Of a stretch of 45,734 bases of DNA, positions 1 through 45,734 are shown piece after piece. Made by a program: the position numbers and the translations under genes. The stretch covers positions 1 to 45,734 of the forward strand of contig JAGNNA010000002.1 of NCBI GenBank assembly GCA_017990895.1, written 5' to 3'. Within the stretch, counting starts at the first letter, position 1, and every line of letters begins with the position of its first letter. The notes under the pieces were generated by a model. That model was not told where the DNA came from and did not search any database. It saw only the letters and a list, made by a program, of their open reading frames with translations. The stretch is from Reyranella sp. (GTDB lineage: Bacteria; Pseudomonadota; Alphaproteobacteria; Reyranellales; Reyranellaceae).

Positions 1-1842
1 GGTGAAGCCCTGCGGCTCCAGCAGCATTTCCGGCCCGGACAGACGCACGCGCGTCGCCTTGCCGCCGAGATAGGCGCCCGCCTCCGCAGCGACCAGTCCA
101 CGGAACGAAGCCGGCCCCCAGTTGTCGGCGGTGATCTGGTCGTGGGCACGCGCCAGCGCCTGGATGCGTCCCCCGACGACGTCGGTGAAGGCATCGACCG
201 TGAGCGACGGGTCGCGGCTCTGCGAGATGACGCCACGGATCAGGCCCAGGATGTTGCGGACCCGGTGATTGAGCTCGGCGATCAGCAGCTCCTGCCGCTC
301 CTGCGCCCGCCGGCGCTCGACCTCGGTGATGTCGGAGAGACGCAGGATGACCTCGAGCAAGCTCACCCGCAGGCTCTCCGCGATGCGGGTGTCGACCGGC
401 TGCCAAGGCGTCGACTGGCCGCTCACCGTCTCGCGCCAGAGCTCGAAGCTCTTGCGCGGCGTCAAGCGCGCCCCGAGAGGGCCGACGACGACAGGTTTGC
501 TGGGATCGCCCGCCCAGTTCACCGACCGCGCGACTTCCTTGCGGAAGAAGATGAGGAAGTCCCGTGCCGGACGGGACAGGGGCACCACCAGCATGCCGGC
601 CGCACGGTCGGCGAAGTCGCCGCCCGGCGGGTATTCGGCGCGAATCTCGTATGTGGCGAACACGTCCCGGAGATCGCGCTGCACCAGATGGCCGATCAGA
701 CCGGCGAACTGATCCTGGTTCGGCGCCATGCCCTGCAAGGTGGCGTGCCCGCCGGTCCATACGCCGATCCCGTCGCAGGAAAGGAGATCGGCTATCTCGT
801 CGAGATGGGAGACGATGCTGTCGAAGCGAGTCGCTTCGGCCGCCATGACGGTGACGAGCTGGTTGTGCAGTTTGCGCGCACGCGCCTCGTAGGCCGCTTC
901 GCTGTCGCGCTCCCGGCTCTCCATCAGCAGCGAGAACATCTGACCGAACAGTTCCGCCGCCGTGCGCCTCTCGAACGGCACGGCATGGGGGCCGTAGTGA
1001 TGGCAGGCGAACAGGCCCCACAGTTTTCCATCACGCAGGATCGACACCGACATGGAGGCGCCGACACCCATGTTCTGCAGGTATTCGATGTGAATGGGCG
1101 AAACGCTGCGCAGCACGCTCATCGACAGGTCGAGCGGGCGGCCGGCAATCAGGCCGGGCTCGACGCCCACGGGCTTGGCCGAAATGTCCGGAATGATGCG
1201 CAGCCAGTTGCGCTCGTAGAGGATGCGCGCCTGCCGTGGAATGTCTGATGCCGGATAGTGCAGCCCGAGATAGCTTTCCAGGCCGCCGCGGGCCGACTCC
1301 GCGATCACTTCGCCCGAGCCGTCGTGATCGAAGCGATAAACCATCACCCGGTCGAAGCCGGTGAGGCCCCGCATCTCCCGTGCCGCGACCCGGTAGAAGG
1401 TCCTGAGGTCGGGCGTCTGCTGCAGGCGCGCGATCATCGCGCGCACCAGAGCGCCCGAATTCACGCCCTGCTCATCGATACACGGCTCGGCCTCGATAAT
1501 GATCATGTCGTCATTGACGTGTACGGCCAGGTCGAACCGGGGAGTGTCGGCAAGCAGGGCCACGGAAAAGGCGCGCGCAACGGTACTGGTGAAAACGGCG
1601 GTCTGGAGCTGGCCGCGGATCAGATGGATGGATTCGGGCGTGAACACGTCCTCGATCGGCCGGCCGACCAGTTCGGCAGGGCCGGCACCCAGCCACGCGG
1701 CAGCGTTGCGCGACAGGCGCGTGATGACCCACTGCGTGCTGTCGAGCGCCACGAGGAAGCCGAACGGCTGGACCGCTCCCAGAAGGTGGATCGGCTCCCT
1801 GTCACAGTTGGTGAGGTCGACGGGCACCCCCGGCTCAGCCAT
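1..1842 (-). CDS. bphP: Bacteriophytochrome sensor kinase, HWE type (3' end outside window)
   Basis: Red/far-red light sensor histidine kinase; 614 codons are visible and the catalytic end runs off the left edge. Order: PAS2 (about 15-125) with Cys13 in the NCDREPIHLLGAVQPFG motif, the usual biliverdin-attachment Cys of bacterial phytochromes; GAF (about 140-300) with PASDIPRQAR (197-206, Asp200) and chromophore-pocket His251 and His281; PHY (about 310-500); then a dimerisation helix with ELNHRVRN (His about 526), the phospho-acceptor signature of HWE/HisKA_2 kinases. Start chosen at ATG 1842 with GGGGGA upstream and PAS2 beginning at once. No heme oxygenase is visible next to it. The divergent receiver protein at 2129-2470 is a possible phosphotransfer partner. 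Family assignment is secure; the kinase ATP-binding domain cannot be inspected. Confidence 0.95.
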   Translation of the reverse strand, partial: MAEPGVPVDLTNCDREPIHLLGAVQPFGFLVALDSTQWVITRLSRNAAAWLGAGPAELVGRPIEDVFTPESIHLIRGQLQTAVFTSTVARAFSVALLADTPRFDLAVHVNDDMIIIEAEPCIDEQGVNSGALVRAMIARLQQTPDLRTFYRVAAREMRGLTGFDRVMVYRFDHDGSGEVIAESARGGLESYLGLHYPASDIPRQARILYERNWLRIIPDISAKPVGVEPGLIAGRPLDLSMSVLRSVSPIHIEYLQNMGVGASMSVSILRDGKLWGLFACHHYGPHAVPFERRTAAELFGQMFSLLMESRERDSEAAYEARARKLHNQLVTVMAAEATRFDSIVSHLDEIADLLSCDGIGVWTGGHATLQGMAPNQDQFAGLIGHLVQRDLRDVFATYEIRAEYPPGGDFADRAAGMLVVPLSRPARDFLIFFRKEVARSVNWAGDPSKPVVVGPLGARLTPRKSFELWRETVSGQSTPWQPVDTRIAESLRVSLLEVILRLSDITEVERRRAQERQELLIAELNHRVRNILGLIRGVISQSRDPSLTVDAFTDVVGGRIQALARAHDQITADNWGPASFRGLVAAEAGAYLGGKATRVRLSGPEMLLEPQGFT

Positions 1843-2050
1843 CGGTCCGTTCCCCCATCAACAATCCGAAAACCTTATGTTTGCGCACGCGCCCCGACAG
1901 CTCGCCATGGGCGTTCGTGTCCGTCTCAAAAGGATCGGAGAAGCGCACGTCGACGCCCGCCTGAAGTGCCACCGTGGCTGCACGCAGCACCTGGTGGGCG
2001 GAGAATCGTCCCGGCGCAGCGATAGGAAACGCTCGCCGCATCTGTGGCAT
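1835..2050 (-). CDS. Possible small protein translationally coupled to the phytochrome
   Basis: A 71-aa frame starting at ATG 2050 whose TGA lies inside the ATGGCTGA overlap with the phytochrome start, an arrangement typical of coupled genes. The sequence is soluble with no signal or membrane segment, and no family was recognised. Nothing else codes on either strand here, so it is not an antisense shadow. Against it: no convincing ribosome-binding site, and third-position GC is lower than in neighbouring genes. It could be a real leader protein or chance. Confidence 0.35.
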   Translation of the reverse strand: MPQMRRAFPIAAPGRFSAHQVLRAATVALQAGVDVRFSDPFETDTNAHGELSGRVRKHKVFGLLMGERTDG

Positions 2051-2128
2051 ACCACGTCCGACAGGCAATAAGGTTTCCGGCGACTCTCTTCGGAACCTGC
2101 CCAGTGCACGCGCGTTCCGCTTCTGGCC

Positions 2129-2470
2129 ATGAGCAAGCACATTCTCATAGTTGAGGACGACGAACTCGTAGCCGACCAGTTGGCAGCGCTCGTCCGCGAT
2201 CAACTCGATTGCACCCCAGTCGTTGCCACCAGCACCGGCGAGGCGATGGCCTTTGCGGCCGAGCACATTAATTTCGGTTTCCTCGACGTGCAGCTGGCGG
2301 ACGGCCTGGCTTTCCCGCTGGCCAAACATCTGCGCGAGCGGGGAGTACCCTTCGTGTTCGTTTCGGCCAGCAATCCCGCAATCGTCCCCGCCGATCTGTC
2401 CGACACCCTTTTTCTGCGGAAGCCCGTCACCCCGCCCCGGCTGCTGGCCGTCGCCCGCGCCCACCTGTAG
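2129..2470 (+). CDS. Single-domain response regulator (receiver only)
   Basis: A 113-aa CheY-like receiver with no output domain. The acidic pocket is E9-D10-D11, the phospho-acceptor is Asp53 (FLDVQLADG), the switch Ser is Ser79 (VSA) and the conserved Lys is Lys98 (RKP). It is divergent from the bacteriophytochrome, with about 80-290 bp between them depending on whether the small coupled frame is real. Such stand-alone receivers commonly act as phosphate shuttles or sinks for HWE kinases; pairing with that kinase is inferred from position only. The start is the first ATG and the receiver fold begins immediately (SKHILIVEDDE). Confidence 0.9.
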   Translation: MSKHILIVEDDELVADQLAALVRDQLDCTPVVATSTGEAMAFAAEHINFGFLDVQLADGLAFPLAKHLRERGVPFVFVSASNPAIVPADLSDTLFLRKPVTPPRLLAVARAHL

Positions 2471-2527
2471 AACGTCCAGACCCGTCTTGGATCCCCAGGT
2501 CCAAGCCTTCCAGATACGGACGTTTCC

Positions 2528-3688
2528 ATGCGCATCGTCGCCATCCGCGACATCGTTTCGCCTATCCGCTCCAACATCGCCAACGCCTACATCGACTTCA
2601 GCCAGATGACCGCTTCGGTCGTGGCCGTGGTGACCGACGTGATGGTCGACGGCAAGCCGGTGGTCGGCTTCGGATTCAATTCGAACGGCCGCTACGCGCA
2701 GCATGGTCTGTTGGGAGAACGCTTCATCCCGCGCCTCAACCAGGCCAAGCCCGACTCCCTGCTCGATGCCGAGGGACTGCTCGATCCGGCGAAATGCTGG
2801 GCTGCGATGATGGCCAACGAGAAGCCGGGCGGGCACGGCGAGCGCTCCGTCGCCGTCGGCGTGCTCGACATGGCGATCTGGGATGCGGTCGCCAAGGCCA
2901 AGCGGGTGCCGCTGTGGAAGCTGCTGGCCGACCGCTACAATGGCGGGCAGGCGGACGAGAAAGCCTGGGTCTATGCCGCCGGCGGCTACTACTACCCCGG
3001 CAAGGGGCTGGAGGGGCTGCAGGACGAGATGAAGCACTATCTCGGCCTCGGCTATTCCTGCGTAAAGATGAAGGTGGGCGGGGTACCGCTGGCCGAGGAC
3101 CTGAAGCGCATCGAGGCGGTGCTTGAAATCGTCGGCGCCGGCGAGCGGCTGGCCGTCGACGTCAACGGCAAGTTCGACCTCACCAGCGCGATCGAGTTCG
3201 GCCGCGCCATCGCGGGCTTCGGCCTGCGCTGGTACGAGGAACCGCTCGACCCACTCGACTATCTGGCGCACGCCGCGCTCGCCACCGAGTACGCCCCGCC
3301 GCTCGCCACCGGCGAGAACCTGTTCTCGATGCAGGACGCGCGGAACCTGATCCGCCATGGCGGACTGCGGCCCGACCGCGACATCCTGCAATACGATCCC
3401 GCCCTCTCGTACGGGCTGGTCGAGTACCTGCGAACGATCGAGATGCTGAAGGCCCACGGCTGGTCTCCGCGGCGCTGCGTGCCGCACGGCGGTCACCAGT
3501 TCGCTCTGAACATCGCCGTCGGCCTGCAATGCGGCGGCAACGAATCCTATCCGCAGGTCTTCGCGCCGTTCGGCGGCTTCGCCGACGACTGCGCCGTGGT
3601 CGACGGGCGCGTGTCGCTGCCCGATTCACCCGGCATCGGCTTCGAACGCAAGGCCGACCTGTGGGCGGTGATGAAGGAGATCGCCTGA
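2528..3688 (+). CDS. Mandelate racemase/enolase-superfamily dehydratase, D-tartrate dehydratase-like
   Basis: A 386-aa acid-sugar dehydratase-type enzyme. It closely follows the layout of Bradyrhizobium D(-)-tartrate dehydratase: N-terminal capping domain with NAYIDFSQMT and NEKPGGHGERSVAVG, then the barrel with the catalytic Lys pair K180-x-K182 (VKMKVGG), metal ligands Asp211 (VDVNG), Glu237/238 (WYEEPLD) and Glu263 (TGENLFS), and the His motif PHGGHQ (H320/H323). Predicted reaction: Mg-dependent dehydration of D-tartrate to oxaloacetate in the cytoplasm; other diacid sugars are possible. The gene lies 57 bp after the receiver gene on the same strand. The nearby Bug receptor could import a carboxylate substrate, which is inference. 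Confidence 0.88.
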   Translation: MRIVAIRDIVSPIRSNIANAYIDFSQMTASVVAVVTDVMVDGKPVVGFGFNSNGRYAQHGLLGERFIPRLNQAKPDSLLDAEGLLDPAKCWAAMMANEKPGGHGERSVAVGVLDMAIWDAVAKAKRVPLWKLLADRYNGGQADEKAWVYAAGGYYYPGKGLEGLQDEMKHYLGLGYSCVKMKVGGVPLAEDLKRIEAVLEIVGAGERLAVDVNGKFDLTSAIEFGRAIAGFGLRWYEEPLDPLDYLAHAALATEYAPPLATGENLFSMQDARNLIRHGGLRPDRDILQYDPALSYGLVEYLRTIEMLKAHGWSPRRCVPHGGHQFALNIAVGLQCGGNESYPQVFAPFGGFADDCAVVDGRVSLPDSPGIGFERKADLWAVMKEIA

Positions 3689-3707
3689 GGGCGACCCCTT
3701 CGTCCCG

Positions 3708-3851
3708 TCAGCCGCGCCAGTTTTCCCAGCTGGCGTTGCCGTGCGGCTGGTACCTGTCGTCCTGCGGGATGCCCGACTTCCCGCACCCCGCCAATGCGCC
3801 GGTCACGGCAAAGATCGAGGCCAGCGCGATCGTCCTGAAGAGCTTTGTCAT
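3708..3851 (-). CDS. Very small predicted lipoprotein (47 aa)
   Basis: Begins MTKLFRTIALASIFAV and has a lipobox LAGC with the acylated Cys at residue 23, followed by a short polar tail of about 24 residues ending in NASWENWRG. The type II signal peptide is clear; no family was recognised. It is the last gene after the Bug receptor (20-bp gap, same strand) and ends convergently 19 bp from the tartrate-dehydratase-like gene. The Shine-Dalgarno is weak, so it is probably translated from a transcript shared with the receptor gene. Too short for most gene callers. It may be a stand-alone envelope lipoprotein; the role is unknown. Confidence 0.6.
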   Translation of the reverse strand: MTKLFRTIALASIFAVTGALAGCGKSGIPQDDRYQPHGNASWENWRG

Positions 3852-3871
3852 GCCGTCGACATGACACCCGC

Positions 3872-4849
3872 TCACGACGGTTTCAACAAACCGGACTTCA
3901 CAAGTGCGCTAACGCCCACTTCCTGATCCTTCATGTAGGCTGCGAACTCCTCCATCGTCGAGGGCCGCGGCACGGCGCCCAGTTCCACCAGCTTCGCGGC
4001 AATGCCGGGCTCCTTGAGCGCCTTCACGACGGCGCCGTTCAGCGTGTCGAGGATCGGCTTGGGCGTCTCGACGCGCGCCAGCACACCCGCCGTCGTGCCG
4101 CCGTCGAAAGGCTTGCTGCCGATGTCGGTGAGCGAGGGCATCTCCGGCAACTGCGCGACCTTGTCCGGACTCATCGCCAGCAGGCCCTTGAGCTTTCCGG
4201 ACTTGATGTGCGGCAGGGAGGTCGTGAGCTGGTCCATGTAGAGGTCGATCTGCCCCGCCATCAGGTCGGTGAGGCCGGGGCCCGAACCCTTGTAGGGAAT
4301 GATGTTGAACTTCACGCCCTCGTTCATCTCGAGGCGGAGGATGGCGATGTGGTTGGTCGTGCCGTTGCCGGCATGACCGATGCTGACCGTGCCGGGCTTG
4401 GCCTTGGCTTCGGCCAGGGCCGCGCGGATGTCGGCGAAGCGCCCGTCCGCCTTGCCCACGAGGATCATCGGCACGGTCGACAACAGGCTGATCGGCGCGA
4501 ACATCGGCACCAGCGAGGGCTTTCCCGCAAGGTAGGGCGAAACGTAGAGCACGCTGAAGCTGCCCATGACGACGGTGTAGCCGTCCGCCGGCGCATTGGC
4601 TGCCGCTTCGGCCCCGACCAGCCCGCCAGCACCCGGCCGGTTGTCGACGATCACCGCCTGACCGAGGCTACGCGACATCCCCTCGCCCACCAGCCTCGAC
4701 GTCAGGTCGTAGTTGCCGCCGGCGGCAAAGGGCGCGATCCAGCGGATCGGCTTGGTGGGATAGGCCTGCGCCCGCGCCGGCACTCCAGCGGCACCGGCCA
4801 TCGACAAGGCCAGGCCGCCGCCCAGCAGTGTGCGTCGCGATATCGTCAT
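3872..4849 (-). CDS. Bug-family tripartite tricarboxylate receptor (TctC-like)
   Basis: A 325-aa periplasmic solute-binding protein. The N terminus MTISRRTLLGGG is a twin-Arg-like signal ending near ARAQA, followed by the classic Bug opening YPTKPIRWIAPFAAGGNYD and IVDNRPGAGG, then PYKGSGPGLTDLMAGQID in the second lobe. The family binds carboxylates and delivers them to TctAB permeases; none is nearby, so the ligand is unknown. Start set at ATG 4849 because GGAGG sits 6 nt upstream; a longer upstream frame is open but unsupported. Divergent from the antiporter gene with 90 bp between starts. Confidence 0.93.
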   Translation of the reverse strand: MTISRRTLLGGGLALSMAGAAGVPARAQAYPTKPIRWIAPFAAGGNYDLTSRLVGEGMSRSLGQAVIVDNRPGAGGLVGAEAAANAPADGYTVVMGSFSVLYVSPYLAGKPSLVPMFAPISLLSTVPMILVGKADGRFADIRAALAEAKAKPGTVSIGHAGNGTTNHIAILRLEMNEGVKFNIIPYKGSGPGLTDLMAGQIDLYMDQLTTSLPHIKSGKLKGLLAMSPDKVAQLPEMPSLTDIGSKPFDGGTTAGVLARVETPKPILDTLNGAVVKALKEPGIAAKLVELGAVPRPSTMEEFAAYMKDQEVGVSALVKSGLLKPS

Positions 4850-4939
4850 CTCAAACCTCCAATTCCGCTCAGACTGATTGCAATTTCGGAGGAGGCGCGC
4901 CACACCAGAAACACCCATTCACTCGCTGAGAGAAACCGG

Positions 4940-6610
4940 ATGCCGGAGCATCAGACCCCGCTCATTGCGACGATCGCTGCGGGACTGATGCTCGCCTTCG
5001 TGCTCGGCCTGATCGCGCAGAGGCTGCGGGTTCAGCCCCTGGTCGGTTACCTGCTGGCCGGCGTCATGGTCGGCCCCTATACGCCGGGCTTCACGGCCGA
5101 CCCGGCCCTGGCCACGGAGCTTGCCGAGATCGGCGTCATCCTGCTCATGTTCGGCGTGGGCCTGCACTTCTCCCTCAAGGATCTGTTGTCGGTCGGACGC
5201 ATCGCCGTCCCCGGTGCCATCGGCCAGATCGCCGTCGCAACGCTGATGGGCGCCGGTCTCTCCTGGGCGCTCGGCTGGCCGCCGCTGGCCGGCTTCGTCT
5301 TCGGCCTCGCGCTCTCGGTGGCCAGTACCGTCGTGCTCATCCGTGCCCTGCAGGACCGTCACATCCTCGAGACGCATCGCGGCCGGATTGCCGTCGGCTG
5401 GCTGGTGGTCGAGGACCTCGCCATGGTGCTGGCGCTGGTCCTGCTGCCGGCCCTCGCGGTGGCGACGGAAGGCAAGGGCATACCGCCGACCCAGATTCTG
5501 CTGAGCCTTCTCGCGACCCTGGCCAAGGTCTCGATCTTCGTGGCAATCATGCTGGTCGTTGGTCGGCGCGTCATCCCCTGGCTGATGCATTACACTGCGC
5601 ATACCGGATCGCGCGAACTGTTCCGGCTCGCCGTGTACGCCGTCGCGCTCGGCGTCGCCTACGGCGCGCACTACTTCTTCGACGTCTCCTTCGCCCTCGG
5701 CGCCTTCTTCGCCGGCATGGTGCTGGGCGAGAGCGACCTCAGCCAGCGCGCGGCCGAAGAAGCCATCCCGTTGCGCGACGCCTTTGCGGTGCTGTTCTTC
5801 GTCTCGGTCGGCATGCTGCTGAATCCGATGGTGTTCGTGGATGCGCCGCTGGCCGTGATGGCGACCATCGCGATCATCATCGTCGGCAAGTCGGCTGCCG
5901 CCTACCTCATCGTCCGCGCCTTCGGCCACAGCCGGTCGACCGCTTTCACCGTCTCGGCGAGCCTGGCGCAGATCGGCGAATTCTCCTTCATCCTGATCGG
6001 CATCGGCATCGGCCTGGGCATGGTGCCGAAGGAGTCGCGCGACCTCGTCCTCGCCGGCGCCATCGTATCGATCATGCTGAACCCGTTCGTCTTCACACTG
6101 CTTGAGCGCCTGAGCGCCGACAAGGAAACCGCGGCTAACGACACGGCCGCCGCCGAACCCGACACCGACCTCACGCCGACGACCCTCAGCGGCCATGACA
6201 TCGTCATCGGCTACGGCCGCGTCGGCTCGCTGGTCGGCGCCGGGCTGAGGGGCGATGGCGCAAAGATGATCGTCGTCGAGGCGAGCGATGCCGGCGTCGC
6301 CCGCGCCCGCAGCGACGGCGCCGAAGTCTTCACGGGCAACGCCGCCGAACCGGCGATCATTGCCGCGCTCAATCTCGCCGGCGCACGGCGGCTCTACGTT
6401 ACGATCCCGGAGCCCTTCGAGGCAGGCCAGATCGTCCAGCAGGCCCGCGCCGTCAATCCCAAACTCGATATCCTGGCCCGCGCCCATTCGAGCGCGACGG
6501 TGGAGCACTTCGAGAGACTGGGCGCCAATCTCATCGTGCTCGGTGAGACCGAAATCGCCCACCGCATGCTCGAACGCGGCCGGGCCGACGCGGCCCCGCG
6601 TTCGGCCTGA
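4940..6610 (+). CDS. CPA2 monovalent cation:proton antiporter with C-terminal RCK/TrkA-N domain (YbaL/RosB-like)
   Basis: 556 aa. About 12 membrane helices occupy residues 8-390 (GYLLAGVMVGPYTPGF, LMFGVGLHFSLKDLL, ASTVVLIRALQD and FALGAFFAGMVLGESDLS are typical Kef/CPA2 segments). A Rossmann NAD-binding RCK domain follows from about 417 with GYGRVGS. Length and domain order match YbaL/RosB rather than the longer KefB/KefC. Predicted role: K+ or Na+/H+ exchange across the inner membrane, gated by a nucleotide bound to the RCK domain. Start ATG 4940 gives the normal family N terminus; the frame is open much further upstream without coding character. Confidence 0.92.
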   Translation: MPEHQTPLIATIAAGLMLAFVLGLIAQRLRVQPLVGYLLAGVMVGPYTPGFTADPALATELAEIGVILLMFGVGLHFSLKDLLSVGRIAVPGAIGQIAVATLMGAGLSWALGWPPLAGFVFGLALSVASTVVLIRALQDRHILETHRGRIAVGWLVVEDLAMVLALVLLPALAVATEGKGIPPTQILLSLLATLAKVSIFVAIMLVVGRRVIPWLMHYTAHTGSRELFRLAVYAVALGVAYGAHYFFDVSFALGAFFAGMVLGESDLSQRAAEEAIPLRDAFAVLFFVSVGMLLNPMVFVDAPLAVMATIAIIIVGKSAAAYLIVRAFGHSRSTAFTVSASLAQIGEFSFILIGIGIGLGMVPKESRDLVLAGAIVSIMLNPFVFTLLERLSADKETAANDTAAAEPDTDLTPTTLSGHDIVIGYGRVGSLVGAGLRGDGAKMIVVEASDAGVARARSDGAEVFTGNAAEPAIIAALNLAGARRLYVTIPEPFEAGQIVQQARAVNPKLDILARAHSSATVEHFERLGANLIVLGETEIAHRMLERGRADAAPRSA

Positions 6611-6708
6611 CCGCTTGAACGCGCGTTCACGCAACGCTACCCTTCCGCCCCAATTGAGGCCCACCTCGCGGAGGTCCGGCGGATTCGCCGGCACAACTGG
6701 AGAGCGAA

Positions 6709-7179
6709 ATGTCGACGCGTCGCGCGTTCCTCTGGGAAATGGCTGCGGCCGGTCTCGCCGGCAGCCTGGCGGGAATATCCACGGCAGGCGCCCAACCAAG
6801 GCAGACCAGCACCGCGCGCCTGGGGCTCAAGGGCTACGATCCCGTGGCCTACTTCGTGCTGGGCCAGCCGACGCCGGGCAGCGTCGAGCATGAGCTGGTC
6901 TGGGACGGTGTCCGCTACCGCTTCGCCAATGCCCAGCACCGTGATCTCTTCAGGGCCGATCCCGACAGGTATTCACCGCAGTTCGGCGGCCAGTGCGCCA
7001 TGAACATGGCGAACGGCAACCTGCGCGAATCCGACCCGACGATCTGGACCATCTCGGACGGGCGTCTCTACGTCTTCGCCAGCGCGGCCGGATCCGAGCG
7101 GTTTCGCGCGGAAGCCGAGGCGAACGCGGCGCGCGCCAGCGTCCACTGGCAGAGCCTCAAGGCCACTCCCAGCCAGTAA
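6709..7179 (+). CDS. YHS-domain secreted protein
   Basis: 156 aa. The signal MSTRRAFLWEMAAAGLAG carries a twin-Arg-like motif and is cleaved near AGAQP. The YHS core runs from GYDPVAYFVLGQPTPG to GGQCAMNMANG (about 42-104), the form often annotated as YHS domain-containing protein in alphaproteobacteria. YHS folds can bind metal (copper or iron); here a single Cys (QCAMNMA) and two Met are the obvious soft ligands. GGAGAG lies just upstream of ATG 6709. It ends 14 bp from the convergent cyclase gene. Function is otherwise unknown. Confidence 0.85.
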   Translation: MSTRRAFLWEMAAAGLAGSLAGISTAGAQPRQTSTARLGLKGYDPVAYFVLGQPTPGSVEHELVWDGVRYRFANAQHRDLFRADPDRYSPQFGGQCAMNMANGNLRESDPTIWTISDGRLYVFASAAGSERFRAEAEANAARASVHWQSLKATPSQ

Positions 7180-7193
7180 TTCATGGCCTCCCC

Positions 7194-9071
7194 TCACTTG
7201 AGGTCGGCCTTGCGCAGGCTCGCCACCAGCCGCTGCTGCAGTGCCGGATCCTGGAAGCGCGTGCCGAAGCTCGCCGCCTCGAGATGCGGGTTCTTGCGCA
7301 GCCCCTCTTCCAGCGCCTCCTTCGCTTCGGTCATTCGGCCTAATTCCGCATAGGCGCCGGCCAGTGGCAGGTCGAGCAGCGGGTAGGCCGGGAAGCGGGT
7401 GCGGACAGTCTCGAGCAGCCGCACCGCATCGGCGTAACGGCCGATCAACAGGTAGGCGATGCCGAGATTGAGCGCGGCCTCGGGGCCTATATTGGGGTTG
7501 AGGCGATTGGCAATCTCCGCCGTCGCGATCGCTTCTTCGACGCGCCCGGTCCACAGCAGCACCGCGGCCCGCGCCCGCAACACCTCCGCATCGCTCGGGT
7601 TGATCTCGAGTGCGCGTTCGGATTCGGCCATCGCCAGGTCGTACTTGCGGGTGGCGGCATAGGCGCGGGCCAGCACGCCGTGCGCGAGCACGCTCTCATC
7701 GTCGAGAGCGATCGCCTTCTGGGCGTAGCGAATCGCGGTATCGATGTCCTGCTGGGGGAATTCCGACCAGCCGAAGGTGGCGCGTTCGAAATGGACGCCG
7801 GCCAGTTCGGCATAGGCGTCGGCATAGTTCGGCGCCATCGCCATCGCCCTCTCCAGCATCTCGCGCGCTGCCCGGTTGCCCGACGGCGTCGTCTCCGCCG
7901 CGCGGGTGCGGCCGCGCAGGAGCATGTCGTAGGCGTCGAGATTGTCGGTCGGCTTGCGCAGGCTCTGTTGCACGGCGAGCTGCTGCAGGTTGGTGGCCAA
8001 CGTCCCCGCGATACGGCGGGCGATGCGGTCCTGCACAGCGAAGATGTCGCCCAGGTCGTCGTCATAATGGTCGGACCAGAGCTGTGTGCCGGTCATGGCA
8101 TCGCTCAACTGCACGGTTACGCGCACCCGCGGTCCCATGCGGCGGACCGTCCCGCCCACGATGTAGCGCGCCCGGAGCACGCGCCCGATCTCCTGAGGCG
8201 ACACGTTCCTTCCACGGAACGGCAGCACCGCGCCGTAGGAAAGCACGGTGAGCTGCCTGAAGCGGCCCAGGGCACGCGTGATGTCCTCGGTCAGCCCATC
8301 CGAGAAATAATCTTGGGCTGGGTCGCCGCTCTGGTTGGCGAAGACCAGCACCGCCACGGAGAGGCCCGTCTCGATCGGCACCGGCGCGGCGGCGACCGCC
8401 TCCTCTGCCGGCAGAAGATGGCCGGAGAAATAGGCCAGGCCGCCCGCGACGGCCAGCAGGACCGAGGCAACGGCTGCGGCCGCAACTGCCATGCGCGCGC
8501 GTCGGCGTGGCCGGGGCGGCGCGGACGCTCCCTCCGCGAGCGCCGAGTGATCGAGCGTGTACACGTGGATCGGCCGATCAATGTTCTTCACCGAGCGGTT
8601 GCCCAGATCGCGGAACGGCAGAGCGAGCTTGTCGCGTACCTGTTCGTAGACGGCAGCCGACACGACGATGGCGCCAGGCTCGGCCACGCCCTGCAGCCGG
8701 GCGGCGAGGTTTACAGTGTCGCCGAACACATCGTCGTCGGAGGCGATGACATCTCCCAGGTGCAGACCGATGCGGAAGGTCTGCCGCCGCTCCGCCGGTA
8801 CGTCTTCATTGCGCTGAAACATGCCCCGCTGCAGTTCGACGGCACAGCGCACCGCCTCGACCGCGCTGCCGAACTCGACCATCACGCCGTCGCCCACGGT
8901 CTTCACGATGCGGCCACCGAAGCGCTGGATCACCGGCGCCACCAGCTCGGCGAGATGCGCGCGCAGGTCGACGAGGGTGCGCTCCTCGTCTGCGCGCATC
9001 ATGCGACTGTAGCCGGAGACGTCCGCGAACAGGATCGTCGCCAGCCTTCGGGGTGTGATCGGAGATGACAT
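7194..9071 (-). CDS. Class III adenylate cyclase with transmembrane segment, TolB/FlgO-like and TPR domains
   Basis: 625 aa. Cyclase catalytic domain at 8-180: metal ligands Asp17 (FADVSGYSRM) and Asp61 (VGDGVMVEF), Lys57 in the adenine-specifying position, and DTVNLAARL (Asn121, Arg125) for transition-state contacts. One membrane helix at about 194-217 (AVAAAAVASVLLAVAGGLAYF). Then a TolB-like/FlgO region (about 240-350, SVAVLVFANQSGDPAQDYFSDG) and TPR repeats from about 375 to the end. Makes cAMP from ATP in the cytoplasm, with the C-terminal half probably periplasmic and protein-binding. Known architecture, abundant in rhizobia. Divergent from the secreted protein at 9194. The product cAMP could feed a Crp-type regulator. 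Confidence 0.92.
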   Translation of the reverse strand: MSSPITPRRLATILFADVSGYSRMMRADEERTLVDLRAHLAELVAPVIQRFGGRIVKTVGDGVMVEFGSAVEAVRCAVELQRGMFQRNEDVPAERRQTFRIGLHLGDVIASDDDVFGDTVNLAARLQGVAEPGAIVVSAAVYEQVRDKLALPFRDLGNRSVKNIDRPIHVYTLDHSALAEGASAPPRPRRRARMAVAAAAVASVLLAVAGGLAYFSGHLLPAEEAVAAAPVPIETGLSVAVLVFANQSGDPAQDYFSDGLTEDITRALGRFRQLTVLSYGAVLPFRGRNVSPQEIGRVLRARYIVGGTVRRMGPRVRVTVQLSDAMTGTQLWSDHYDDDLGDIFAVQDRIARRIAGTLATNLQQLAVQQSLRKPTDNLDAYDMLLRGRTRAAETTPSGNRAAREMLERAMAMAPNYADAYAELAGVHFERATFGWSEFPQQDIDTAIRYAQKAIALDDESVLAHGVLARAYAATRKYDLAMAESERALEINPSDAEVLRARAAVLLWTGRVEEAIATAEIANRLNPNIGPEAALNLGIAYLLIGRYADAVRLLETVRTRFPAYPLLDLPLAGAYAELGRMTEAKEALEEGLRKNPHLEAASFGTRFQDPALQQRLVASLRKADLK

Positions 9072-9193
9072 CGGTCTCGCGTCAGCGCCGGGTGTGATAA
9101 AAGACGAACTCTTCGATCATGCTGCTGCTCCCTTGCAGCGGCCACAATATGGCGCTCGGACGGCCTTTGCCGCCAGAGCGGTTCGAGAGCGAG

Positions 9194-9829
9194 ATGTCAC
9201 CGTCCCTGTTCCTGTCCCGACGCCTCCTGATCCTGCTTTGCGCCACAGTTGCTGCGCCCGTGATGGCCCAGGAGCAGCTCCCGACCATGCTCGGCTGCAC
9301 CGGCCCCTTCGCCCGTGATTCCAACGAGCGCAGGCTCGCGCAGGTATTCGGTGCCGCCAACGTGGAACGGGCCGACGTTCCCGTGGGCGAGGGCAACACG
9401 GAGCCGGGAACCGTTATCTTCGCGAAGGATCCGGCCAGGCGCATCGACATCCTCTGGCACGATGCCTATGCCCGCCCCAACGTCGTCATCATCCGCAACG
9501 GATCGACCTGGCCGGTGTCCGTCACCGGCCTCGACAAGCCGGTCGCAAACGGCGCCACGCTGGAGGAGATCGAGGCCATGAACGGCAGGCCCTTCACCCT
9601 GACGGGCTTCGGCTGGGACCTCGGCGGCTACACCAATGGCTGGGACGGCGGTCGCCTCGAAAGGCCGGTCGGCGGCTGCAACCTGTCGGTCCGCTTCGAG
9701 CCTGCGAACGACGCGCCCGGGGATGCACTCGACAAGGTGAACGGCGACGTCGAATTCCTGTCGACCGACTCCGCGATGCGCCAGACCAGACCGGTCGTCA
9801 TCGAGATCGAACTGGGCTGGCCGCAGTAA
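9194..9829 (+). CDS. Secreted protein of unknown function
   Basis: 211 aa. The signal peptide MSPSLFLSRRLLILLCATVAAP ends near VMAQE. The mature part has a pair of Cys (TMLGCTGPF and GGCNLSVRF) that could form a disulfide in the periplasm and a glycine-rich stretch FGWDLGGYTNGWDGG. No family was recognised with confidence. Start taken at ATG 9194 because the signal peptide begins there and GAGAGCGAG precedes it; in-frame ATGs at 9119 and 9149 would add a non-signal extension. Transcribed away from the cyclase gene. Confidence 0.7.
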   Translation: MSPSLFLSRRLLILLCATVAAPVMAQEQLPTMLGCTGPFARDSNERRLAQVFGAANVERADVPVGEGNTEPGTVIFAKDPARRIDILWHDAYARPNVVIIRNGSTWPVSVTGLDKPVANGATLEEIEAMNGRPFTLTGFGWDLGGYTNGWDGGRLERPVGGCNLSVRFEPANDAPGDALDKVNGDVEFLSTDSAMRQTRPVVIEIELGWPQ

Positions 9830-9949
9830 GGCCCACTCGGACACCACGGCTCCTCGCAAGGCCGGGGAGATGCCCGGTCTGGCGCTCCGGGAGTGAATCT
9901 GCAAATCTCGGCGATCATCGCCGCGTCGGCCGTGCAGGAGAGAAAGAGC

Positions 9950-11206
9950 GTGTCAGCGCCGCGTTGGTGGGAATCGTTGCGGCAGATCGCGGTCGTTGCC
10001 TCGACCGGCAGGAACCCGGGATCGACGAGTCTTCTCCTGCGGCTTGCCATCGTGTTTTGCGCCGTCGTCGGCCTGTACGATGCCCTGACGATCATCCTCT
10101 ACTTCCTGGGTGGTCCGTATATCGGTCCGCAGCGTTCCCTACTGTTTCCCGACTTCATCGTCTTTCATGCAGCCAGCCGCGCGTTCCTCGAGAACAAGCT
10201 CGAGGTGATCTATCAGCTGGCGGCCTTCTCGGATTTCGAGAACCTGAACTACCCGGAGTACTTCAGGCAGCCGGTCAACTTTCGCCCCTTCATGTACCCG
10301 CCGACCTGGCTTCTCCTGACCATACCGTTCGCCTGGTTCAGTGTTCTTCCGGCGTACAGCGTCTTCATGGCGGCGACTGCGGCGCTCGCAACGCTGCTGG
10401 CCGGTCGGAACAACTTCTGGATCTGGATGGCGACGCTCACCTCGCCGGCCGCCCTCTGGACGATGATCGCCGGCCAGAACGCCTTCCTGAACATCGGCCT
10501 GTTCTACGGCGGGATGCGCCTGGTCGACCGGTCGCCGGCGGCCGCAGGCATCCTGTTGGGCGTGCTCTCCTACAAGCCCCAGCTCTGCGTCCTCGTTCCC
10601 GTCGCGCTGCTGGCGGCGCGCCGATGGAAGGTCCTGGCGTGGATGATCGCCACCGCGGTCTTCATGGCATTGGCAAGCCTAGCCGTATTTGGCCTGGAGT
10701 TCTGGGTCCAGTTCTTCGAGATGGCGCGCGACAGATCCGGGCCGGAATTCGCCGCCCTGATGTTCCAGCATGTCTCGACCTTCATCACGACGATCCTGGT
10801 CGCGGGCCGCATCCTCGGCCTTCCGCCCACTCTCGCAAGCCTGGCGCAACTGGCCGGTGCCGTCGCCGCGGTGATCCTCGTCTGGCGGGCGTTCAGTCGC
10901 CACGAGCCGAGCGACGAATCCACGGCGGTCCTCGCGGCCGGCACGCTCCTGGTGTCGCCCTATCTGATCAACTACGACCTGCTCCTGCTGATGCCCGCGG
11001 CGCTGATGGTCTTCCGCCGCCGCGTCGAGGCCGATCTCTATCCGGGCGAGCTGCTCTTCTATGTCGGGCTGTGGCTCATTCCCAACATCGGCATCCGGCT
11101 GAACGGCATGGGGATTCCGTTGATGCCGGTGTTCGTCATCGGCCTGCTGATTCTTGCCTGGCAGGCCCTGAAGCAGCGCGCGGCGGAGCTGCCGCGCGCC
11201 GCCTGA
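9950..11206 (+). CDS. GT87-family integral membrane glycosyltransferase (DUF2029)
   Basis: 418 aa from GTG 9950. A polytopic membrane protein with about 10 helices. The family signature region has FPDFIVFHAASRAFLENKL in the first periplasmic loop (Asp near the membrane, as in GT-C catalytic loops) and later YKPQLCVLVPVALL and LLVSPYLINYDLLLLMPA. Predicted to transfer a sugar from a polyprenyl-phosphate donor on the outer face of the inner membrane; acceptor unknown. Start chosen at GTG 9950 because GGAG lies 9 nt upstream; a GTG at 9893 is also open but lacks such a site. Ends 12 bp from the convergent hydratase gene. Confidence 0.83.
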   Translation: MSAPRWWESLRQIAVVASTGRNPGSTSLLLRLAIVFCAVVGLYDALTIILYFLGGPYIGPQRSLLFPDFIVFHAASRAFLENKLEVIYQLAAFSDFENLNYPEYFRQPVNFRPFMYPPTWLLLTIPFAWFSVLPAYSVFMAATAALATLLAGRNNFWIWMATLTSPAALWTMIAGQNAFLNIGLFYGGMRLVDRSPAAAGILLGVLSYKPQLCVLVPVALLAARRWKVLAWMIATAVFMALASLAVFGLEFWVQFFEMARDRSGPEFAALMFQHVSTFITTILVAGRILGLPPTLASLAQLAGAVAAVILVWRAFSRHEPSDESTAVLAAGTLLVSPYLINYDLLLLMPAALMVFRRRVEADLYPGELLFYVGLWLIPNIGIRLNGMGIPLMPVFVIGLLILAWQALKQRAAELPRAA

Positions 11207-11218
11207 GAGCGGCCTCGT

Positions 11219-12067
11219 TCACTGCCCCTTGAAGACCGGCGGACGCTTCTCGGCGAAAGCCCGGCGCGCCTCTTTGGCATCTTCCGAGCCGTTCAGGATG
11301 CCACCGGCATTCGAGGTGAGAACCATGGTGGTCTCGAGGGTGCTGTCGAGGGCCGCGCGCATGATGCGCTTGCCGACCCATTGCACGAGCGGCGGCACCT
11401 TGATGATGCGGTCGCACAGCGCCCGTGTGGTCTCCTCGAGCTTGTCCGAATCCACGAGGTGGTTGAGCATGCCCCAGTCGTAGGCGCGCTGGGCGTCGAG
11501 TTCGCCGGTGTAGGCGAATTCGAGCGCGCGGCCGAGGCCCACCATCTTCGGCAGATAGTAGGAGCCGCCATTCTCGATGATCTGGCCGGCATTGTGATAG
11601 CCGATGAAGCGCGTCTTATCGCAGCCGATGCGGATGTCGCAGTGGAGCGCCATGTCCATGCCCGATCCGACCGCCGGCCCGTTGATCATGGCGATGGTCG
11701 GCTTGCGGATCAGCGAGATGTCGCGGTGGAGCTTGGTGAAGCCGTGATAGAAGTGCTGCCGCGCGGCATCGGGCCCCTCGTGCGAGCCGCGGCTGCCGGG
11801 GAAGTCCTCACCCGTCACCTCCGCCGGCATCTTCGAGCGCAGGTCGGCACCGGCACAGAAGACGCGGCCGACGCCGGTGAGCACGATCACGCGGATCTTC
11901 GGATCGTCGTCCCCGGCGCGCATATACTCGCCGACCTTGGCGACCGTGCCATTTTCCTCCGCCGTCCCGACGAGCGCATTGAGCCGGTCCGGACGGTTGA
12001 ACCTGATCCAGAGGATTCCGTTCTCCTCGGGTTCATAGGACAGGTAGTCGACGAGCTTCGGCGCCAT
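11219..12067 (-). CDS. Enoyl-CoA hydratase/isomerase (crotonase) family protein
   Basis: 282 aa. Crotonase fold: substrate entry WIRFNRPDRLNAL, the first oxyanion-hole strand VFCAGADLRS, and the second INGPAVGSGMDMALHCDIRIG. ATG 12067 follows GGAGG at normal spacing; the frame upstream is open but lacks a site. It catalyses addition of water to, or isomerisation of, an acyl-CoA in the cytoplasm. Last of a same-strand series Nudix - TauD - CaiB - hydratase; 86 bp separate it from the CoA-transferase. The context suggests degradation of a carboxylic acid activated by CoA transfer; the substrate is not deducible. Confidence 0.9.
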   Translation of the reverse strand: MAPKLVDYLSYEPEENGILWIRFNRPDRLNALVGTAEENGTVAKVGEYMRAGDDDPKIRVIVLTGVGRVFCAGADLRSKMPAEVTGEDFPGSRGSHEGPDAARQHFYHGFTKLHRDISLIRKPTIAMINGPAVGSGMDMALHCDIRIGCDKTRFIGYHNAGQIIENGGSYYLPKMVGLGRALEFAYTGELDAQRAYDWGMLNHLVDSDKLEETTRALCDRIIKVPPLVQWVGKRIMRAALDSTLETTMVLTSNAGGILNGSEDAKEARRAFAEKRPPVFKGQ

Positions 12068-12153
12068 GCGTGTTCCTCCATTGCCAGTTCGGCGGACGCG
12101 CAGTATCGACCGGCGCGGGGCCACCGTCATGGGTGCCGTTTCGCAAGCGCCTC

Positions 12154-13368
12154 TCAGATCACGCTTTCGGCCTCCAGGCCGCGCAGGTCGCCGGCGCTCA
12201 TGCCCAGCAGCGCGCCGTAAACCTCCTCATTGTGCTGTCCCAGGGCGGGGCCGAGCGTGTCGATGCCGCCCGGTGTGCCCGTGAGGCGCGGCACGACATT
12301 GGGAACCGCGAGCTCGCCGGCACGCGGGTCGCTCACACGGGCGATGTTGCCGCGCGCCGCATAGTGCGGGTCCAGGAAGATCTCGTCGACTGACGCCACG
12401 ATCCCGCATGGCACTTCCGCGGCCTCGCAGAGACGGACGGCTTCCTGTTGCGTGTGCTGCTTCGCCCACTCGGCGACCATGCCGTCGACCGCGGGACGCT
12501 GCCTCTCGCGCCTGGCGATGGTGCCGTAAATGCCGTCGCCGGCCACTTCGGAGCGGCCCATCAGCCCGGCCATGCGGGCGAAGATCTTGTCGTTGGTGCA
12601 GGCGATGGCGATCCAGCGCCCGTCTCCGGTCTGGTAGTGGCTGTGCGGACAGACATTGGGCGCCGCCGCGCCCATGCGCTGGCGGATGAAGCCCGCTTTG
12701 TCGTAGGCCGGCGCCATCTCGTCGAGGATGCGGAAGATCGGCTCGTAGAGGCCGATGTCGACCTGCTGACCGCGGCCCGTGGCGTCGCGCGAGCGCAGCG
12801 CCATCATCACGCCGAGCGCGCCGTAGAGCCCGGCCATGTAGTCGGCGAGCGTCGCCGAGCCCGGCGTCACCGGCGGCCCATCGGGATCGCCCGCGAGGAA
12901 GGAAAGGCCGCCGAAGGCATTGCCGATTCGTCCGAAGCCCGGCTTGTGGCTGTAGGGGCCGGTCTGGCCGTAGCCTGAGACCCGCAGCATCACGAGGCGC
13001 GGATTGACGGCGCTCAGCACGTCCCAGCCGAGGCCCCAGCCTTCCAGGGTGCCCGGCTGGAAGTTCTCGGTCAGCGCATCGGCCCTTGCCACGAGTTGCT
13101 TCAAAATCGCCGCGCCCTTGGGCGACTTCAGATTGAGCGTCACCGACTTCTTGTTGCGTGCTTCCGACAGCCAGACCAGCGTGTCGCCGCACTCGGCCAC
13201 CGTGCCCAGCCGCCGGCACGGATCGCCCACCCTGGGCTGCTCGACCTTGATCACCTCGGCACCGAACTCCGCCATCAGGGTCGCGCAGTAGGGTGCAGCG
13301 ATGTAGGTGGCGATGTCGATCACGCGCAACCCGGCGAGCGGCCGGCCGTCGGACGCCTTGTCGATCAC
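12154..13368 (-). CDS. CaiB/BaiF-type (family III) CoA-transferase
   Basis: 404 aa. Family start PLAGLRVIDIATYIAAPYCA, then FGAEVIKVEQPRVGDPCR, ENFQPGTLEGWGLGWD, GYGQTGPY and the catalytic Asp176 in TLADYMAGLYG; C-terminal QHNEEVYGALLG is typical. Moves CoA between carboxylic acids through an aspartyl-CoA intermediate. Start set to GTG 13368: it lies 2 bp after the TGA of the dioxygenase gene, and a GGAGG inside the end of that gene sits 10 nt upstream, so translation is probably coupled. Works with the downstream hydratase on a CoA-activated acid (inference). Confidence 0.92.
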   Translation of the reverse strand: MIDKASDGRPLAGLRVIDIATYIAAPYCATLMAEFGAEVIKVEQPRVGDPCRRLGTVAECGDTLVWLSEARNKKSVTLNLKSPKGAAILKQLVARADALTENFQPGTLEGWGLGWDVLSAVNPRLVMLRVSGYGQTGPYSHKPGFGRIGNAFGGLSFLAGDPDGPPVTPGSATLADYMAGLYGALGVMMALRSRDATGRGQQVDIGLYEPIFRILDEMAPAYDKAGFIRQRMGAAAPNVCPHSHYQTGDGRWIAIACTNDKIFARMAGLMGRSEVAGDGIYGTIARRERQRPAVDGMVAEWAKQHTQQEAVRLCEAAEVPCGIVASVDEIFLDPHYAARGNIARVSDPRAGELAVPNVVPRLTGTPGGIDTLGPALGQHNEEVYGALLGMSAGDLRGLEAESVI

Positions 13369-13370
13369 GA

Positions 13371-14237
13371 TCAGGCGGCCTCCTCGAGCGAGGAGCATTT
13401 TCCGCTGACGCGCGTCTGGCGCATGTAGCGGCGGTGCCGGTCGGCGTCGTAGCCGCTGCCGGCATGCAGCAGGCAGCGATTGTCCCAGAGCACGACGTCG
13501 CCGGGCTGCCAGCGGTGATGGTAGACGTGCTCGGGCCGGATCGCCTCGTCGGTCAACGCGTCGATCAGAGCGCGGCCGGCGGCTGGCTCCATGCCTTCGA
13601 TCTCGCGCACATGGCTGCCGAGGAACAGGTTCTTCCTTCCCGTCGCCGGGTTGGTGCGGACCAGTCTCTGGCGCACCGGCGGCAGGGAGGCCGCCAACTC
13701 CGGAGACACGGCATCGGGCGCGACCTTGGAACGCGAGAAGACGTAGTCGTGGATGGCGATCAGCGGATCGAGCTCGGCCTTGCGCCCGGGTGACAGGCGG
13801 TCGTAGGCGGCACGCAGGGAGACGAACATCGTGATGCCGCCCTCGGAGGGCGTCTCGTAGGCGCACATGACCGAGAGGAATGCCGGCACCGGTTTGAACG
13901 AGGCATCGGAGTGCCACATGTTGTTGCCGGTCAGGAAGATCGTCTTCTTGTGCGCGTTGCCGAGTACCGTGCCGTCCTTCTGGACGTTCCCGATGGTGCC
14001 GAAATACTCGATCCTGCCGACGCTGGTGTGGCTGGGCTCCGGATTGCCCAGCTGCCGCGTCAACGCGAGCTGGCGTTCGTCGTCCATCGACTGGTCGGGA
14101 AAGCAGACGAACGAGTATCGGTCGATCGCCGCGTTGATCTCCGTGACGAGGTAGGGTGAAAGTGGCCTGCTCACATCGATTCCGCGGATGCGAACGCCGA
14201 ACTCGGGATGGAGTTCTTCGTAGAGAAGCTGGGGCAT
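13371..14237 (-). CDS. TauD/TfdA-family Fe(II)/2-oxoglutarate dioxygenase
   Basis: 288 aa. The iron site is His109-x-Asp111 (MWHSDASF) and distal His258 (CLLHAG); a 2-oxoglutarate-binding Arg lies around 269-273. The GGITMFVSLRAAYDRL segment after the first motif is characteristic of TfdA-like enzymes. Hydroxylates a small acid, often leading to cleavage of an ether, sulfonate or similar bond, with consumption of 2-oxoglutarate and oxygen. ATG 14237 with GAGGAGG upstream. Coupled to the CoA-transferase gene downstream; 80 bp after the Nudix gene. Substrate unknown. Confidence 0.92.
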   Translation of the reverse strand: MPQLLYEELHPEFGVRIRGIDVSRPLSPYLVTEINAAIDRYSFVCFPDQSMDDERQLALTRQLGNPEPSHTSVGRIEYFGTIGNVQKDGTVLGNAHKKTIFLTGNNMWHSDASFKPVPAFLSVMCAYETPSEGGITMFVSLRAAYDRLSPGRKAELDPLIAIHDYVFSRSKVAPDAVSPELAASLPPVRQRLVRTNPATGRKNLFLGSHVREIEGMEPAAGRALIDALTDEAIRPEHVYHHRWQPGDVVLWDNRCLLHAGSGYDADRHRRYMRQTRVSGKCSSLEEAA

Positions 14238-14317
14238 GTCGCGCGAACCTCCTCCGGTATGCCGTCGGGTCGCAGTCTTTCCGATTTGCGGCGAACCCAC
14301 CAGCCCACGCGGCGCCC

Positions 14318-14890
14318 TCAATCCCGCAGGTCGAGCTTTCCCTCCAGCTGCAGGAGCCGGACGGCCTGCAGCGACAACACGCTCAGCGCGTCGCGGATTT
14401 CGCCGGCCTCGACCATCCGGAACGCTTCCGCCAGCGGGACGCGCTTCACCACCAGCTCTTCCGTGACTTCCGGCTCCGACTCGCCCGGCGTCAGGCCCCA
14501 GGCGAGATAAGCGACGGCACGCTCGTCCGAGACGGAGTTGGAGAGATCGGCTTCCAGGATCTTCCGCCAGCGCCGCGCCACGAGCCCGGTCTCCTCGCGC
14601 AGTTCGCGCGCCGCCGACTTGAGCGGGTCGATACCGTGCAGTCCGCCGCCTTCGGGGATTTCCCAGCTGTACGCATCGAGCGGGAAGCGGTACTGACCGA
14701 CCAGATAGGTGTGGCCCTCCGCATCCACCGGCACGACCCCGATCGCCAGGTTCTTGTAGTGGATCAGCCCATAGATGCCGGGCGTCTGTGCCGGCGTCAG
14801 CACCTCGTGATGGGTGAGCTTGATCCAGGGATTCTCGTACACCTCCTTCTGGGAGAGGATAGTCCACGGACCCTTCTTGCTGATCGTCAT
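14318..14890 (-). CDS. Nudix hydrolase, ADP-ribose-pyrophosphatase-like, with altered Nudix box
   Basis: 190 aa. N-terminal beta-rich part as in ADP-sugar pyrophosphatases, then IPEGGGLHGIDPLKSAAREL followed by REETGL. The REL-REETG half of the Nudix box is intact, but the first Glu of the box (G-x5-E) is Ile (codon ATC), which is unusual. ATG 14890 was chosen because GGAGAGG lies upstream and the N terminus matches the family; an upstream extension of the frame is probably not translated. Possible role: hydrolysis of ADP-ribose or a related nucleoside diphosphate. Placement before TauD-CaiB may be operonic (80-bp gap). Confidence 0.85.
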   Translation of the reverse strand: MTISKKGPWTILSQKEVYENPWIKLTHHEVLTPAQTPGIYGLIHYKNLAIGVVPVDAEGHTYLVGQYRFPLDAYSWEIPEGGGLHGIDPLKSAARELREETGLVARRWRKILEADLSNSVSDERAVAYLAWGLTPGESEPEVTEELVVKRVPLAEAFRMVEAGEIRDALSVLSLQAVRLLQLEGKLDLRD

Positions 14891-15020
14891 CAGGGTTTTT
14901 CCACCTCTCCAGATTGCATCGCGGTGCGGCCACGATCGGCCCCAGCCCGAAGACGGGGCGAGCATGGTGTCTGCCTCTGCTGTCCCGGGAAACACCATCC
15001 TGCGGCATTTCTTCTTCGCG

Positions 15021-15047
15021 GAATTCTTCAAAATATCAACGAATTCT
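15021..15047. promoter_or_regulatory. Paired GAATTCT repeats in divergent promoter region
   Basis: Two identical heptamers GAATTCT at 15021-15027 and 15041-15047, exactly 20 bp apart (about two helical turns), within an AT-rich stretch in the 238-bp region between the Nudix gene (minus) and the substrate-binding protein gene (plus). Spacing and location suit a regulator binding one DNA face. No matching regulator was found in the window; chance is possible. Confidence 0.25.
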
Positions 15048-15128
15048 GCCTTAGTTGCGGATCATGGTTCCTGTGGGGCTTTGGGGCCGCCATAAAAGCC
15101 GGGCGGCAGGCAATCAGGGAGGCTGGCA

Positions 15129-17033
15129 ATGAAGAGACGTGTGCTGACGCAGGCGCTGTTGATGGGGCTGGTGGCGCGGGGCGTGCCCGCCTTTGCCGCG
15201 AACCCGCTGCCGGCGCTGCAGGAAACCAAAGGCCTCGTGGACAAGGTGAAGTCCGGCGCCCTGCCGCCGATCGACAAGCGGCTTCCCAAGCAGCCGCGCG
15301 TCATCGAAAGCTTCTCGGGTGCCGATGGGATCGGCCGCCAGGGCGGACAGCTCAACATGCTGGTCGCGGCCACGCGCGATACCCGCCTGATGACGGTCTA
15401 CAGCTACACCCGCCTGATCGTGTACGACGACAAGTTCAAGCTCCATCCCGACATCCTCGAGAGCTACGAGGCCAAGGAGGGTCGCGAGTTCACCTTCAAG
15501 CTGCGCGCCGGCCACAAATGGTCGGACGGTCATCCGTTCACCACCGAGGACTTCCGCTTCTTCTGGGAGGATATCGCCAACAACAAGGATCTGTCGCCGA
15601 ACGGTCCTTCCGTCGAACTGCTGGTCGACGGCAAGCCGCCGAAGGTCGAGATCCTCGACGAGGTCACGATCCGCTACAGCTGGGACAAGCCCAATCCCGA
15701 TTTCATCGAAAGCCAGGCGCGCGCCGCGCCGCTGTTCCTGTTCCGCCCGGCCCATTATCTGAAGACGCTGCACGGCAAGTACACGGAAGAAGAGGAAATC
15801 CTCAAGCGCTACAAGGGCAGCCGCTGGTCCAACGTCTTCAAGCGGCAGGACGCGATGTACGGCAACAGCAACGTCGACCTGCCGACGCTCAACCCGTGGG
15901 TCCTGACCACGGTGCCGCCGGCCCAGCGCTTCGTCTTCGTGCGCAACCCCTACTTCCACCGTATCGACAGCAAGGGCCAGCAGCTGCCCTACATCAACGA
16001 CGTGATCATGACGGTGGTGGCGGCCAACCTGATCCCGGCCAAGGCGGGGCTGGGCGAATCGGACCTGCAGCCCCGCTATCTCGGCCTGCGCGACTACACT
16101 TTCCTGCGCGACGCCGCCAAGACCTCGGGCATCAAGGCGCTCCTGTGGGAGAAGGGCTCGGGATCGGAGGTCGCCTTCTATCCCAACATGAACGCCAACG
16201 ACGAGACCTGGCGCAAGCTCAACCGCGACGTCCGCTTCCGCCGCGCGCTGTCGCTGGCCATCAACCGCGACGAGCTGAGCGACGTCGTCTACAGCGGACT
16301 GGCCAAGCCGTCAGCCAACACGATCATGCCGCGCTCGCCGCTGTTCAAGCCGGAATACGCGACCAAGTGGGCGACTTATGACGTGAAGGCCGCCAACAAG
16401 CTGCTCGACGAGATCGGGCTCACCAAGAAGGGCAGCGACGGCATCCGCCTGCTGCCCAACGGCCAGCCGGCGATGTTCGTGATCGAGCATTCGAGCGAAA
16501 AGGCCGACGAGGTCGACACGATGACGCTGGTCACCGACCAGTGGAAGAAGATCGGCATCAAGGCGCTGCTCAAGCCGCAGACCACGGACAACTTCCGTCT
16601 GCGCACCACCTCCGGCGAGGCGATCATGACCGCCTATGCCGGCATGACCACGGCCGCGCCGACCGTCGACACCAGCCCGCGCGAATTCACGCCGGTGATG
16701 CAGGGCGGGCTGCAATGGCCGAAATGGGGCCTCTACGTCGAATCCAAGGGCAAGCAGGGCGAACCCTGCGACATGGAAGTCGGCAAGGAGCTGCTCGAGC
16801 TGCTGGCCAGGTGGGAGAAGTCGGTGGACGCCGCCGAAAAGCGCAAGGCCTGGGAGGAAATCCTGACGGTGAATGCCGACCAGGTCTTCTCGATCGGCAC
16901 GGTGAACGAGGTCCGCCAGCCGGTGACGGTGGGCAAGAAGGTGCGCAACGTGCCCGAGAAGGGCTACTGGGCCTGGGATCCGGGCGGATATATCGGGCTC
17001 TACGAGCCCGACACGTTCTGGATCGCCGGCTAG
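15129..17033 (+). CDS. ABC transporter substrate-binding protein, family 5 (peptide/nickel type), orphan
   Basis: 634 aa with signal peptide MKRRVLTQALLMGLVARGVP cleaved near AFAAN. SBP_bac_5 features: LRAGHKWSDGHPFTTEDFRF (the usual K-W-x-D-G-x-P-F-T-x-E-D motif), FRRALSLAINRDEL and the C-terminal domain. Longer than typical DppA/OppA (about 500-540 aa) and of the subgroup with an extra N-terminal stretch. GGGAGG precedes ATG 15129. No permease or ATPase gene follows, so it must use a transporter encoded elsewhere or act as a scavenging receptor. Ligand unknown (oligopeptide or other small polar molecule). Confidence 0.92.
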   Translation: MKRRVLTQALLMGLVARGVPAFAANPLPALQETKGLVDKVKSGALPPIDKRLPKQPRVIESFSGADGIGRQGGQLNMLVAATRDTRLMTVYSYTRLIVYDDKFKLHPDILESYEAKEGREFTFKLRAGHKWSDGHPFTTEDFRFFWEDIANNKDLSPNGPSVELLVDGKPPKVEILDEVTIRYSWDKPNPDFIESQARAAPLFLFRPAHYLKTLHGKYTEEEEILKRYKGSRWSNVFKRQDAMYGNSNVDLPTLNPWVLTTVPPAQRFVFVRNPYFHRIDSKGQQLPYINDVIMTVVAANLIPAKAGLGESDLQPRYLGLRDYTFLRDAAKTSGIKALLWEKGSGSEVAFYPNMNANDETWRKLNRDVRFRRALSLAINRDELSDVVYSGLAKPSANTIMPRSPLFKPEYATKWATYDVKAANKLLDEIGLTKKGSDGIRLLPNGQPAMFVIEHSSEKADEVDTMTLVTDQWKKIGIKALLKPQTTDNFRLRTTSGEAIMTAYAGMTTAAPTVDTSPREFTPVMQGGLQWPKWGLYVESKGKQGEPCDMEVGKELLELLARWEKSVDAAEKRKAWEEILTVNADQVFSIGTVNEVRQPVTVGKKVRNVPEKGYWAWDPGGYIGLYEPDTFWIAG

Positions 17034-17087
17034 CGATCCAGAGACCGATCGGAGAGAACCATCGCGGGGCCCGTCACCGGGCTCCGG

Positions 17088-17453
17088 TTACTGGGGCTTG
17101 AGCGGGCCCTCGAACAGGCAGTAGCCGTCGAGCATGATGGTCGCGGCGCCGGGCTTGACCGAGCCCACCACGTCCATCTTGTTGCCGCCGCCGACGACGG
17201 TGGTCGTCTTGAACTTCATGTCGGGACCCAGCTTCGCCTTGAAGCCGCGCTCGGGGCGGCCTTCCTGCTGGAACCAGCCATCCACGTCCGTGCCGACGAC
17301 CGTAACCTTGATCTGCATCTTGTAGGTCGGGCACTTGCCGCTGCCCGGGACGTTCAGCCCGTAGCCCGTCCACGTCCACACGGCCGGCTCGGCCGAAGCG
17401 GGCGCGACAGGAAGCAGGGCGACCAGGGCGGCCACGGCGACTTTTTTCAACAT
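17088..17453 (-). CDS. Small secreted protein of unknown function
   Basis: 121 aa from ATG 17453: signal peptide MLKKVAVAALVALLPVAPAS, mature start near AEPAVWTWTG. The mature protein is beta-rich with two Cys (GKCPTYKMQ and DGYCLFEG) that could form a disulfide. Start chosen because GAGGG lies 7 nt upstream; an ATG two codons earlier (17459) is also possible. Convergent with the substrate-binding protein gene. No family recognised. Confidence 0.7.
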   Translation of the reverse strand: MLKKVAVAALVALLPVAPASAEPAVWTWTGYGLNVPGSGKCPTYKMQIKVTVVGTDVDGWFQQEGRPERGFKAKLGPDMKFKTTTVVGGGNKMDVVGSVKPGAATIMLDGYCLFEGPLKPQ

Positions 17454-17553
17454 CGACATTCCCTCACCGGCAGGTGGCAACGAGCACTCAAACGCTATGT
17501 GAATTCTAACCGTTTTAGATATCCGAATCCCGCCGTTTTGAAGGCAGCCGCCG

Positions 17554-17778
17554 TCATCGAGGCTGCTTCTTCTTCCTCGCCTTGCCCGGCTTGCGCCCGC
17601 TACCCGTCCTCACGGGAGCGGTCTTTGAGGCGAGCGCGGTCTGCTGCGCCTTCTCGGCCTCCCGGATCTTGGCTTCCCGCCTGGGGTCCTCCGCCGGCAG
17701 GTTGCGGGCGAAGTTCAGCCGGGCCTCGGCCCGCTGCAGGAACATCGCCTTCTTGGTTTCGGAAATCGGCTTGCCCAT
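17554..17778 (-). CDS. Small basic protein of unknown function
   Basis: 74 aa, cytoplasmic, no signal. The N-terminal half is predicted helical and charged (MGKPISETKKAMFLQRAEAR), and the tail is strongly Lys/Arg-rich (GSGRKPGKARKKKQPR), suggesting nucleic-acid or membrane-surface contact. AGGAGAG lies just before ATG 17778, a good ribosome-binding site. It follows the disordered protein at 17803 by 24 bp on the same strand, probably one transcript. Confidence 0.65.
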   Translation of the reverse strand: MGKPISETKKAMFLQRAEARLNFARNLPAEDPRREAKIREAEKAQQTALASKTAPVRTGSGRKPGKARKKKQPR

Positions 17779-17802
17779 GAACTCTCCTGCCGGAAACCGG
17801 CA

Positions 17803-18078
17803 TCACTTGCGGGCCTGCACCTTACCGCCTTTCCGGGCGGCGGGGGGCACCCGAGCCTCAGAACTGCCCTCGTCCTTCGGACGGTCCACCGTGGGCTCCA
17901 GCCCGTAGCGGCCGCCCTCCTCCTCGTCCTCGCGCTCGTAGCCCGGTCCCTCCTCCGCACCGGCGCCGTAGACGCCTTTCTCACGCCGTTCCTCGCGGCG
18001 CGCGTCCCTGGCCTGGTCGGTGCCGCTGTAACTGGCCGAGGCTTCGTTGGGGTCGGGCTTCTGAGGCGTGCGGGCCAT
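17803..18078 (-). CDS. Small, probably disordered, charged protein
   Basis: 91 aa, rich in Glu, Arg, Gly and Pro (ARREERREKGVYGAGAEEG and YEREDEEEGGRYG), with no hydrophobic core, signal or membrane segment; likely intrinsically disordered. ATG 18078 is preceded by GGAG at normal spacing; a longer frame upstream has no site. Compositionally like stress-induced small hydrophilic proteins, but that is only a resemblance. It reads away from the DUF2252 gene, so the two share the promoter region containing the TGA-N6-TCA box at 18166. Confidence 0.6.
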   Translation of the reverse strand: MARTPQKPDPNEASASYSGTDQARDARREERREKGVYGAGAEEGPGYEREDEEEGGRYGLEPTVDRPKDEGSSEARVPPAARKGGKVQARK

Positions 18079-18165
18079 GTGAGTCTCCGTCGGCATGGTG
18101 GATGCGGGCCCGGTGAACGCGCTCACCCCGCCCACGGATGCAAGGGCAGACGAGGCCCGCAGTGC

Positions 18166-18179
18166 TTGACTTACGTCAA
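18166..18179. promoter_or_regulatory. Candidate Crp/Fnr-family (FNR/FixK-type) box
   Basis: TTGACTTACGTCAA: perfect TTGA-N6-TCAA dyad, extended to a 6-bp arm on each side (CTTGAC / GTCAAG, 18165-18180). It matches the FNR/FixK consensus TTGAT-N4-ATCAA at all core positions. It lies 77 bp before the DUF2252 start and 88 bp before the divergent 91-aa gene. Regulator not in window. Confidence 0.5.
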
Positions 18180-18199
18180 GTCAAGTCACGTCACGTCAT
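18175..18199 (+). repeat. Five tandem GTCAN pentamers
   Basis: GTCAA, GTCAA, GTCAC, GTCAC, GTCAT in uninterrupted succession, the first overlapping the right arm of the FNR-type box. Five-base period, so alternate units fall about one helical turn apart. It could extend the operator, or be a slippage-prone tract that alters promoter spacing. Confidence 0.7.
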
Positions 18200-18255
18200 A
18201 CGCTTGTAGTCTTCCAAGGTGGCGCGGTCCGCGCCCGCCCTTAAGGATGCCGTCG

Positions 18256-19677
18256 ATGACCAACGTGACGAAGTTGCACGCCAAGCCCACCGTTCCCGAA
18301 CTCGACCGCCCGGCGCACTCGGTGCCGGCCGACGACCTCGTTGCCGCCGGCAAGCGCCTGCGCGACACGGTTCCGCGCGCGAGCCAGGGCGCCTGGAAGC
18401 GCCCGAAGGACCGCCGCGATCCGCTGGAAATTCTCCAGGCCTCCGACGAGGGTCGCCAGATCGATCTCCTGCCAATCCGCTACGGCCGCATGCTGCAGTC
18501 GCCGTTCACGTTCTATCGCGGGGCGGCCGCCGTGATGGCCGCCGATCTTGCCGGGACGCCCGCGACGGGCGTTCACGTGCAGGCCTGCGGCGACTGCCAC
18601 CTGCTGAACTTCGGCGGCTTCGCCACGCCCGAGCGCCGCATCAACTTCGACATCAACGACTTCGACGAGACCCTGCCGGCGCCTTGGGAATGGGACCTCA
18701 AACGCCTGGTCGCCTCGTTCGTGCTGGCGGCGCGGTCGAACGGCCTATCGGACGCGGCCGGGCGAGACGCGGCCCAGGCGGCGGCGCGGAGCTACCGCGA
18801 GCGCCTGCGCGAAGTCGCCGAGATGAGCCCGCTGGAGGCCTGGTACACGAAAATCGGACTGGAGGAGCTGTTAAGCCTGACCGACGACCCGCAGATCCGC
18901 AAGCGCGTGCAGCGCCGGGTCGAGGCCGCGCAGGACGAGCGCTCCGCCGACGTCGACTTTCCCAAGCTGGCGGAAATGGTCGGCGGTCAGGTCCAGATCA
19001 AGGACCAGCCTCCCCTGATCTTCCACCCGGACTTAGCGCGCGCGGAAGACTTCAGGGAGGCGGTGGACAAGGCCTTCGCCAGCTACCGCGACACGCTGTC
19101 CGACGACCGCAAGGCGCTGCTCGACCGCTATCGGCTGGTCGACGTCGCCATGAAGGTGGTCGGCATCGGCAGCGTCGGCCGGTACTGCTCGATCGGCCTG
19201 CTGATGTCGTCCTCGAACCAGCCGCTGTTCCTCCAGTTCAAGGAGGCCGTGCCCTCGGTGCTGGAGCCCCATGTCGGCAAGAGCGGCTACGGTCACGCCG
19301 GACAGCGCGTGGTGCAGGGCCAGCGCCTGATGCAGTCGTCGTCCGACATCTTCCTGGGCTGGACGACGGGATTGCGGGGCAACGACCTTTACGTTCGCCA
19401 GCTGCGGGATGCGAAGATCAAGCCGCTGGTCGAGACCTTCGACCGCAAGATGCTGGTGCTCTTCGGCAAGGCCTGCGGCTGGGCCCTCGCGCGGGCGCAT
19501 GGGAGGGCCAGCCATCCCTGGCTCATCGCGGGCTATCTCGGTACGAGCGAGGCGTTCGACGAGGCCATGGCAACGTTCGCCGTGAGCTATGCCGACCAGA
19601 CCGAGCGCGACCACGCGCTCCTGAAAGCGGCGGTCGCCGCCGGCCGGATCAAGGTCCATCTCGAAGAGGACCGATAG
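18256..19677 (+). CDS. DUF2252 family protein
   Basis: 473 aa, cytoplasmic. Recognised by QACGDCHLLNFGGF (about 109-122), INFDINDFDETLPAPWEWDL and later GSVGRYCSIGLLM and KSGYGHAGQRVVQGQRLMQ. The GDxHxxN ... FDxNDFD pair resembles the catalytic and metal-binding motifs of aminoglycoside-phosphotransferase-like kinases, so an atypical kinase fold is a reasonable inference; the substrate is unknown. Start ATG 18256 has AAGG 9 nt upstream (ATG 18247 is too close to it). First gene after the FNR-type box; followed after 17 bp by the DUF4239 gene, so probably an operon. Confidence 0.88.
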   Translation: MTNVTKLHAKPTVPELDRPAHSVPADDLVAAGKRLRDTVPRASQGAWKRPKDRRDPLEILQASDEGRQIDLLPIRYGRMLQSPFTFYRGAAAVMAADLAGTPATGVHVQACGDCHLLNFGGFATPERRINFDINDFDETLPAPWEWDLKRLVASFVLAARSNGLSDAAGRDAAQAAARSYRERLREVAEMSPLEAWYTKIGLEELLSLTDDPQIRKRVQRRVEAAQDERSADVDFPKLAEMVGGQVQIKDQPPLIFHPDLARAEDFREAVDKAFASYRDTLSDDRKALLDRYRLVDVAMKVVGIGSVGRYCSIGLLMSSSNQPLFLQFKEAVPSVLEPHVGKSGYGHAGQRVVQGQRLMQSSSDIFLGWTTGLRGNDLYVRQLRDAKIKPLVETFDRKMLVLFGKACGWALARAHGRASHPWLIAGYLGTSEAFDEAMATFAVSYADQTERDHALLKAAVAAGRIKVHLEEDR

Positions 19678-19694
19678 ACGCGCGGGCGCTGGCG

Positions 19695-20483
19695 ATGCCG
19701 TTCGACATCGACGACCATTCCCTGCGCGTGATCTTCGGGGCGAGCCTGGTGCTGATCCTCGGCGCCGGCGAAGCGGGCCATTGGCTGGGCGTGCGGGCGG
19801 CCCGACAGGGCGCGGCCGCGGTATCGACCCTGGAGGGCGCCATCCTCGGCCTGCTGGCGCTCATGATCGGGTTCACCTTCTCGATGGCCCTGTCGCGCTA
19901 CGAAGCCCGGCGCGATGGAGCCGTGACCGAGGCCGCTGCGATCGGCACCACGGCGCTGCGCGCCCGCCTGCTGCCGGCGCCGCACGACCGCGAGTCCGTG
20001 AAACTGTTGCGGGAGTACGTCCAGATCCGCCTCGATCTCGCCCGCGGGCCGGTCAGCCGGGAAATATTCGACCAGGCGATTGCGCGCTCGAACCTCCTGC
20101 AGGAGGCGCTCTGGCGGCAGGCGCAGGCGGTGGCCGCCAAGGATAACGGGATGGTGCCGACGGGGCTCTTCATCCAGTCGCTGAACGAGATGATCGACGA
20201 CCAGGAGAAGCGCCTGGCGGCGATGTCCAACCGCCTGCCCCTCATCGTCATCGCCGCCCTCTACGCCATGTCCATCATGGGCATCGGCTTCGCCGGCTAC
20301 GGCAGCGGCGTCGAATCGAAGCGGTCGCGGGTGCCCGTGCTTGTCACCGGCCTCCTCGTGGCGGGAATGGTGCTGCTGATCCAGGATATCGATCGGCCGG
20401 GCGCCGGTTTCATCAGGGTGAGCCAGCAGCCGCTGGCGAACGCGGCCTCCACGATCGACGCCTTTCCGGCCGCCCGACCATGA
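19695..20483 (+). CDS. DUF4239 (bestrophin-like) membrane protein
   Basis: 262 aa with two N-terminal helices (about 14-30 and 44-66, including GAILGLLALMIGFTFSMALSRYEARR), a long soluble helical region, and two C-terminal helices (about 178-200 and 212-235). The GFTFSMALSRYEARR segment after the second helix is the hallmark of this family, which is described as bestrophin-like; anion conduction is possible but not shown. Start ATG 19695; no strong ribosome site, likely coupled to DUF2252. Its TGA overlaps the next ATG (ATGA). Confidence 0.82.
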   Translation: MPFDIDDHSLRVIFGASLVLILGAGEAGHWLGVRAARQGAAAVSTLEGAILGLLALMIGFTFSMALSRYEARRDGAVTEAAAIGTTALRARLLPAPHDRESVKLLREYVQIRLDLARGPVSREIFDQAIARSNLLQEALWRQAQAVAAKDNGMVPTGLFIQSLNEMIDDQEKRLAAMSNRLPLIVIAALYAMSIMGIGFAGYGSGVESKRSRVPVLVTGLLVAGMVLLIQDIDRPGAGFIRVSQQPLANAASTIDAFPAARP

Positions 20484-21166
20484 CCCAGCCCAAATCCCTG
20501 ACGCGCGGCAGGCTGCGGACGCCCCGGGCGGCCGCGGTCGCCGGCATCCTGTTCTCCGGTCTTCTGATCGCCGCGTTCTTGCTGTTCCTGTCGGCGGTCC
20601 CGAGAGACTCGGCAGAGCACGGCACGTGGCTGACCACCGGGCTCGACCGGGTCGTGCTGGCGATCAACCTGATTCCGTTCGCGGGTGTCGCCTTCCTGTG
20701 GTTTATCGGCGTCGTGCGCGACCGCCTGGCCGAGGCGGAGGATCGCCTCTTCGCGACGGTGTTCCTGGGCAGCGGGCTTCTGTTCCTCGCCATGATGTTC
20801 GTGGCCACCGCGGTGTTCGGGGCCATCGTCCTCGTCCATGTGGCTCATCCCGAGGCGCTGCGTGACTCGCCCGCTTTCGCCCTGGCGCGGGCCTTCGCCT
20901 ACACGCTGGTCAACGTCTACGCCATCCGGATGGCGGGCGTGTTCATGCTGATCACCTCGACGATCGCGCTGCGCACCGCCTTCATCGCGCGCTGGATGGC
21001 GGCGCCCGGCTTCGCGATGGGACTGTTCCTGCTGTTCGCCAGCCAGTGGGTCGACTGGAGCTTCCTGCTCTTCCCGCTCTGGGCCCTGCTGATCAGCGTC
21101 TATCTGCTGGTCACCAGCCTTGGTCAGGACGCCGACGGACGCCGGACGACGAAGAGCGTGCCGTAG
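20480..21166 (+). CDS. Six-helix membrane protein of unknown function
   Basis: 228 aa with helices at about 18-40, 58-78, 91-116, 135-160, 170-186 and 190-212. Starts in the ATGA overlap with DUF4239, so co-translated with it. Short, mostly hydrophobic loops; no obvious active-site residues. Its last 43 bp overlap the convergent small membrane-protein gene at 21124-21381. No family recognised; the context suggests a partner of the DUF4239 protein. Confidence 0.75.
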   Translation: MTQPKSLTRGRLRTPRAAAVAGILFSGLLIAAFLLFLSAVPRDSAEHGTWLTTGLDRVVLAINLIPFAGVAFLWFIGVVRDRLAEAEDRLFATVFLGSGLLFLAMMFVATAVFGAIVLVHVAHPEALRDSPAFALARAFAYTLVNVYAIRMAGVFMLITSTIALRTAFIARWMAAPGFAMGLFLLFASQWVDWSFLLFPLWALLISVYLLVTSLGQDADGRRTTKSVP

Positions 21167-21381
21167 CCCGCAACCGCGCAGCAGACTGACAGCGCAAGAT
21201 AGAACAGGCCGAAGAGGTCGTTCTTCACGAGCCCCAGCCACAGCGCGAGGCCCGCGAAGACGACGGCGAGAACCACGGCGCTCCACCAGACGATGCGCAC
21301 GCCCAGCCGCAGCTTCTGCACCCGCTCGTGCGGCTTGGGCTTCTCGGCTTCGGACTCGGGAGGCGGGCGGGGTTCGTCCAT
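21124..21381 (-). CDS. Small two-helix membrane protein
   Basis: 85 aa: Pro/Glu/Lys-rich cytoplasmic N terminus (MDEPRPPPESEAEKPKP), then helices at about 28-49 and 54-76. ATG 21381 gives this clear two-helix layout; the ribosome-binding site is weak. The 3' end overlaps the convergent gene by 43 bp. No family recognised; it may be an accessory subunit. An alternative is that the frame is a by-product of the opposite gene, but most of it (21167-21381) lies outside that gene. Confidence 0.55.
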   Translation of the reverse strand: MDEPRPPPESEAEKPKPHERVQKLRLGVRIVWWSAVVLAVVFAGLALWLGLVKNDLFGLFYLALSVCCAVAGYGTLFVVRRPSAS

Positions 21382-21519
21382 GAGCGATAACGGGCCAGGA
21401 CGGCAGAGGCTGCATCCCGCGCTACGGCCTCCGTGCCCCCTTCCCGGCGTCCAGTCGGAACGGCTACGCTTAGGCGGGGCAAGCCACGCAGCACACCGAA
21501 CGCACGAAGCACGCCGCCT

Positions 21520-22224
21520 ATGATCCAATCGCGACTTACGATCGTCTCCGCATCGCTCGCTGCCATTGTCGCCAGCACCGCCCCCTGCCTCGCACAACGG
21601 CCGGAGCCCGTGCGCATTGGTGGATTCGGCATTGATGCGACCGAAGTGACGATCGGCCAGTTCCGGGCTTTCGCCCGCGCCACCTCTCTGACAACGGCGG
21701 CCGAGCGCGAGGGCGGTGGCTTCGAATACACCGGCGGGTGGACGCGGCGGCAAGGCTGGACCTACGAGAGTCCGCAAGGCCAGCCCGGCCAGGAGTCCGA
21801 GCCCGCCGTGCATGTGACCTGGGCGGAGGCCGATGCCTATTGCCGACATGTCGGCGGCCGTCTGCCGACCATGGCCGAGTGGCGAAGCGCCGCCTACACC
21901 GAGCAGCGCGACCGGCCGACCGACGGTTATGTGCGGGGGCAGACCTACCAATATCCAGTGGGCGACGACCCCGACGGCATGAACAACAACCGCCGGGCGC
22001 ACGTCCCCGTCGCGACCACCAAACGCGGCATCAACGGGCTCTACGACATGGGCGCCAATGTCTGGGAGTGGATGGCGGACCGTCGCGGGGACGAGGCCCT
22101 CACCGCCGGCGGCTCCTGGTGGTACGGCCCGGCCCAGGCCCGCGCCGACGGCACCCAGTGGAAGGCCGCCCGCTTCCACGCCGTCTATATCGGGTTTCGC
22201 TGCGCCTACGATGCGAAGGGCTGA
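21520..22224 (+). CDS. SUMF1/formylglycine-generating-enzyme-like secreted protein without catalytic cysteines
   Basis: 234 aa. Signal peptide MIQSRLTIVSASLAAIVAST, cleaved near CLAQ. FGE-sulfatase fold signatures: IDATEVTIGQFRAFARAT, PAVHVTWAEADAYCRHVGGR, LPTMAEWRSAAY, GLYDMGANVWEWMADRR, TAGGSWW and the C-terminal GFRCA. In true formylglycine-generating enzymes the GGS motif is followed within a few residues by two catalytic Cys; here it reads GGSWWYGPAQ, so that activity is not expected. Probably a periplasmic binding or structural member of the family (as in PvdO-like proteins). Lies between membrane-protein genes and carbonic anhydrase. Confidence 0.85.
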   Translation: MIQSRLTIVSASLAAIVASTAPCLAQRPEPVRIGGFGIDATEVTIGQFRAFARATSLTTAAEREGGGFEYTGGWTRRQGWTYESPQGQPGQESEPAVHVTWAEADAYCRHVGGRLPTMAEWRSAAYTEQRDRPTDGYVRGQTYQYPVGDDPDGMNNNRRAHVPVATTKRGINGLYDMGANVWEWMADRRGDEALTAGGSWWYGPAQARADGTQWKAARFHAVYIGFRCAYDAKG

Positions 22225-22359
22225 GGCCACGCGTGCCGAGCGGCGCGGGCCCGGACGTTCGAGCGGTCCGCCGAGGTGGGGGACTTTCGGTCCAGCCCGG
22301 AATGGTCTATGGGCCGCGAAATCAGCGATGTCCGACCAGTCCGAAGCAGCCCGGCCCAC

Positions 22360-23082
22360 ATGACCCTCGACGACCTATTCGATCGCAACGTTGCCTGGGC
22401 ACAGCAGAAGACACGGGACGATCCGACGTTCTTCGTGCGCATGGCGGAGCAGCAGTCGCCCCAGTACCTGTGGATCGGGTGCTCCGACAGCCGGGTCACG
22501 GCCAACGACGTGCTGGGCCTCGATCCCGGCGCCGTGTTCGTCCAGCGCAACATCGCCAACATCGCACACAGCAACGACATGAACCTGCTGGCGGTGCTGG
22601 AGTTCGCCATCGACATCCTGAAGGTGCGCCACGTGATTGTATGCGGCCACTACGGCTGCGGTGGTATTCGCCGTGCGCTGGGGGAAGATCGCTCGGCGCT
22701 GGTCGATCACTGGCTGCAGCCGGTGGTCACGCTGTACCGCCGCCACCGGGCGGTTTTCGACGCCCTTCCCGACGAGAACGCCCGCGTCGACCACATGTGC
22801 GAACTCAACGTCGAGATGCAGGTCCGCCGTGTCGCCTCGATCCCGACCGTCGAGAACGCCTGGGCGCGCGGCCAGGCGCTTCACCTGCACGGCTGGATCT
22901 ACGGCATGCACGACGGCTTGCTGCGCGACCTTGGACCGACGATCTCTTCCATGGAGCAGCGTGACGCCCTGCCGGCCGCCGAGGACCGAGTGGGGCGACC
23001 CGTCGACGCCAGCACGGGGATACGCCGCCATGCCATCGCGGCCTTCTCGCAGTTGCCGCTGTCCGAGCAGGAACCCACGTAG
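22360..23082 (+). CDS. can: Beta-class carbonic anhydrase
   Basis: 240 aa. Zinc ligands Cys41, His97 and Cys100, with the catalytic dyad Asp43-Arg45 in GCSDSR and CGHYGCGG; NIAN and the helical N terminus MTLDDLFDRNVAWAQ match E. coli Can. Interconverts CO2 and bicarbonate in the cytoplasm. Start ATG 22360 aligns with known family N termini; ATG 22309 is in frame but adds an unusual extension, and ribosome sites are weak for both. In the same island as a SulP transporter (27099), a combination often seen where bicarbonate uptake is involved, though SulP substrate is unproved. Confidence 0.93.
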   Translation: MTLDDLFDRNVAWAQQKTRDDPTFFVRMAEQQSPQYLWIGCSDSRVTANDVLGLDPGAVFVQRNIANIAHSNDMNLLAVLEFAIDILKVRHVIVCGHYGCGGIRRALGEDRSALVDHWLQPVVTLYRRHRAVFDALPDENARVDHMCELNVEMQVRRVASIPTVENAWARGQALHLHGWIYGMHDGLLRDLGPTISSMEQRDALPAAEDRVGRPVDASTGIRRHAIAAFSQLPLSEQEPT

Positions 23083-23334
23083 CGGCAGTCGGGCGCCTCA
23101 CCACGGCGCAGCGACCATCGCCGGCTCAGAACAGGACCTCGCGCGTCTTCCATCTGCCCATTCCAGACTTCTGGAGCAGGTGGAACAGGCGCCGGTCGTC
23201 CAGCGGCTTTTAGGAATTGAGAGACCGGACGGCACAGAACCGCACGGAAGCCTCGGCCCGACTCTCTTCGTCTTGGGCGAGACCGATCGGCTGGGAAGGC
23301 ATCGCCGTTTCCGTCAGCGAGACCGCAAAACTCC
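23083..23334. other. Intergenic region with a faint open frame
   Basis: 252 bp between the convergent carbonic-anhydrase and VIT1-like genes. No promoter, RNA or clear terminator hairpin recognised. On the minus strand one frame from ATG 23302 to TGA 23126 is protein-like (ending DDRRLFHLLQKSGMGRWKTR then EVLF) but carries an in-frame TAA at 23210-23212; it may be a decayed short gene or chance. Confidence 0.3.
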
Positions 23335-23994
23335 TCAGCCGCCAAGAGCAACCGCCACCAGGACCAGGGCAACGCCAAGGGTCCCGACGATCATCGCCCC
23401 GCGCCATCCCGATATGCCGGTGTAGTGCGCCCACCGGTAGCCGACCCCCAACAGGAGGATGACCTGCAGGGCATTGGCGATTCGCAGGGCAAGGTTGGTG
23501 GAGGGAACCGCCATCAGCGGCAGAAGGCCCGGAAGGGCGGTGCACGTGACGAGGACGAAGATGATGATGGCCGCCATCAGTTCGTCGCGGGAGAATGGCG
23601 CCCGCTCGGCGGTAGCGTCACGGAAGAAAGCCAACAGGGAGCGATGCAGAGCTTCCCGGTCTTCTTGCGAGGCCTGCGGTTCGCCTTCGAGGCCGAATTC
23701 CTCGCGTACCAGGCCGATTGCCTCCTCGTCGCTGGCAGCGCCCTGCAAGCGGCGCGTGAAGCGCACCCGGCGATTGCGATTGAACTGTGATCCCAGCAGG
23801 TAGAAGACCGCATCGATCAGGCCCCAGGCGACATTGCAGCCAAGCAGGCCGAGGGCGAGATCCAGCCGCCTGATCTCGTCGGGATCGGACAGGAGCCGTG
23901 CCCCCGCCGTCATGGTGAGAGCCATGATCAGCCCGAACAGGATTTCGAGGAGGCTCTCGCTCGGGTCGAGGTAGCGGTCGAGCAGGCGAAGCAT
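23335..23994 (-). CDS. VIT1/CCC1-like membrane protein
   Basis: 219 aa with helices at about 16-34, 46-66, 140-160, 166-186 and 196-217. The N-terminal segment EILFGLIMALTMTAGARLL and the following GCNVAWGLIDAVFYLLGS resemble the VIT1/CCC1 iron/manganese transporter family; a charged cytoplasmic domain (about 70-135, many Glu) separates the halves, as in that family. Metal export from the cytoplasm is the family role; specificity unknown. Its ATG directly follows the TGA of the outer-membrane-protein gene with no gap, so the two are one operon. Confidence 0.72.
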   Translation of the reverse strand: MLRLLDRYLDPSESLLEILFGLIMALTMTAGARLLSDPDEIRRLDLALGLLGCNVAWGLIDAVFYLLGSQFNRNRRVRFTRRLQGAASDEEAIGLVREEFGLEGEPQASQEDREALHRSLLAFFRDATAERAPFSRDELMAAIIIFVLVTCTALPGLLPLMAVPSTNLALRIANALQVILLLGVGYRWAHYTGISGWRGAMIVGTLGVALVLVAVALGG

Positions 23995-24948
23995 TCAGTC
24001 AGCCTTCCGGCGCGGCACCCGCCCGACGGAAACGGTCAGGTAGGCATTCCAGCCTTCGGGCCGGTTCTGGGCAGCGAACTCCTTGTACCCCCGCACGTTG
24101 ACGTCGAACCCCAGCGTGCCGCTGGCGTAGGACCAGCCGACCTGGGGCCCCGCGCCGGCGACGCTGGAACGGAAGTCGCCGAGGCGAACCGACCCACCCG
24201 TGTCGGGGCTCAACTGTTTGTAGAGGTAGCCCACGGCGCCGGCATACAGGCTGTCGTTGAAGGAATAGGACACGCCGGCATCGATATGCCCGTCGACGCC
24301 GCTCTGGTAGCGGGTCTGCGGGTTGATGAAGTTGTAGGTCAAGCCGGCCGTCAGGGAGGCCTCGAAGCCGGAGGCCGGCAGGAAGGTGTAGCCCAGCCCC
24401 CAGTCGATCGCGCCGTGGCCCAGCCCGACGCCGGCCAGACGATTGGGATCGTAGGAGCCGGTGGGCACGCTGCCCATGACATAGACCATCGCGTTGTGGA
24501 CGCCGGCCTGCCACTTGAGCGACGCCATGGGGTAGAGGTCGCTGATGCCGGCGGCACTGTCGGACGATCCCGAAGACAGCGACCTCCCGCCAGGACCGGT
24601 GAGGACGCCCCACACGCCGGCACCGGACTGCCCGGCCGAGAACGTGACGGCCAGCGCCAACTGGCCGTTCAGGACCGGGGTTTCCAGCGTATAGGATGGG
24701 GTCAGGTAGACGTACTGCTCGTTGATCGAAAGCCCCGCCAGCACGCCGCCGCCACGGGAGAAGGAAGCGCCGGCCGTCGCGCTGGCGGAGCGCACGTAGA
24801 CCAGCGTCTCCAGCGAAAAGCCCGGGTCACCGGGGACGGAGGCGAAGCTGGCGAACTGGCCTGGCAGCCAAACGCTGGCACCGCCCTCGTCGGCCCATGC
24901 CTCGACCGGCAGGACAAGCACGGCAAGAAGGCCCATTGTTTTGCGCAT
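23995..24948 (-). CDS. Outer-membrane beta-barrel protein (phenol MetA/SphA-like)
   Basis: 317 aa. Signal peptide MRKTMGLLAVLVLPVEAWAD, then alternating amphipathic strands rich in Gly/Ser/Tyr/Ala, ending in a barrel-like segment (GWNAYLTVSVGRVPRRKAD). ATG 24948 with GGAGAG upstream. Motifs YMASLKW-like (YPMASLKWQAGVHNA), TGSYDPNRLAGVGLGHGA and INPQTRYQSGVDGHIDAGVS match the MetA-pathway phenol-degradation/transporter family of outer-membrane proteins, thought to be channels. First gene of the minus-strand operon with the VIT1-like gene; a TGA-N6-TCA box lies 48 bp upstream. Confidence 0.8.
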   Translation of the reverse strand: MRKTMGLLAVLVLPVEAWADEGGASVWLPGQFASFASVPGDPGFSLETLVYVRSASATAGASFSRGGGVLAGLSINEQYVYLTPSYTLETPVLNGQLALAVTFSAGQSGAGVWGVLTGPGGRSLSSGSSDSAAGISDLYPMASLKWQAGVHNAMVYVMGSVPTGSYDPNRLAGVGLGHGAIDWGLGYTFLPASGFEASLTAGLTYNFINPQTRYQSGVDGHIDAGVSYSFNDSLYAGAVGYLYKQLSPDTGGSVRLGDFRSSVAGAGPQVGWSYASGTLGFDVNVRGYKEFAAQNRPEGWNAYLTVSVGRVPRRKAD

Positions 24949-24995
24949 TTGGCTCTCCCCGGTCCTCAATCTAGCAGGTCAGGAGCGCCCGACTT

Positions 24996-25009
24996 GTGAT
25001 CTTGGTCAA
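24996..25009. promoter_or_regulatory. Second candidate Crp/Fnr-type box
   Basis: GTGATCTTGGTCAA: differs from the FNR/FixK consensus TTGAT-N4-ATCAA at the first base and has G for A in the right arm; the TGA-N6-TCA core and spacing are kept and are the same as in the box at 18166. It lies between the divergent outer-membrane-protein and DUF2254 genes. Confidence 0.4.
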
Positions 25010-25099
25010 TGAAACCGTTCGCGGCGGCGCTAGCATCGGGTGCCAGGCGGTGAGCGACGGTGATGGCACCGGTCGCGCCGGATGGGGGAAACAGGGCGC

Positions 25100-26392
25100 A
25101 TGAAGTGGAACGCGCGGTACCGCTTGAAGGAGTTCGCCGGATCGTCATTCTGGTTGTTTCCATCACTCGCCCTGTTGCTGGCCTGGTTCATGGGCAAGCT
25201 CGTCCTGTGGCTGGTGCCCGACCCGCACTGGCCACGGTTCGATGTGACAGAGGTCGAAGGCATGCGCGTGTCGATGGCGGCCTTCGCCTCGTCGATGCTC
25301 ACTTTCATGGTCTACGCCGTTTCGGCGCTGTTGCTGGCCGTTCAGCTCGCCAGCGGCCAGACATCGCCCCGCCTGATCCGGCTGACCTTCGGACGATGGC
25401 AGACCAAGGCCAGCGCCAGCGTGTTCGTCTTCGCCTTCGGTGTCACCATGGTGGCGCTGGCCAACACGAGCGAAAGCACGCGGCATGCCGCGCTGATCAT
25501 GCTGGCGATCGCGGCCAACGTCGTGGCCATCGCCGTGTTCTTCTGGTTCGTCGAGCAGGTCGGGCTGGGCCTGCGGCCGGTGAGCTTGATGCAGAAGGTG
25601 TTCGTCGACGGCAAGCAAGCCATGGACACCGTCTACACGGGAGCCCAGGTGACAGGCGTCGAGCCGGCGTCGAGCACCGCGATCGAACCGGTGGGACGCC
25701 AGAACCGGATGATCCGCCGGATTGGCCCGTCCGGCACGTTCCTCGCGTTTGGCGCGCGAGACCTCGTGGCGTTGGCCCGCGCGGCCAACTGCACGATCGA
25801 GCTAATCCCGCAGGTCGGCGATTTCGTGTCGACCGACGATGTCCTCGCGCGGGTCTATCCGCCTTCCGCGACGATCGACGAGGAAGCCGTCAATGCCCTG
25901 GTGGCCTTTGGTCCAGAACGCACCATGCGCCAGGATCCGATGTTCGCCTTCCGCATCATGGTCGACGTGGCGATCCGGGCGCTGTCGCCGGCGGTCAACG
26001 ACCCGACCACTGCCGTGCTGGCGCTCGACCAGATCCATCGCCTGCTGCGCTACGCCGGGGGCAGGAACCTCGACAATGCGCGGGTCCTCGACGAGGCGGG
26101 CGTGTTGCGGTTGGCCTTTCCGACGCCGAACTGGACGGAGATTGTCGAACTGGCGGTGACGGAGATCCGCCAATACGGCGCGTCGAGCACGCAGGTGGCA
26201 CGCCGGCTGCGTGCCATGCTGGAGCACCTGATCGACCGCCTGCCGGAGGAGAGGGCGCCGGCCCTGCACGAGGAGCTGGCGTTGCTAGAGCACGCGGTCG
26301 TCCGCAGCTTCGCGGATGGAGAGGATCGACGTCGCGCCAGTGTCGGCGACCTGCAGGGGCTGGGCGGGTCGTCGAGCCGGTCGGACCTGTAG
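25100..26392 (+). CDS. DUF2254 family membrane protein
   Basis: 430 aa. Family N terminus (RLKEFAGSSFWLFPSLALLL), four helices within about residues 15-160 (including MLTFMVYAVSALLLAVQLAS followed by GQTSPRLIR), then a large soluble domain with RALSPAVNDPTTAVLALDQI, the most conserved motif of the family. Function undetermined. Start ATG 25100 fits the family and has a G-rich site upstream; ATG 25082 lacks one. First gene of a plus-strand series leading to the SulP gene. Confidence 0.87.
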   Translation: MKWNARYRLKEFAGSSFWLFPSLALLLAWFMGKLVLWLVPDPHWPRFDVTEVEGMRVSMAAFASSMLTFMVYAVSALLLAVQLASGQTSPRLIRLTFGRWQTKASASVFVFAFGVTMVALANTSESTRHAALIMLAIAANVVAIAVFFWFVEQVGLGLRPVSLMQKVFVDGKQAMDTVYTGAQVTGVEPASSTAIEPVGRQNRMIRRIGPSGTFLAFGARDLVALARAANCTIELIPQVGDFVSTDDVLARVYPPSATIDEEAVNALVAFGPERTMRQDPMFAFRIMVDVAIRALSPAVNDPTTAVLALDQIHRLLRYAGGRNLDNARVLDEAGVLRLAFPTPNWTEIVELAVTEIRQYGASSTQVARRLRAMLEHLIDRLPEERAPALHEELALLEHAVVRSFADGEDRRRASVGDLQGLGGSSSRSDL

Positions 26393-26429
26393 GCACCATG
26401 AACATAAAGGAAAGCCAGGGAGTTGAAGC

Positions 26430-26717
26430 ATGACCGATAGGCGAACGTTAGTCGGCTTGCTGACACTGCCCGGAATGCCATCTCCCGGGCAGTCGCAGAC
26501 CGGCGCAGGCTTCGTCGGGGCATGCAAGGGCATGGTTGACGGGATTGGCGACGCGACGTTGACTACCAAGGGAGTCGGGCCGGGAAATCTCGTGTCGCGG
26601 GCCACCTTGAAAATCGATACCGCCCTCGGCGGGATCTACAACCTGACGCTGGCCGGCACTCGGTTGGCCGGCCACTACACGCGCGGTAACGCTTTCCGTT
26701 CCGGAGGAACTCAATGA
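26430..26717 (+). CDS. Small protein of unknown function
   Basis: 95 aa, Gly/Thr-rich, with a weakly hydrophobic N terminus (RTLVGLLTLPGMPSPGQSQ) that might be a signal sequence but lacks a clear cleavage site. GGGAG precedes the ATG by 7 nt and its TGA overlaps the next ATG (ATGA), both supporting translation. No family recognised. Confidence 0.55.
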   Translation: MTDRRTLVGLLTLPGMPSPGQSQTGAGFVGACKGMVDGIGDATLTTKGVGPGNLVSRATLKIDTALGGIYNLTLAGTRLAGHYTRGNAFRSGGTQ

Positions 26718-27070
26718 AGCAGCTTGCCCTGCGTATCGGACGGTCCGTGCTTGGCGGGCTTCCCGCAGTGCTGCTCGCAGCGGGCTGCTACGATAAAAGT
26801 TCGCTTGACCGTTCGCAGGTGGAACTGGTGCGCGTCGATGGGCGTCAGTTCGAGGTTCGCCTGACGTCCACGGGGACTCCCAACGAGTACAGGATGCTCG
26901 TCATTCGCGCGACCCTGGTGATCAACCCTGATCCGGAGCTGGAGTCGGCGCGCGCCCGGGAGGTTGCCGAACGCTACATGAAGCAGACCTGCAAGGGCAG
27001 GCCATACCAGGAGGAAGTGTCCGGCGTAGAACGAGACATCAACTTCCGAACGGTCTTCCGTTGCGTATGA
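26714..27070 (+). CDS. Small lipoprotein of unknown function
   Basis: 118 aa. Signal MKQLALRIGRSVLGGLPAVL with lipobox LAAGC (Cys25), so predicted to be lipid-anchored in the envelope. The mature part is charged and helical at the end, with two further Cys (KQTCKGRPYQ and the penultimate residue). GGAGG upstream; overlaps the 95-aa gene by ATGA and is followed after 28 bp by the SulP gene. No family recognised. Confidence 0.72.
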   Translation: MKQLALRIGRSVLGGLPAVLLAAGCYDKSSLDRSQVELVRVDGRQFEVRLTSTGTPNEYRMLVIRATLVINPDPELESARAREVAERYMKQTCKGRPYQEEVSGVERDINFRTVFRCV

Positions 27071-27098
27071 TCGTCCCTTTGCGTCGCCCGGTCGACCG

Positions 27099-28745
27099 AT
27101 GAACCGGGGCGTGCTGCTCTCTTGGCGAGAAGGCTATTCGCGGACGCGCCTGCGGCTCGACATCGTGGCGGGCCTGTCACTTGCCGCTTTCGCGATTCCC
27201 GAGTCGTTGGCTTACGCGTCCCTTGCGGATCTCCCTCCGGTCTCAGGTCTGTATTGCTACCTGGTGGCGGGGCTTGCCTACGCGGTGTTCGGGTCGAGCA
27301 GGCAACTCGCCATCGGGCCGACATCGGCCCTCGCGATCGCCGTGGCGGCCGGCATCGCGGCGATGGGCGGCGGCGATACAGCCCGCGTCGTCGCGATCGG
27401 CGGCGGCATGGCCCTGCTGACCGGTCTGATCGCCGTCGGTGGCCGCTACCTCGGCCTTGCGAACGTCGCCTACTTCCTGTCCGACACGGTCGTGACCGGC
27501 TTCAAGACCGGCGCCGCGATCTACATTGCCTCGACGCAGCTTCCCAAGCTGTTCGGCATCTCCGGTGTGCAGGGCAACTTCTTCGAGCGTATCGCCCACG
27601 TCGCCCAATCTCTCCCCGCGACGCATGTCCCGTCGCTGGTGGTCGGGCTTTTGGCCATCGGCCTGTTCCTCGTGCTGGAGAGGGCCTTGCCGGGCCGGCC
27701 GACCACGCTTCTTGTCGTGGCGGGCGCCATCGCCGCGACCGCCTTTCTGGGGTTGGGCGGCTTCGGCATCCACCTGGTGGGCGAACTGCCGACCGGCTTG
27801 CCGGCGATCGGGCTTCCCGACATCCAGCTGTCCGACCTCCGGGACCTGATCCCGACCGCCCTCGCCTGTTTCCTGCTGGCCTACGGCGAGACGATCTCGG
27901 TGGCCCGGACCTTCGCCCAGAAGCAGGGCGACGAGATCGATCCCGAGCGCGAGCTAACGGCGCTTGGCATGGCCAATGTCGCGACCGGTCTCGCCCGGGG
28001 ATTTCCCGTCGCGGGCGGCATGTCGCAGACGGCGATCAACCACATGGGTGGCGCCACCTCGCCGATGGCGCTGGTGGTCACCTCCGCAGCCGTCGCGCTC
28101 ACGCTGGTGTTCTTCACCGGGCTCTTCCGCAACCTGCCGGAGCCGGTACTGGCGGCCGTGGTTCTGATGGCGGCCAAGCATCTGGTCAAGATCGACGAAC
28201 TCCGCGAGATGCGACGGGCGTCGCACACCGAGTTCCGGATTGCGCTCGTGGCGCTGCTCGGTGTCCTCACGTTCGGCCTGCTCAACGGCCTGCTGCTCGC
28301 AGCGCTGGGTTCGCTGATCGTACTGCTGGCGCGCGCAGCACGACCTCTGGTCGTCGAACTGGCCCGCGACGGAACGGGCCGTTTCGTGAATCGCGACCGG
28401 CTCGATGCGGCCCCGTCTCTGGCCGGGGCAATGGTCCTGCGCAACGCCGGTCCGTGGCTCTACTTCAACGCCGACCACATCCGGCGGCAGATCCTGGCGT
28501 TCGTCGAGCGATCCGATGCGCCCGTTGACACGCTCGTTCTCGACTTCTCGATGGTGCCCACCATCGACCTGAACGCGATGACGAGCCTTCGGTCTCTGGC
28601 CTCGACCCTTCGCGCCAAGGGAATCGCGCTGCACCTGGCCGAAATGCGCGACGACCTGGCCGAGGACCTCAGGCGGCGCGGCGGCGAGGAAGACCTCGGC
28701 CATGTCGCAGCTCACCGGACCATCGATCATTGCTTGGCCAGGTGA
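27099..28745 (+). CDS. SulP-family anion transporter with STAS domain
   Basis: 548 aa. About 12-14 helices in residues 20-415, with the family opening DIVAGLSLAAFAIPESLAYA, PVSGLYCYLVAGLAYAVFGS, SRQLAIGPTSALA and later GGMSQTAINHMGGATSP. C-terminal STAS domain from about 440 (VLRNAGPWLYFNADHIRR, LVLDFSMVPTIDLNAMTSL). Imports sulfate, bicarbonate or other anions with Na+ or H+. Proximity to a beta-carbonic anhydrase 4 kb upstream favours bicarbonate, but sequence alone cannot decide. Lies 28 bp after the lipoprotein gene, so probably the same operon. Confidence 0.92.
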   Translation: MNRGVLLSWREGYSRTRLRLDIVAGLSLAAFAIPESLAYASLADLPPVSGLYCYLVAGLAYAVFGSSRQLAIGPTSALAIAVAAGIAAMGGGDTARVVAIGGGMALLTGLIAVGGRYLGLANVAYFLSDTVVTGFKTGAAIYIASTQLPKLFGISGVQGNFFERIAHVAQSLPATHVPSLVVGLLAIGLFLVLERALPGRPTTLLVVAGAIAATAFLGLGGFGIHLVGELPTGLPAIGLPDIQLSDLRDLIPTALACFLLAYGETISVARTFAQKQGDEIDPERELTALGMANVATGLARGFPVAGGMSQTAINHMGGATSPMALVVTSAAVALTLVFFTGLFRNLPEPVLAAVVLMAAKHLVKIDELREMRRASHTEFRIALVALLGVLTFGLLNGLLLAALGSLIVLLARAARPLVVELARDGTGRFVNRDRLDAAPSLAGAMVLRNAGPWLYFNADHIRRQILAFVERSDAPVDTLVLDFSMVPTIDLNAMTSLRSLASTLRAKGIALHLAEMRDDLAEDLRRRGGEEDLGHVAAHRTIDHCLAR

Positions 28746-29196
28746 CGAATGCGGGCGGGCACGAATACCCATCGTGGCGGATATAGGCACCACACAATGC
28801 CTCTTATGACCAAGGTTCTGTACCAAGGCTGAGGCAGGCATCTGATCTGGAGCGGAAAAGCCAGGACTACCGAGAAGACCTGAAACCCAACGGTCGCGCC
28901 CGGGCCGCCGCGACGCGCACCGCTACGCCGGCCCTGCTGAAGGGTATCATCTCTACCGACACCGGGGCTGCCATGGCGCCGGCGTCGACCAGCATGCCCT
29001 GCGCCATCGCCCGGGCTTGGGGCTGGCGGCGACAGATAGAGGCCGGCACCGCCTCGGCTCTATTGGGGACACTGCCTCCGCGGAGGAACTCTCCGACCAT
29101 TTCATCAGCCACGAGGCCGCGGCTGGCCCATCTCGCACCAGCGCAACCGTACCTGTCGCCACGTAGTTTCCCGCGGGCTGGGTTTGGCTCTCACCT
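28746..29196. other. Gene-poor gap of 451 bp
   Basis: Separates the SulP operon from the selenoprotein operon (facing 3' ends). No intact gene, tRNA or clear terminator was recognised. Short overlapping frames exist on both strands. The only part with protein-like content is the plus-strand recombinase-like stretch described separately (28880-29110). Confidence 0.5.
28880..29110 (+). pseudogene. Possible decayed serine-recombinase C-terminal fragment
   Basis: A plus-strand frame without a proper start reads TPALLKGIISTDTGAAMAP (from about 28925), resembling the segment ALLKG-hydrophobic-x4-G-x-AM-x-P that opens the zinc-ribbon part of large serine recombinases; QIEAGTASALL about 20 residues later resembles the following helix of that family. 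The Cys ligands and the rest are missing or out of frame. If right, it is a scar of a past integration; resemblance is from memory and short. Confidence 0.25.
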
Positions 29197-30162
29197 TCAG
29201 TTTATTGGAATCTTGGCGACCCGCACCAGTTCCTTGGTGTCGACGAGCTCGCGAGCGACATAGCCATCGAATGCAGTGGGTGACATCGGAGCCGGTTCGG
29301 CCCCAACTGCGGCGAGCTTCACCATCATGTCAGGCGACTCGAGCGCCTTCACCAGCGGCTTGTTGAGCGCGTCCACAATGGCGTTTGGCGTGCCGGCCGG
29401 GGCGAACATGCCTATCCACGGCTCATAGGAAGAGTTGGCGATCCCCACCTCAACCGTCGTCGGCACGTCCGGAAGCATCCGCGAGCGCTTTGCGGTGCTC
29501 GTCGCCAACGCCACGAGCTTTCCCTCCTTGATCGGGCTCAGAGTGTTGCCAATCGAGATGAAGGCAAAGTCGACGCGTCCTGCCATCACATCGGTCAAAG
29601 CCTCAGGGGTGCCGCGGTAGGGAACGTGCACACCCTCGAAGCCGGCCATTGCCCGGAACTTCTCCGATCCCATATGAAGGGCACTTCCGACTCCGCTCGA
29701 CGCATAAGTGATCTGGCCGGCCTTCGCCTTGGCCAGAGCCAGCAGGTCCTTGACCGACCAAATGTTGCCAGATGGCGCCACAACAAGGATCAGCGGCAGT
29801 GTCGCCAGCATCGTGATGCCGCGAAACTCCTTTGCGGTATCGTACGGCAGGCTACCGTAGAGTGCTGGATTGGCAGTGTGGGCCGACGATACGACCAGCA
29901 GTGTGTAGCCGTCGGGCGGTGCCTTGGCGACCACAGCCGAGCCGAGCGAACCTCCGGCGCCCGGCCGATTATCGACCAGGAAAGGTTGCGAAAGCGCTTC
30001 CCTCAGGCTCTCGGCTGCGAGGCGTGCCACGACGTCAGTGGCACTGCCCGCCGAGATTGGCACCACGACCTTCACTGGCCGCGACGGGTAGTCATTGGCA
30101 CTTGCGGCCTTGGACACCAGGCCGGCCGTGAGCGCGAGGGAGAGGGTACGCCGGCGCATCAT
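29197..30162 (-). CDS. Bug-family solute receptor (TctC-like), selenoprotein operon
   Basis: 321 aa. Signal MMRRRTLSLALTAGLVSKAA cleaved near SAND, then YPSRPVKVVVPISAGSATDV, LVDNRPGAGGSLGS, PYRGTPEALTDVMAGRVDF and the usual C-terminal region. Periplasmic carboxylate-type receptor; ligand unknown. Its ATG overlaps the TGA of the dioxygenase gene (ATGA), so it is the last gene of the operon that includes the UGSC selenoprotein, CoA-transferase and dioxygenase, and could capture the compound they degrade. No TctAB permease is nearby. Confidence 0.93.
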   Translation of the reverse strand: MMRRRTLSLALTAGLVSKAASANDYPSRPVKVVVPISAGSATDVVARLAAESLREALSQPFLVDNRPGAGGSLGSAVVAKAPPDGYTLLVVSSAHTANPALYGSLPYDTAKEFRGITMLATLPLILVVAPSGNIWSVKDLLALAKAKAGQITYASSGVGSALHMGSEKFRAMAGFEGVHVPYRGTPEALTDVMAGRVDFAFISIGNTLSPIKEGKLVALATSTAKRSRMLPDVPTTVEVGIANSSYEPWIGMFAPAGTPNAIVDALNKPLVKALESPDMMVKLAAVGAEPAPMSPTAFDGYVARELVDTKELVRVAKIPIN

Positions 30163-31175
30163 GACTGCACCGCCGGAACGCCACCGCGCGAGCCATTGTT
30201 GAAGCGATCGCCCATGCCCGGCGCAAGTGGGCGCCCCTCGTGCAAGTTGAGCCATAGGCGCAACAGGAGCCGCTTTTCCTCTGGCCGATCGCCATCCCTG
30301 AATGCTGTACGCGTGTGGATCACGGTCCAATTATTGAGGAACTGAATGTCGCCTGGGCGGAAGTCCATGCCGAGGCAGAGATCGGGGCTGACGGCGAGTT
30401 CCTCGACACAACGGATCGCTGCCCACTCGGCGTCCGTCAGCGGTCGTCCCTGCTTCTCGCGCGCCGTCCGGCTCGACTTGGAGTTCAGGCAGCAGCTAAG
30501 CCTGCCTTCGAACAAGCTGTAGACAGGGATGTCGGGGGTCGTTTCGTCGAGGCGGCGCTCGGTACCCTCGCCTCGCGTGTCGTGGGGAAATCCACGGTGC
30601 AGGATGGGCAAGTGCTCCGGATGGTCCCGGACGATGCGCTGGTAGATCGAAATCGCACTGGCGATCATGCTTCGCCCGCCTTCCGGCGACTTGCGCACGC
30701 AGAGCAACCCCACCACATCGCTGGGATCATTATGAGGGTTGGCCGCGGCCGCCGTCGTGTAGAGGCGCGTATTGATGTCCTCGTAGTCGTCGCCCTGGTC
30801 GGCGACATGGGTCATTAGATCGCCACGCTTGTTCTGGTAGACTGGCGCGCCCATGTGCACGCCGATGCCCCAGTAAATCGCCTTGATCGTGTCGAGGTCG
30901 TAGCGGTCGACGGGGATTCCTCGCAACAGGAAGAAGCCGCAACCGTACTCGAGCTGACGGGCCTGCTGGGCCAACCGCTGACCGAACGTCGGGATAGGGA
31001 AATCCCCCGCCGAGTACCCAGGGGGTGCAAGGCCGCGAGACCGCACGGCCTTCACTGCCTCGTCGAGTTCACGCAGGTCGGACGGCGTCAGTTCGTAGAG
31101 CCATTGATCGGCCGACCGATGGTCTTCGGCTTTCCAGGCGAACCGATCAGTTTGGTTGTGCAGCACGGTATCCAT
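30159..31175 (-). CDS. TauD/TfdA-family dioxygenase, selenoprotein operon
   Basis: 338 aa. Iron ligands His148-x-Asp150 (NPHNDPSD) and His287 (WTVIHTRTAF), with Arg306 as likely 2-oxoglutarate contact (LLLRLWLN). The longer N terminus and GEGTERRLDETT-type insert place it with the TauD-like enzymes related to gamma-butyrobetaine/asparagine oxygenases rather than with TfdA itself. ATG 31175 follows GGAGG. 30 bp after the CoA-transferase gene and overlapping the Bug receptor gene by 4 bp. Fe(II)/2-oxoglutarate-dependent hydroxylation of an unknown small molecule. Confidence 0.9.
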   Translation of the reverse strand: MDTVLHNQTDRFAWKAEDHRSADQWLYELTPSDLRELDEAVKAVRSRGLAPPGYSAGDFPIPTFGQRLAQQARQLEYGCGFFLLRGIPVDRYDLDTIKAIYWGIGVHMGAPVYQNKRGDLMTHVADQGDDYEDINTRLYTTAAAANPHNDPSDVVGLLCVRKSPEGGRSMIASAISIYQRIVRDHPEHLPILHRGFPHDTRGEGTERRLDETTPDIPVYSLFEGRLSCCLNSKSSRTAREKQGRPLTDAEWAAIRCVEELAVSPDLCLGMDFRPGDIQFLNNWTVIHTRTAFRDGDRPEEKRLLLRLWLNLHEGRPLAPGMGDRFNNGSRGGVPAVQS

Positions 31176-31205
31176 GCGTTCCTCCAATTCTGCGGCACTA
31201 CAACT

Positions 31206-32438
31206 TCAGATGATGCCGTCCTTGACCAGCCTCTCGAGTTCGTCCGCACCGAGGCCGAGCAGCCCGCCGAGAACTTCTTCGTTATGCTGGCGAGGCAGTG
31301 GTGCCGGGCTGAAATAGCCAGCCTCCGCCTCGCTGAATTTCATCGGGAAGCCGGGGGCGCCAATCTCGGGAAGGACTCCGAGCGTCGGATGCTCGAGCGA
31401 CTGGTACATGCCACGCGTTCGCAGGTGCTGCGACTCGGCCAGTTCCCGGGGCCCGTTGATGGCCGCGGCGACGCCCCCTGCGGCGAGCATCCGCTCGACC
31501 GCCTCGACGGTGGTGCGGTCGGCGGCCCACTCGGCGACCAGGGCATCGACCTGCTCGTTATGGGCCACCCGCCAGTCGAGGCTGCTCCAGTCGGGATCGT
31601 CCGCCAGGTCGAGGCGGTTGAGCGCCTTCAGCACGCCGGACCACTGGCCATCGGTCGCTGCCCCCAGCACCGCCCAGCCGTCCTTGGTGGCGTAAGTGTT
31701 GATCGGCGAAAAGCGCAGGATCCGATTGCCCTGGCGCACCGGCACACCAAGCCGCTCGTACCAGTCTATCGGGTCGTCGAACATCAGGGCAAAGAGGCAG
31801 TCGACCATGGATATGTCGACAAACTGGCCTCGTCCCGTGCGCTCCCGGTCGAGCAGGGCCGCCAGAACGCCCGACATCGCAAACGTGCCGGCGATCGCGT
31901 CGGACAGGGCCGTGCCGGCCTTCATCGGCGGCTGGCCCGGCAGCCCGGTCACACTCATCAGCCCGGCCGCAGCCTGGACCGTGACGTCGTAGGCCTTCAG
32001 CTCGCGGTCCGGACCCGTCGAGCCATAACCGGTGAGCGCACAGTAGACCAGGCGGGGATTCGCAGCCGAGAGAGTCGCGTAGTCGAGCCCGAGACGGGCC
32101 ATCACTCCGACGCTGAAGTTCTCGACCACGATGTCCGCCTTCTCGACCAGTCGAAGGAAGAGCTTCCTGCCTTCTTCCTTCTTGAGATCGAGGGTGATGG
32201 CCTTCTTGCCGCGCGTGCGCTTCAGGTAGTTGACGTTCAGGTCATCCGCGGACTTGCGCTTGAACGAGACGCCTTCGGCGCCCGCATAGGGCGCACCGAG
32301 CGCCACCCGATCGGCGCCCGCCGGCGAGTCGATCCGGATCACCTCCGCCCCAAGTCCGGCCAGGAAAAGCGTCGCCTGCGGCCCCGAGAAGAACTGCGTC
32401 AGGTCGAGGACACGGGTTCCAGCGAGGATGCGGTGCAT
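31206..32438 (-). CDS. CaiB/BaiF-type CoA-transferase, selenoprotein operon
   Basis: 410 aa. Begins MHRILAGTRVLDLTQFFSGP; AEVIRIDSPAGADRV, ENFSVGVMARLGLDY, GYGSTGPDRELKAYD, catalytic Asp180 (ALSDAIAGTF) and the C-terminal RQHNEEVLGGLLGL are all standard for family III CoA-transferases. Starts 14 bp after the stop of the UGSC gene. Indicates that the operon's substrate, or a product, is a carboxylic acid handled as its CoA thioester. Confidence 0.92.
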   Translation of the reverse strand: MHRILAGTRVLDLTQFFSGPQATLFLAGLGAEVIRIDSPAGADRVALGAPYAGAEGVSFKRKSADDLNVNYLKRTRGKKAITLDLKKEEGRKLFLRLVEKADIVVENFSVGVMARLGLDYATLSAANPRLVYCALTGYGSTGPDRELKAYDVTVQAAAGLMSVTGLPGQPPMKAGTALSDAIAGTFAMSGVLAALLDRERTGRGQFVDISMVDCLFALMFDDPIDWYERLGVPVRQGNRILRFSPINTYATKDGWAVLGAATDGQWSGVLKALNRLDLADDPDWSSLDWRVAHNEQVDALVAEWAADRTTVEAVERMLAAGGVAAAINGPRELAESQHLRTRGMYQSLEHPTLGVLPEIGAPGFPMKFSEAEAGYFSPAPLPRQHNEEVLGGLLGLGADELERLVKDGII

Positions 32439-32452
32439 GCCGGTGGTCGCTT

Positions 32453-32992
32453 CTAACGACGGACCAGGAGACGCTTGACCTGCTCGGCCGCCTGACGGGC
32501 TCGATGACGGACCTCGTCATCGGTACAACTCGACAGGGGATGATCGACGACGACCGGCTCGAGACCGGTCATGCCGAGAGCGGCTCGTTGCGTGACGCAC
32601 TCGGTGACGAATTCCCGCGTGACGATGACCGCCGACGGGGTACCCAGGCTTTCCAATTCAATGCCGTCGTGCACACTGCACGATGTACAGGACCCTCAAT
32701 CGCCTATGGCTGTAATGACCACATCGCTGGATGCTGCGATCTGCGCAATCATTTCCGGGTCGGCCGTGTAGGAGAAGCCGCGCTTCACGAAGGTATTGAC
32801 CTGCGAGAAGGCAAACTCCTCGTTCAGGATATCGGCCGTGTAGGTGAGCAGCTTGCCGGCCTTCATCTTCGCATTGTCGAGAACGCCCAGGCGCAGCCCC
32901 CTCAGGTCGGCAACCCGGGGAGCCAGCGGCCGCGCTTCGGCCTGGACGATACCGCGGGGGTCGTAGCCGTAGAGGGGGATGCTGTAGGACAT
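32453..32992 (-). CDS. UGSC-family selenoprotein; in-frame TGA read as selenocysteine (residue 99)
   Basis: 179 codons from ATG 32992 (AAGGAG 7 nt upstream) to the stop at 32453, interrupted only by TGA at 32698-32696. The reading is VVITAIGD-U-GSCTSCSVHDG: Sec99 in the U-G-S-C motif that names this family, giving a U-x2-C (Sec99/Cys102) and an overlapping C-x2-C (Cys102/Cys105). Both sides are well conserved in character: MSYSIPLYGYDPRGIVQ and NAKMKAGKLL before, ELESLGTPSAVIVTREF and HPLSSCTDDEV after. Cytoplasmic, no signal. A hairpin fitting a bacterial SECIS follows the TGA. Standard callers would give two pieces (stop at 32696, or a start at 32674) or none. Function unknown; a redox or reductive role is inferred from the motif, which recalls Sec motifs in the glycine/betaine reductase B component. 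The selA, selB and selC genes are not in the window. Confidence 0.85.
32667..32683 (-). promoter_or_regulatory. Candidate bacterial SECIS hairpin
   Basis: In the mRNA, 12 nt after the UGA, UCGUGCA-GUG-UGCACGA forms a perfect 7-bp stem with a three-base GUG loop; the loop begins 19 nt after the UGA. Bacterial SECIS elements are short stem-loops just inside the coding region with G (often GU) in the apical loop at about this distance. It overlaps codons for SCSVHD. SelB binding is inferred. Confidence 0.7.
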
Positions 32993-33021
32993 GGCGAAAC
33001 TCCTTGCAGGATCGGCGATGA

Positions 33022-34140
33022 TCAGAGGAAGCAGGTGCCGTCGATGCAGACCGGGCCGCCGTTCGGCACGGCGCCATCGATCGAGCGGAGAACCGGGCTG
33101 TTGTAATGCCCCCAGCCCGGAATGAACGACGAGAAGCGGCCGGCGGTCCCACCGATGACGAAAAGGTGGATATTGTCGGGCGACGGAACGATCGGAATGT
33201 CGGAATCCAGATCGCGGCGATACCAGCGCGGCAGGTGGCGATTGTAGGCCTTGCCATACTTGTGATTGTGGACGATGCGGCCAAACTTGTTTGTCGCGTA
33301 CATTTGCAGGTAGCAACGCACGTCGTGACGGGTCCAGCCATGCTTGGCGATCGCCTGTGCGTGCTCTGGCGACAGGGCCACGGTACAGTGGCCACTGGCA
33401 CGGGCGTTGTTGTGCACGACGGTCGTCATTGACGAGATGACGTCGTCGAGAATGCCCTCCGGGTCATTCGGCAGGGGGCTGTTGATGTTGTGGTTCGACT
33501 CCGCGCCGATCGCAAAGACCGTCGAGTCCTGCATTCGGTACCCCTTCTCCACATGATACGGAGCCCAGGGGCTGTCTTCCTCGTTCTCGGCAACGCAATA
33601 GCTGTACTTGGCCGGCGTGCCCTGTGTGCTCTTGTCCAGCACCCCAGGCAATGCGCCGCCCACGTTGAGAAGCATCAGTCGAATTGCCCGGCCGATGGTC
33701 GCGTTGGCGCGGTTGCCGGGAGCGAATGCGCCGTGTCCGGCGTTCATCCCGATCTCCTTCCGGACCGGCCCGTTGACCACAACCAGGGGGGCAATGACAT
33801 GTGTCGTTGCCTGGATGGCATTGAGGTTGAAGTGGGGTTCGCACATGGCCCGCATGGCCGCCCGGAGCACCGGAGCGTACAGGGGCAGGCAGCCGGCCAT
33901 CACGGCATTCACCGCGAGCACGCGGCGCGTCAGGTTTCCCCAGCGCGGCGGCACCCTTGCCTCCAGGAAATCGCCGTCGCCGCCCAGGGCCTCGACCATT
34001 GCCTCGACCTTTTCAGGGGTCGGGGGCACCACCGGCAGTCCGTCCGTATACCCGTTGGCGAAGTACCATTCCTGCGGGTCAACGCCATCCAGCGGGATCA
34101 TGTCCCCGCCGACCCGGTCTTGCAGCGCAGTTGACGCCAT
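33022..34140 (-). CDS. Conserved protein of unknown function, partner of the UGSC selenoprotein
   Basis: 372 aa from ATG 34140 (GAGG 8 nt upstream; GTG 34167 and ATG 34101 are alternatives). Cytoplasmic, no signal or membrane segment. Distinct stretches: ANGYTDGLPVVPPTPEKV near the start, GNRANATIGRAIRLMLLNVG in the middle, many His and Asn residues (HNHKYGKAYNRHLPRWYRRD), and a Gly-rich GGTAGRFSSFIPGWGHYNSP before the end. The last residues, PVCIDGTCFL, hold a C-x4-C pair (Cys365/Cys370) that could be redox-active or bind metal. 29 bp upstream of the selenoprotein gene on the same strand, so the two are almost certainly co-expressed. I do not recognise a characterised family. Confidence 0.85.
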   Translation of the reverse strand: MASTALQDRVGGDMIPLDGVDPQEWYFANGYTDGLPVVPPTPEKVEAMVEALGGDGDFLEARVPPRWGNLTRRVLAVNAVMAGCLPLYAPVLRAAMRAMCEPHFNLNAIQATTHVIAPLVVVNGPVRKEIGMNAGHGAFAPGNRANATIGRAIRLMLLNVGGALPGVLDKSTQGTPAKYSYCVAENEEDSPWAPYHVEKGYRMQDSTVFAIGAESNHNINSPLPNDPEGILDDVISSMTTVVHNNARASGHCTVALSPEHAQAIAKHGWTRHDVRCYLQMYATNKFGRIVHNHKYGKAYNRHLPRWYRRDLDSDIPIVPSPDNIHLFVIGGTAGRFSSFIPGWGHYNSPVLRSIDGAVPNGGPVCIDGTCFL

Positions 34141-34204
34141 GCCAGCGGCCTCGCGAAAGCGTTTCACTCCTCGTCGTGCGGTCTGCGCCGCATCGGCTGA
34201 CTAA

Positions 34205-34216
34205 TTGTTCGAACAA
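34205..34216. promoter_or_regulatory. Candidate operator of the GntR regulator
   Basis: TTGTTCGAACAA, a perfect 12-bp palindrome in the 89 bp between the GntR gene and the first structural gene of the selenoprotein operon, 64 bp before its start. HutC-type GntR proteins bind short palindromes of this size next to their own operons; binding here is inferred. Confidence 0.5.
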
Positions 34217-34229
34217 AATGCAGCTGCCG

Positions 34230-34967
34230 TCAACTACTGACATTCTCACGAAACAGATCGATCGCTTGCCTGAACAACTCGAGGCGATAGTGGAGGTCCG
34301 CTGTAACGATCGGCGTGCCCTCCCAGGCAAAATAGGTGCGCCGCACGACGACCGTCGGATGACCGGGGGGAATACCGAGATGCTGCGCAGCCGGCAACGA
34401 CGCCTGACCGCCCTCGATCTCCTGGCGCACGCGATAGGCTCGAATCCGGCGCGCCTTCTCGATCTGGACAATCAGTGGTTCGAGACCGATGTCCCGACGC
34501 GACAACGCCTTGCCGTCCTCGAGACGCATGGCATTGACCGAGTAGAAGGCACGCTCGCCGGGCTCTCCCCGGGAGACCCTTTCGATCACGAACAGCTGTC
34601 CGCCTCTCGCTATGCCGAACAGGGTGGCATAATCGGGAAACCGGCTTGCGCTCACGGCCTTTGCCGACAGGACGCGCGGCTGCTCGAGCAGATTGCGATC
34701 GATGAGGTCTTCGACCGAACGGATAGCCCACGGAGATCTTTCGCGCGGAACGGCGATGACGACAGTGCCCCGCCTTGGCCGGCGCTCGATCAGGCCGTCA
34801 CGCTCCAGTTGGAGAAGGGCAGAGCGCACGGCGTAACGCGACATGCCGAACTCTTCCATCAATTCGCCTTCGGTCGGAACCTTCAGGCTGTAGCGCCGGC
34901 GGGCGATGCGGTCGCGCAGGATGCGCGCCAGTTGGGTCCCGACGGACGCATTCCCGCTCTCTCTCAT
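34230..34967 (-). CDS. GntR-family transcriptional regulator, HutC type (UTRA domain)
   Basis: 245 aa. Winged helix at about 8-75 (LRDRIARRRYSLKVPTEGEL, FGMSRYAVRSALLQLERDGL, RRPRRGTVV), then a UTRA effector domain at about 90-240 with ERVSRGEPGERAFYSVNAM and VVVRRTYFAWEGTPIVTADL. Binds a small effector and releases DNA, usually as a local repressor. Directly upstream of, and in line with, the selenoprotein operon, with the palindrome at 34205 between them; it probably senses the compound taken up by the operon's Bug receptor. Promoter expected within 34968-35173, where I see no clear boxes. Confidence 0.92.
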   Translation of the reverse strand: MRESGNASVGTQLARILRDRIARRRYSLKVPTEGELMEEFGMSRYAVRSALLQLERDGLIERRPRRGTVVIAVPRERSPWAIRSVEDLIDRNLLEQPRVLSAKAVSASRFPDYATLFGIARGGQLFVIERVSRGEPGERAFYSVNAMRLEDGKALSRRDIGLEPLIVQIEKARRIRAYRVRQEIEGGQASLPAAQHLGIPPGHPTVVVRRTYFAWEGTPIVTADLHYRLELFRQAIDLFRENVSS

Positions 34968-35173
34968 GCGTCTGCTTTCTCCTCGATTGCACCGGCTGCC
35001 AAGTCCAAGTCTGCGACCTCGCCGGCAAATCGAATGCCCGCCGACGTCCGGGCAACAACGTGGAATGTCACCGCAGGAGACACTCGATCGCGCGTTGGCA
35101 CCGTTGAGGCTGACAGCCGACTTTTTACGCCGCCGCTCTTCAGCGGCCGACGGCTTGCCGCCCCGCCTTTCGC

Positions 35174-37045
35174 CTAGGGTGGGTCAGCATACTCGAACAC
35201 ATACGGCTCCAGCGTAGCCTGCGCCTCGGTGCGCAGACGATGCCATTTTGCAGGACCGCCGTAATAGGCGAGGCTGCCGGGCTCGGCCTTGCCGTCGCCG
35301 TTGTAGTAGCTGAGGCAGTCGCGCAGCGGCGCAGTGAGGAGATCCGCTTCGCGACAATGCTGCGCATAGGCGTCTTCGGGCTCCCTTCTCACATCGACGA
35401 TGGTTGCTCCACGCTCCTTCATGGTCTGGAGCATCCAGACCACGTAGTCGGTGTGGCCTTCCAGGCCTCGCGTGAAGTTGAACTGACCGCCGCCGCCTTG
35501 CGGGCCCGACATGATGAAGAGGTTGGGGAATCCATGACTATGCAGGCCGAGGAAGGTGCGGACACCCTCCTCGCGCCACCTGTCGCGCAACGTATGGCCG
35601 TCGCGTCCGACGATCATGTTGAATGTCCCCGTCGCCATCCACTCGAAGCCGGTGGCGTAGATCAGGACGTCCAGTTCGTACTCGACACCGTCATGCACGA
35701 CGCCCCTGGGCGTGATCTTCCTCACGCCGAGGGGCGCGGTATCGACCAGGTGCACATGCGGCAGGTTGAAGCTCGGCAGGTACTCGTCGTGGAACGTCGG
35801 CCGCTTGCAGCCATAGGGATAATAGGGCTTCAGGGCCGCGGCGGTCCTGGGATCCTTGACGACGGCGTCCACGCGCGCCCGGATCTGCTCCATGATCCGG
35901 AAATTGGTATTGAGCTGCGCCTGGATCATTTCCTCCGGAGATAGCGGGCGCTCGTAGACCTTGCGCTCCTTCACCTGGGCGACACGTCCGGCGAGAAAGT
36001 CGTCATTGCCTTGCAGAGCGGTGCGGCCCGAGGAAATGGTGGCAAGACGCTCGCGCCGCGCCTTGGCCCAGCCCGGCTCCTTCGACCAGATGTCGATCTC
36101 CTCCTGCGTGGTGGCGCGCTGGTCGCGCACGTCGATGGTCGAGGGCGTACGCTGGAAGACGTAGAGCTCCTTGACCACCTTGGCGATCTCGGGAACGACC
36201 TGCACGGCCGTGGCGCCGGTGCCGATGATTCCGACGCGCTTGCCTTCGAGGTCGTAGGTGTAATCCCAGCGCGACGTGTGAAACGCCTTTCCCGCGAAGC
36301 TGTCCATGCCCTCGATACGGGCCAGCTTCGGCGTGGTCAGGATGCCGTTGGCGAGAACCACGTAACGCGCCCGCATGCGGTCGCCACGGTCCGTCTCGAT
36401 CGTCCAGCGGGCGCTGCTCTCGTCCCAGGTGGTTTTCTCGACCGTGGTATGGAACAGGCAGCGTTCGTAGAAGCCATGGCGCTCGGCCATTGTCTGGCAA
36501 TATTCTAGGATCTCGAACCCCGAAGCGAACTTCATACTGGGGTAGTAGCCCATCTCCTCCAGCAGGGGCAGGTACGAGTAGGATTCGACGTCGCACGCGA
36601 TGCCTGGGTAGCGGTTCCAGTACCACGTGCCTCCGACATCGCCCCCCTTCTCGCAGAAGCGCACGTCTGTGAAGCCCGCCGCCTTCAGCTTGTACCAGAG
36701 CACCAATGCGCCGAAGCCGGCCCCGATGACCAGGATTTCGCATTCGTCGCCGAGCGCGTCGCGCGGCACGGGCGGGGCCGAGTAGGCATCCTCGAGATAC
36801 TTCGCGAACTCGCCTTCCATGGCCATGTAGTCGGCCGCGCCTTGCCGCGCCTCCTTGTTGGCGCGGTACCTCGCCTGCTCCTCGGCGTTGAATTTCGCAC
36901 CCGGCGGCGGATCCGGAAGTGTCTTCAGCGCCAGATCGGCAACGGGCGAATAGCCCTTGCCGGCAATCTTCTCCGTCGCCTTCGCGGCACGCGTATTGAA
37001 TATTTTTCGCCCGGTTGCGGGGTCGATGCGTATCGATGTGGTCAT
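35174..37045 (-). CDS. Flavin-containing Baeyer-Villiger-type monooxygenase
   Basis: 623 aa. An N-terminal extension of about 100 residues as in the larger cyclohexanone/steroid monooxygenases, FAD Rossmann IGAGFGALVLW (about 107-117), GGDVGGTWYWNRYPG, the BVMO fingerprint FAGKAFHTSRWD (260-271), the NADPH Rossmann GIIGTGATAVQ (272-282) and the C-terminal YATGFEW (second ATG motif). Inserts oxygen into ketones to give esters or lactones with NADPH and O2. Start ATG 37045 is the first with family sequence; no strong ribosome site. 212 bp after the Bug receptor gene on the same strand, so it may be the tail of that operon or separately transcribed. Confidence 0.93.
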   Translation of the reverse strand: MTTSIRIDPATGRKIFNTRAAKATEKIAGKGYSPVADLALKTLPDPPPGAKFNAEEQARYRANKEARQGAADYMAMEGEFAKYLEDAYSAPPVPRDALGDECEILVIGAGFGALVLWYKLKAAGFTDVRFCEKGGDVGGTWYWNRYPGIACDVESYSYLPLLEEMGYYPSMKFASGFEILEYCQTMAERHGFYERCLFHTTVEKTTWDESSARWTIETDRGDRMRARYVVLANGILTTPKLARIEGMDSFAGKAFHTSRWDYTYDLEGKRVGIIGTGATAVQVVPEIAKVVKELYVFQRTPSTIDVRDQRATTQEEIDIWSKEPGWAKARRERLATISSGRTALQGNDDFLAGRVAQVKERKVYERPLSPEEMIQAQLNTNFRIMEQIRARVDAVVKDPRTAAALKPYYPYGCKRPTFHDEYLPSFNLPHVHLVDTAPLGVRKITPRGVVHDGVEYELDVLIYATGFEWMATGTFNMIVGRDGHTLRDRWREEGVRTFLGLHSHGFPNLFIMSGPQGGGGQFNFTRGLEGHTDYVVWMLQTMKERGATIVDVRREPEDAYAQHCREADLLTAPLRDCLSYYNGDGKAEPGSLAYYGGPAKWHRLRTEAQATLEPYVFEYADPP

Positions 37046-37257
37046 GGCTGCTGTTCTGCTTTGTTTGCAAAACCTGAACAGACCAACCAACCCCTGTCAA
37101 ATTTCAGGCGTCATGGCTGTTGTGACCTGCCTCGATTCTTCGAACCACCGCTCAAGCTGGAAAAACCGGCGTCTCCTGGTCACATGTCGCGCAGCGTCCC
37201 GGCCCCGGGCGGAAACGGGCGCTGCGTCGGTCCATCTCAGCTTCTCTGCGAACCCTG

Positions 37258-38235
37258 TCAGATCTTGATGGCGGCCCGGCGTATGATGTCGCCATAGAGG
37301 GCACGTTCGGCGACGATCCTGGCGCTGAAGTCGGCCGGTGCCAGATAGCTTCCGAAATGCTGCACGTTCGCAAGCTTGTCGACGACTTCCGGCGACTTGA
37401 GCGCATTGTCGATCGCCTTCGACAATGCGTCGACGACAGGCTGTGGCGTGGCCTTGATGGCCACGATGCCATACCATGAATCGCCGCCGGTCTTGCCGTA
37501 GCCCTGCTCGGCGAGGGTGGGCAGATCGGGCTTGCCAGGCCAGCGCTTGTCACCGATGACGGCCAGGCCTTTCAGCCGTCCGTCCGCGATCGGTGGCAGC
37601 GTGGACGGATCGAACTGCACCTGGATCTGACCCGCGAGAAGATCCTGGAGCGCCGGAGCGCTTCCCTTGTACGGCACATGCGTCATCTGGATACCGGCCT
37701 CGACGCTCAGCATCTCCGGAAGGATATGGAAGAGCGTCGCCTGGCCGGGTGAGCCGAAGTTCACCTTGCCGGGATTGGCCTTGCAGTAGGCAACGAACTC
37801 CCCGACGTTGTTCACTGGCAGGGACGGGTGGACGGCCATCCCCGTCCAGCCCGTCACGGTGCGGGCGACGGGGATGAAGTCCTTGTCGGCATCGTACGGT
37901 ACGGGCTGAAGGTGCTGCGTGATGCAGAGCATCCCCACCGTAGCGGCAAGGAACGTGTGGTTGTCGGGCGCCGTATTCTTGAACACCTCTGCGCCGATCA
38001 TGCCGCTCGCGCCGGCGCGATTCTCGAACAGCGCGGACTGGCCGAGGTCGGTCATGGCCTTCGCGAGCACGATGCGGGTGGTTACGTCTGTAGGGCCGCC
38101 CGCCGCATAGGGAATGATGATCTTCACCTGCTTCTCGGGCCACGCCTTCTGCGCGCGGGCGACTGCGGGCGCCAGGAGCGTTGCGGCGCTGGCCGCAATG
38201 AAGCCGCGGCGGCCGCGGGCCGTGCTGTCCGTCAT
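37258..38235 (-). CDS. Bug-family solute receptor (TctC-like), acyl-CoA dehydrogenase operon
   Basis: 325 aa. Twin-Arg-like signal (MTDSTARGRRGFIAASAAT, cleaved near ARAQ), then WPEKQVKIIIPYAAGGPTDV, LFENRAGASGMIGAEVF, VPYKGSAPALQDLLAGQIQV. Periplasmic carboxylate receptor, third of its kind in this window, also without TctAB. GAGGAGGG precedes ATG 38235. It follows the second dehydrogenase gene by 17 bp, so it is the last gene of that operon and may bind the acid they degrade. Confidence 0.93.
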   Translation of the reverse strand: MTDSTARGRRGFIAASAATLLAPAVARAQKAWPEKQVKIIIPYAAGGPTDVTTRIVLAKAMTDLGQSALFENRAGASGMIGAEVFKNTAPDNHTFLAATVGMLCITQHLQPVPYDADKDFIPVARTVTGWTGMAVHPSLPVNNVGEFVAYCKANPGKVNFGSPGQATLFHILPEMLSVEAGIQMTHVPYKGSAPALQDLLAGQIQVQFDPSTLPPIADGRLKGLAVIGDKRWPGKPDLPTLAEQGYGKTGGDSWYGIVAIKATPQPVVDALSKAIDNALKSPEVVDKLANVQHFGSYLAPADFSARIVAERALYGDIIRRAAIKI

Positions 38236-38252
38236 TGTTCCCTCCTCATGCT

Positions 38253-39383
38253 TCAGGCTGAAATGCGGTCCGCAAGGCGGCCGATGTGATGATCGGTGTC
38301 CCCGAACAGGATGCTGACGGAGAGCAGGCGCTTGTAATAGGCGCCGACCGAAAGGGCCTCGGTCATGCCGATGCCGCCGTGCATCTGAATCGCTTCCTGG
38401 CCGATCAGGCGCCCCGCCTCGTTCACGCGCACCTTGGCCGAGGATACGCCCTGCACCCGCTGTTCGGCCGAAGGCTCTTCCAGGACCAGCGTGCCGCCGA
38501 TGACCAGGGAGCGCGCTTCCTCCAGCGCGACGTGCATCTGAACCAGGCGGTGCTGCAGCACCTGGAAGGTGGCGAGGGGCTTGCCGAACTGTTTGCGGAT
38601 CTTCAGATACTCCGCCGTCGTCTCGACCAAGACCTCCATGCAGCCAAGCGCGTAGGCCGCGTCTGCCATGAGGGCCGCGTCGACAGTGGCTTCGATTGCA
38701 GGCAATGCCTCGCCCACGGCTCCGAGCAGAGCCTCCGGCCCGACCGTCACGCCGGTTAGTTTGACTTCGCCGGCGGGAAAGTCGTCCTGGGTGCGCGTGG
38801 GACGGATGTCCAGCCCCGTTGCGGCGCGGGGTATGAGGAACAGGCTGAGCCCGGAGCGGTCGCGCTGGCCGCCCGCCGTGCGTGCAGAGACGACCAGCCA
38901 CTCGGCGTTCGGCGCGTTCAGCACCACGGCCTTCGAGCCGTCGATACGCCACCCGTCGCCGTGTCTGGCGGCGCGTGTGGCCACGTCATGCAGGTCGAAG
39001 CGCCCCTGCGGCTCGGCCAGCGCTGCCGCCAGCTGGACCTCGCCGGCACTCAGTCGGGGCAGGATCTTCGCCGGGTCGTTGGTGCGGGCAAGAAGCCCGC
39101 CCGCCATCACCACGCTTGCAAGGTAGGGCTCGACCACGAGGCCACGACCGAGTTCCTCCATCAGGACCATGTGTTCCACAGGACCACTGCCGAGGCCGCC
39201 AAGGTCTTCGGGGATTGATATCCCCAGCCACCCCATGGCAGCGAATTCCTTCCAGAGCCCGGCTGAGAAGCCGCCGACGCTCTCGACGCTCCGGCGTCGC
39301 ATGGGCTGGTCGTAGCGATCCGTCACGAACCGCCGGGCGCTCTCCTGCAGCATCCGCTGCTCGTCGCTGAGATCGAAGTCCAT
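38253..39383 (-). CDS. Acyl-CoA dehydrogenase family protein (second of pair)
   Basis: 376 aa. N-terminal helical domain (DFDLSDEQRMLQESARRFV, GWLGISIPEDLGGLG), beta domain and C-terminal helices with RKQFGKPLATFQVLQHRL and QMHGGIGMTEALSVGAYYKR. The middle domain is less canonical than in its neighbour (no W-I-T/S flavin motif), as in the smaller partner of paired FadE-type dehydrogenases that form mixed complexes. Begins 8 bp after the stop of the first dehydrogenase gene. Introduces a double bond into an acyl-CoA with FAD. Confidence 0.9.
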   Translation of the reverse strand: MDFDLSDEQRMLQESARRFVTDRYDQPMRRRSVESVGGFSAGLWKEFAAMGWLGISIPEDLGGLGSGPVEHMVLMEELGRGLVVEPYLASVVMAGGLLARTNDPAKILPRLSAGEVQLAAALAEPQGRFDLHDVATRAARHGDGWRIDGSKAVVLNAPNAEWLVVSARTAGGQRDRSGLSLFLIPRAATGLDIRPTRTQDDFPAGEVKLTGVTVGPEALLGAVGEALPAIEATVDAALMADAAYALGCMEVLVETTAEYLKIRKQFGKPLATFQVLQHRLVQMHVALEEARSLVIGGTLVLEEPSAEQRVQGVSSAKVRVNEAGRLIGQEAIQMHGGIGMTEALSVGAYYKRLLSVSILFGDTDHHIGRLADRISA

Positions 39384-39391
39384 TTTCCGCC

Positions 39392-40585
39392 TCAACCCAG
39401 GAGATGCTTGGCCATGATGTTCTGCTGAATCTCGCTGCCGCCGCCGGCGATGGTAAAGGCGCGGCTGCGGAACCGCGCATTGGAGGCGCCGGGGGCATAG
39501 TCCGGCCCGATCGGCGGCGCGAGATCGTCGTTTGTGATGCCGTGCGCCTGGAAGGGAACGCCGTAGTAGCCGAGCGCATCGACCGTCGCCTGCAGGAGAT
39601 CCTGCAGCAACTCCGTGCCCTGCATCTTCAGCATGGTAACGGAAGGATCGAGCTTGCCGCCAGCATCCGCTTTGGCGATGAAGCGGAGGACGCTGAGATC
39701 GAGCGCGCGTACCCGCACCTCGTACTGCGCGAGCTTGCGGCGGAACCAGTCGTGCTCGATCAGGGGCTTGCCGTGCGCGAGCTCGCGACGGGCGATCTCC
39801 TTCAGCCGCTGCAGACGCTTCTTGTTGTCGCCGACGCGCGCAAGGAAGAGCCGCTCGTGTTCGAGCAGCGACTTCGCGACAGTCCACCCCTCGTTCTCCT
39901 TGTGAACCAGGTTGGCGATCGGGACGCGAACGTTCTCGAAGACGACCTGATTGAAGATATGCTGGCCGTTGATGGTCGGAATCGGCTGGATCGAAATCCC
40001 CCGCGAGGCCATGTCCACAAGCAGAAAGCTGATGCCCTGCTGCGGCTTGCCTTCCTTGCGGGTGCGTACGAGACAGAAAATGTGCGTCGCCCAGTGTGCC
40101 AGAGACGTCCACACCTTCGTCCCGTTCAGGATGTAGTAGTCGCCCTCGCGCCTCGCTTCGGTCTTGAGCGCTGCCAGATCCGATCCTGCGTCCGGCTCCG
40201 AATAGCCCTGGCACCACCAGTCCTTCACCTCGAGGATACCGGACAGGTAGCGGCGCTTCTGCGCCTCGGTCCCGTATTCGATCAGGATCGGCCCGATCAT
40301 GGCGATGTTGAAGATGTGCAGAGGCGGGCAATAGTTGAGGGCGCATTCCTCCTCGAAGATGTGCCTCTGCATCAGCGACCAGCCGGTACCGCCGTGCTCC
40401 TTTGGCCAGGAGGGGGCAAGCCAGCCCTTGCGCGCCAGGATCGAGTGCCAGCGGGCCATCTCGTCCTTCTCGGGCTCCCAGCCTTCCTCGTTGTGAACCT
40501 TGATGCCGGCGGGAAGTTCGTGCCGCACGAAGGCCCTCACCTCTTCACGAAAGGCGCGGTCCTCGGCCGTTTCGCGCATGTCCAT
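39392..40585 (-). CDS. Acyl-CoA dehydrogenase family protein (first of pair)
   Basis: 397 aa. Canonical layout: RAFVRHELP, GWLAPSWPKEHGGTGW, the flavin/substrate motif WWCQGYSEPDAGSDLAALKT, LNGTKVWTSLAHWATHIFCL, and C-terminal GGGSEIQQNIMAKHLLG. GGAGG precedes ATG 40585. First gene of the operon dehydrogenase - dehydrogenase - Bug receptor, divergent from the GntR regulator at 40662, with shared palindromic operators between them. Substrate probably a medium, branched or ring-bearing acyl-CoA; not deducible further. Confidence 0.92.
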   Translation of the reverse strand: MDMRETAEDRAFREEVRAFVRHELPAGIKVHNEEGWEPEKDEMARWHSILARKGWLAPSWPKEHGGTGWSLMQRHIFEEECALNYCPPLHIFNIAMIGPILIEYGTEAQKRRYLSGILEVKDWWCQGYSEPDAGSDLAALKTEARREGDYYILNGTKVWTSLAHWATHIFCLVRTRKEGKPQQGISFLLVDMASRGISIQPIPTINGQHIFNQVVFENVRVPIANLVHKENEGWTVAKSLLEHERLFLARVGDNKKRLQRLKEIARRELAHGKPLIEHDWFRRKLAQYEVRVRALDLSVLRFIAKADAGGKLDPSVTMLKMQGTELLQDLLQATVDALGYYGVPFQAHGITNDDLAPPIGPDYAPGASNARFRSRAFTIAGGGSEIQQNIMAKHLLG

Positions 40586-40626
40586 CTGCGTTTCCTCCCA
40601 TCTGCCTCGCTAGCATGATGAACAAC

Positions 40627-40656
40627 GTGTACACAACAAACTATAATGTATACATT
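40627..40656. promoter_or_regulatory. Divergent promoter with two palindromic GntR operators
   Basis: GTGTACAC (40627-40634) and AATGTATACATT (40645-40656), both perfect palindromes centred 20 bp apart, in the 76-bp gap between the dehydrogenase operon and the GntR gene. The second carries the TGTATACA core common to FCD-type GntR operators and abuts a consensus -10 hexamer TATAAT (40642-40647, plus strand), so binding should block transcription. Confidence 0.7.
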
Positions 40657-40661
40657 GACCC

Positions 40662-41351
40662 ATGCGCAGGAAGCTGAGCGAAAAGGTGCGTCGTCGCGTC
40701 GAGGACGAGATTGCGTCGGGCGCGCTTGCTCCTGGGGCCCATCTCGACGAGCAGAAACTGGCCGAACGGTTCAAGGTTTCGCGAACGCCGGCGCGCGAGG
40801 CGCTGCTGGCGCTGTCTGTCGCCGGTCTGGTCCAGATCACCCCCCGCCGCGGCGCCGTCGTGTCCGGCCTCTCGGCAACCGATGCGGTGTCGCTGTTCGA
40901 GGTCCTGGTGGTTCTCGAAGCCGAGGCTGCGAGGTTGGCGGCCCGTCGCATGTCCCCGGCGGCTCGTCTCGAGTTGCGCCGTATCCATGAGCGTAGCCGT
41001 GCGGCGGCATTGGCAGCGTCGCGGACCGAGTACGGAAAATCGAATGCCGCGTTCCATGCCTTGATCTACGCGGGAGCCAACAACAGCTATCTCGTCGAAC
41101 AGATCAAGGCGACGCGCAACAGGTTGCGCGTGTTCCGGCGCACCGGCTTCGAGAGCGCCAGCCGCATCCGTGGATCGCATGCAGAGCACGGCCATGTCGT
41201 GGCGGCGATTGCGGCCGGCGACGACGGAGCCGCACATAACGCCATGATCGACCATATCAGCGTGGGAGGGCGCGTGTTCGCCGACATGGTCGCCGCAATG
41301 GCCGCAGAGCCGGCTGACTCTTCGGCCTCTCGGCGGCGGCTGCGGAGGTGA
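40662..41351 (+). CDS. GntR-family transcriptional regulator, FadR/FCD type
   Basis: 229 aa. Winged helix at about 5-70 (RVEDEIASGALAPGAHLDEQ, VSRTPAREALLALSVAGLV, RRGAVV) and an all-helical FCD effector domain from about 75, with metal-site style residues (Asp/His in FHALIYAGANN, the HAEHGHVVAAIAAGD segment). Binds an acid ligand and controls the divergent acyl-CoA dehydrogenase operon and itself; the palindromes and TATAAT at 40627-40656 lie directly before its ATG. The start is only 6 bp after the second palindrome, so the leader is very short. Confidence 0.93.
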   Translation: MRRKLSEKVRRRVEDEIASGALAPGAHLDEQKLAERFKVSRTPAREALLALSVAGLVQITPRRGAVVSGLSATDAVSLFEVLVVLEAEAARLAARRMSPAARLELRRIHERSRAAALAASRTEYGKSNAAFHALIYAGANNSYLVEQIKATRNRLRVFRRTGFESASRIRGSHAEHGHVVAAIAAGDDGAAHNAMIDHISVGGRVFADMVAAMAAEPADSSASRRRLRR

Positions 41352-41450
41352 AGGTGGATCAAGCGTACACTGGGTTACCTGTGCCGTAGCACCTTCTCCA
41401 GCGCCGCATTCGTCTGCGCCGATCGTCTGGACGATCCTGCCCCTTAGTCG

Positions 41451-42662
41451 TCACGGACGCTGGCGGAGTGCCGTCACCATGACCAGCGCGGCGACCGCCT
41501 GCAGCGCCGCCGTCATGCCCAGCGCCCAGCTGTAGCCGTCAGGATCCCAACCGCCCGAAGCGGTGCGCGGCCAAAGGTCGAGGACCCAGCCGACCGCGGC
41601 CTGGACGGCAAAGGCCAGCCCCAGCGCCACCGTGTTGGTCGCCGTCGACACCCGGCCGGTCAGCTCAGGCGGGAACATCTGGTTGACCACGACGTAGCCC
41701 ACCGAGCCGGCGGCGCTGAACAGCGCCATGGCGAGGAACAGCGCCAGCACGACCGCGTACGCTCGCGGCTGCAGCATCAGGCCGACCTGCACCGCGACCA
41801 CGGCGACCAGCGCGACGATGGGCACGATCAGGGTGGGCAGGCCAAGCCGTTCCGCGCGGCTGGCGGCGCTGCCGGTCAGGACGCTGCCCGCGATCATCAC
41901 CAGCGTGTAGAGGAACAGCACGCCGGCCCGGGTCGCCCCGTCCATGCCGGCGACGTCGCGCAGCCACGGTCCGGCCCACAGGCCGAGGTAGGCGAAGTTG
42001 AAGGTCGAGATGGTCGCGACCGCCGGGCCGAAGCGCCAGAAGGTCGGCGAGACCAGGATGCGCGCGCTCGAGGCGAGGTAGCCCCCGAGCGTCGGCGCCG
42101 GTCCCGGCGCGCGCGGCTTTTCGGGCACCGACACGAAGATCCAGAGCGCCACCGCGAGCGTGACGGCGCACAGGACCCAGAAGACGCCGCGCCAGCCGAG
42201 CGTCGGTAGCAGGGCCTGCACCGGCACGGTCGTGACCGTACTGCCGACCGCAGCGATCGCCGTCGAGATGCCGATCACCTGGGCGACGCGGCGACGCTCG
42301 AACCAGTCGGCATTGCCCTTGAGCACCGCCATCAGCCCGGCCGAGATGCCGACGCCCAGCAGGACCCTCCCCAGCGCCAGCCCGGCAAATCCCGGCGCCA
42401 GCGCGAAGATGGCGAACCCCAGCGCCGCCAGCGCTATCAGCACGGCCTGGACGCGCCGCGCGCCGAAGGCGTCGAGCGCGACGCCCAGCGGCAGCTGCGT
42501 CACGGCATAGGCGACGAACATGCAGGCGGCCAGAGTCCCCAGCTCGACCGCCGACAGGCCAAGCTCTACGGCCAGCACCGGCCCGACGATCGCCATCACC
42601 GTGCGTGCGGCCTGGTTCACGAAGTGCGCCGCGGCGAGCGGGAATGTCACTCTCAACAACAT
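41451..42662 (-). CDS. Major facilitator superfamily transporter
   Basis: 403 aa, 12 predicted helices. MFS features include LGTLAACMFVAYAVTQLPLGVALDAFGARRV (helix 2, loop 2-3 with Asp and Arg pair) and the related repeat in the second half (RAERLGLPT). Fits the ACS/nitrate-like or sugar-phosphate-like anion-symporter type; substrate not deducible. Start ATG 42662 gives the normal N terminus; a longer open frame upstream is the pseudogene region. 98 bp of non-coding DNA separate its end from the GntR gene's end (convergent). Confidence 0.9.
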   Translation of the reverse strand: MLLRVTFPLAAAHFVNQAARTVMAIVGPVLAVELGLSAVELGTLAACMFVAYAVTQLPLGVALDAFGARRVQAVLIALAALGFAIFALAPGFAGLALGRVLLGVGISAGLMAVLKGNADWFERRRVAQVIGISTAIAAVGSTVTTVPVQALLPTLGWRGVFWVLCAVTLAVALWIFVSVPEKPRAPGPAPTLGGYLASSARILVSPTFWRFGPAVATISTFNFAYLGLWAGPWLRDVAGMDGATRAGVLFLYTLVMIAGSVLTGSAASRAERLGLPTLIVPIVALVAVVAVQVGLMLQPRAYAVVLALFLAMALFSAAGSVGYVVVNQMFPPELTGRVSTATNTVALGLAFAVQAAVGWVLDLWPRTASGGWDPDGYSWALGMTAALQAVAALVMVTALRQRP

Positions 42663-42727
42663 CGGGAAACAGTATGACAGGCATTGAAGTCGCGCGTCGC
42701 CTGTCGGAGGCAGCCGAGACGCACACG

Positions 42728-43383
42728 TCAACTACGGCTTCCACAGACCAGATCACCTGCCGCGCGCGCCCGGCGAGGACCTCGAGGATAATGGCCACGC
42801 ACGCTTCGGTTCCCATGGCACCGGTGTCGACCGTCACGTCGTACGCGCGGAACGTATGGACGATGTCGGCAAGTCCGCGCGCCCGGCCTGCGACGCGGTC
42901 GCCGCGGGCTCGCTCGCGGGCTTCCAGGATGCCGAGCGGGCAGGTAACGCCGATCGCGAACACATCCAGCCCGGCCGTCGAGCGACAAAAGCTCTCTTAC
43001 ATGGCGCGGTCGTGCAGCACATGGTCGAAAATGACGGGGTTGCCGCCGTCGACCAGCGCGCGCACCGCGGGCGCCATCGACTGTACAAGGCGGCGAAACA
43101 CCGGCCCGAAACGCGCCACGACGGCAGGCGGCGTTCCTGTCGCCGATGTCGTCACCATCTCGACGCCCAGCGCCGTGAACGCATCGTGTTCAGCCTGCCG
43201 ACCGGTATCGGCGCCGCGGTAGTAGCGTGGCGTGGACATCAGGATGAAGTCGTCGAAGCCCACGACGAGATAGGGAGAGGGAATCGCCGCCTGCAGCGCG
43301 CGGCAAAGCGTGGTCTTGCCCGCACTTGACGGGCCGTTGACCAGCACGAGGTCGGGCCAGCGTTCCAGGGTCTCCGTCATCAT
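42728..43383 (-). pseudogene. Chloramphenicol-phosphotransferase-like protein, disrupted by in-frame TAA
   Basis: From ATG 43383 the frame gives a P-loop kinase of the CPT type: VLVNGPSSAGKTTLCRAL (Walker A 17-25), VGFDDFILMSTPRYY, NPVIFDHVLHDRAM, then TAA at 42999-42997 (codon 129). The same frame resumes with ESFCRSTAGLDVFAIGVTCP and LGILEARERARGDR, the expected continuation of the family. No stop in this frame at a normal CPT end, so a second lesion near 42750 is likely. TAA cannot be a Sec codon. The family phosphorylates small hydroxyl compounds. A transposase fragment lies directly upstream. Confidence 0.75.
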
Positions 43384-43490
43384 GCCGGCCCGGAGGTGCG
43401 GGCGAATGCCGGACGACCGCACGACAAGCACAGAATGAGCTCCTGGTCCATCGCCTCTGTCACGCAGGCCAGGATACGCGCCCAATCCAT
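43380..43490 (-). mobile_element. N-terminal remnant of an IS transposase/integrase
   Basis: A 36-codon frame at ATG 43490, preceded by GGAGG. Its first ~22 residues, MDWARILACVTEAMDQELIL, match from memory the N terminus of IS-type integrase-core (DDE) transposases, usually MDWARILAYVTGTVDQELLL; after that the sequence is unrelated (43380-43424) and its TGA overlaps the ATG of the CPT-like pseudogene. No inverted repeats or remaining transposase domain seen. Suggests an old insertion or recombination scar. Confidence 0.5.
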
Positions 43491-43540
43491 AACCGCCTCC
43501 TGCCCTGTCGTCGTTCTCGACCCGATGAGCCAGTCATCCG

Positions 43541-44341
43541 CTAGTTGGCGGTCATGCCGCCGTCGATCACCAGCTCGCTGCCGGTGACCCAGGCGGCATC
43601 GTCGGAGGCGAGGTAGAGGCAGCCCGCCGCGATGTCGTCAGGCGTCCCGAAGCGGCCGAGCGGCGTCGCTTCGAGGCGCTGGCGTGCAACGTCGGGATTG
43701 GAATGGCCCGGCACGGTCATCGGCGTGTCGACGAAGCCCGGATGCACCGAGTTCACGCGGATCTTGTCCGGCGCGTACTGGATCGCCGCGGCCTTGGAGA
43801 AGATCCGCACCGCGCCCTTGGAGGCGTGATAGGCGGCATTGGCGTGCGAACCGACGATGCCGCAGATCGACGAGATGTTGATGATCGAGCCGCCGCCGGC
43901 CCGCATCATGGCCGGTACCGCGGCTTTGGTGCCGAGGAAGACGCCGGTGGCGTTGATCTCCATGACCCAGTTCCACTGCTCCAGCGTCTGGTCGGCAAGG
44001 CGCGGTCCGGCCGTCAGGCTGGTCTGGATGTTGAGCTTTGGATCACGGCCCGAGATGCCGGCGATGTTGCACAGGATGTCGAGGCGGCCGTAGGCCTTCT
44101 CGGTGTCGGCTACGATCTCGGCCCACCGTGCCTCGTGGCGCACGTCCTGGGTCGCGTAGGTCGCCGTTCCGCCCGTGTCGACGATCTCTTTTTCCATCGC
44201 CTTGCCAAGCGTGGCGTTGCTGTCGGTGAGGACGACGGAAGCGCCGTGCAGGGCGAACAGCCTGGCCGTTGCCGCACCGATGCCAGACGCGCCGCCCGTC
44301 ACGAGCGCCACCTTGCCGATCAGTCTCTTCCCCGGTTGCAT
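43541..44341 (-). CDS. Short-chain dehydrogenase/reductase
   Basis: 266 aa classical SDR: NAD(P) motif TGGASGIG (15-22), Asp40 after the second strand (favouring NAD), NIAG (92-95), Ser157/158 and catalytic Tyr171-x3-Lys175 (YHASK), PGFVDTPMT and C-terminal VTGSELVIDGGMTAN. GGAGG precedes ATG 44341. Oxidises or reduces an alcohol/ketone in the cytoplasm; substrate unknown. Not obviously in an operon: the CPT-like pseudogene and IS remnant follow it. Confidence 0.93.
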   Translation of the reverse strand: MQPGKRLIGKVALVTGGASGIGAATARLFALHGASVVLTDSNATLGKAMEKEIVDTGGTATYATQDVRHEARWAEIVADTEKAYGRLDILCNIAGISGRDPKLNIQTSLTAGPRLADQTLEQWNWVMEINATGVFLGTKAAVPAMMRAGGGSIINISSICGIVGSHANAAYHASKGAVRIFSKAAAIQYAPDKIRVNSVHPGFVDTPMTVPGHSNPDVARQRLEATPLGRFGTPDDIAAGCLYLASDDAAWVTGSELVIDGGMTAN

Positions 44342-44686
44342 GCCTGTCCTCCTCGCTTCCCCCGACATTGCGCCGCGAGGTCGTTGACGACATCCGGTCT
44401 GGTCAAGGAATTGGTCTGGCCGGCGTACCATCACGCCGCATCTCGACGATAGCAGAGCAGGAGCCCGCCTGCTCCCTCGCGACATTGCAGCGGTCCCTCG
44501 CTGCGGCCAGTATCGTCCCGAATCGCAATCACCCTGCGCGGATGACATACAGACAAGTGTGTGGCGCGCCGACTTGCTTCGCGTTCGCGGGACGATGCGA
44601 CCCAACTGTTGCTGGCGTAGGGAACGTGCGAAACACTCGGACCGATCCGATGAGCGTGCGCATCAGAAACTGCCTGGACGGGGCCC
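44342..44686. other. Gap of 345 bp without a gene
   Basis: Divergent region between the SDR gene (minus) and the secreted-protein gene (plus), so it should hold both promoters. I see no palindromic operator, RNA gene or persuasive short gene; frames crossing it lack start sites and family resemblance. Confidence 0.5.
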
Positions 44687-45151
44687 GTGACCTGTAGCGT
44701 CAGAGCATTTGGCGTGGCTGTTGCCGTGGTCATGGGTTTGGCATTTGACCCGTCGCCTCGTCCCTCTATGGCTCAGCCCGCAGCCGGCACTCGCCCTGGT
44801 CCCTTCACCCTCGTCTATCGGGACGACGTCAGCAATGTCAGGCAACTGAAGGGGGTAGCCCGCTACGATGGCGTCCTGGGATGCGATTCGTCTGTCTCGT
44901 TCACGGTCGCCAACGAAGGCGGAGAACAGGTGTGCAACGGCACCTTCACCGCGGACTCTCCGCGCACTGGAAAGTTCTCCCTGACGTGCTTCAAGGGCGC
45001 CTTCAGCGGCAATGGGACCTACGAGCGGAAGGGGGGGGGTGACCGGCGCGACAGCTTCATCGCACGAGGCCAGACCGCACGCGGTCAGCGTATCATGCTG
45101 GTCGTCGGGAAGCCGTCCGGCATCAAGGATGGTCAGTTCCTGAGCCCATGA
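44687..45151 (+). CDS. Small secreted protein of unknown function
   Basis: 154 aa from GTG 44687. Signal-like N terminus (RAFGVAVAVVMGLAF), cleavage likely after SMAQ (about 30). The mature part is beta-rich with three Cys (VLGCDSS, EQVCNGTF, SLTCFKGAF) and repeated G-x-F/Y-type turns (GTFTADSPRTGKFSL, GAFSGNGTYERKG), as in small extracellular beta-sandwich proteins. ATG 44732 is a possible shorter start. A run of nine G at 45029-45037 inside the gene is a possible slippage site. No family recognised. Confidence 0.7.
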   Translation: MTCSVRAFGVAVAVVMGLAFDPSPRPSMAQPAAGTRPGPFTLVYRDDVSNVRQLKGVARYDGVLGCDSSVSFTVANEGGEQVCNGTFTADSPRTGKFSLTCFKGAFSGNGTYERKGGGDRRDSFIARGQTARGQRIMLVVGKPSGIKDGQFLSP

Positions 45152-45338
45152 GCAAGACGTGCTCCCGAACGAGCGCCACAAGCCGGTCGTCGTCCCGATC
45201 GCACCCGCGAAGACGGGCGAGCACCGCTCTGCAAACTAGCCTTACCGAGGATGGATGGCGGTGGAAGCGGATCCCAAAGCCAACGGTCTCTGCTTTTTGC
45301 ATGCACAATGAATGGGCCCACTCCTTTGACTTGGTCTT

Positions 45339-45728
45339 TCAGGTGGCGCTATTCGCGAAGTCTGCCAGCTGTCGCTTGAGATGTGGGAAATCCACTGGCT
45401 TCATCAGGAACTCCGCCGCGCCGTATTCCTGAGCCTGTCGTCGGCGATCGTCGTCGCCATAGGCCGTCACCATGATCACCGGGAGGTCGGGCGTGCGCTC
45501 CTTGACCTTCTGTAGCAGCCCCAGCCCGTCCATTCCCGGCATGTTGATGTCGGACAGGATGACGATCACCTCGGGGCGGATGCCTTGCGACAGCATTGCG
45601 AGCGCGGCCTCGCCCGATTGGGCGAAGTGCATGACGTACAAGCCCTGCCGGACTTCCCGGCGGAACTGCTGGCGGAACAGCTCGGCGACGTCTGCCTCGT
45701 CGTCGACCACCAGGATGCTCACGCTCAT
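45339..45728 (-). CDS. Single-domain response regulator (receiver only)
   Basis: 129 aa CheY-like receiver: acidic pocket D9-D10-E11, phospho-acceptor Asp60 (LSDINMPGMDG), switch Thr88 (MVTAYG), conserved Lys110 (LMKPVDF). No output domain. Start ATG 45728 is six bases from the window edge, so neighbours upstream, including any cognate kinase, are not visible. Likely conveys a phospho-signal to another protein or acts as a phosphate sink. Confidence 0.92.
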   Translation of the reverse strand: MSVSILVVDDEADVAELFRQQFRREVRQGLYVMHFAQSGEAALAMLSQGIRPEVIVILSDINMPGMDGLGLLQKVKERTPDLPVIMVTAYGDDDRRRQAQEYGAAEFLMKPVDFPHLKRQLADFANSAT

Positions 45729-45734
45729 CGTCGC

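Follow-up and report, generated by a model that had tools for sequence, protein, structure and literature searches.

The closest described systems are the alphaproteobacterial FNR, FnrN and FnrL regulons, which, like the genome described here, combine a TTGA-N6-TCAA box with the targets ccoN and uspA and with a regulator carrying Fe-S cysteines (PMC2908626, PMC4999443). The ChIP peaks of Rhodobacter FnrL include TTGAC...GTCAA forms (PMC2908626, PMC4999443). However, DUF2252, DUF2254 and a pair of outer-membrane and VIT-family proteins are not named as targets in the sections of these papers available to us, where they may still be present among unnamed hypothetical proteins. A further likeness is to the FixK regulon, whose predicted list has Hsp20, HlyD and Zn-alcohol dehydrogenase (PMC2908626), all of them boxed in the present genome; unlike that system, this incomplete genome yielded no FixK. 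Control of an outer-membrane protein by FNR has a precedent in OmpW (PMC2908626, PMC4886647), whereas the protein found here belongs to the Phenol_MetA_deg family and adjoins a VIT protein. In E. coli, the class II FNR site is centred at -41.5, and 19 of the 23 directly activated promoters with a known start lie within 4 nt of this position (PMC3688515); box 1 of our locus differs in standing at about -46.5, as counted from an inferred -10 element. The regulator and the box are of known kinds, and the new part is the targets.

The host is a Reyranella, a soil and water bacterium and not a rhizobium. The window, by which we mean the whole stretch of 45,734 nucleotides (45.7 kb) that was analysed, lies within a fragmented MAG with a completeness of 77.6%. 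The features of the island are as follows.

18166-18179, plus strand: box 1, TTGACTTACGTCAA, a perfect TTGA-N6-TCAA (8 of 8 letters) upstream of DUF2252
18175-18198, plus strand: 5-bp tandem array GTCAA/GTCAC, its first unit being the right half of box 1
18207-18212, plus strand: -10-like TAGTCT, 27 nt after box 1
18256-19677, plus strand: DUF2252 protein, 473 aa (PF10009, E = 3.9e-144), first gene behind box 1
19764-20483, plus strand: bestrophin-like membrane protein (PF14023)
20480-21166, plus strand: open reading frame without a Pfam match, overlapping the bestrophin-like gene and conserved in all six close relatives
21433-22224, plus strand: FGE-sulfatase-type protein (PF03781)
22276-23082, plus strand: beta-type (Pro_CA) carbonic anhydrase (PF00484; NF007756 below its cut-off)
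23102-23239, minus strand: fnr-like gene remnant with two internal stops, downstream of the VIT gene
23335-23994, minus strand: VIT-family protein (PF01988), behind the outer-membrane protein
23995-24948, minus strand: outer-membrane protein, Phenol_MetA_deg family (PF13557, E = 2.8e-36), first minus-strand gene behind box 2
24968-24973, minus strand: -10-like TAGATT on the side of the outer-membrane protein, at a distance of exactly 22 nt from box 2
24996-25009, no strand assigned: box 2, GTGATCTTGGTCAA (minus strand TTGACCAAGATCAC), 7 of 8 letters, perfect at the same place in five relatives
25031-25036, plus strand: -10-like TAGCAT on the DUF2254 side, at 21 nt from box 2
25082-26392, plus strand: DUF2254 membrane protein (PF10011, E = 8.8e-76), with a later ATG at 25100
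27099-28745, plus strand: SulP-type anion transporter with a STAS domain (PF00916, PF01740; TIGR00815 below its cut-off)

For the outer-membrane gene, the ATG at 24948 is a more likely start than the listed TTG at 24969, because the putative -10 element on that side overlaps this TTG. The fnr-like remnant shares 50% identity with residues 29-74 of the FNR encoded in the same genome (E = 7.7e-8 for one genome). The AlphaFold model of the DUF2252 protein (pLDDT 82) returned no Foldseek match at E <= 0.001, and a search of the PDB with its sequence nothing at E <= 1. Structure comparison (VIA) gave a best Z-score of 5.8 and no clear PDB match, with kinases over residues about 250-386 in many rows; the family has been placed in the Pfam PKinase clan, with its lobes flipped (PMC9758233).

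An earlier note on this DNA had described box 1 as a perfect dyad, box 2 as a near match and both as standing between divergent genes. All of this was confirmed at the positions given, with one of eight letters off in box 2. Box 1 is the sole perfect TTGA-N6-TCAA across the window. With a scoring matrix trained on 21 other sites, from which boxes 1 and 2 were excluded, box 1 ranked first in the window (21.9 bits; training-site median 21.1) and box 2 second (13.1 bits), the latter yet under the lowest training site (16.2 bits); the third-best score was 10.2 bits. The ranking against known targets that the earlier note had proposed came out in favour of both sites, on sequence grounds.

A perfect box 1 was present in all 11 upstream regions of the first set taken. 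Across the genus, it stands upstream of nine of nine DUF2252 orthologs at an identity of at least 74%, window included, with a centre that varies, and of five of seven at 53-56% identity, while none of the 15 distant Reyranella paralogs at 44-50% carries it. Orthologs from other alphaproteobacteria have the box in 10 of 16 cases; it was found in neither the three Rhizobiales nor the six non-alphaproteobacterial orthologs. Taken over the named genomes, 22 of 38 usable DUF2252 upstream regions carry the box, compared to a mean of 0.1 and a maximum of 2 in 300 shuffles, and the remainder of these loci holds 4 boxes in 147 kb. Beyond the close Reyranella relatives, the hexamer at N22 is often absent at DUF2252; of the 23 boxes in the named genomes, 8 have TANNNT at precisely 22 nt. 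A role of box 1 for the minus-strand gene at 17803 was rejected, as that side has no TANNNT 20-24 nt away.

The GTCAA/GTCAC array, absent from the earlier note, is seen in the present genome only; in an alignment of upstream regions it adds 5 nt between box 1 and the -10-like hexamer, which stands 22 nt from the box in six close relatives. Counted from the putative -10 element, one repeat unit would have moved box 1 upstream from -41.5. The strength of box 1 is uncertain here because its spacing exceeds that of the relatives by this unit, and output in the present genome may therefore be reduced. A shifted register (18171-18184) that restores 22 nt scores only 7.4 bits and is a weak alternative. 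It is quite possible, though we lean against it, that box 1, although conserved in the genus, has been weakened in this genome by a shift of half a helical turn. The restriction of the array to this genome and the lack of enrichment at N27 agree with such a loss; the perfect dyad, however, has not decayed, the -10 element is putative, and local errors can occur in a MAG. Furthermore, FNR activates E. coli frdABCD from -45.5 (PMC3688515), so that offsets of a few nt are tolerated.

Box 2 is perfect in all four relatives' loci in which the outer-membrane protein-VIT pair has DUF2254 divergent to it, as well as in L089, where DUF2254 is missing from that side (relatives L079, L080, L081, L090 and L089). 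A perfect box 2 was found in none of 8 other loci with this pair and in none of 15 distant outer-membrane proteins. On the outer-membrane protein side the distance to the -10-like hexamer is 21 or 22 nt in the relatives. We also considered box 2 as a driver of DUF2254 and rejected this: the window has its TAGCAT, but in none of the five relatives is a comparable hexamer present in that direction. In L079, L081 and L090 the neighbour of box 2 is a 291-aa open reading frame, not DUF2254.

The genome as a whole contains 57 perfect boxes, compared to 26 for a reversed control, a contrast not to be taken at face value: a single repeated element accounts for 6 of the 57, and among 51 boxes examined, 17 were classed inside open reading frames. 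The gene caller used for this was crude and assigned at least the box of the window wrongly. TANNNT begins 22 nt after a perfect box in 9 of 102 orientations in this genome (background 0.33% per position, P = 7e-11). Over 61 Reyranella genomes, N22 gave 217 matches and N27 gave 34, with 26 for the reversed control of N22 (summed by eye); the genus shows no preference for N27. The 22-nt spacing would be that of class II FNR activation. Genes preceded by a box with this spacing in the present genome include ccoN of the cbb3 oxidase and those for an alcohol dehydrogenase, PPK2, Usp and Hsp20; an HlyD gene is also boxed.

The genome encodes an FNR-type regulator (C9:13195-13956) with a CX2CX7C motif, a fourth cysteine and an ETVSR recognition helix. 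In the PDB, the closest matches to its sequence are regulators of the FixK2 and FNR types, and its match to the NCBIfam FnrL model is below cut-off. A FixK-like family that shares this helix but has no cysteine cluster is also present in many of the genomes examined; for one member (L197), the top-scoring NCBIfam model is FixK, below cut-off. Box letters alone would not distinguish regulators of the FixK type from those of the FNR type or, perhaps, from NO-sensing ones of the Dnr type. That the main reader of the boxes is a cysteine-less FixK-type regulator under FixL/FixJ, or under post-translational control, and not an iron-sulfur FNR, is a serious possibility, if not the one we favour. It fits the spread of the FixK-like family and Reyranella aquatilis (G015, 99% complete), where box 1 is kept and only a FixK-like protein, no four-cysteine FNR, was found. 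In the present genome, at its stated completeness, the situation is the reverse, with a four-cysteine FNR present and no FixK-like protein found.

The binding boxes of FNR-, FixK- and Dnr-type families overlap, and the genus has several Crp/Fnr proteins, so a Dnr/NnrR-type or other Crp/Fnr regulator might read the boxes and the island might answer nitrosative stress instead of low oxygen. We regard this as improbable, as ccoN and the genes for Usp, Hsp20, ADH and PPK2 are the ones that share the box and no nitrate or NO reductase gene was among the 20 box-side proteins scanned. Classes such as ccoN, Usp, Hsp20 and Zn-ADH belong to core FNR or FixK regulons, with one Usp also under DNR, in a study that mentions regulators with indistinguishable DNA-binding sequences (PMC2908626). 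Chance matches are the least credible explanation. Box 2 by its sequence alone has 7 of 8 letters, and the window holds many matches with one mismatch (11 vs 5.9 expected; 2 of 100 shuffles reach 11). Conservation with drifting centres and the N22 spacing argue against chance, which the orthologs reject for box 1 and the five relatives for box 2.

We consider it highly probable that both boxes are binding sites of an FNR/FixK-type dimer and link uncharacterised genes to low oxygen. Both have been inherited at orthologous promoters, with a central N6 that drifts. At the sequence level, the earlier note's suggestion of a low-oxygen island with Crp/Fnr-type boxes is supported by the boxes, their conservation and spacing, the co-boxed genes and the encoded regulator. 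Against this reading stand the 27-nt spacing of box 1, the letter lost from box 2, the frequent lack of the N22 hexamer at DUF2252 beyond close Reyranella, and the R. aquatilis genome with box 1 but no four-cysteine FNR found. At low oxygen, this four-cysteine FNR and/or a FixK-type relative would bind TTGA-N6-TCAA as a dimer and contact RNA polymerase at class II promoters, activating instead of repressing. Box 1 would switch on the DUF2252 operon, and box 2 the outer-membrane protein-VIT operon and possibly DUF2254, the operons having the extent we infer here. Both would be satellites of a low-oxygen regulon with the cbb3 oxidase, Usp and Hsp20. More speculatively, and rather doubtfully, DUF2252, probably a circularly permuted kinase-like protein, could be a widespread alphaproteobacterial low-oxygen effector and, together with its neighbours (the bestrophin-like channel, the carbonic anhydrase and the SulP transporter), form an FNR/FixK-driven anion or bicarbonate module. 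The remnant may be what is left of an fnr gene that once belonged to the island, and gain or loss of a 5-bp unit between box and -10 may tune the promoter.

A search for Reyranella with FNR returned nothing relevant, and the literature on DUF2252 and DUF2254, judged mostly by titles and abstract openings, showed no oxygen link. Within the literature searched, the boxes would be the first functional handle on these two nearly unstudied families. The link to low oxygen could be examined in cultures of Reyranella and Neoroseomonas species, and the genus offers a natural experiment in promoter spacing, with the same box at 22 nt in the relatives and at 27 nt here.

The earlier note had placed two Crp/Fnr-type boxes in the window, and its finding is real, with the positions of both sites exact. 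The boxes and the genes arranged around them are as follows.

18166-18179: box 1, a perfect TTGA-N6-TCAA upstream of DUF2252
18175-18198: 5-bp tandem array, starting inside box 1
Plus strand behind box 1: DUF2252, bestrophin-like protein, unassigned ORF, FGE-sulfatase-type protein, carbonic anhydrase
24996-25009: box 2, matching in 7 of 8 letters
Minus side of box 2: Phenol_MetA_deg outer-membrane protein (OMP) with its VIT-family partner
Plus side of box 2: DUF2254, then an unassigned ORF, then a SulP transporter

The window, contig C236 of a 77.6% complete assembly (5.09 Mb in 557 contigs), holds no perfect TTGA-N6-TCAA other than box 1. Sites with one mismatch number 11, compared to 5.9 expected, a count reached in 2 of 100 shuffles. 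A scoring matrix built from 21 training sites, with both boxes left out, ranked box 1 first in the window (21.9 bits) and box 2 second (13.1 bits), the next site scoring 10.2 bits.

The closest DUF2252 orthologs among named records are from Reyranella. In a first set of 11 upstream regions (the window, eight further single-copy genomes and both copies of R. massiliensis, G021), the perfect box is present in all 11 and its six central letters vary. A larger search of Reyranella loci found it in 9/9 orthologs of at least 74% identity, window counted, in 5/7 at 53–56% and in 0/15 at 44–50%, and a named-genome set in 12/13 of the group of at least 73% identity and in 10/16 other alphaproteobacterial orthologs (60–65%), although these sets share genomes and their counts are not independent. 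The same named-genome set gave no box upstream of DUF2252 in Rhizobiales (0/3) or non-alphaproteobacteria (0/6). In total, 22 of its 38 upstreams are boxed, compared to a mean of 0.1 and a maximum of 2 in shuffled upstreams; the remaining 147 kb of these loci hold four boxes. At locus L065 (G021:C1:1890600-1910500), a perfect box precedes each of two DUF2252 genes, and between them lies a SulP gene with 65% identity to that of the window.

For box 2, we compared 29 OMP loci besides that of the window, one of which (L107) has too short an upstream sequence. A perfect box lies upstream of the OMP gene in five (L079, L080, L081, L090 and L089), the first four of which carry DUF2254 on the divergent side, with a 291-residue ORF separating it from the box in L079, L081 and L090. 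No perfect box was found at eight other OMP-VIT loci, which lack DUF2254, nor at 15 distant OMPs.

Among 102 orientations, two for each of 51 distinct perfect boxes in the window's genome, nine have a -10-like TANNNT hexamer beginning exactly 22 nt downstream of the box (background 0.33% per position over the remaining spacings between 5 and 38; P = 7e-11). If this hexamer is the -10 element, the box centre falls at -41.5, the class II FNR position; according to PMC3688515, 19 of the 23 E. coli promoters that are directly activated and have a known start lie within 4 nt of it. Across 61 genomes of the genus, the 22-nt spacing gave 217 matches and the 27-nt spacing 34. Box 2 lies 22 nt from its OMP-side hexamer (21 or 22 in relatives). 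Box 1, however, lies 27 nt from its hexamer, compared to 22 in six close relatives, because the tandem array, absent from the 10 other upstreams compared, has the right half of box 1 as its first unit; the best-looking site in the window thus has an off geometry.

Boxes followed by the 22-nt hexamer directly precede genes for PPK2, a DUF992 protein, alcohol dehydrogenase, Hsp20, Usp, a metallo-beta-lactamase-fold protein and a COX1-family oxidase identified as ccoN (score above cut-off). Boxes without it precede a second Usp, DsbD_2, Cpn60 chaperonin, HlyD, DUF3141 and DUF3300 proteins. In PMC2908626, the alphaproteobacterial FNR core names cbb3 oxidase and Usp, and the FixK list Hsp20, HlyD and Zn-alcohol dehydrogenase. 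At L175 (C107:7000-13500), a second OMP, 44% identical, follows a metallo-beta-lactamase-fold gene that has a box with the 22-nt spacing. Six copies of a repeated element with TTGATCTGATTCAA, its flanks nearly identical, lie near contig ends in the window's genome (G000 C7, C71, C112, C224, C377 and C406).

That genome encodes its own FNR (C9:13195-13956), a protein with four cysteines, three of them in CX2CX7C, and with an ETVSR helix. Several relatives have orthologs; the best matches in G015, G026, G034 and G011 belong to a Cys-less FixK-like family. A decayed fnr-like fragment (23102-23239, minus strand; 46 residues aligned at 50% identity, interrupted by two stops) lies directly downstream of the VIT gene, and at G005:C225:22150-25531 a four-cysteine FNR gene stands ~1.4 kb from a same-strand DUF2252 gene (55% identity).

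The DUF2252 structure model is confident (pLDDT 82) and leans only weakly to kinase-like folds, in agreement with the Pfam clan quoted in PMC9758233. As a guess from family names, carbonic anhydrase, the bestrophin-like protein and SulP together might handle anions or bicarbonate.

The low-oxygen island proposed in the earlier note is supported at the level of sequence. We infer the low-oxygen signal, FNR/FixK binding and the direction of control at both promoters; most likely, an FNR/FixK dimer would activate the box 1 and box 2 promoters at low oxygen. Both the box and the regulator are of ordinary kinds. Our literature search did not find a link of DUF2252 and its neighbours to the FNR/FixK regulon in print, and the unnamed hypothetical proteins of published FixK/FNR lists could include them.

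Follow-up and report, generated by a model that had tools for sequence, protein, structure and literature searches.

A UGSC-family selenoprotein gene and its adjoining partner gene in Reyranella sp.

The locus and its in-frame TGA

The window analysed here is a stretch of 45,734 nucleotides from Reyranella sp. On its minus strand it carries a run of six genes in the order GntR regulator, partner gene, UGSC selenoprotein gene, CaiB CoA-transferase, TauD-type dioxygenase and TctC protein. The features are as follows.

34230-34967, minus strand: GntR/UTRA regulator, upstream of the partner gene (PF00392 and PF07702, both above cut-off)
33022-34167, minus strand: partner gene, of a family without a name; up to 381 aa, the true start possibly an internal ATG near 34140
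32453-32992, minus strand: UGSC selenoprotein gene; 179 aa with Sec99, TAG at 32455-32453 (PF24696, NF041046, translation)
32696-32698, minus strand: in-frame TGA, selenocysteine 99; close relatives share the TGA, others have Cys codons
32667-32683, minus strand: SECIS hairpin; stem UCGUGCA/UGCACGA, loop GUG, loop start 19 nt after the UGA
31206-32438, minus strand: class III CoA-transferase, CaiB family, 14 nt downstream of UGSC (PF02515, 368 bits)
30159-31187, minus strand: TauD/TfdA-type dioxygenase (PF02668, 102.7 bits)
29197-30330, minus strand: TctC-type solute-binding protein (PF03401, 233.7 bits); the start of the reading frame is probably internal

The UGSC frame runs from 32992 to 32453 as 98 sense codons, a TGA, 80 further sense codons and a TAG, and a Shine-Dalgarno-like AAGGAG lies 7 bases 5' of its ATG. 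An earlier note on this DNA had described the gene, and re-reading reproduced its coordinates, strand, TGA (32698-32696), codon counts (98+1+80) and IGD-U-GSCTSC junction exactly. Its assignment of the gene to the UGSC family also stands. The read-through protein scores 187.3 bits against PF24696 (residues 11-177, cut-off 25) and 145.6 bits against NF041046, the 'UGSC family (seleno)protein' (cut-off 125), both matches extending across the TGA. Hundreds of UGSC proteins align across this position with Sec or Cys at the key site. When Sec is read as Cys, D98-U99-G100-S101-C102 is invariant among 56 aligned UGSC proteins; a UxxCxxC motif is formed by U99, C102 and C105. We conclude that the window gene is a member of an already named selenoprotein family. 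Its product agrees with the family in its full-length match, UGSC motif, Sec/Cys site and downstream SECIS, and itself departs from it in nothing.

The loci nearest to that of the window are from Reyranella, and close Reyranella relatives (75-85% identical) carry a TGA at the same place. We compared the sequence 3' of the TGA with that of locus L053 and found 7, 4 and 34 differences at codon positions one, two and three, respectively. Third positions hold most of the post-TGA differences in the five close relatives compared. Hence, the frame beyond the TGA is subject to selection at the protein level which, together with the conserved TGA, indicates that we are dealing neither with a pseudogene nor with a sequencing error.

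The SECIS hairpin and the selenocysteine machinery

A hairpin with a perfect 7-bp stem and a 3-nt loop (-8.8 kcal/mol) starts 12 nt 3' of the TGA. It falls within the bacterial SECIS consensus, which specifies a loop of 3-9 nt with G in the first two loop positions, a stem of 4-16 bp, a distance of 16-37 nt from the UGA and MFE <= -7.5 (PMC13188914). The hairpin is kept in 87/87 Sec homologues and is degenerate in 14 Cys homologues; its loop opens with GU in 87/87 of the former versus 3/14 of the latter. Stem pairing in distinct Sec genes averages 6.4 of 7 pairs versus 4.2 expected under synonymous recoding, and in Cys genes the folding energy of the hairpin equals the synonymous-recoding expectation. 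Two compensatory changes were found: C-G to G-C in L004, a paralogue in the same genome in which Cys105 is also replaced by Trp, and G-C to A-U in L095. Pairing and compensatory changes provide a test of the hairpin that is independent of the protein. Rfam at gathering thresholds gave no entry in the window, and thus did not detect the hairpin.

The codons of Cys105 and His108, two residues that have the look of an active site, sit inside the SECIS stem. Both residues are lost in 14/14 Cys forms, and the L004 type has Trp in place of Cys105; Sec99 and Cys102 are invariant. Since Cys105 and His108 are encoded within the stem and disappear together with the change from Sec to Cys, the third motif cysteine carries less weight, and the RNA hairpin, rather than chemistry, may fix part of the conservation of these two residues. 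Catalytic covariation of Cys105/His108 with Sec was considered and rejected as proven: the tree holds only 2-3 independent Sec/Cys switches, which is too few, and a constraint from the SECIS accounts for the pattern equally well. A paralogous operon with Trp105 (motif DUGSCSSWSFHD) is present at L212-L220, where two tandem partner homologues, a partner and a second partner copy, follow the UGSC gene.

The earlier note had made its reading depend on the genes for selenocysteine insertion. All four are present in this genome above cut-off (selA, 559 bits; selB, 458; selC, 71.5; selD, 294), with selA, selB and tRNA-Sec side by side on contig C177 and selD on C510. The genome has three UGSC genes besides that of the window, each with a single in-frame TGA. 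Within the order, the family was found in 75 of 76 genomes, with one TGA in every match listed. Across 80 loci from named genomes the key codon is TGA (68), TGC (12) or TGT (2). One could expect Cys forms to be confined to genomes without SelB; this is not strictly so, as a SelB-like match over cut-off was found in 3 of the 8 Cys-form genomes searched. In six loci (L059, L098, L102, L070, L077 and L089) the partner-UGSC pair has a selB gene upstream, which in L098 and L102 directly adjoins the partner. The L098 locus is on a contig labelled Klebsiella pneumoniae and groups with Betaproteobacteria; the label looks wrong.

Ordinary gene finders end the UGSC reading frame early, at the in-frame UGA, as they would at a true stop that left a 98-aa product and a relic. 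We attach a negligible probability to a true stop or a sequencing error. Many independent assemblies carry the same TGA, which excludes error, and a true stop is refuted by this recurrence together with purifying selection after the TGA, the SECIS hairpin and the complete Sec machinery.

A constant partner gene in variable neighbourhoods

The gene immediately upstream of UGSC encodes a product of ~380 aa. In 76 of 80 loci a homologue of this partner adjoins UGSC; of the remaining four, three are truncated at the end of a contig. The two families were found in the identical 28 of 289 alphaproteobacterial genomes. In L222 one 575-aa frame, which has a TGA of its own, encodes the two as a fusion, UGSC occupying 8-182 and the partner following from about 207. 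On the basis of adjacency, co-occurrence and fusion, we strongly infer that the partner and UGSC are two subunits of one enzyme. The pairing, in which the partner nearly always adjoins UGSC and is sometimes fused to it, is new here; a constant partner gene was not found in the descriptions of the UGSC family (PF24696, NF041046). A study of 2008 (PMC2398784) reports, in ocean metagenomes, a UGSC domain fused to 'Unknown_1', a second conserved domain without known function. The arrangement is the same as ours, and Unknown_1 is probably the partner seen here. The fusion frames in our data (L221:440-2242 and L222:714-2441) have the motif GCUGSCTP, and L221 then has a separate second partner gene.

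Conserved elements of the partner include DGLPVVPPT, NAVMAGC (with Cys93) and a C-terminal Cys pair. Pfam and NCBIfam searches returned no family for the window partner or 41 relatives, and comparison with PDB sequences gave no match. None of 42 partner proteins matched PF09338, the family of the pyruvoyl GrdE/PrdA proteins, at E values up to 1. The AlphaFold model of the partner has a pLDDT of 84, and structural searches with it revealed no convincing known fold; Toblerone-type and chorismate-mutase-like folds were rejected as background-level matches, as was a fumarase fold (see below). The partner was also considered as a second selenoprotein. One TGA was flagged in three paralogues, but reading of the region identified it as the natural stop.

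We also looked at the genes around UGSC. CaiB-family genes lie near it in 24 loci, and in other loci LysR genes are found upstream in divergent orientation. Thioredoxin reductase genes are near six loci, all of them Cys forms, and directly downstream of UGSC in L104; the three that were scanned all matched TIGR01292 above cut-off. Chloroflexota loci contain acyl-CoA dehydrogenase, LUD and amidohydrolase genes. Overall, the gene context suggests that small organic acids are taken up and degraded by CoA-linked steps. The neighbourhoods vary among CoA-transferase/TctC, acyl-CoA dehydrogenase/LUD and aminotransferase sets, and hence do not fix the substrate.

Predicted fold, relation to GrdB/PrdB and proposed function

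An AlphaFold2 run on 56 sequences gave a UGSC model (pLDDT 93) in which five beta-alpha units alternate strictly and Sec99 stands where helix 100-115 begins. Each of the five strands ends in residues that are invariant or nearly so (K42, K70, D98-U99, T125/F128 and H151-P152), which makes it probable that in the folded protein they meet in one site at the edge of the alternating alpha/beta sheet. The top folds for the model in VIA-align were flavodoxin, PurE, LarB and receiver-like, and the best match to a natural protein in the PDB was one chain (Z 10.9) from the methyl-coenzyme M reductase activation complex. No thioredoxin chain was among the best 50 structural matches. In the literature UGSC is given a thioredoxin-like fold (PMC13188914). 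The model does not support it and predicts a flavodoxin/PurE-like alternating alpha/beta fold instead, though as a model it is no formal exclusion.

The earlier note had pointed to a likeness to the Sec region of glycine/betaine reductase B components. We compared UGSC with sixteen GRDB-type (PF07355) proteins from Alphaproteobacteria, mostly with TGA at the motif. In hhalign, UGSC 86-179 aligned to the GRDB-type profile with the Sec columns in register (P 5e-4, with a probability of only 32%). The score was 34.3 versus 13.0 +/- 2.4 (maximum 24.5) for 200 column shuffles, and 31.8 versus 13.1 +/- 2.5 for shuffles when the Cys columns were masked; 22 unrelated families scored 10-24 against UGSC. 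However, PF07355 was absent from the 23 families matched by 56 UGSC proteins (maximum E 10). The likeness is thus borne out as a weak in-register profile match and not as membership of PF07355. We take UGSC and the Sec domain of GrdB/PrdB to be probable distant homologues and not members of one family, since there is neither a direct PF07355 match nor a pyruvoyl-subunit match in the partner. A search for GrdB/PrdB structures in the PDB gave no sequence match. Of 142 alphaproteobacterial genomes, 13 have PF07355 GRDB/PrdB-like genes (L133-L153); many of these genes stop at an in-frame TGA that precedes PxC and are probable unannotated PrdB-like selenoproteins.

GrdB and PrdB are the selenoproteins of the glycine/betaine and D-proline reductases. 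UGSC shares with them the UxxCxxC motif (given for GrdB in PMC13188914), the strand-Sec-helix layout and the alignment of Sec columns in a blind profile comparison. It likewise appears as one of two subunits with a separate partner, and has thioredoxin reductase genes near some loci. In contrast to GrdB/PrdB, UGSC has no direct PF07355 match and its partner no PF09338 signal, it occurs in aerobic-type proteobacteria, and its Cys105 can be dispensed with, being Trp in one paralogue group and absent from Cys forms.

By analogy with these systems, the reading we lean towards, with reservations, is that the window gene encodes a UGA-decoded selenoprotein that would be one subunit of a two-protein, selenol-dependent reductase of the PrdB/GrdB kind, acting in organic-acid catabolism. 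SelB and tRNA-Sec would decode the UGA at codon 99, directed by the downstream hairpin. The partner may bind a small carboxylic or CoA-linked substrate, and Sec99 would attack an electron-poor centre of the substrate so held. Cys102 could then resolve the adduct as a selenenylsulfide, to be re-reduced by thioredoxin/thioredoxin reductase as in PrdB and GrdB. Sec encoding, the SECIS, an obligate partner and the fusion can be read from the sequences themselves. Against the reductase step, the partner lacks a PF09338 match or a convincing fold, and thioredoxin reductase genes lie beside Cys forms only.

The thioredoxin-like fold proposed in print would suit a general thiol/selenol oxidoreductase that reduces disulfides or peroxides, with the partner as its protein substrate or regulator. 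We consider this unlikely: the model of five strictly alternating beta-alpha units is of high confidence, with flavodoxin, PurE, LarB and receiver-type neighbours, and the constant pairing with one 380-aa protein, together with catabolic gene sets, points to a dedicated enzyme. UGSC and its partner might otherwise form a non-redox enzyme, such as a hydro-lyase or a thioester/CoA-linked lyase, with Sec99 and the cysteines binding a metal or Fe-S cluster and a class I fumarase-like partner. The partner's Cys93 and C-terminal Cys pair, the likeness of UGSC to the methyl-coenzyme M reductase activation complex chain and the Foldseek top matches of the partner, which are class I fumarases (E 5e-4), favour such an enzyme. 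However, the fumarase matches have TM-scores of about 0.25 and Z below 8, which is background, and redox chemistry is a better fit to the thioredoxin reductase neighbours and to the fact that Cys naturally replaces Sec, so that a non-redox enzyme seems quite improbable.

Returning to the selenol-dependent reductase, we tentatively raise a broader possibility, to which we give rather less than even weight. UGSC and its partner may be a third branch of GrdB/PrdB-like selenium-dependent reductases, outside classical Stickland fermentation and in aerobic-type bacteria, with a partner of no known fold or family and several paralogous pairs per genome serving different organic acids.

UGSC proteins rank among the most abundant selenoproteins of aquatic metagenomes (PMC2398784). 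In the papers considered here no function is given for them, and they usually figure as lone and thioredoxin-like. Our analysis adds to the earlier note a two-gene system, a predicted fold, a possible link to GrdB/PrdB, the SECIS and the reading of part of the motif as RNA constraint. With a constant partner, fusions, a likely reductant and a predicted fold other than that in print, the function of UGSC becomes directly testable.

Follow-up and report, generated by a model that had tools for sequence, protein, structure and literature searches.

The UGSC gene and its in-frame UGA

The window, that is, the whole stretch of 45,734 nucleotides analysed, comes from contig JAGNNA010000002.1 of the Reyranella sp. 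assembly GCA_017990895.1. Its minus strand carries a gene of the UGSC family with an in-frame UGA codon, a hairpin after that codon and a second conserved gene upstream. The features are the following:

33022..34167, minus strand: conserved partner gene upstream of the UGSC gene, an ORF of 381 aa without known family (tblastn homologues)
32453..32992, minus strand: UGSC-family selenoprotein gene, 179 codons plus stop, with its ATG at 32992-32990 (translation with TGA as U; PF24696; NF041046)
32696..32698, minus strand: UGA codon predicted to be read as Sec (residue 99); homologues have Cys at this position
32684..32695, minus strand: spacer of 12 nt between UGA and stem, GGGUCCUGUACA (sequence)
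32677..32683, minus strand: 5' arm of the putative SECIS hairpin, UCGUGCA (sequence and homologue comparison)
32674..32676, minus strand: apical loop GUG, of which GU is nearly invariant in the UGSC family (loop codons of UGA members)
32667..32673, minus strand: 3' arm of the putative SECIS hairpin, UGCACGA (sequence and homologue comparison)

Translated with UGA as Sec, the gene gives the motif GD-U-GSCTSCSVHDG around that residue. The protein matches PF24696 over residues 11-177 (187.3 bits, cut-off 25, E 3.4e-55) and NF041046, 'UGSC family (seleno)protein', with 145.6 bits (cut-off 125). Set against the known family, it shows the same UGSC (UxxC) motif, a UGA-encoded Sec and a model match over nearly its whole length; there is no difference in kind, and it is a further member, one of four copies in this genome. 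The U/C-G-S-C motif is invariant in alignment A1, and the closest relatives, 75-85% identical, belong to MAGs labelled Reyranella, Enhydrobacter, Limnohabitans and Caenispirillum. The family was listed from metagenomes as early as 2008, when ocean samples yielded 255 members with Sec and 21 with Cys (PMC2398784), and stands among the selenoproteins with largely uncharacterised functions (PMC13188914).

PDB sequence searches with the UGSC protein, both single and profile, returned nothing significant. In fold comparison its structure model (pLDDT 87.7) is similar to alpha/beta proteins of a generic Rossmann or flavodoxin-like kind: the best match is a designed protein (Z 11.6, rmsd 2.9 over 125 residues), and 8s7v_H is matched at Z 10.8 (rmsd 3.5 over 133 residues). 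The alpha/beta arrangement is too common for a function to be named from it, and we rejected doing so.

Default translation ends at the UGA (ORF 32696-33316), as it would at a true stop, or at a sequencing or assembly error, with a decayed remnant beyond. However, the PF24696 match spans the codon, dozens of other genomes and the paralogues within this one share the UGA, and the codons past it evolve as coding sequence. Such a reading is therefore already contradicted by the comparative data, and we give it a negligible probability. The genome bin contains four UGSC genes, all with UGA, and the same UGA gene is present in other genomes of the order; among the matches listed in 75 order-level genomes, each UGSC member has one TGA, and UGA is retained in most UGSC members of the class sample. 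A DNA pattern for the Cys motif gave 8 matches in 385 genomes of the class, none of them UGSC-related by profile.

The bin also contains Sec-decoding machinery. Within about 4.5 kb of contig C177 lie selA (559 bits), selB (458 bits) and the gene of a tRNA-Sec whose anticodon is UCA (71.5 bits), and contig C510 carries selD (294 bits). As the genome is a MAG (77.6% complete, 5.4% contaminated) and the sel genes lie on contigs other than that of the UGSC gene, the assignment of this machinery is subject to the caveat of co-binning.

Geometry and folding of the hairpin

The sequence confirms the coordinates and distances of the preliminary description, which had placed a 7-bp hairpin 12 nt past the UGA with its loop at 19 nt. 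On the minus strand the stem consists of 7 perfect Watson-Crick pairs, 19 nt separate the UGA from the loop, and the loop GUG begins at nucleotide 20 past the UGA. That a G-led loop on a 7-bp stem at this distance suits bacterial Sec insertion agrees with the bSECIS model of PMC13188914: a loop of 3-9 nt, an upper stem of 4-16 bp, a G at loop position 1 or 2 that in many cases precedes a G or U, 16-37 nt from UGA to apical loop and an MFE of at most -7.5 kcal/mol. The hairpin lies within all of these bounds, with a loop of 3 nt (GUG), a stem of 7 bp, a distance of 19 nt and, taken alone, -8.2 kcal/mol. No Rfam family reaches its gathering score anywhere in the window.

Like the SECIS of E. coli fdhF, the element is a small apical hairpin within the coding region, and its loop GU, at nucleotides 20-21 after the UGA, stands at the distance of fdhF G23-U24; the fdhF positions are counted from the U of UGA, and on that count the loop GU is likewise 23-24. 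The numbering of G23, U24 and U17 is that of PMC8659212, and we confirmed the fdhF sequence in 5,368 E. coli genomes. In contrast to fdhF, the 7 stem pairs here follow one another without a break below a 3-nt loop, and there is no bulged U matching U17 on the 5' side of the upper stem. Bulged U17 is essential in E. coli (PMC8659212); lacking it, the hairpin may therefore not be read by E. coli SelB.

Folding of the 50 nt after the UGA had been proposed as a check. In the ensemble the inner pairs of the 7-bp stem have a probability of about 0.70; the formal MFE is an overlapping alternative hairpin, GUC.UGUACAU-CGUGCA-GUGUGCA.GAC (-11.1 versus -8.8 kcal/mol), and the folding z-score against dinucleotide shuffles is -0.05. 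We dropped this z-score as a test because it gauges the total folding of the 50 nt and not this hairpin. The lower energy would speak for the alternative hairpin as the functional structure. Its 5' arm, however, is made of codons three and four past the UGA, and these vary in orthologues (TGT/TGC, ACA/ACG/AGC/TCA), whereas the codons of the 7-bp stem are invariant; its loop starts 13 nt past the UGA, short of the 16-37 nt that the model allows, and the ensemble itself gives weight to the 7-bp stem. We consider it very improbable that the alternative hairpin is the one that functions.

The further claim that such a stem is unlikely by chance within codons for a conserved motif proved too strong for one sequence. 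Among the synonymous versions of TSCSVHD (seven codons), 64 of 4,608 form all 7 pairs at this position, and about 4% have a stem at least as good when family codon usage is sampled (p ~0.04). With the 50-nt z-score also near zero, the hairpin is, as a single sequence, only mildly unusual, and the chance argument is weak. The single sequence says little, and the case was therefore rested on homologues.

Selection on the hairpin across homologues

Contig collections, sampled whole genomes and plasmid records supplied 194 UGA members and 24 members in which TGC or TGT stands where the others have UGA. In the non-redundant UGA members (n=145) the median stem is 7 bp and 92% have at least 6 bp, whereas in the non-redundant Cys members (n=21) the median is 4 bp and 29% reach 6 bp or more (Mann-Whitney p 1.3e-8, not corrected for relatedness). 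Stem pairs 2-6 make up 430 cells in the 86 distinct 24-nt UGA blocks aligned in one register, and 428 of these are standard pairs; in 20 Cys blocks, 65 of 100 cells are. When the 3' arm is slid along 50 distinct UGA blocks, the paired cells fall from 93% to at most 57%.

These 50 blocks contain 12 cells changed on both sides, versus 2.6 expected, a number that none of 500 shuffles attains; in the 11 alignable Cys blocks, covariation is not above that of shuffles (336 of 500 as high). The preliminary description had expected the arms to co-vary in Sec-containing homologues and not to be equally conserved in Cys-containing ones, and the homologues behave in this way on both counts.

Double-sided changes are found at three stem pairs. 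At pair 6, C-G becomes G-C (TGC..TTG to TGG..TTC): UGA members with Trp (TGG) in place of Cys (TGC) have a facing codon that ends in C (TTC, ATC, GTC) and not in G (TTG, ATG, GTG). Pair 3 goes from G-C to A-U among UGA members, and in one locus (L110) Cys-to-Gly and His-to-Leu replacements jointly turn pair 4 from U-A to G-U. On a quick tree with many unsupported forks, the pair-6 switch needs only about two events, so that the tally of double changes is not one of independent events; the compensatory changes are few but clear. The Sec/Cys state changes about 10 times on the quick tree, at least 3 of them on supported branches.

Selection is also visible at the level of codons. Across 8 close relatives, the four codons of the hairpin whose amino acids do not vary show 0 synonymous differences in 112 pairwise comparisons; the corresponding counts elsewhere are 420/952 upstream of the UGA, 51/112 in the first four codons that follow it and 471/896 past the hairpin (44-53%). 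The loop serine is AGT in all 123 distinct UGA members that have it, while AGT accounts for 6.8% of the serine codons in the rest of these domains. Of 25 distinct UGA members with Cys as the loop residue, 24 encode it by TGT. Cys homologues never have AGT at the loop codon.

It could be argued that the palindrome is a codon by-product of the SCSVHD motif in a GC-rich genome, without RNA function, the UGA being decoded via another element. The synonymous-codon null, at p ~0.04 for this sequence, speaks for this, as do the closest Cys homologues: because SC and HD are conserved there, 78% of their cells are still paired, pairing being thus partly forced by the amino acids. Some haloarchaeal Cys genes (L231, L232, L235, L240) even have stems of 6-9 bp by the stem measure used. 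Yet a by-product does not account for the absence of synonymous change in the hairpin codons, for the near fixation of AGT and TGT in the loop, or for the double-sided changes in the stem; moreover, other subfamilies make the stem from other codons. In long, apparently fused relatives it reads CCCGC-CGTGTT-GCGGG, at nearly the same distance and with G second in the loop. We hold the by-product explanation to be most unlikely.

Two observations concern these outlying members. UGSC domains with the CCCGC-CGTGTT-GCGGG SECIS-like stem and the motif GC-U-GSCTPAVLR, or one close to it, lie in open frames of ~580-660 aa in alphaproteobacterial genomes (L144, L146-L150, L154 and L155). On haloarchaeal plasmids (L235 and L240), the stems that follow the Cys codon of Cys-type UGSC genes may be either remnants or codon by-products.

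The homologue comparison is decisive, and the sequences make an unusually clear case that the hairpin itself is under selection. The hairpin is almost certainly a bacterial SECIS within the coding region of a UGSC-family selenoprotein; we file it as an ordinary bacterial SECIS of a known selenoprotein family. SelB binding to the hairpin and actual insertion of Sec are what we infer from this. With a ribosome at the UGA, SelB carrying Sec-tRNA-Sec would bind the apical part of the hairpin, the loop GU being, by analogy with E. coli fdhF, the probable main contact. Sec would then be delivered in place of termination by release factor 2, and the product would be 179 residues long, with an alpha/beta domain that contains the motif U-G-S-C-x-x-C.

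The element itself was to be expected; it is a clear natural example of how an RNA signal can lie within a conserved active-site motif. Given nearly fixed loop codons, no synonymous change, paired changes that alter amino acids and relaxed Cys homologues, it makes a good benchmark for SECIS predictors. Neither the stem covariation nor the partner gene is mentioned in the available parts of PMC2398784 and PMC13188914, which is not proof of their being unreported.

The partner gene and its neighbourhood

By tblastn, a homologue of the partner gene is present in nearly all UGSC loci examined, of Sec and Cys forms alike, including Chloroflexota, Nitrospinota, actinobacterial and haloarchaeal loci; in bacteria and haloarchaea alike it lies next to the UGSC gene. 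The start given to the ORF is tentative, as conservation begins near residue 22-27. The protein has no sequence match in Pfam, NCBIfam or the PDB (single and profile searches). Its structure model (pLDDT 81.5) finds its best fold match in fumarate hydratase, at Z 4.5 and rmsd 6.0 over 198 residues, values that are no evidence of such a likeness. On a Variovorax plasmid (L234, 1453-3090), the UGSC protein and the partner are fused into a single protein of 545 aa.

The occurrence of the partner in nearly all UGSC loci, together with the Variovorax fusion, therefore suggests that the two proteins form a two-subunit redox enzyme, and the partner gene provides a handle on what UGSC proteins do. A fuller reading, which we judge evenly balanced between right and wrong, is that UGSC and partner constitute an uncharacterised two-subunit selenoenzyme, sometimes fused, with a Sec form in bacteria and a Cys form in haloarchaea and some other bacteria, and that upkeep of the SECIS has shaped the protein's conserved motif. 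As an instance of such shaping, the replacement of Cys by Trp is seen only with the pair-restoring change of the last base in the neighbouring codon.

The partner of one Cys-type UGSC gene (L218, 26-1480) has an N-terminal thioredoxin-like stretch with a weak, below-cut-off match to TIGR01068 (E 0.0007), which accords with a thiol redox role. Around the UGSC gene of the window, positions 29197-40346 (minus strand) encode two TctC-type binding proteins, a TauD-type dioxygenase, a class III CoA-transferase, a GntR regulator, a flavin monooxygenase and an acyl-CoA dehydrogenase, and look like a catabolic cluster.

On the conjugative IncP plasmid p2-T1 of Acidovorax sp. T1 (L233, 1480-1770), an annotated 'hypothetical protein' ends precisely with the Sec UGA (1768-1770). 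Because the gene runs on past this codon with the hairpin UCGUGGA-GUG-UCCACGA, a selenoprotein seems to have been mis-annotated here.

Follow-up and report, generated by a model that had tools for sequence, protein, structure and literature searches.

The selenoprotein UGSC is encoded in a Reyranella sp. contig (JAGNNA010000002.1) next to a protein that we refer to as the partner. Computation shows that the two are paired across genomes, that UGSC is homologous to GrdB and PrdB of the glycine and D-proline reductases (Grd, Prd), and that a C-terminal tail of the partner and a thioredoxin-like (Trx-like) domain replace each other between clades. It is probable, in our judgement, that UGSC and the partner constitute a Grd/Prd-like two-component selenoreductase, which operates within catabolic operons and receives its electrons via a mobile dithiol tail of the partner.

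The partner gene and the adjacent UGSC selenoprotein

The window, i.e. the whole stretch of DNA that was analyzed (45,734 nucleotides), harbors the partner gene directly upstream of the UGSC gene, with an intergenic gap of 29 bp. The following features were located:

33022–34140, minus strand: partner gene, 372 aa, stop codon at 33022–33024; homologues detected
34167, minus strand: GTG, a possible alternative, longer start of the partner gene
33025–33054, minus strand: C-terminal tail PVCIDGTCFL (Cys365 codon 33046–33048, Cys370 codon 33031–33033)
33889–33891, minus strand: Cys84 codon of the partner, in the motif NAVMAGC
33595–33597, minus strand: Cys182 codon of the partner, in the motif YSYC
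32453–32992, minus strand: UGSC selenoprotein gene, 179 aa, above Pfam and NCBIfam cut-offs
32696–32698, minus strand: Sec codon TGA, codon 99, in GDUGSCTSC; selA and tRNA-Sec are in the same genome
32665–32685, minus strand: SECIS-like hairpin directly 3' of the TGA, conserved, showing no compensatory changes

Coordinates and translation agree with the sequence-only reading, which had described a 372-aa protein with two cysteines in its tail PVCIDGTCFL and a 29-bp gap to the next gene. In the translated C-terminus (...GPVCIDGTCFL) the cysteines form a C-x4-C pair at residues 365 and 370, the second one lying two residues from the end. The neighboring open reading frame scored 187.3 bits against PF24696 (cut-off 25) and 145.6 bits against NF041046 (cut-off 125), while the Reyranella genome yielded selA above its cut-off and a tRNA-Sec with 71.5 bits (cut-off 47). 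Judged from these model scores, the neighboring gene encodes a true UGSC selenoprotein. UGSC is among the commonest selenoprotein families of aquatic metagenomes, and a fusion of UGSC to a conserved domain termed 'Unknown_1' was reported in 2008 (PMC2398784). This domain may be the partner described here.

The sequence-only reading could not assign the partner to a known family, and database searches bore this out. Zero Pfam matches were obtained at E ≤ 1, the sole NCBIfam match was at chance level, and a Pfam search with 47 diverse relatives of the partner likewise returned nothing above chance. The closest relatives, with 80–92% identity, are encoded in Reyranella/Enhydrobacter-type assemblies. 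As far as sequence comparison goes, the partner is a protein family of its own. The partner profile was also compared by hhalign with the pyruvoyl subunits GrdE (0.3%) and PrdA (0.8%), and a relationship to either was dismissed. Since the partner has no sequence relation to GrdE/PrdA, a pyruvoyl-type mechanism is not transferable. A mutual relationship between the partner and UGSC was discarded as well (0.2%).

A structural model of the partner (pLDDT 83.7) had class I fumarase as its best PDB match in Foldseek (E 1.9e-4, probability 0.90), with a TM score of only 0.24 and an rmsd of 16 Å; hhalign gave 0.1% for the same comparison, and the partner is probably no fumarase. This top match, together with aconitase X, enolase and lyase neighbors at some loci, could be read as a sign of an enzyme without redox function, i.e. 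a lyase, isomerase or hydratase, whose Sec/Cys residue serves as nucleophile or in acid-base catalysis, the partner being folded like a fumarase. Such an enzyme seems very unlikely to us, given the TM score, rmsd and hhalign value of the fumarase match, and it would leave the supply of dithiols unexplained.

Partner and UGSC form one module

UGSC and the partner have identical distributions: among 240 genomes sampled from the class, both occur in the same 21, and among 398 sampled from the phylum, both occur in the same 5. Two of the five phylum positives were already part of the class sample; in each of the three newly found genomes the genes are adjacent. A partner on the same strand lies at most 150 bp away from 53 of the 57 UGSC genes, and both gene orders occur among these adjacent pairs (34 partner–UGSC, 19 UGSC–partner). 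Moreover, natural single-chain fusions of UGSC and partner exist, and in most of them the UGSC portion is interrupted by a TGA in frame. Because of the identical genome distribution, the constant adjacency and the natural fusions, UGSC and partner are taken to form one module. The partner is a near-obligate companion of UGSC, and the sequence-only reading, which made its case depend on the two genes being regular neighbors, withstands this check. Members of the family, some of them with Cys for Sec, also occur in Chloroflexota, Acidobacteriota, Actinomycetota, Bacillota and haloarchaea, and a genome may hold several paralogous pairs in different catabolic operons.

Individual loci deviate from the simple pair. 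At L091, L092, L096, L097 and L094 UGSC–partner, often fused, is accompanied by a second partner gene, and several of these loci also encode a TRAP transporter, an arylmalonate decarboxylase/maleate isomerase-like protein and a TrxR-like flavoprotein. An Acidobacteriota locus (L017, 3368–8992) contains three tandem UGSC–partner fusions in which neither Sec nor the motif Cys is preserved. The haloarchaeal plasmids L119, L133 and L135 carry Cys versions of the pair (DCGSCTSW or DCGSCSSW), and in L135 two partner genes flank UGSC. Genes similar to selA/selB were observed near the pair in L066, L067, L010 and L092, and a Paracoccus ferrooxidans plasmid (L137) also carries selB.

UGSC is remotely related to the selenoprotein B of Grd and Prd

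Sequences of GrdB/GrdF/GrdH and PrdB for profile comparisons were retrieved from plasmid records. The UGSC profile matched GrdF/GrdH/GrdB in hhalign with a probability of 91.4% (E 9e-7, 99 columns), and the alignment was in register at Sec (Sec/Sec), at the cysteines in positions +3 and +6 and at the HPL motif. The comparison with PrdB gave 60.4%. Column-shuffled controls reached at most 0.39% and unrelated families 0.2%. Consistently, for many UGSC relatives the NCBIfam models of GrdB/GrdF/PrdB/GrdH were the commonest matches after UGSC itself; these matches were weak, the best GrdB-type score being 19 bits (cut-off 602, TIGR01917) for a local rather than a full-length match. The UGSC protein of the window did not match the GrdB/PrdB NCBIfam models. 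PF07355 (GrdB) found no match in 58 genomes of the class and 349 of the phylum, in a search whose control was also without a match anywhere. On the strength of the profile alignment, UGSC and the Sec-bearing part of selenoprotein B (GrdB/PrdB) are remotely homologous.

One UGSC–partner fusion was modeled (pLDDT 91.2, pTM 0.92), and Rossmann/flavodoxin-like chains were among the matches listed for its UGSC domain. By the matches listed, the UGSC domain is predicted to be Rossmann/flavodoxin-like, which differs from earlier papers that called UGSC probably Trx-fold (PMC2398784, PMC13188914). That earlier assignment, the Sec and Cys motifs and the Trx/TrxR neighbors would be in line with an antioxidant function, in which the partner would be the regulatory or docking subunit of UGSC, itself a Trx-dependent peroxidase or disulfide reductase. 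However, this appears improbable in view of the Rossmann/flavodoxin-like folds among the matches listed, of the homology to GrdB/PrdB and of the paralogous pairs that a single genome places in different catabolic operons.

The C-terminal tail is exchanged for a Trx-like domain

Within the clade of the window protein (support 100), the C-x4-C pair is found in 12 of 12 proteins; one of them comes from Roseovarius and is paired with a UGSC that carries Cys at the Sec position. In a second clade, also of 12 proteins, the C-terminus reads C-x2-C. Members of a third clade are devoid of tail cysteines and possess an N-terminal extension with CxTC and, further on, VPT. The assignment of this extension as a Trx-like domain leans mainly on the motif, because redoxin/thioredoxin-like Pfam matches were below cut-off in 3 of 7 cases and absent in the other 4. 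Among 40 distinct Sec-type pairs with the order partner-then-UGSC, 23 have the tail, 16 have the Trx-like domain and none has both; the single pair with neither is truncated by the contig end, and its sister has the Trx-like domain. Thus, tail and Trx-like domain are exchanged for one another between clades, by few independent events, since the tree shows about three clades rather than 40 exchanges.

The other check named in the sequence-only reading, conservation of the C-terminal Cys pair, does not refute that reading either, but it sets a limit: the pair is invariant in its own clade and is not family-wide, as the C-x2-C and Trx-like clades demonstrate. The same limit applies to the view that the tail is a mobile redox tail, which for its part gains from the swap with a Trx-like domain and from trxB/trxA neighbors. 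In the AlphaFold model Cys365 and Cys370 have pLDDT values of 53 and 45, and values this low are consistent with a mobile tail. Taken as sequence evidence, the patterns support a tail that acts as a dithiol relay, whose target may be Sec99 or cysteines of the partner itself.

Cys84 and Cys182 of the partner are better conserved than the tail cysteines, being kept in 38 of 38 stand-alone partners, and since the tail Cys pair is not family-wide, the tail may serve C84/C182 and not Sec99 directly. Taken further, the tail might spare Sec99 and reduce a C84–C182 disulfide of the partner itself, as in ribonucleotide reductase, with a separate reductant for the Sec of UGSC. The presence of both cysteines in every stand-alone partner speaks for this, as does the tail pattern shared with NrdA, whose tail cysteines are redox active (PMC4728125). 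Most fusion forms, however, are without C84 and C182, and several of these retain Sec; we grant this alternative a minor, though real, chance.

Thioredoxin-system genes were found next to a number of pairs. A TrxR-like flavoprotein (CxxCDG) is encoded within 5 kb at 10 of 28 loci that have neither tail nor Trx-like domain, compared with 1 of 37 other loci (Fisher p 0.0006, related loci being counted as independent), while at many loci without tail or Trx-like domain no Trx partner was visible either. An Arthrobacter plasmid carries trxB-trxA-partner-UGSC; this partner has no tail and has its own trxA, and the tree places it in the C-x2-C clade. A Roseovarius plasmid has the order partner-UGSC-trxB, and on a Variovorax plasmid trxB is located near the pair. 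The Reyranella genome itself contains further pairs, namely one of the C-x2-C type (C443), one with the Trx-like domain (C371) and a Sec-type UGSC-then-partner pair with a TrxR-like flavoprotein (CANCDG) directly upstream (C348; L005, 1–1884).

The pair is embedded in catabolic operons

The pair in the window is flanked by the following genes:

34230–34967, minus strand: GntR/UTRA regulator, directly upstream; common to L007, L008, L011, L012 and L015
31206–32438, minus strand: CaiB/BaiF family III CoA-transferase, which in the window clade consistently follows UGSC
30159–31175, minus strand: TauD/TfdA-family dioxygenase, downstream; common to L008 and L015
29197–30180, minus strand: TctC-type solute-binding protein, in the same place in L008 and L015, upstream in L010

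The operon order in the window is hence GntR regulator, partner, UGSC, family III CoA-transferase, TauD-family dioxygenase and TctC binding protein. In the ten closest relatives with enough flanking sequence, the gene after UGSC likewise encodes this CoA-transferase, and the longer operon was found again in two loci (L008 and L015). The neighborhoods sampled are catabolic, with CoA-transferases, TauD, TctC and TRAP proteins, acyl-CoA dehydrogenases and hydrolases; the operon content points to no particular substrate or bond. Further upstream, at 35174–40585, the window encodes a flavin monooxygenase, a second TctC protein and two acyl-CoA dehydrogenases, none of which accompanies the pair in those close relatives that were inspected. 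The neighbors at L120, L124, L122, L133 and L134 include aconitase X with DUF126, enolase, phosphosulfolactate synthase, PEP mutase family and AroA-like proteins, which perhaps hint at the substrate class.

The sequence-only reading had envisaged a two-component system with UGSC, either a reductase or one for the handling of metals or organometals. The two-component part is upheld by the module and by the dithiol-like evolution of the tail, and metal handling found no support in the neighborhoods sampled. Sec/Cys sites do bind soft metals, and other selenoprotein families have links to mercury and arsenic (PMC13188914), but the families listed for the sampled neighborhoods comprise transporters and catabolic enzymes and not one metal-resistance family, which makes metal or organometal handling by UGSC and its partner hardly credible.

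Proposed mechanism

In the selenoreductase that we favor, UGSC would supply the selenol, with Sec99 and the cysteines at +3 and +6 carried on a Rossmann-like domain. The partner would stand in for the pyruvoyl subunit of the Grd/Prd enzymes; it probably holds the substrate, possibly by way of its conserved residues C84, C182, R151, N159, E185 and K178, and would also feed electrons in. In the window clade electrons would pass from the thioredoxin pool to the mobile C-x4-C tail, a relay like that of ribonucleotide reductase, whereas in other clades a built-in Trx-like domain, or neighboring TrxA/TrxB or TrxR-like proteins, would be the electron source. By analogy with Grd and Prd, the selenol would reductively attack a small catabolic substrate at a C–X bond and end as a selenenylsulfide, to be reset by a dithiol of the tail, the Trx-like domain or TrxA/TrxB. 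The direction of electron flow, the composition of the active site and the cleavage of a C–X bond are what we infer from these comparisons.

A broader interpretation, which we put forward tentatively as quite possible, is that UGSC–partner pairs are widespread selenium-dependent reductases akin to the Stickland glycine and proline reductases, either descended from them or sharing a common ancestor. They would have acquired a new subunit in place of the pyruvoyl one and a swappable electron input (C-terminal dithiol tail, built-in Trx-like domain or dedicated TrxA/TrxB), with a substrate particular to each paralogue. In the literature examined, UGSC was without a known partner, fold relative or function. 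The obligate partner, the link to Grd/Prd and the exchange of tail and Trx-like domain are new with respect to that literature, although Haft 2023/2025 may predate us as regards the partner, and the three together make UGSC a testable enzyme.

Comparison with known systems

Selenium chemistry of the Grd/Prd type is classed as anaerobic. UGSC–partner pairs, in contrast, occur in Pseudomonadota, Arthrobacter and haloarchaea besides anaerobes, and if the proposed reading is true, this chemistry extends to organisms from other settings. Protein B of Grd and Prd resembles UGSC in the positions of Sec, Cys+3, Cys+6 (Grd) and HPL, whereas GrdB has an N-terminal part that UGSC lacks. Grd and Prd use dithiols (PMC10298544), and like them UGSC with its partner would be a dithiol-driven two-subunit selenoenzyme, as is here proposed. 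Class I fumarase is the best PDB match of the partner model (E 1.9e-4), at a TM score of 0.24 and with no profile similarity. In the tail, the partner (CIDGTCFL) shares with NrdA, the alpha subunit of E. coli class Ia ribonucleotide reductase (CESGACKI), the pattern C-x2-G-x-C-x2-COOH; the redox-active tail of NrdA is disordered in crystals (PMC4728125). This likeness is confined to the tail, and for the remainder of the two proteins no homology is claimed.
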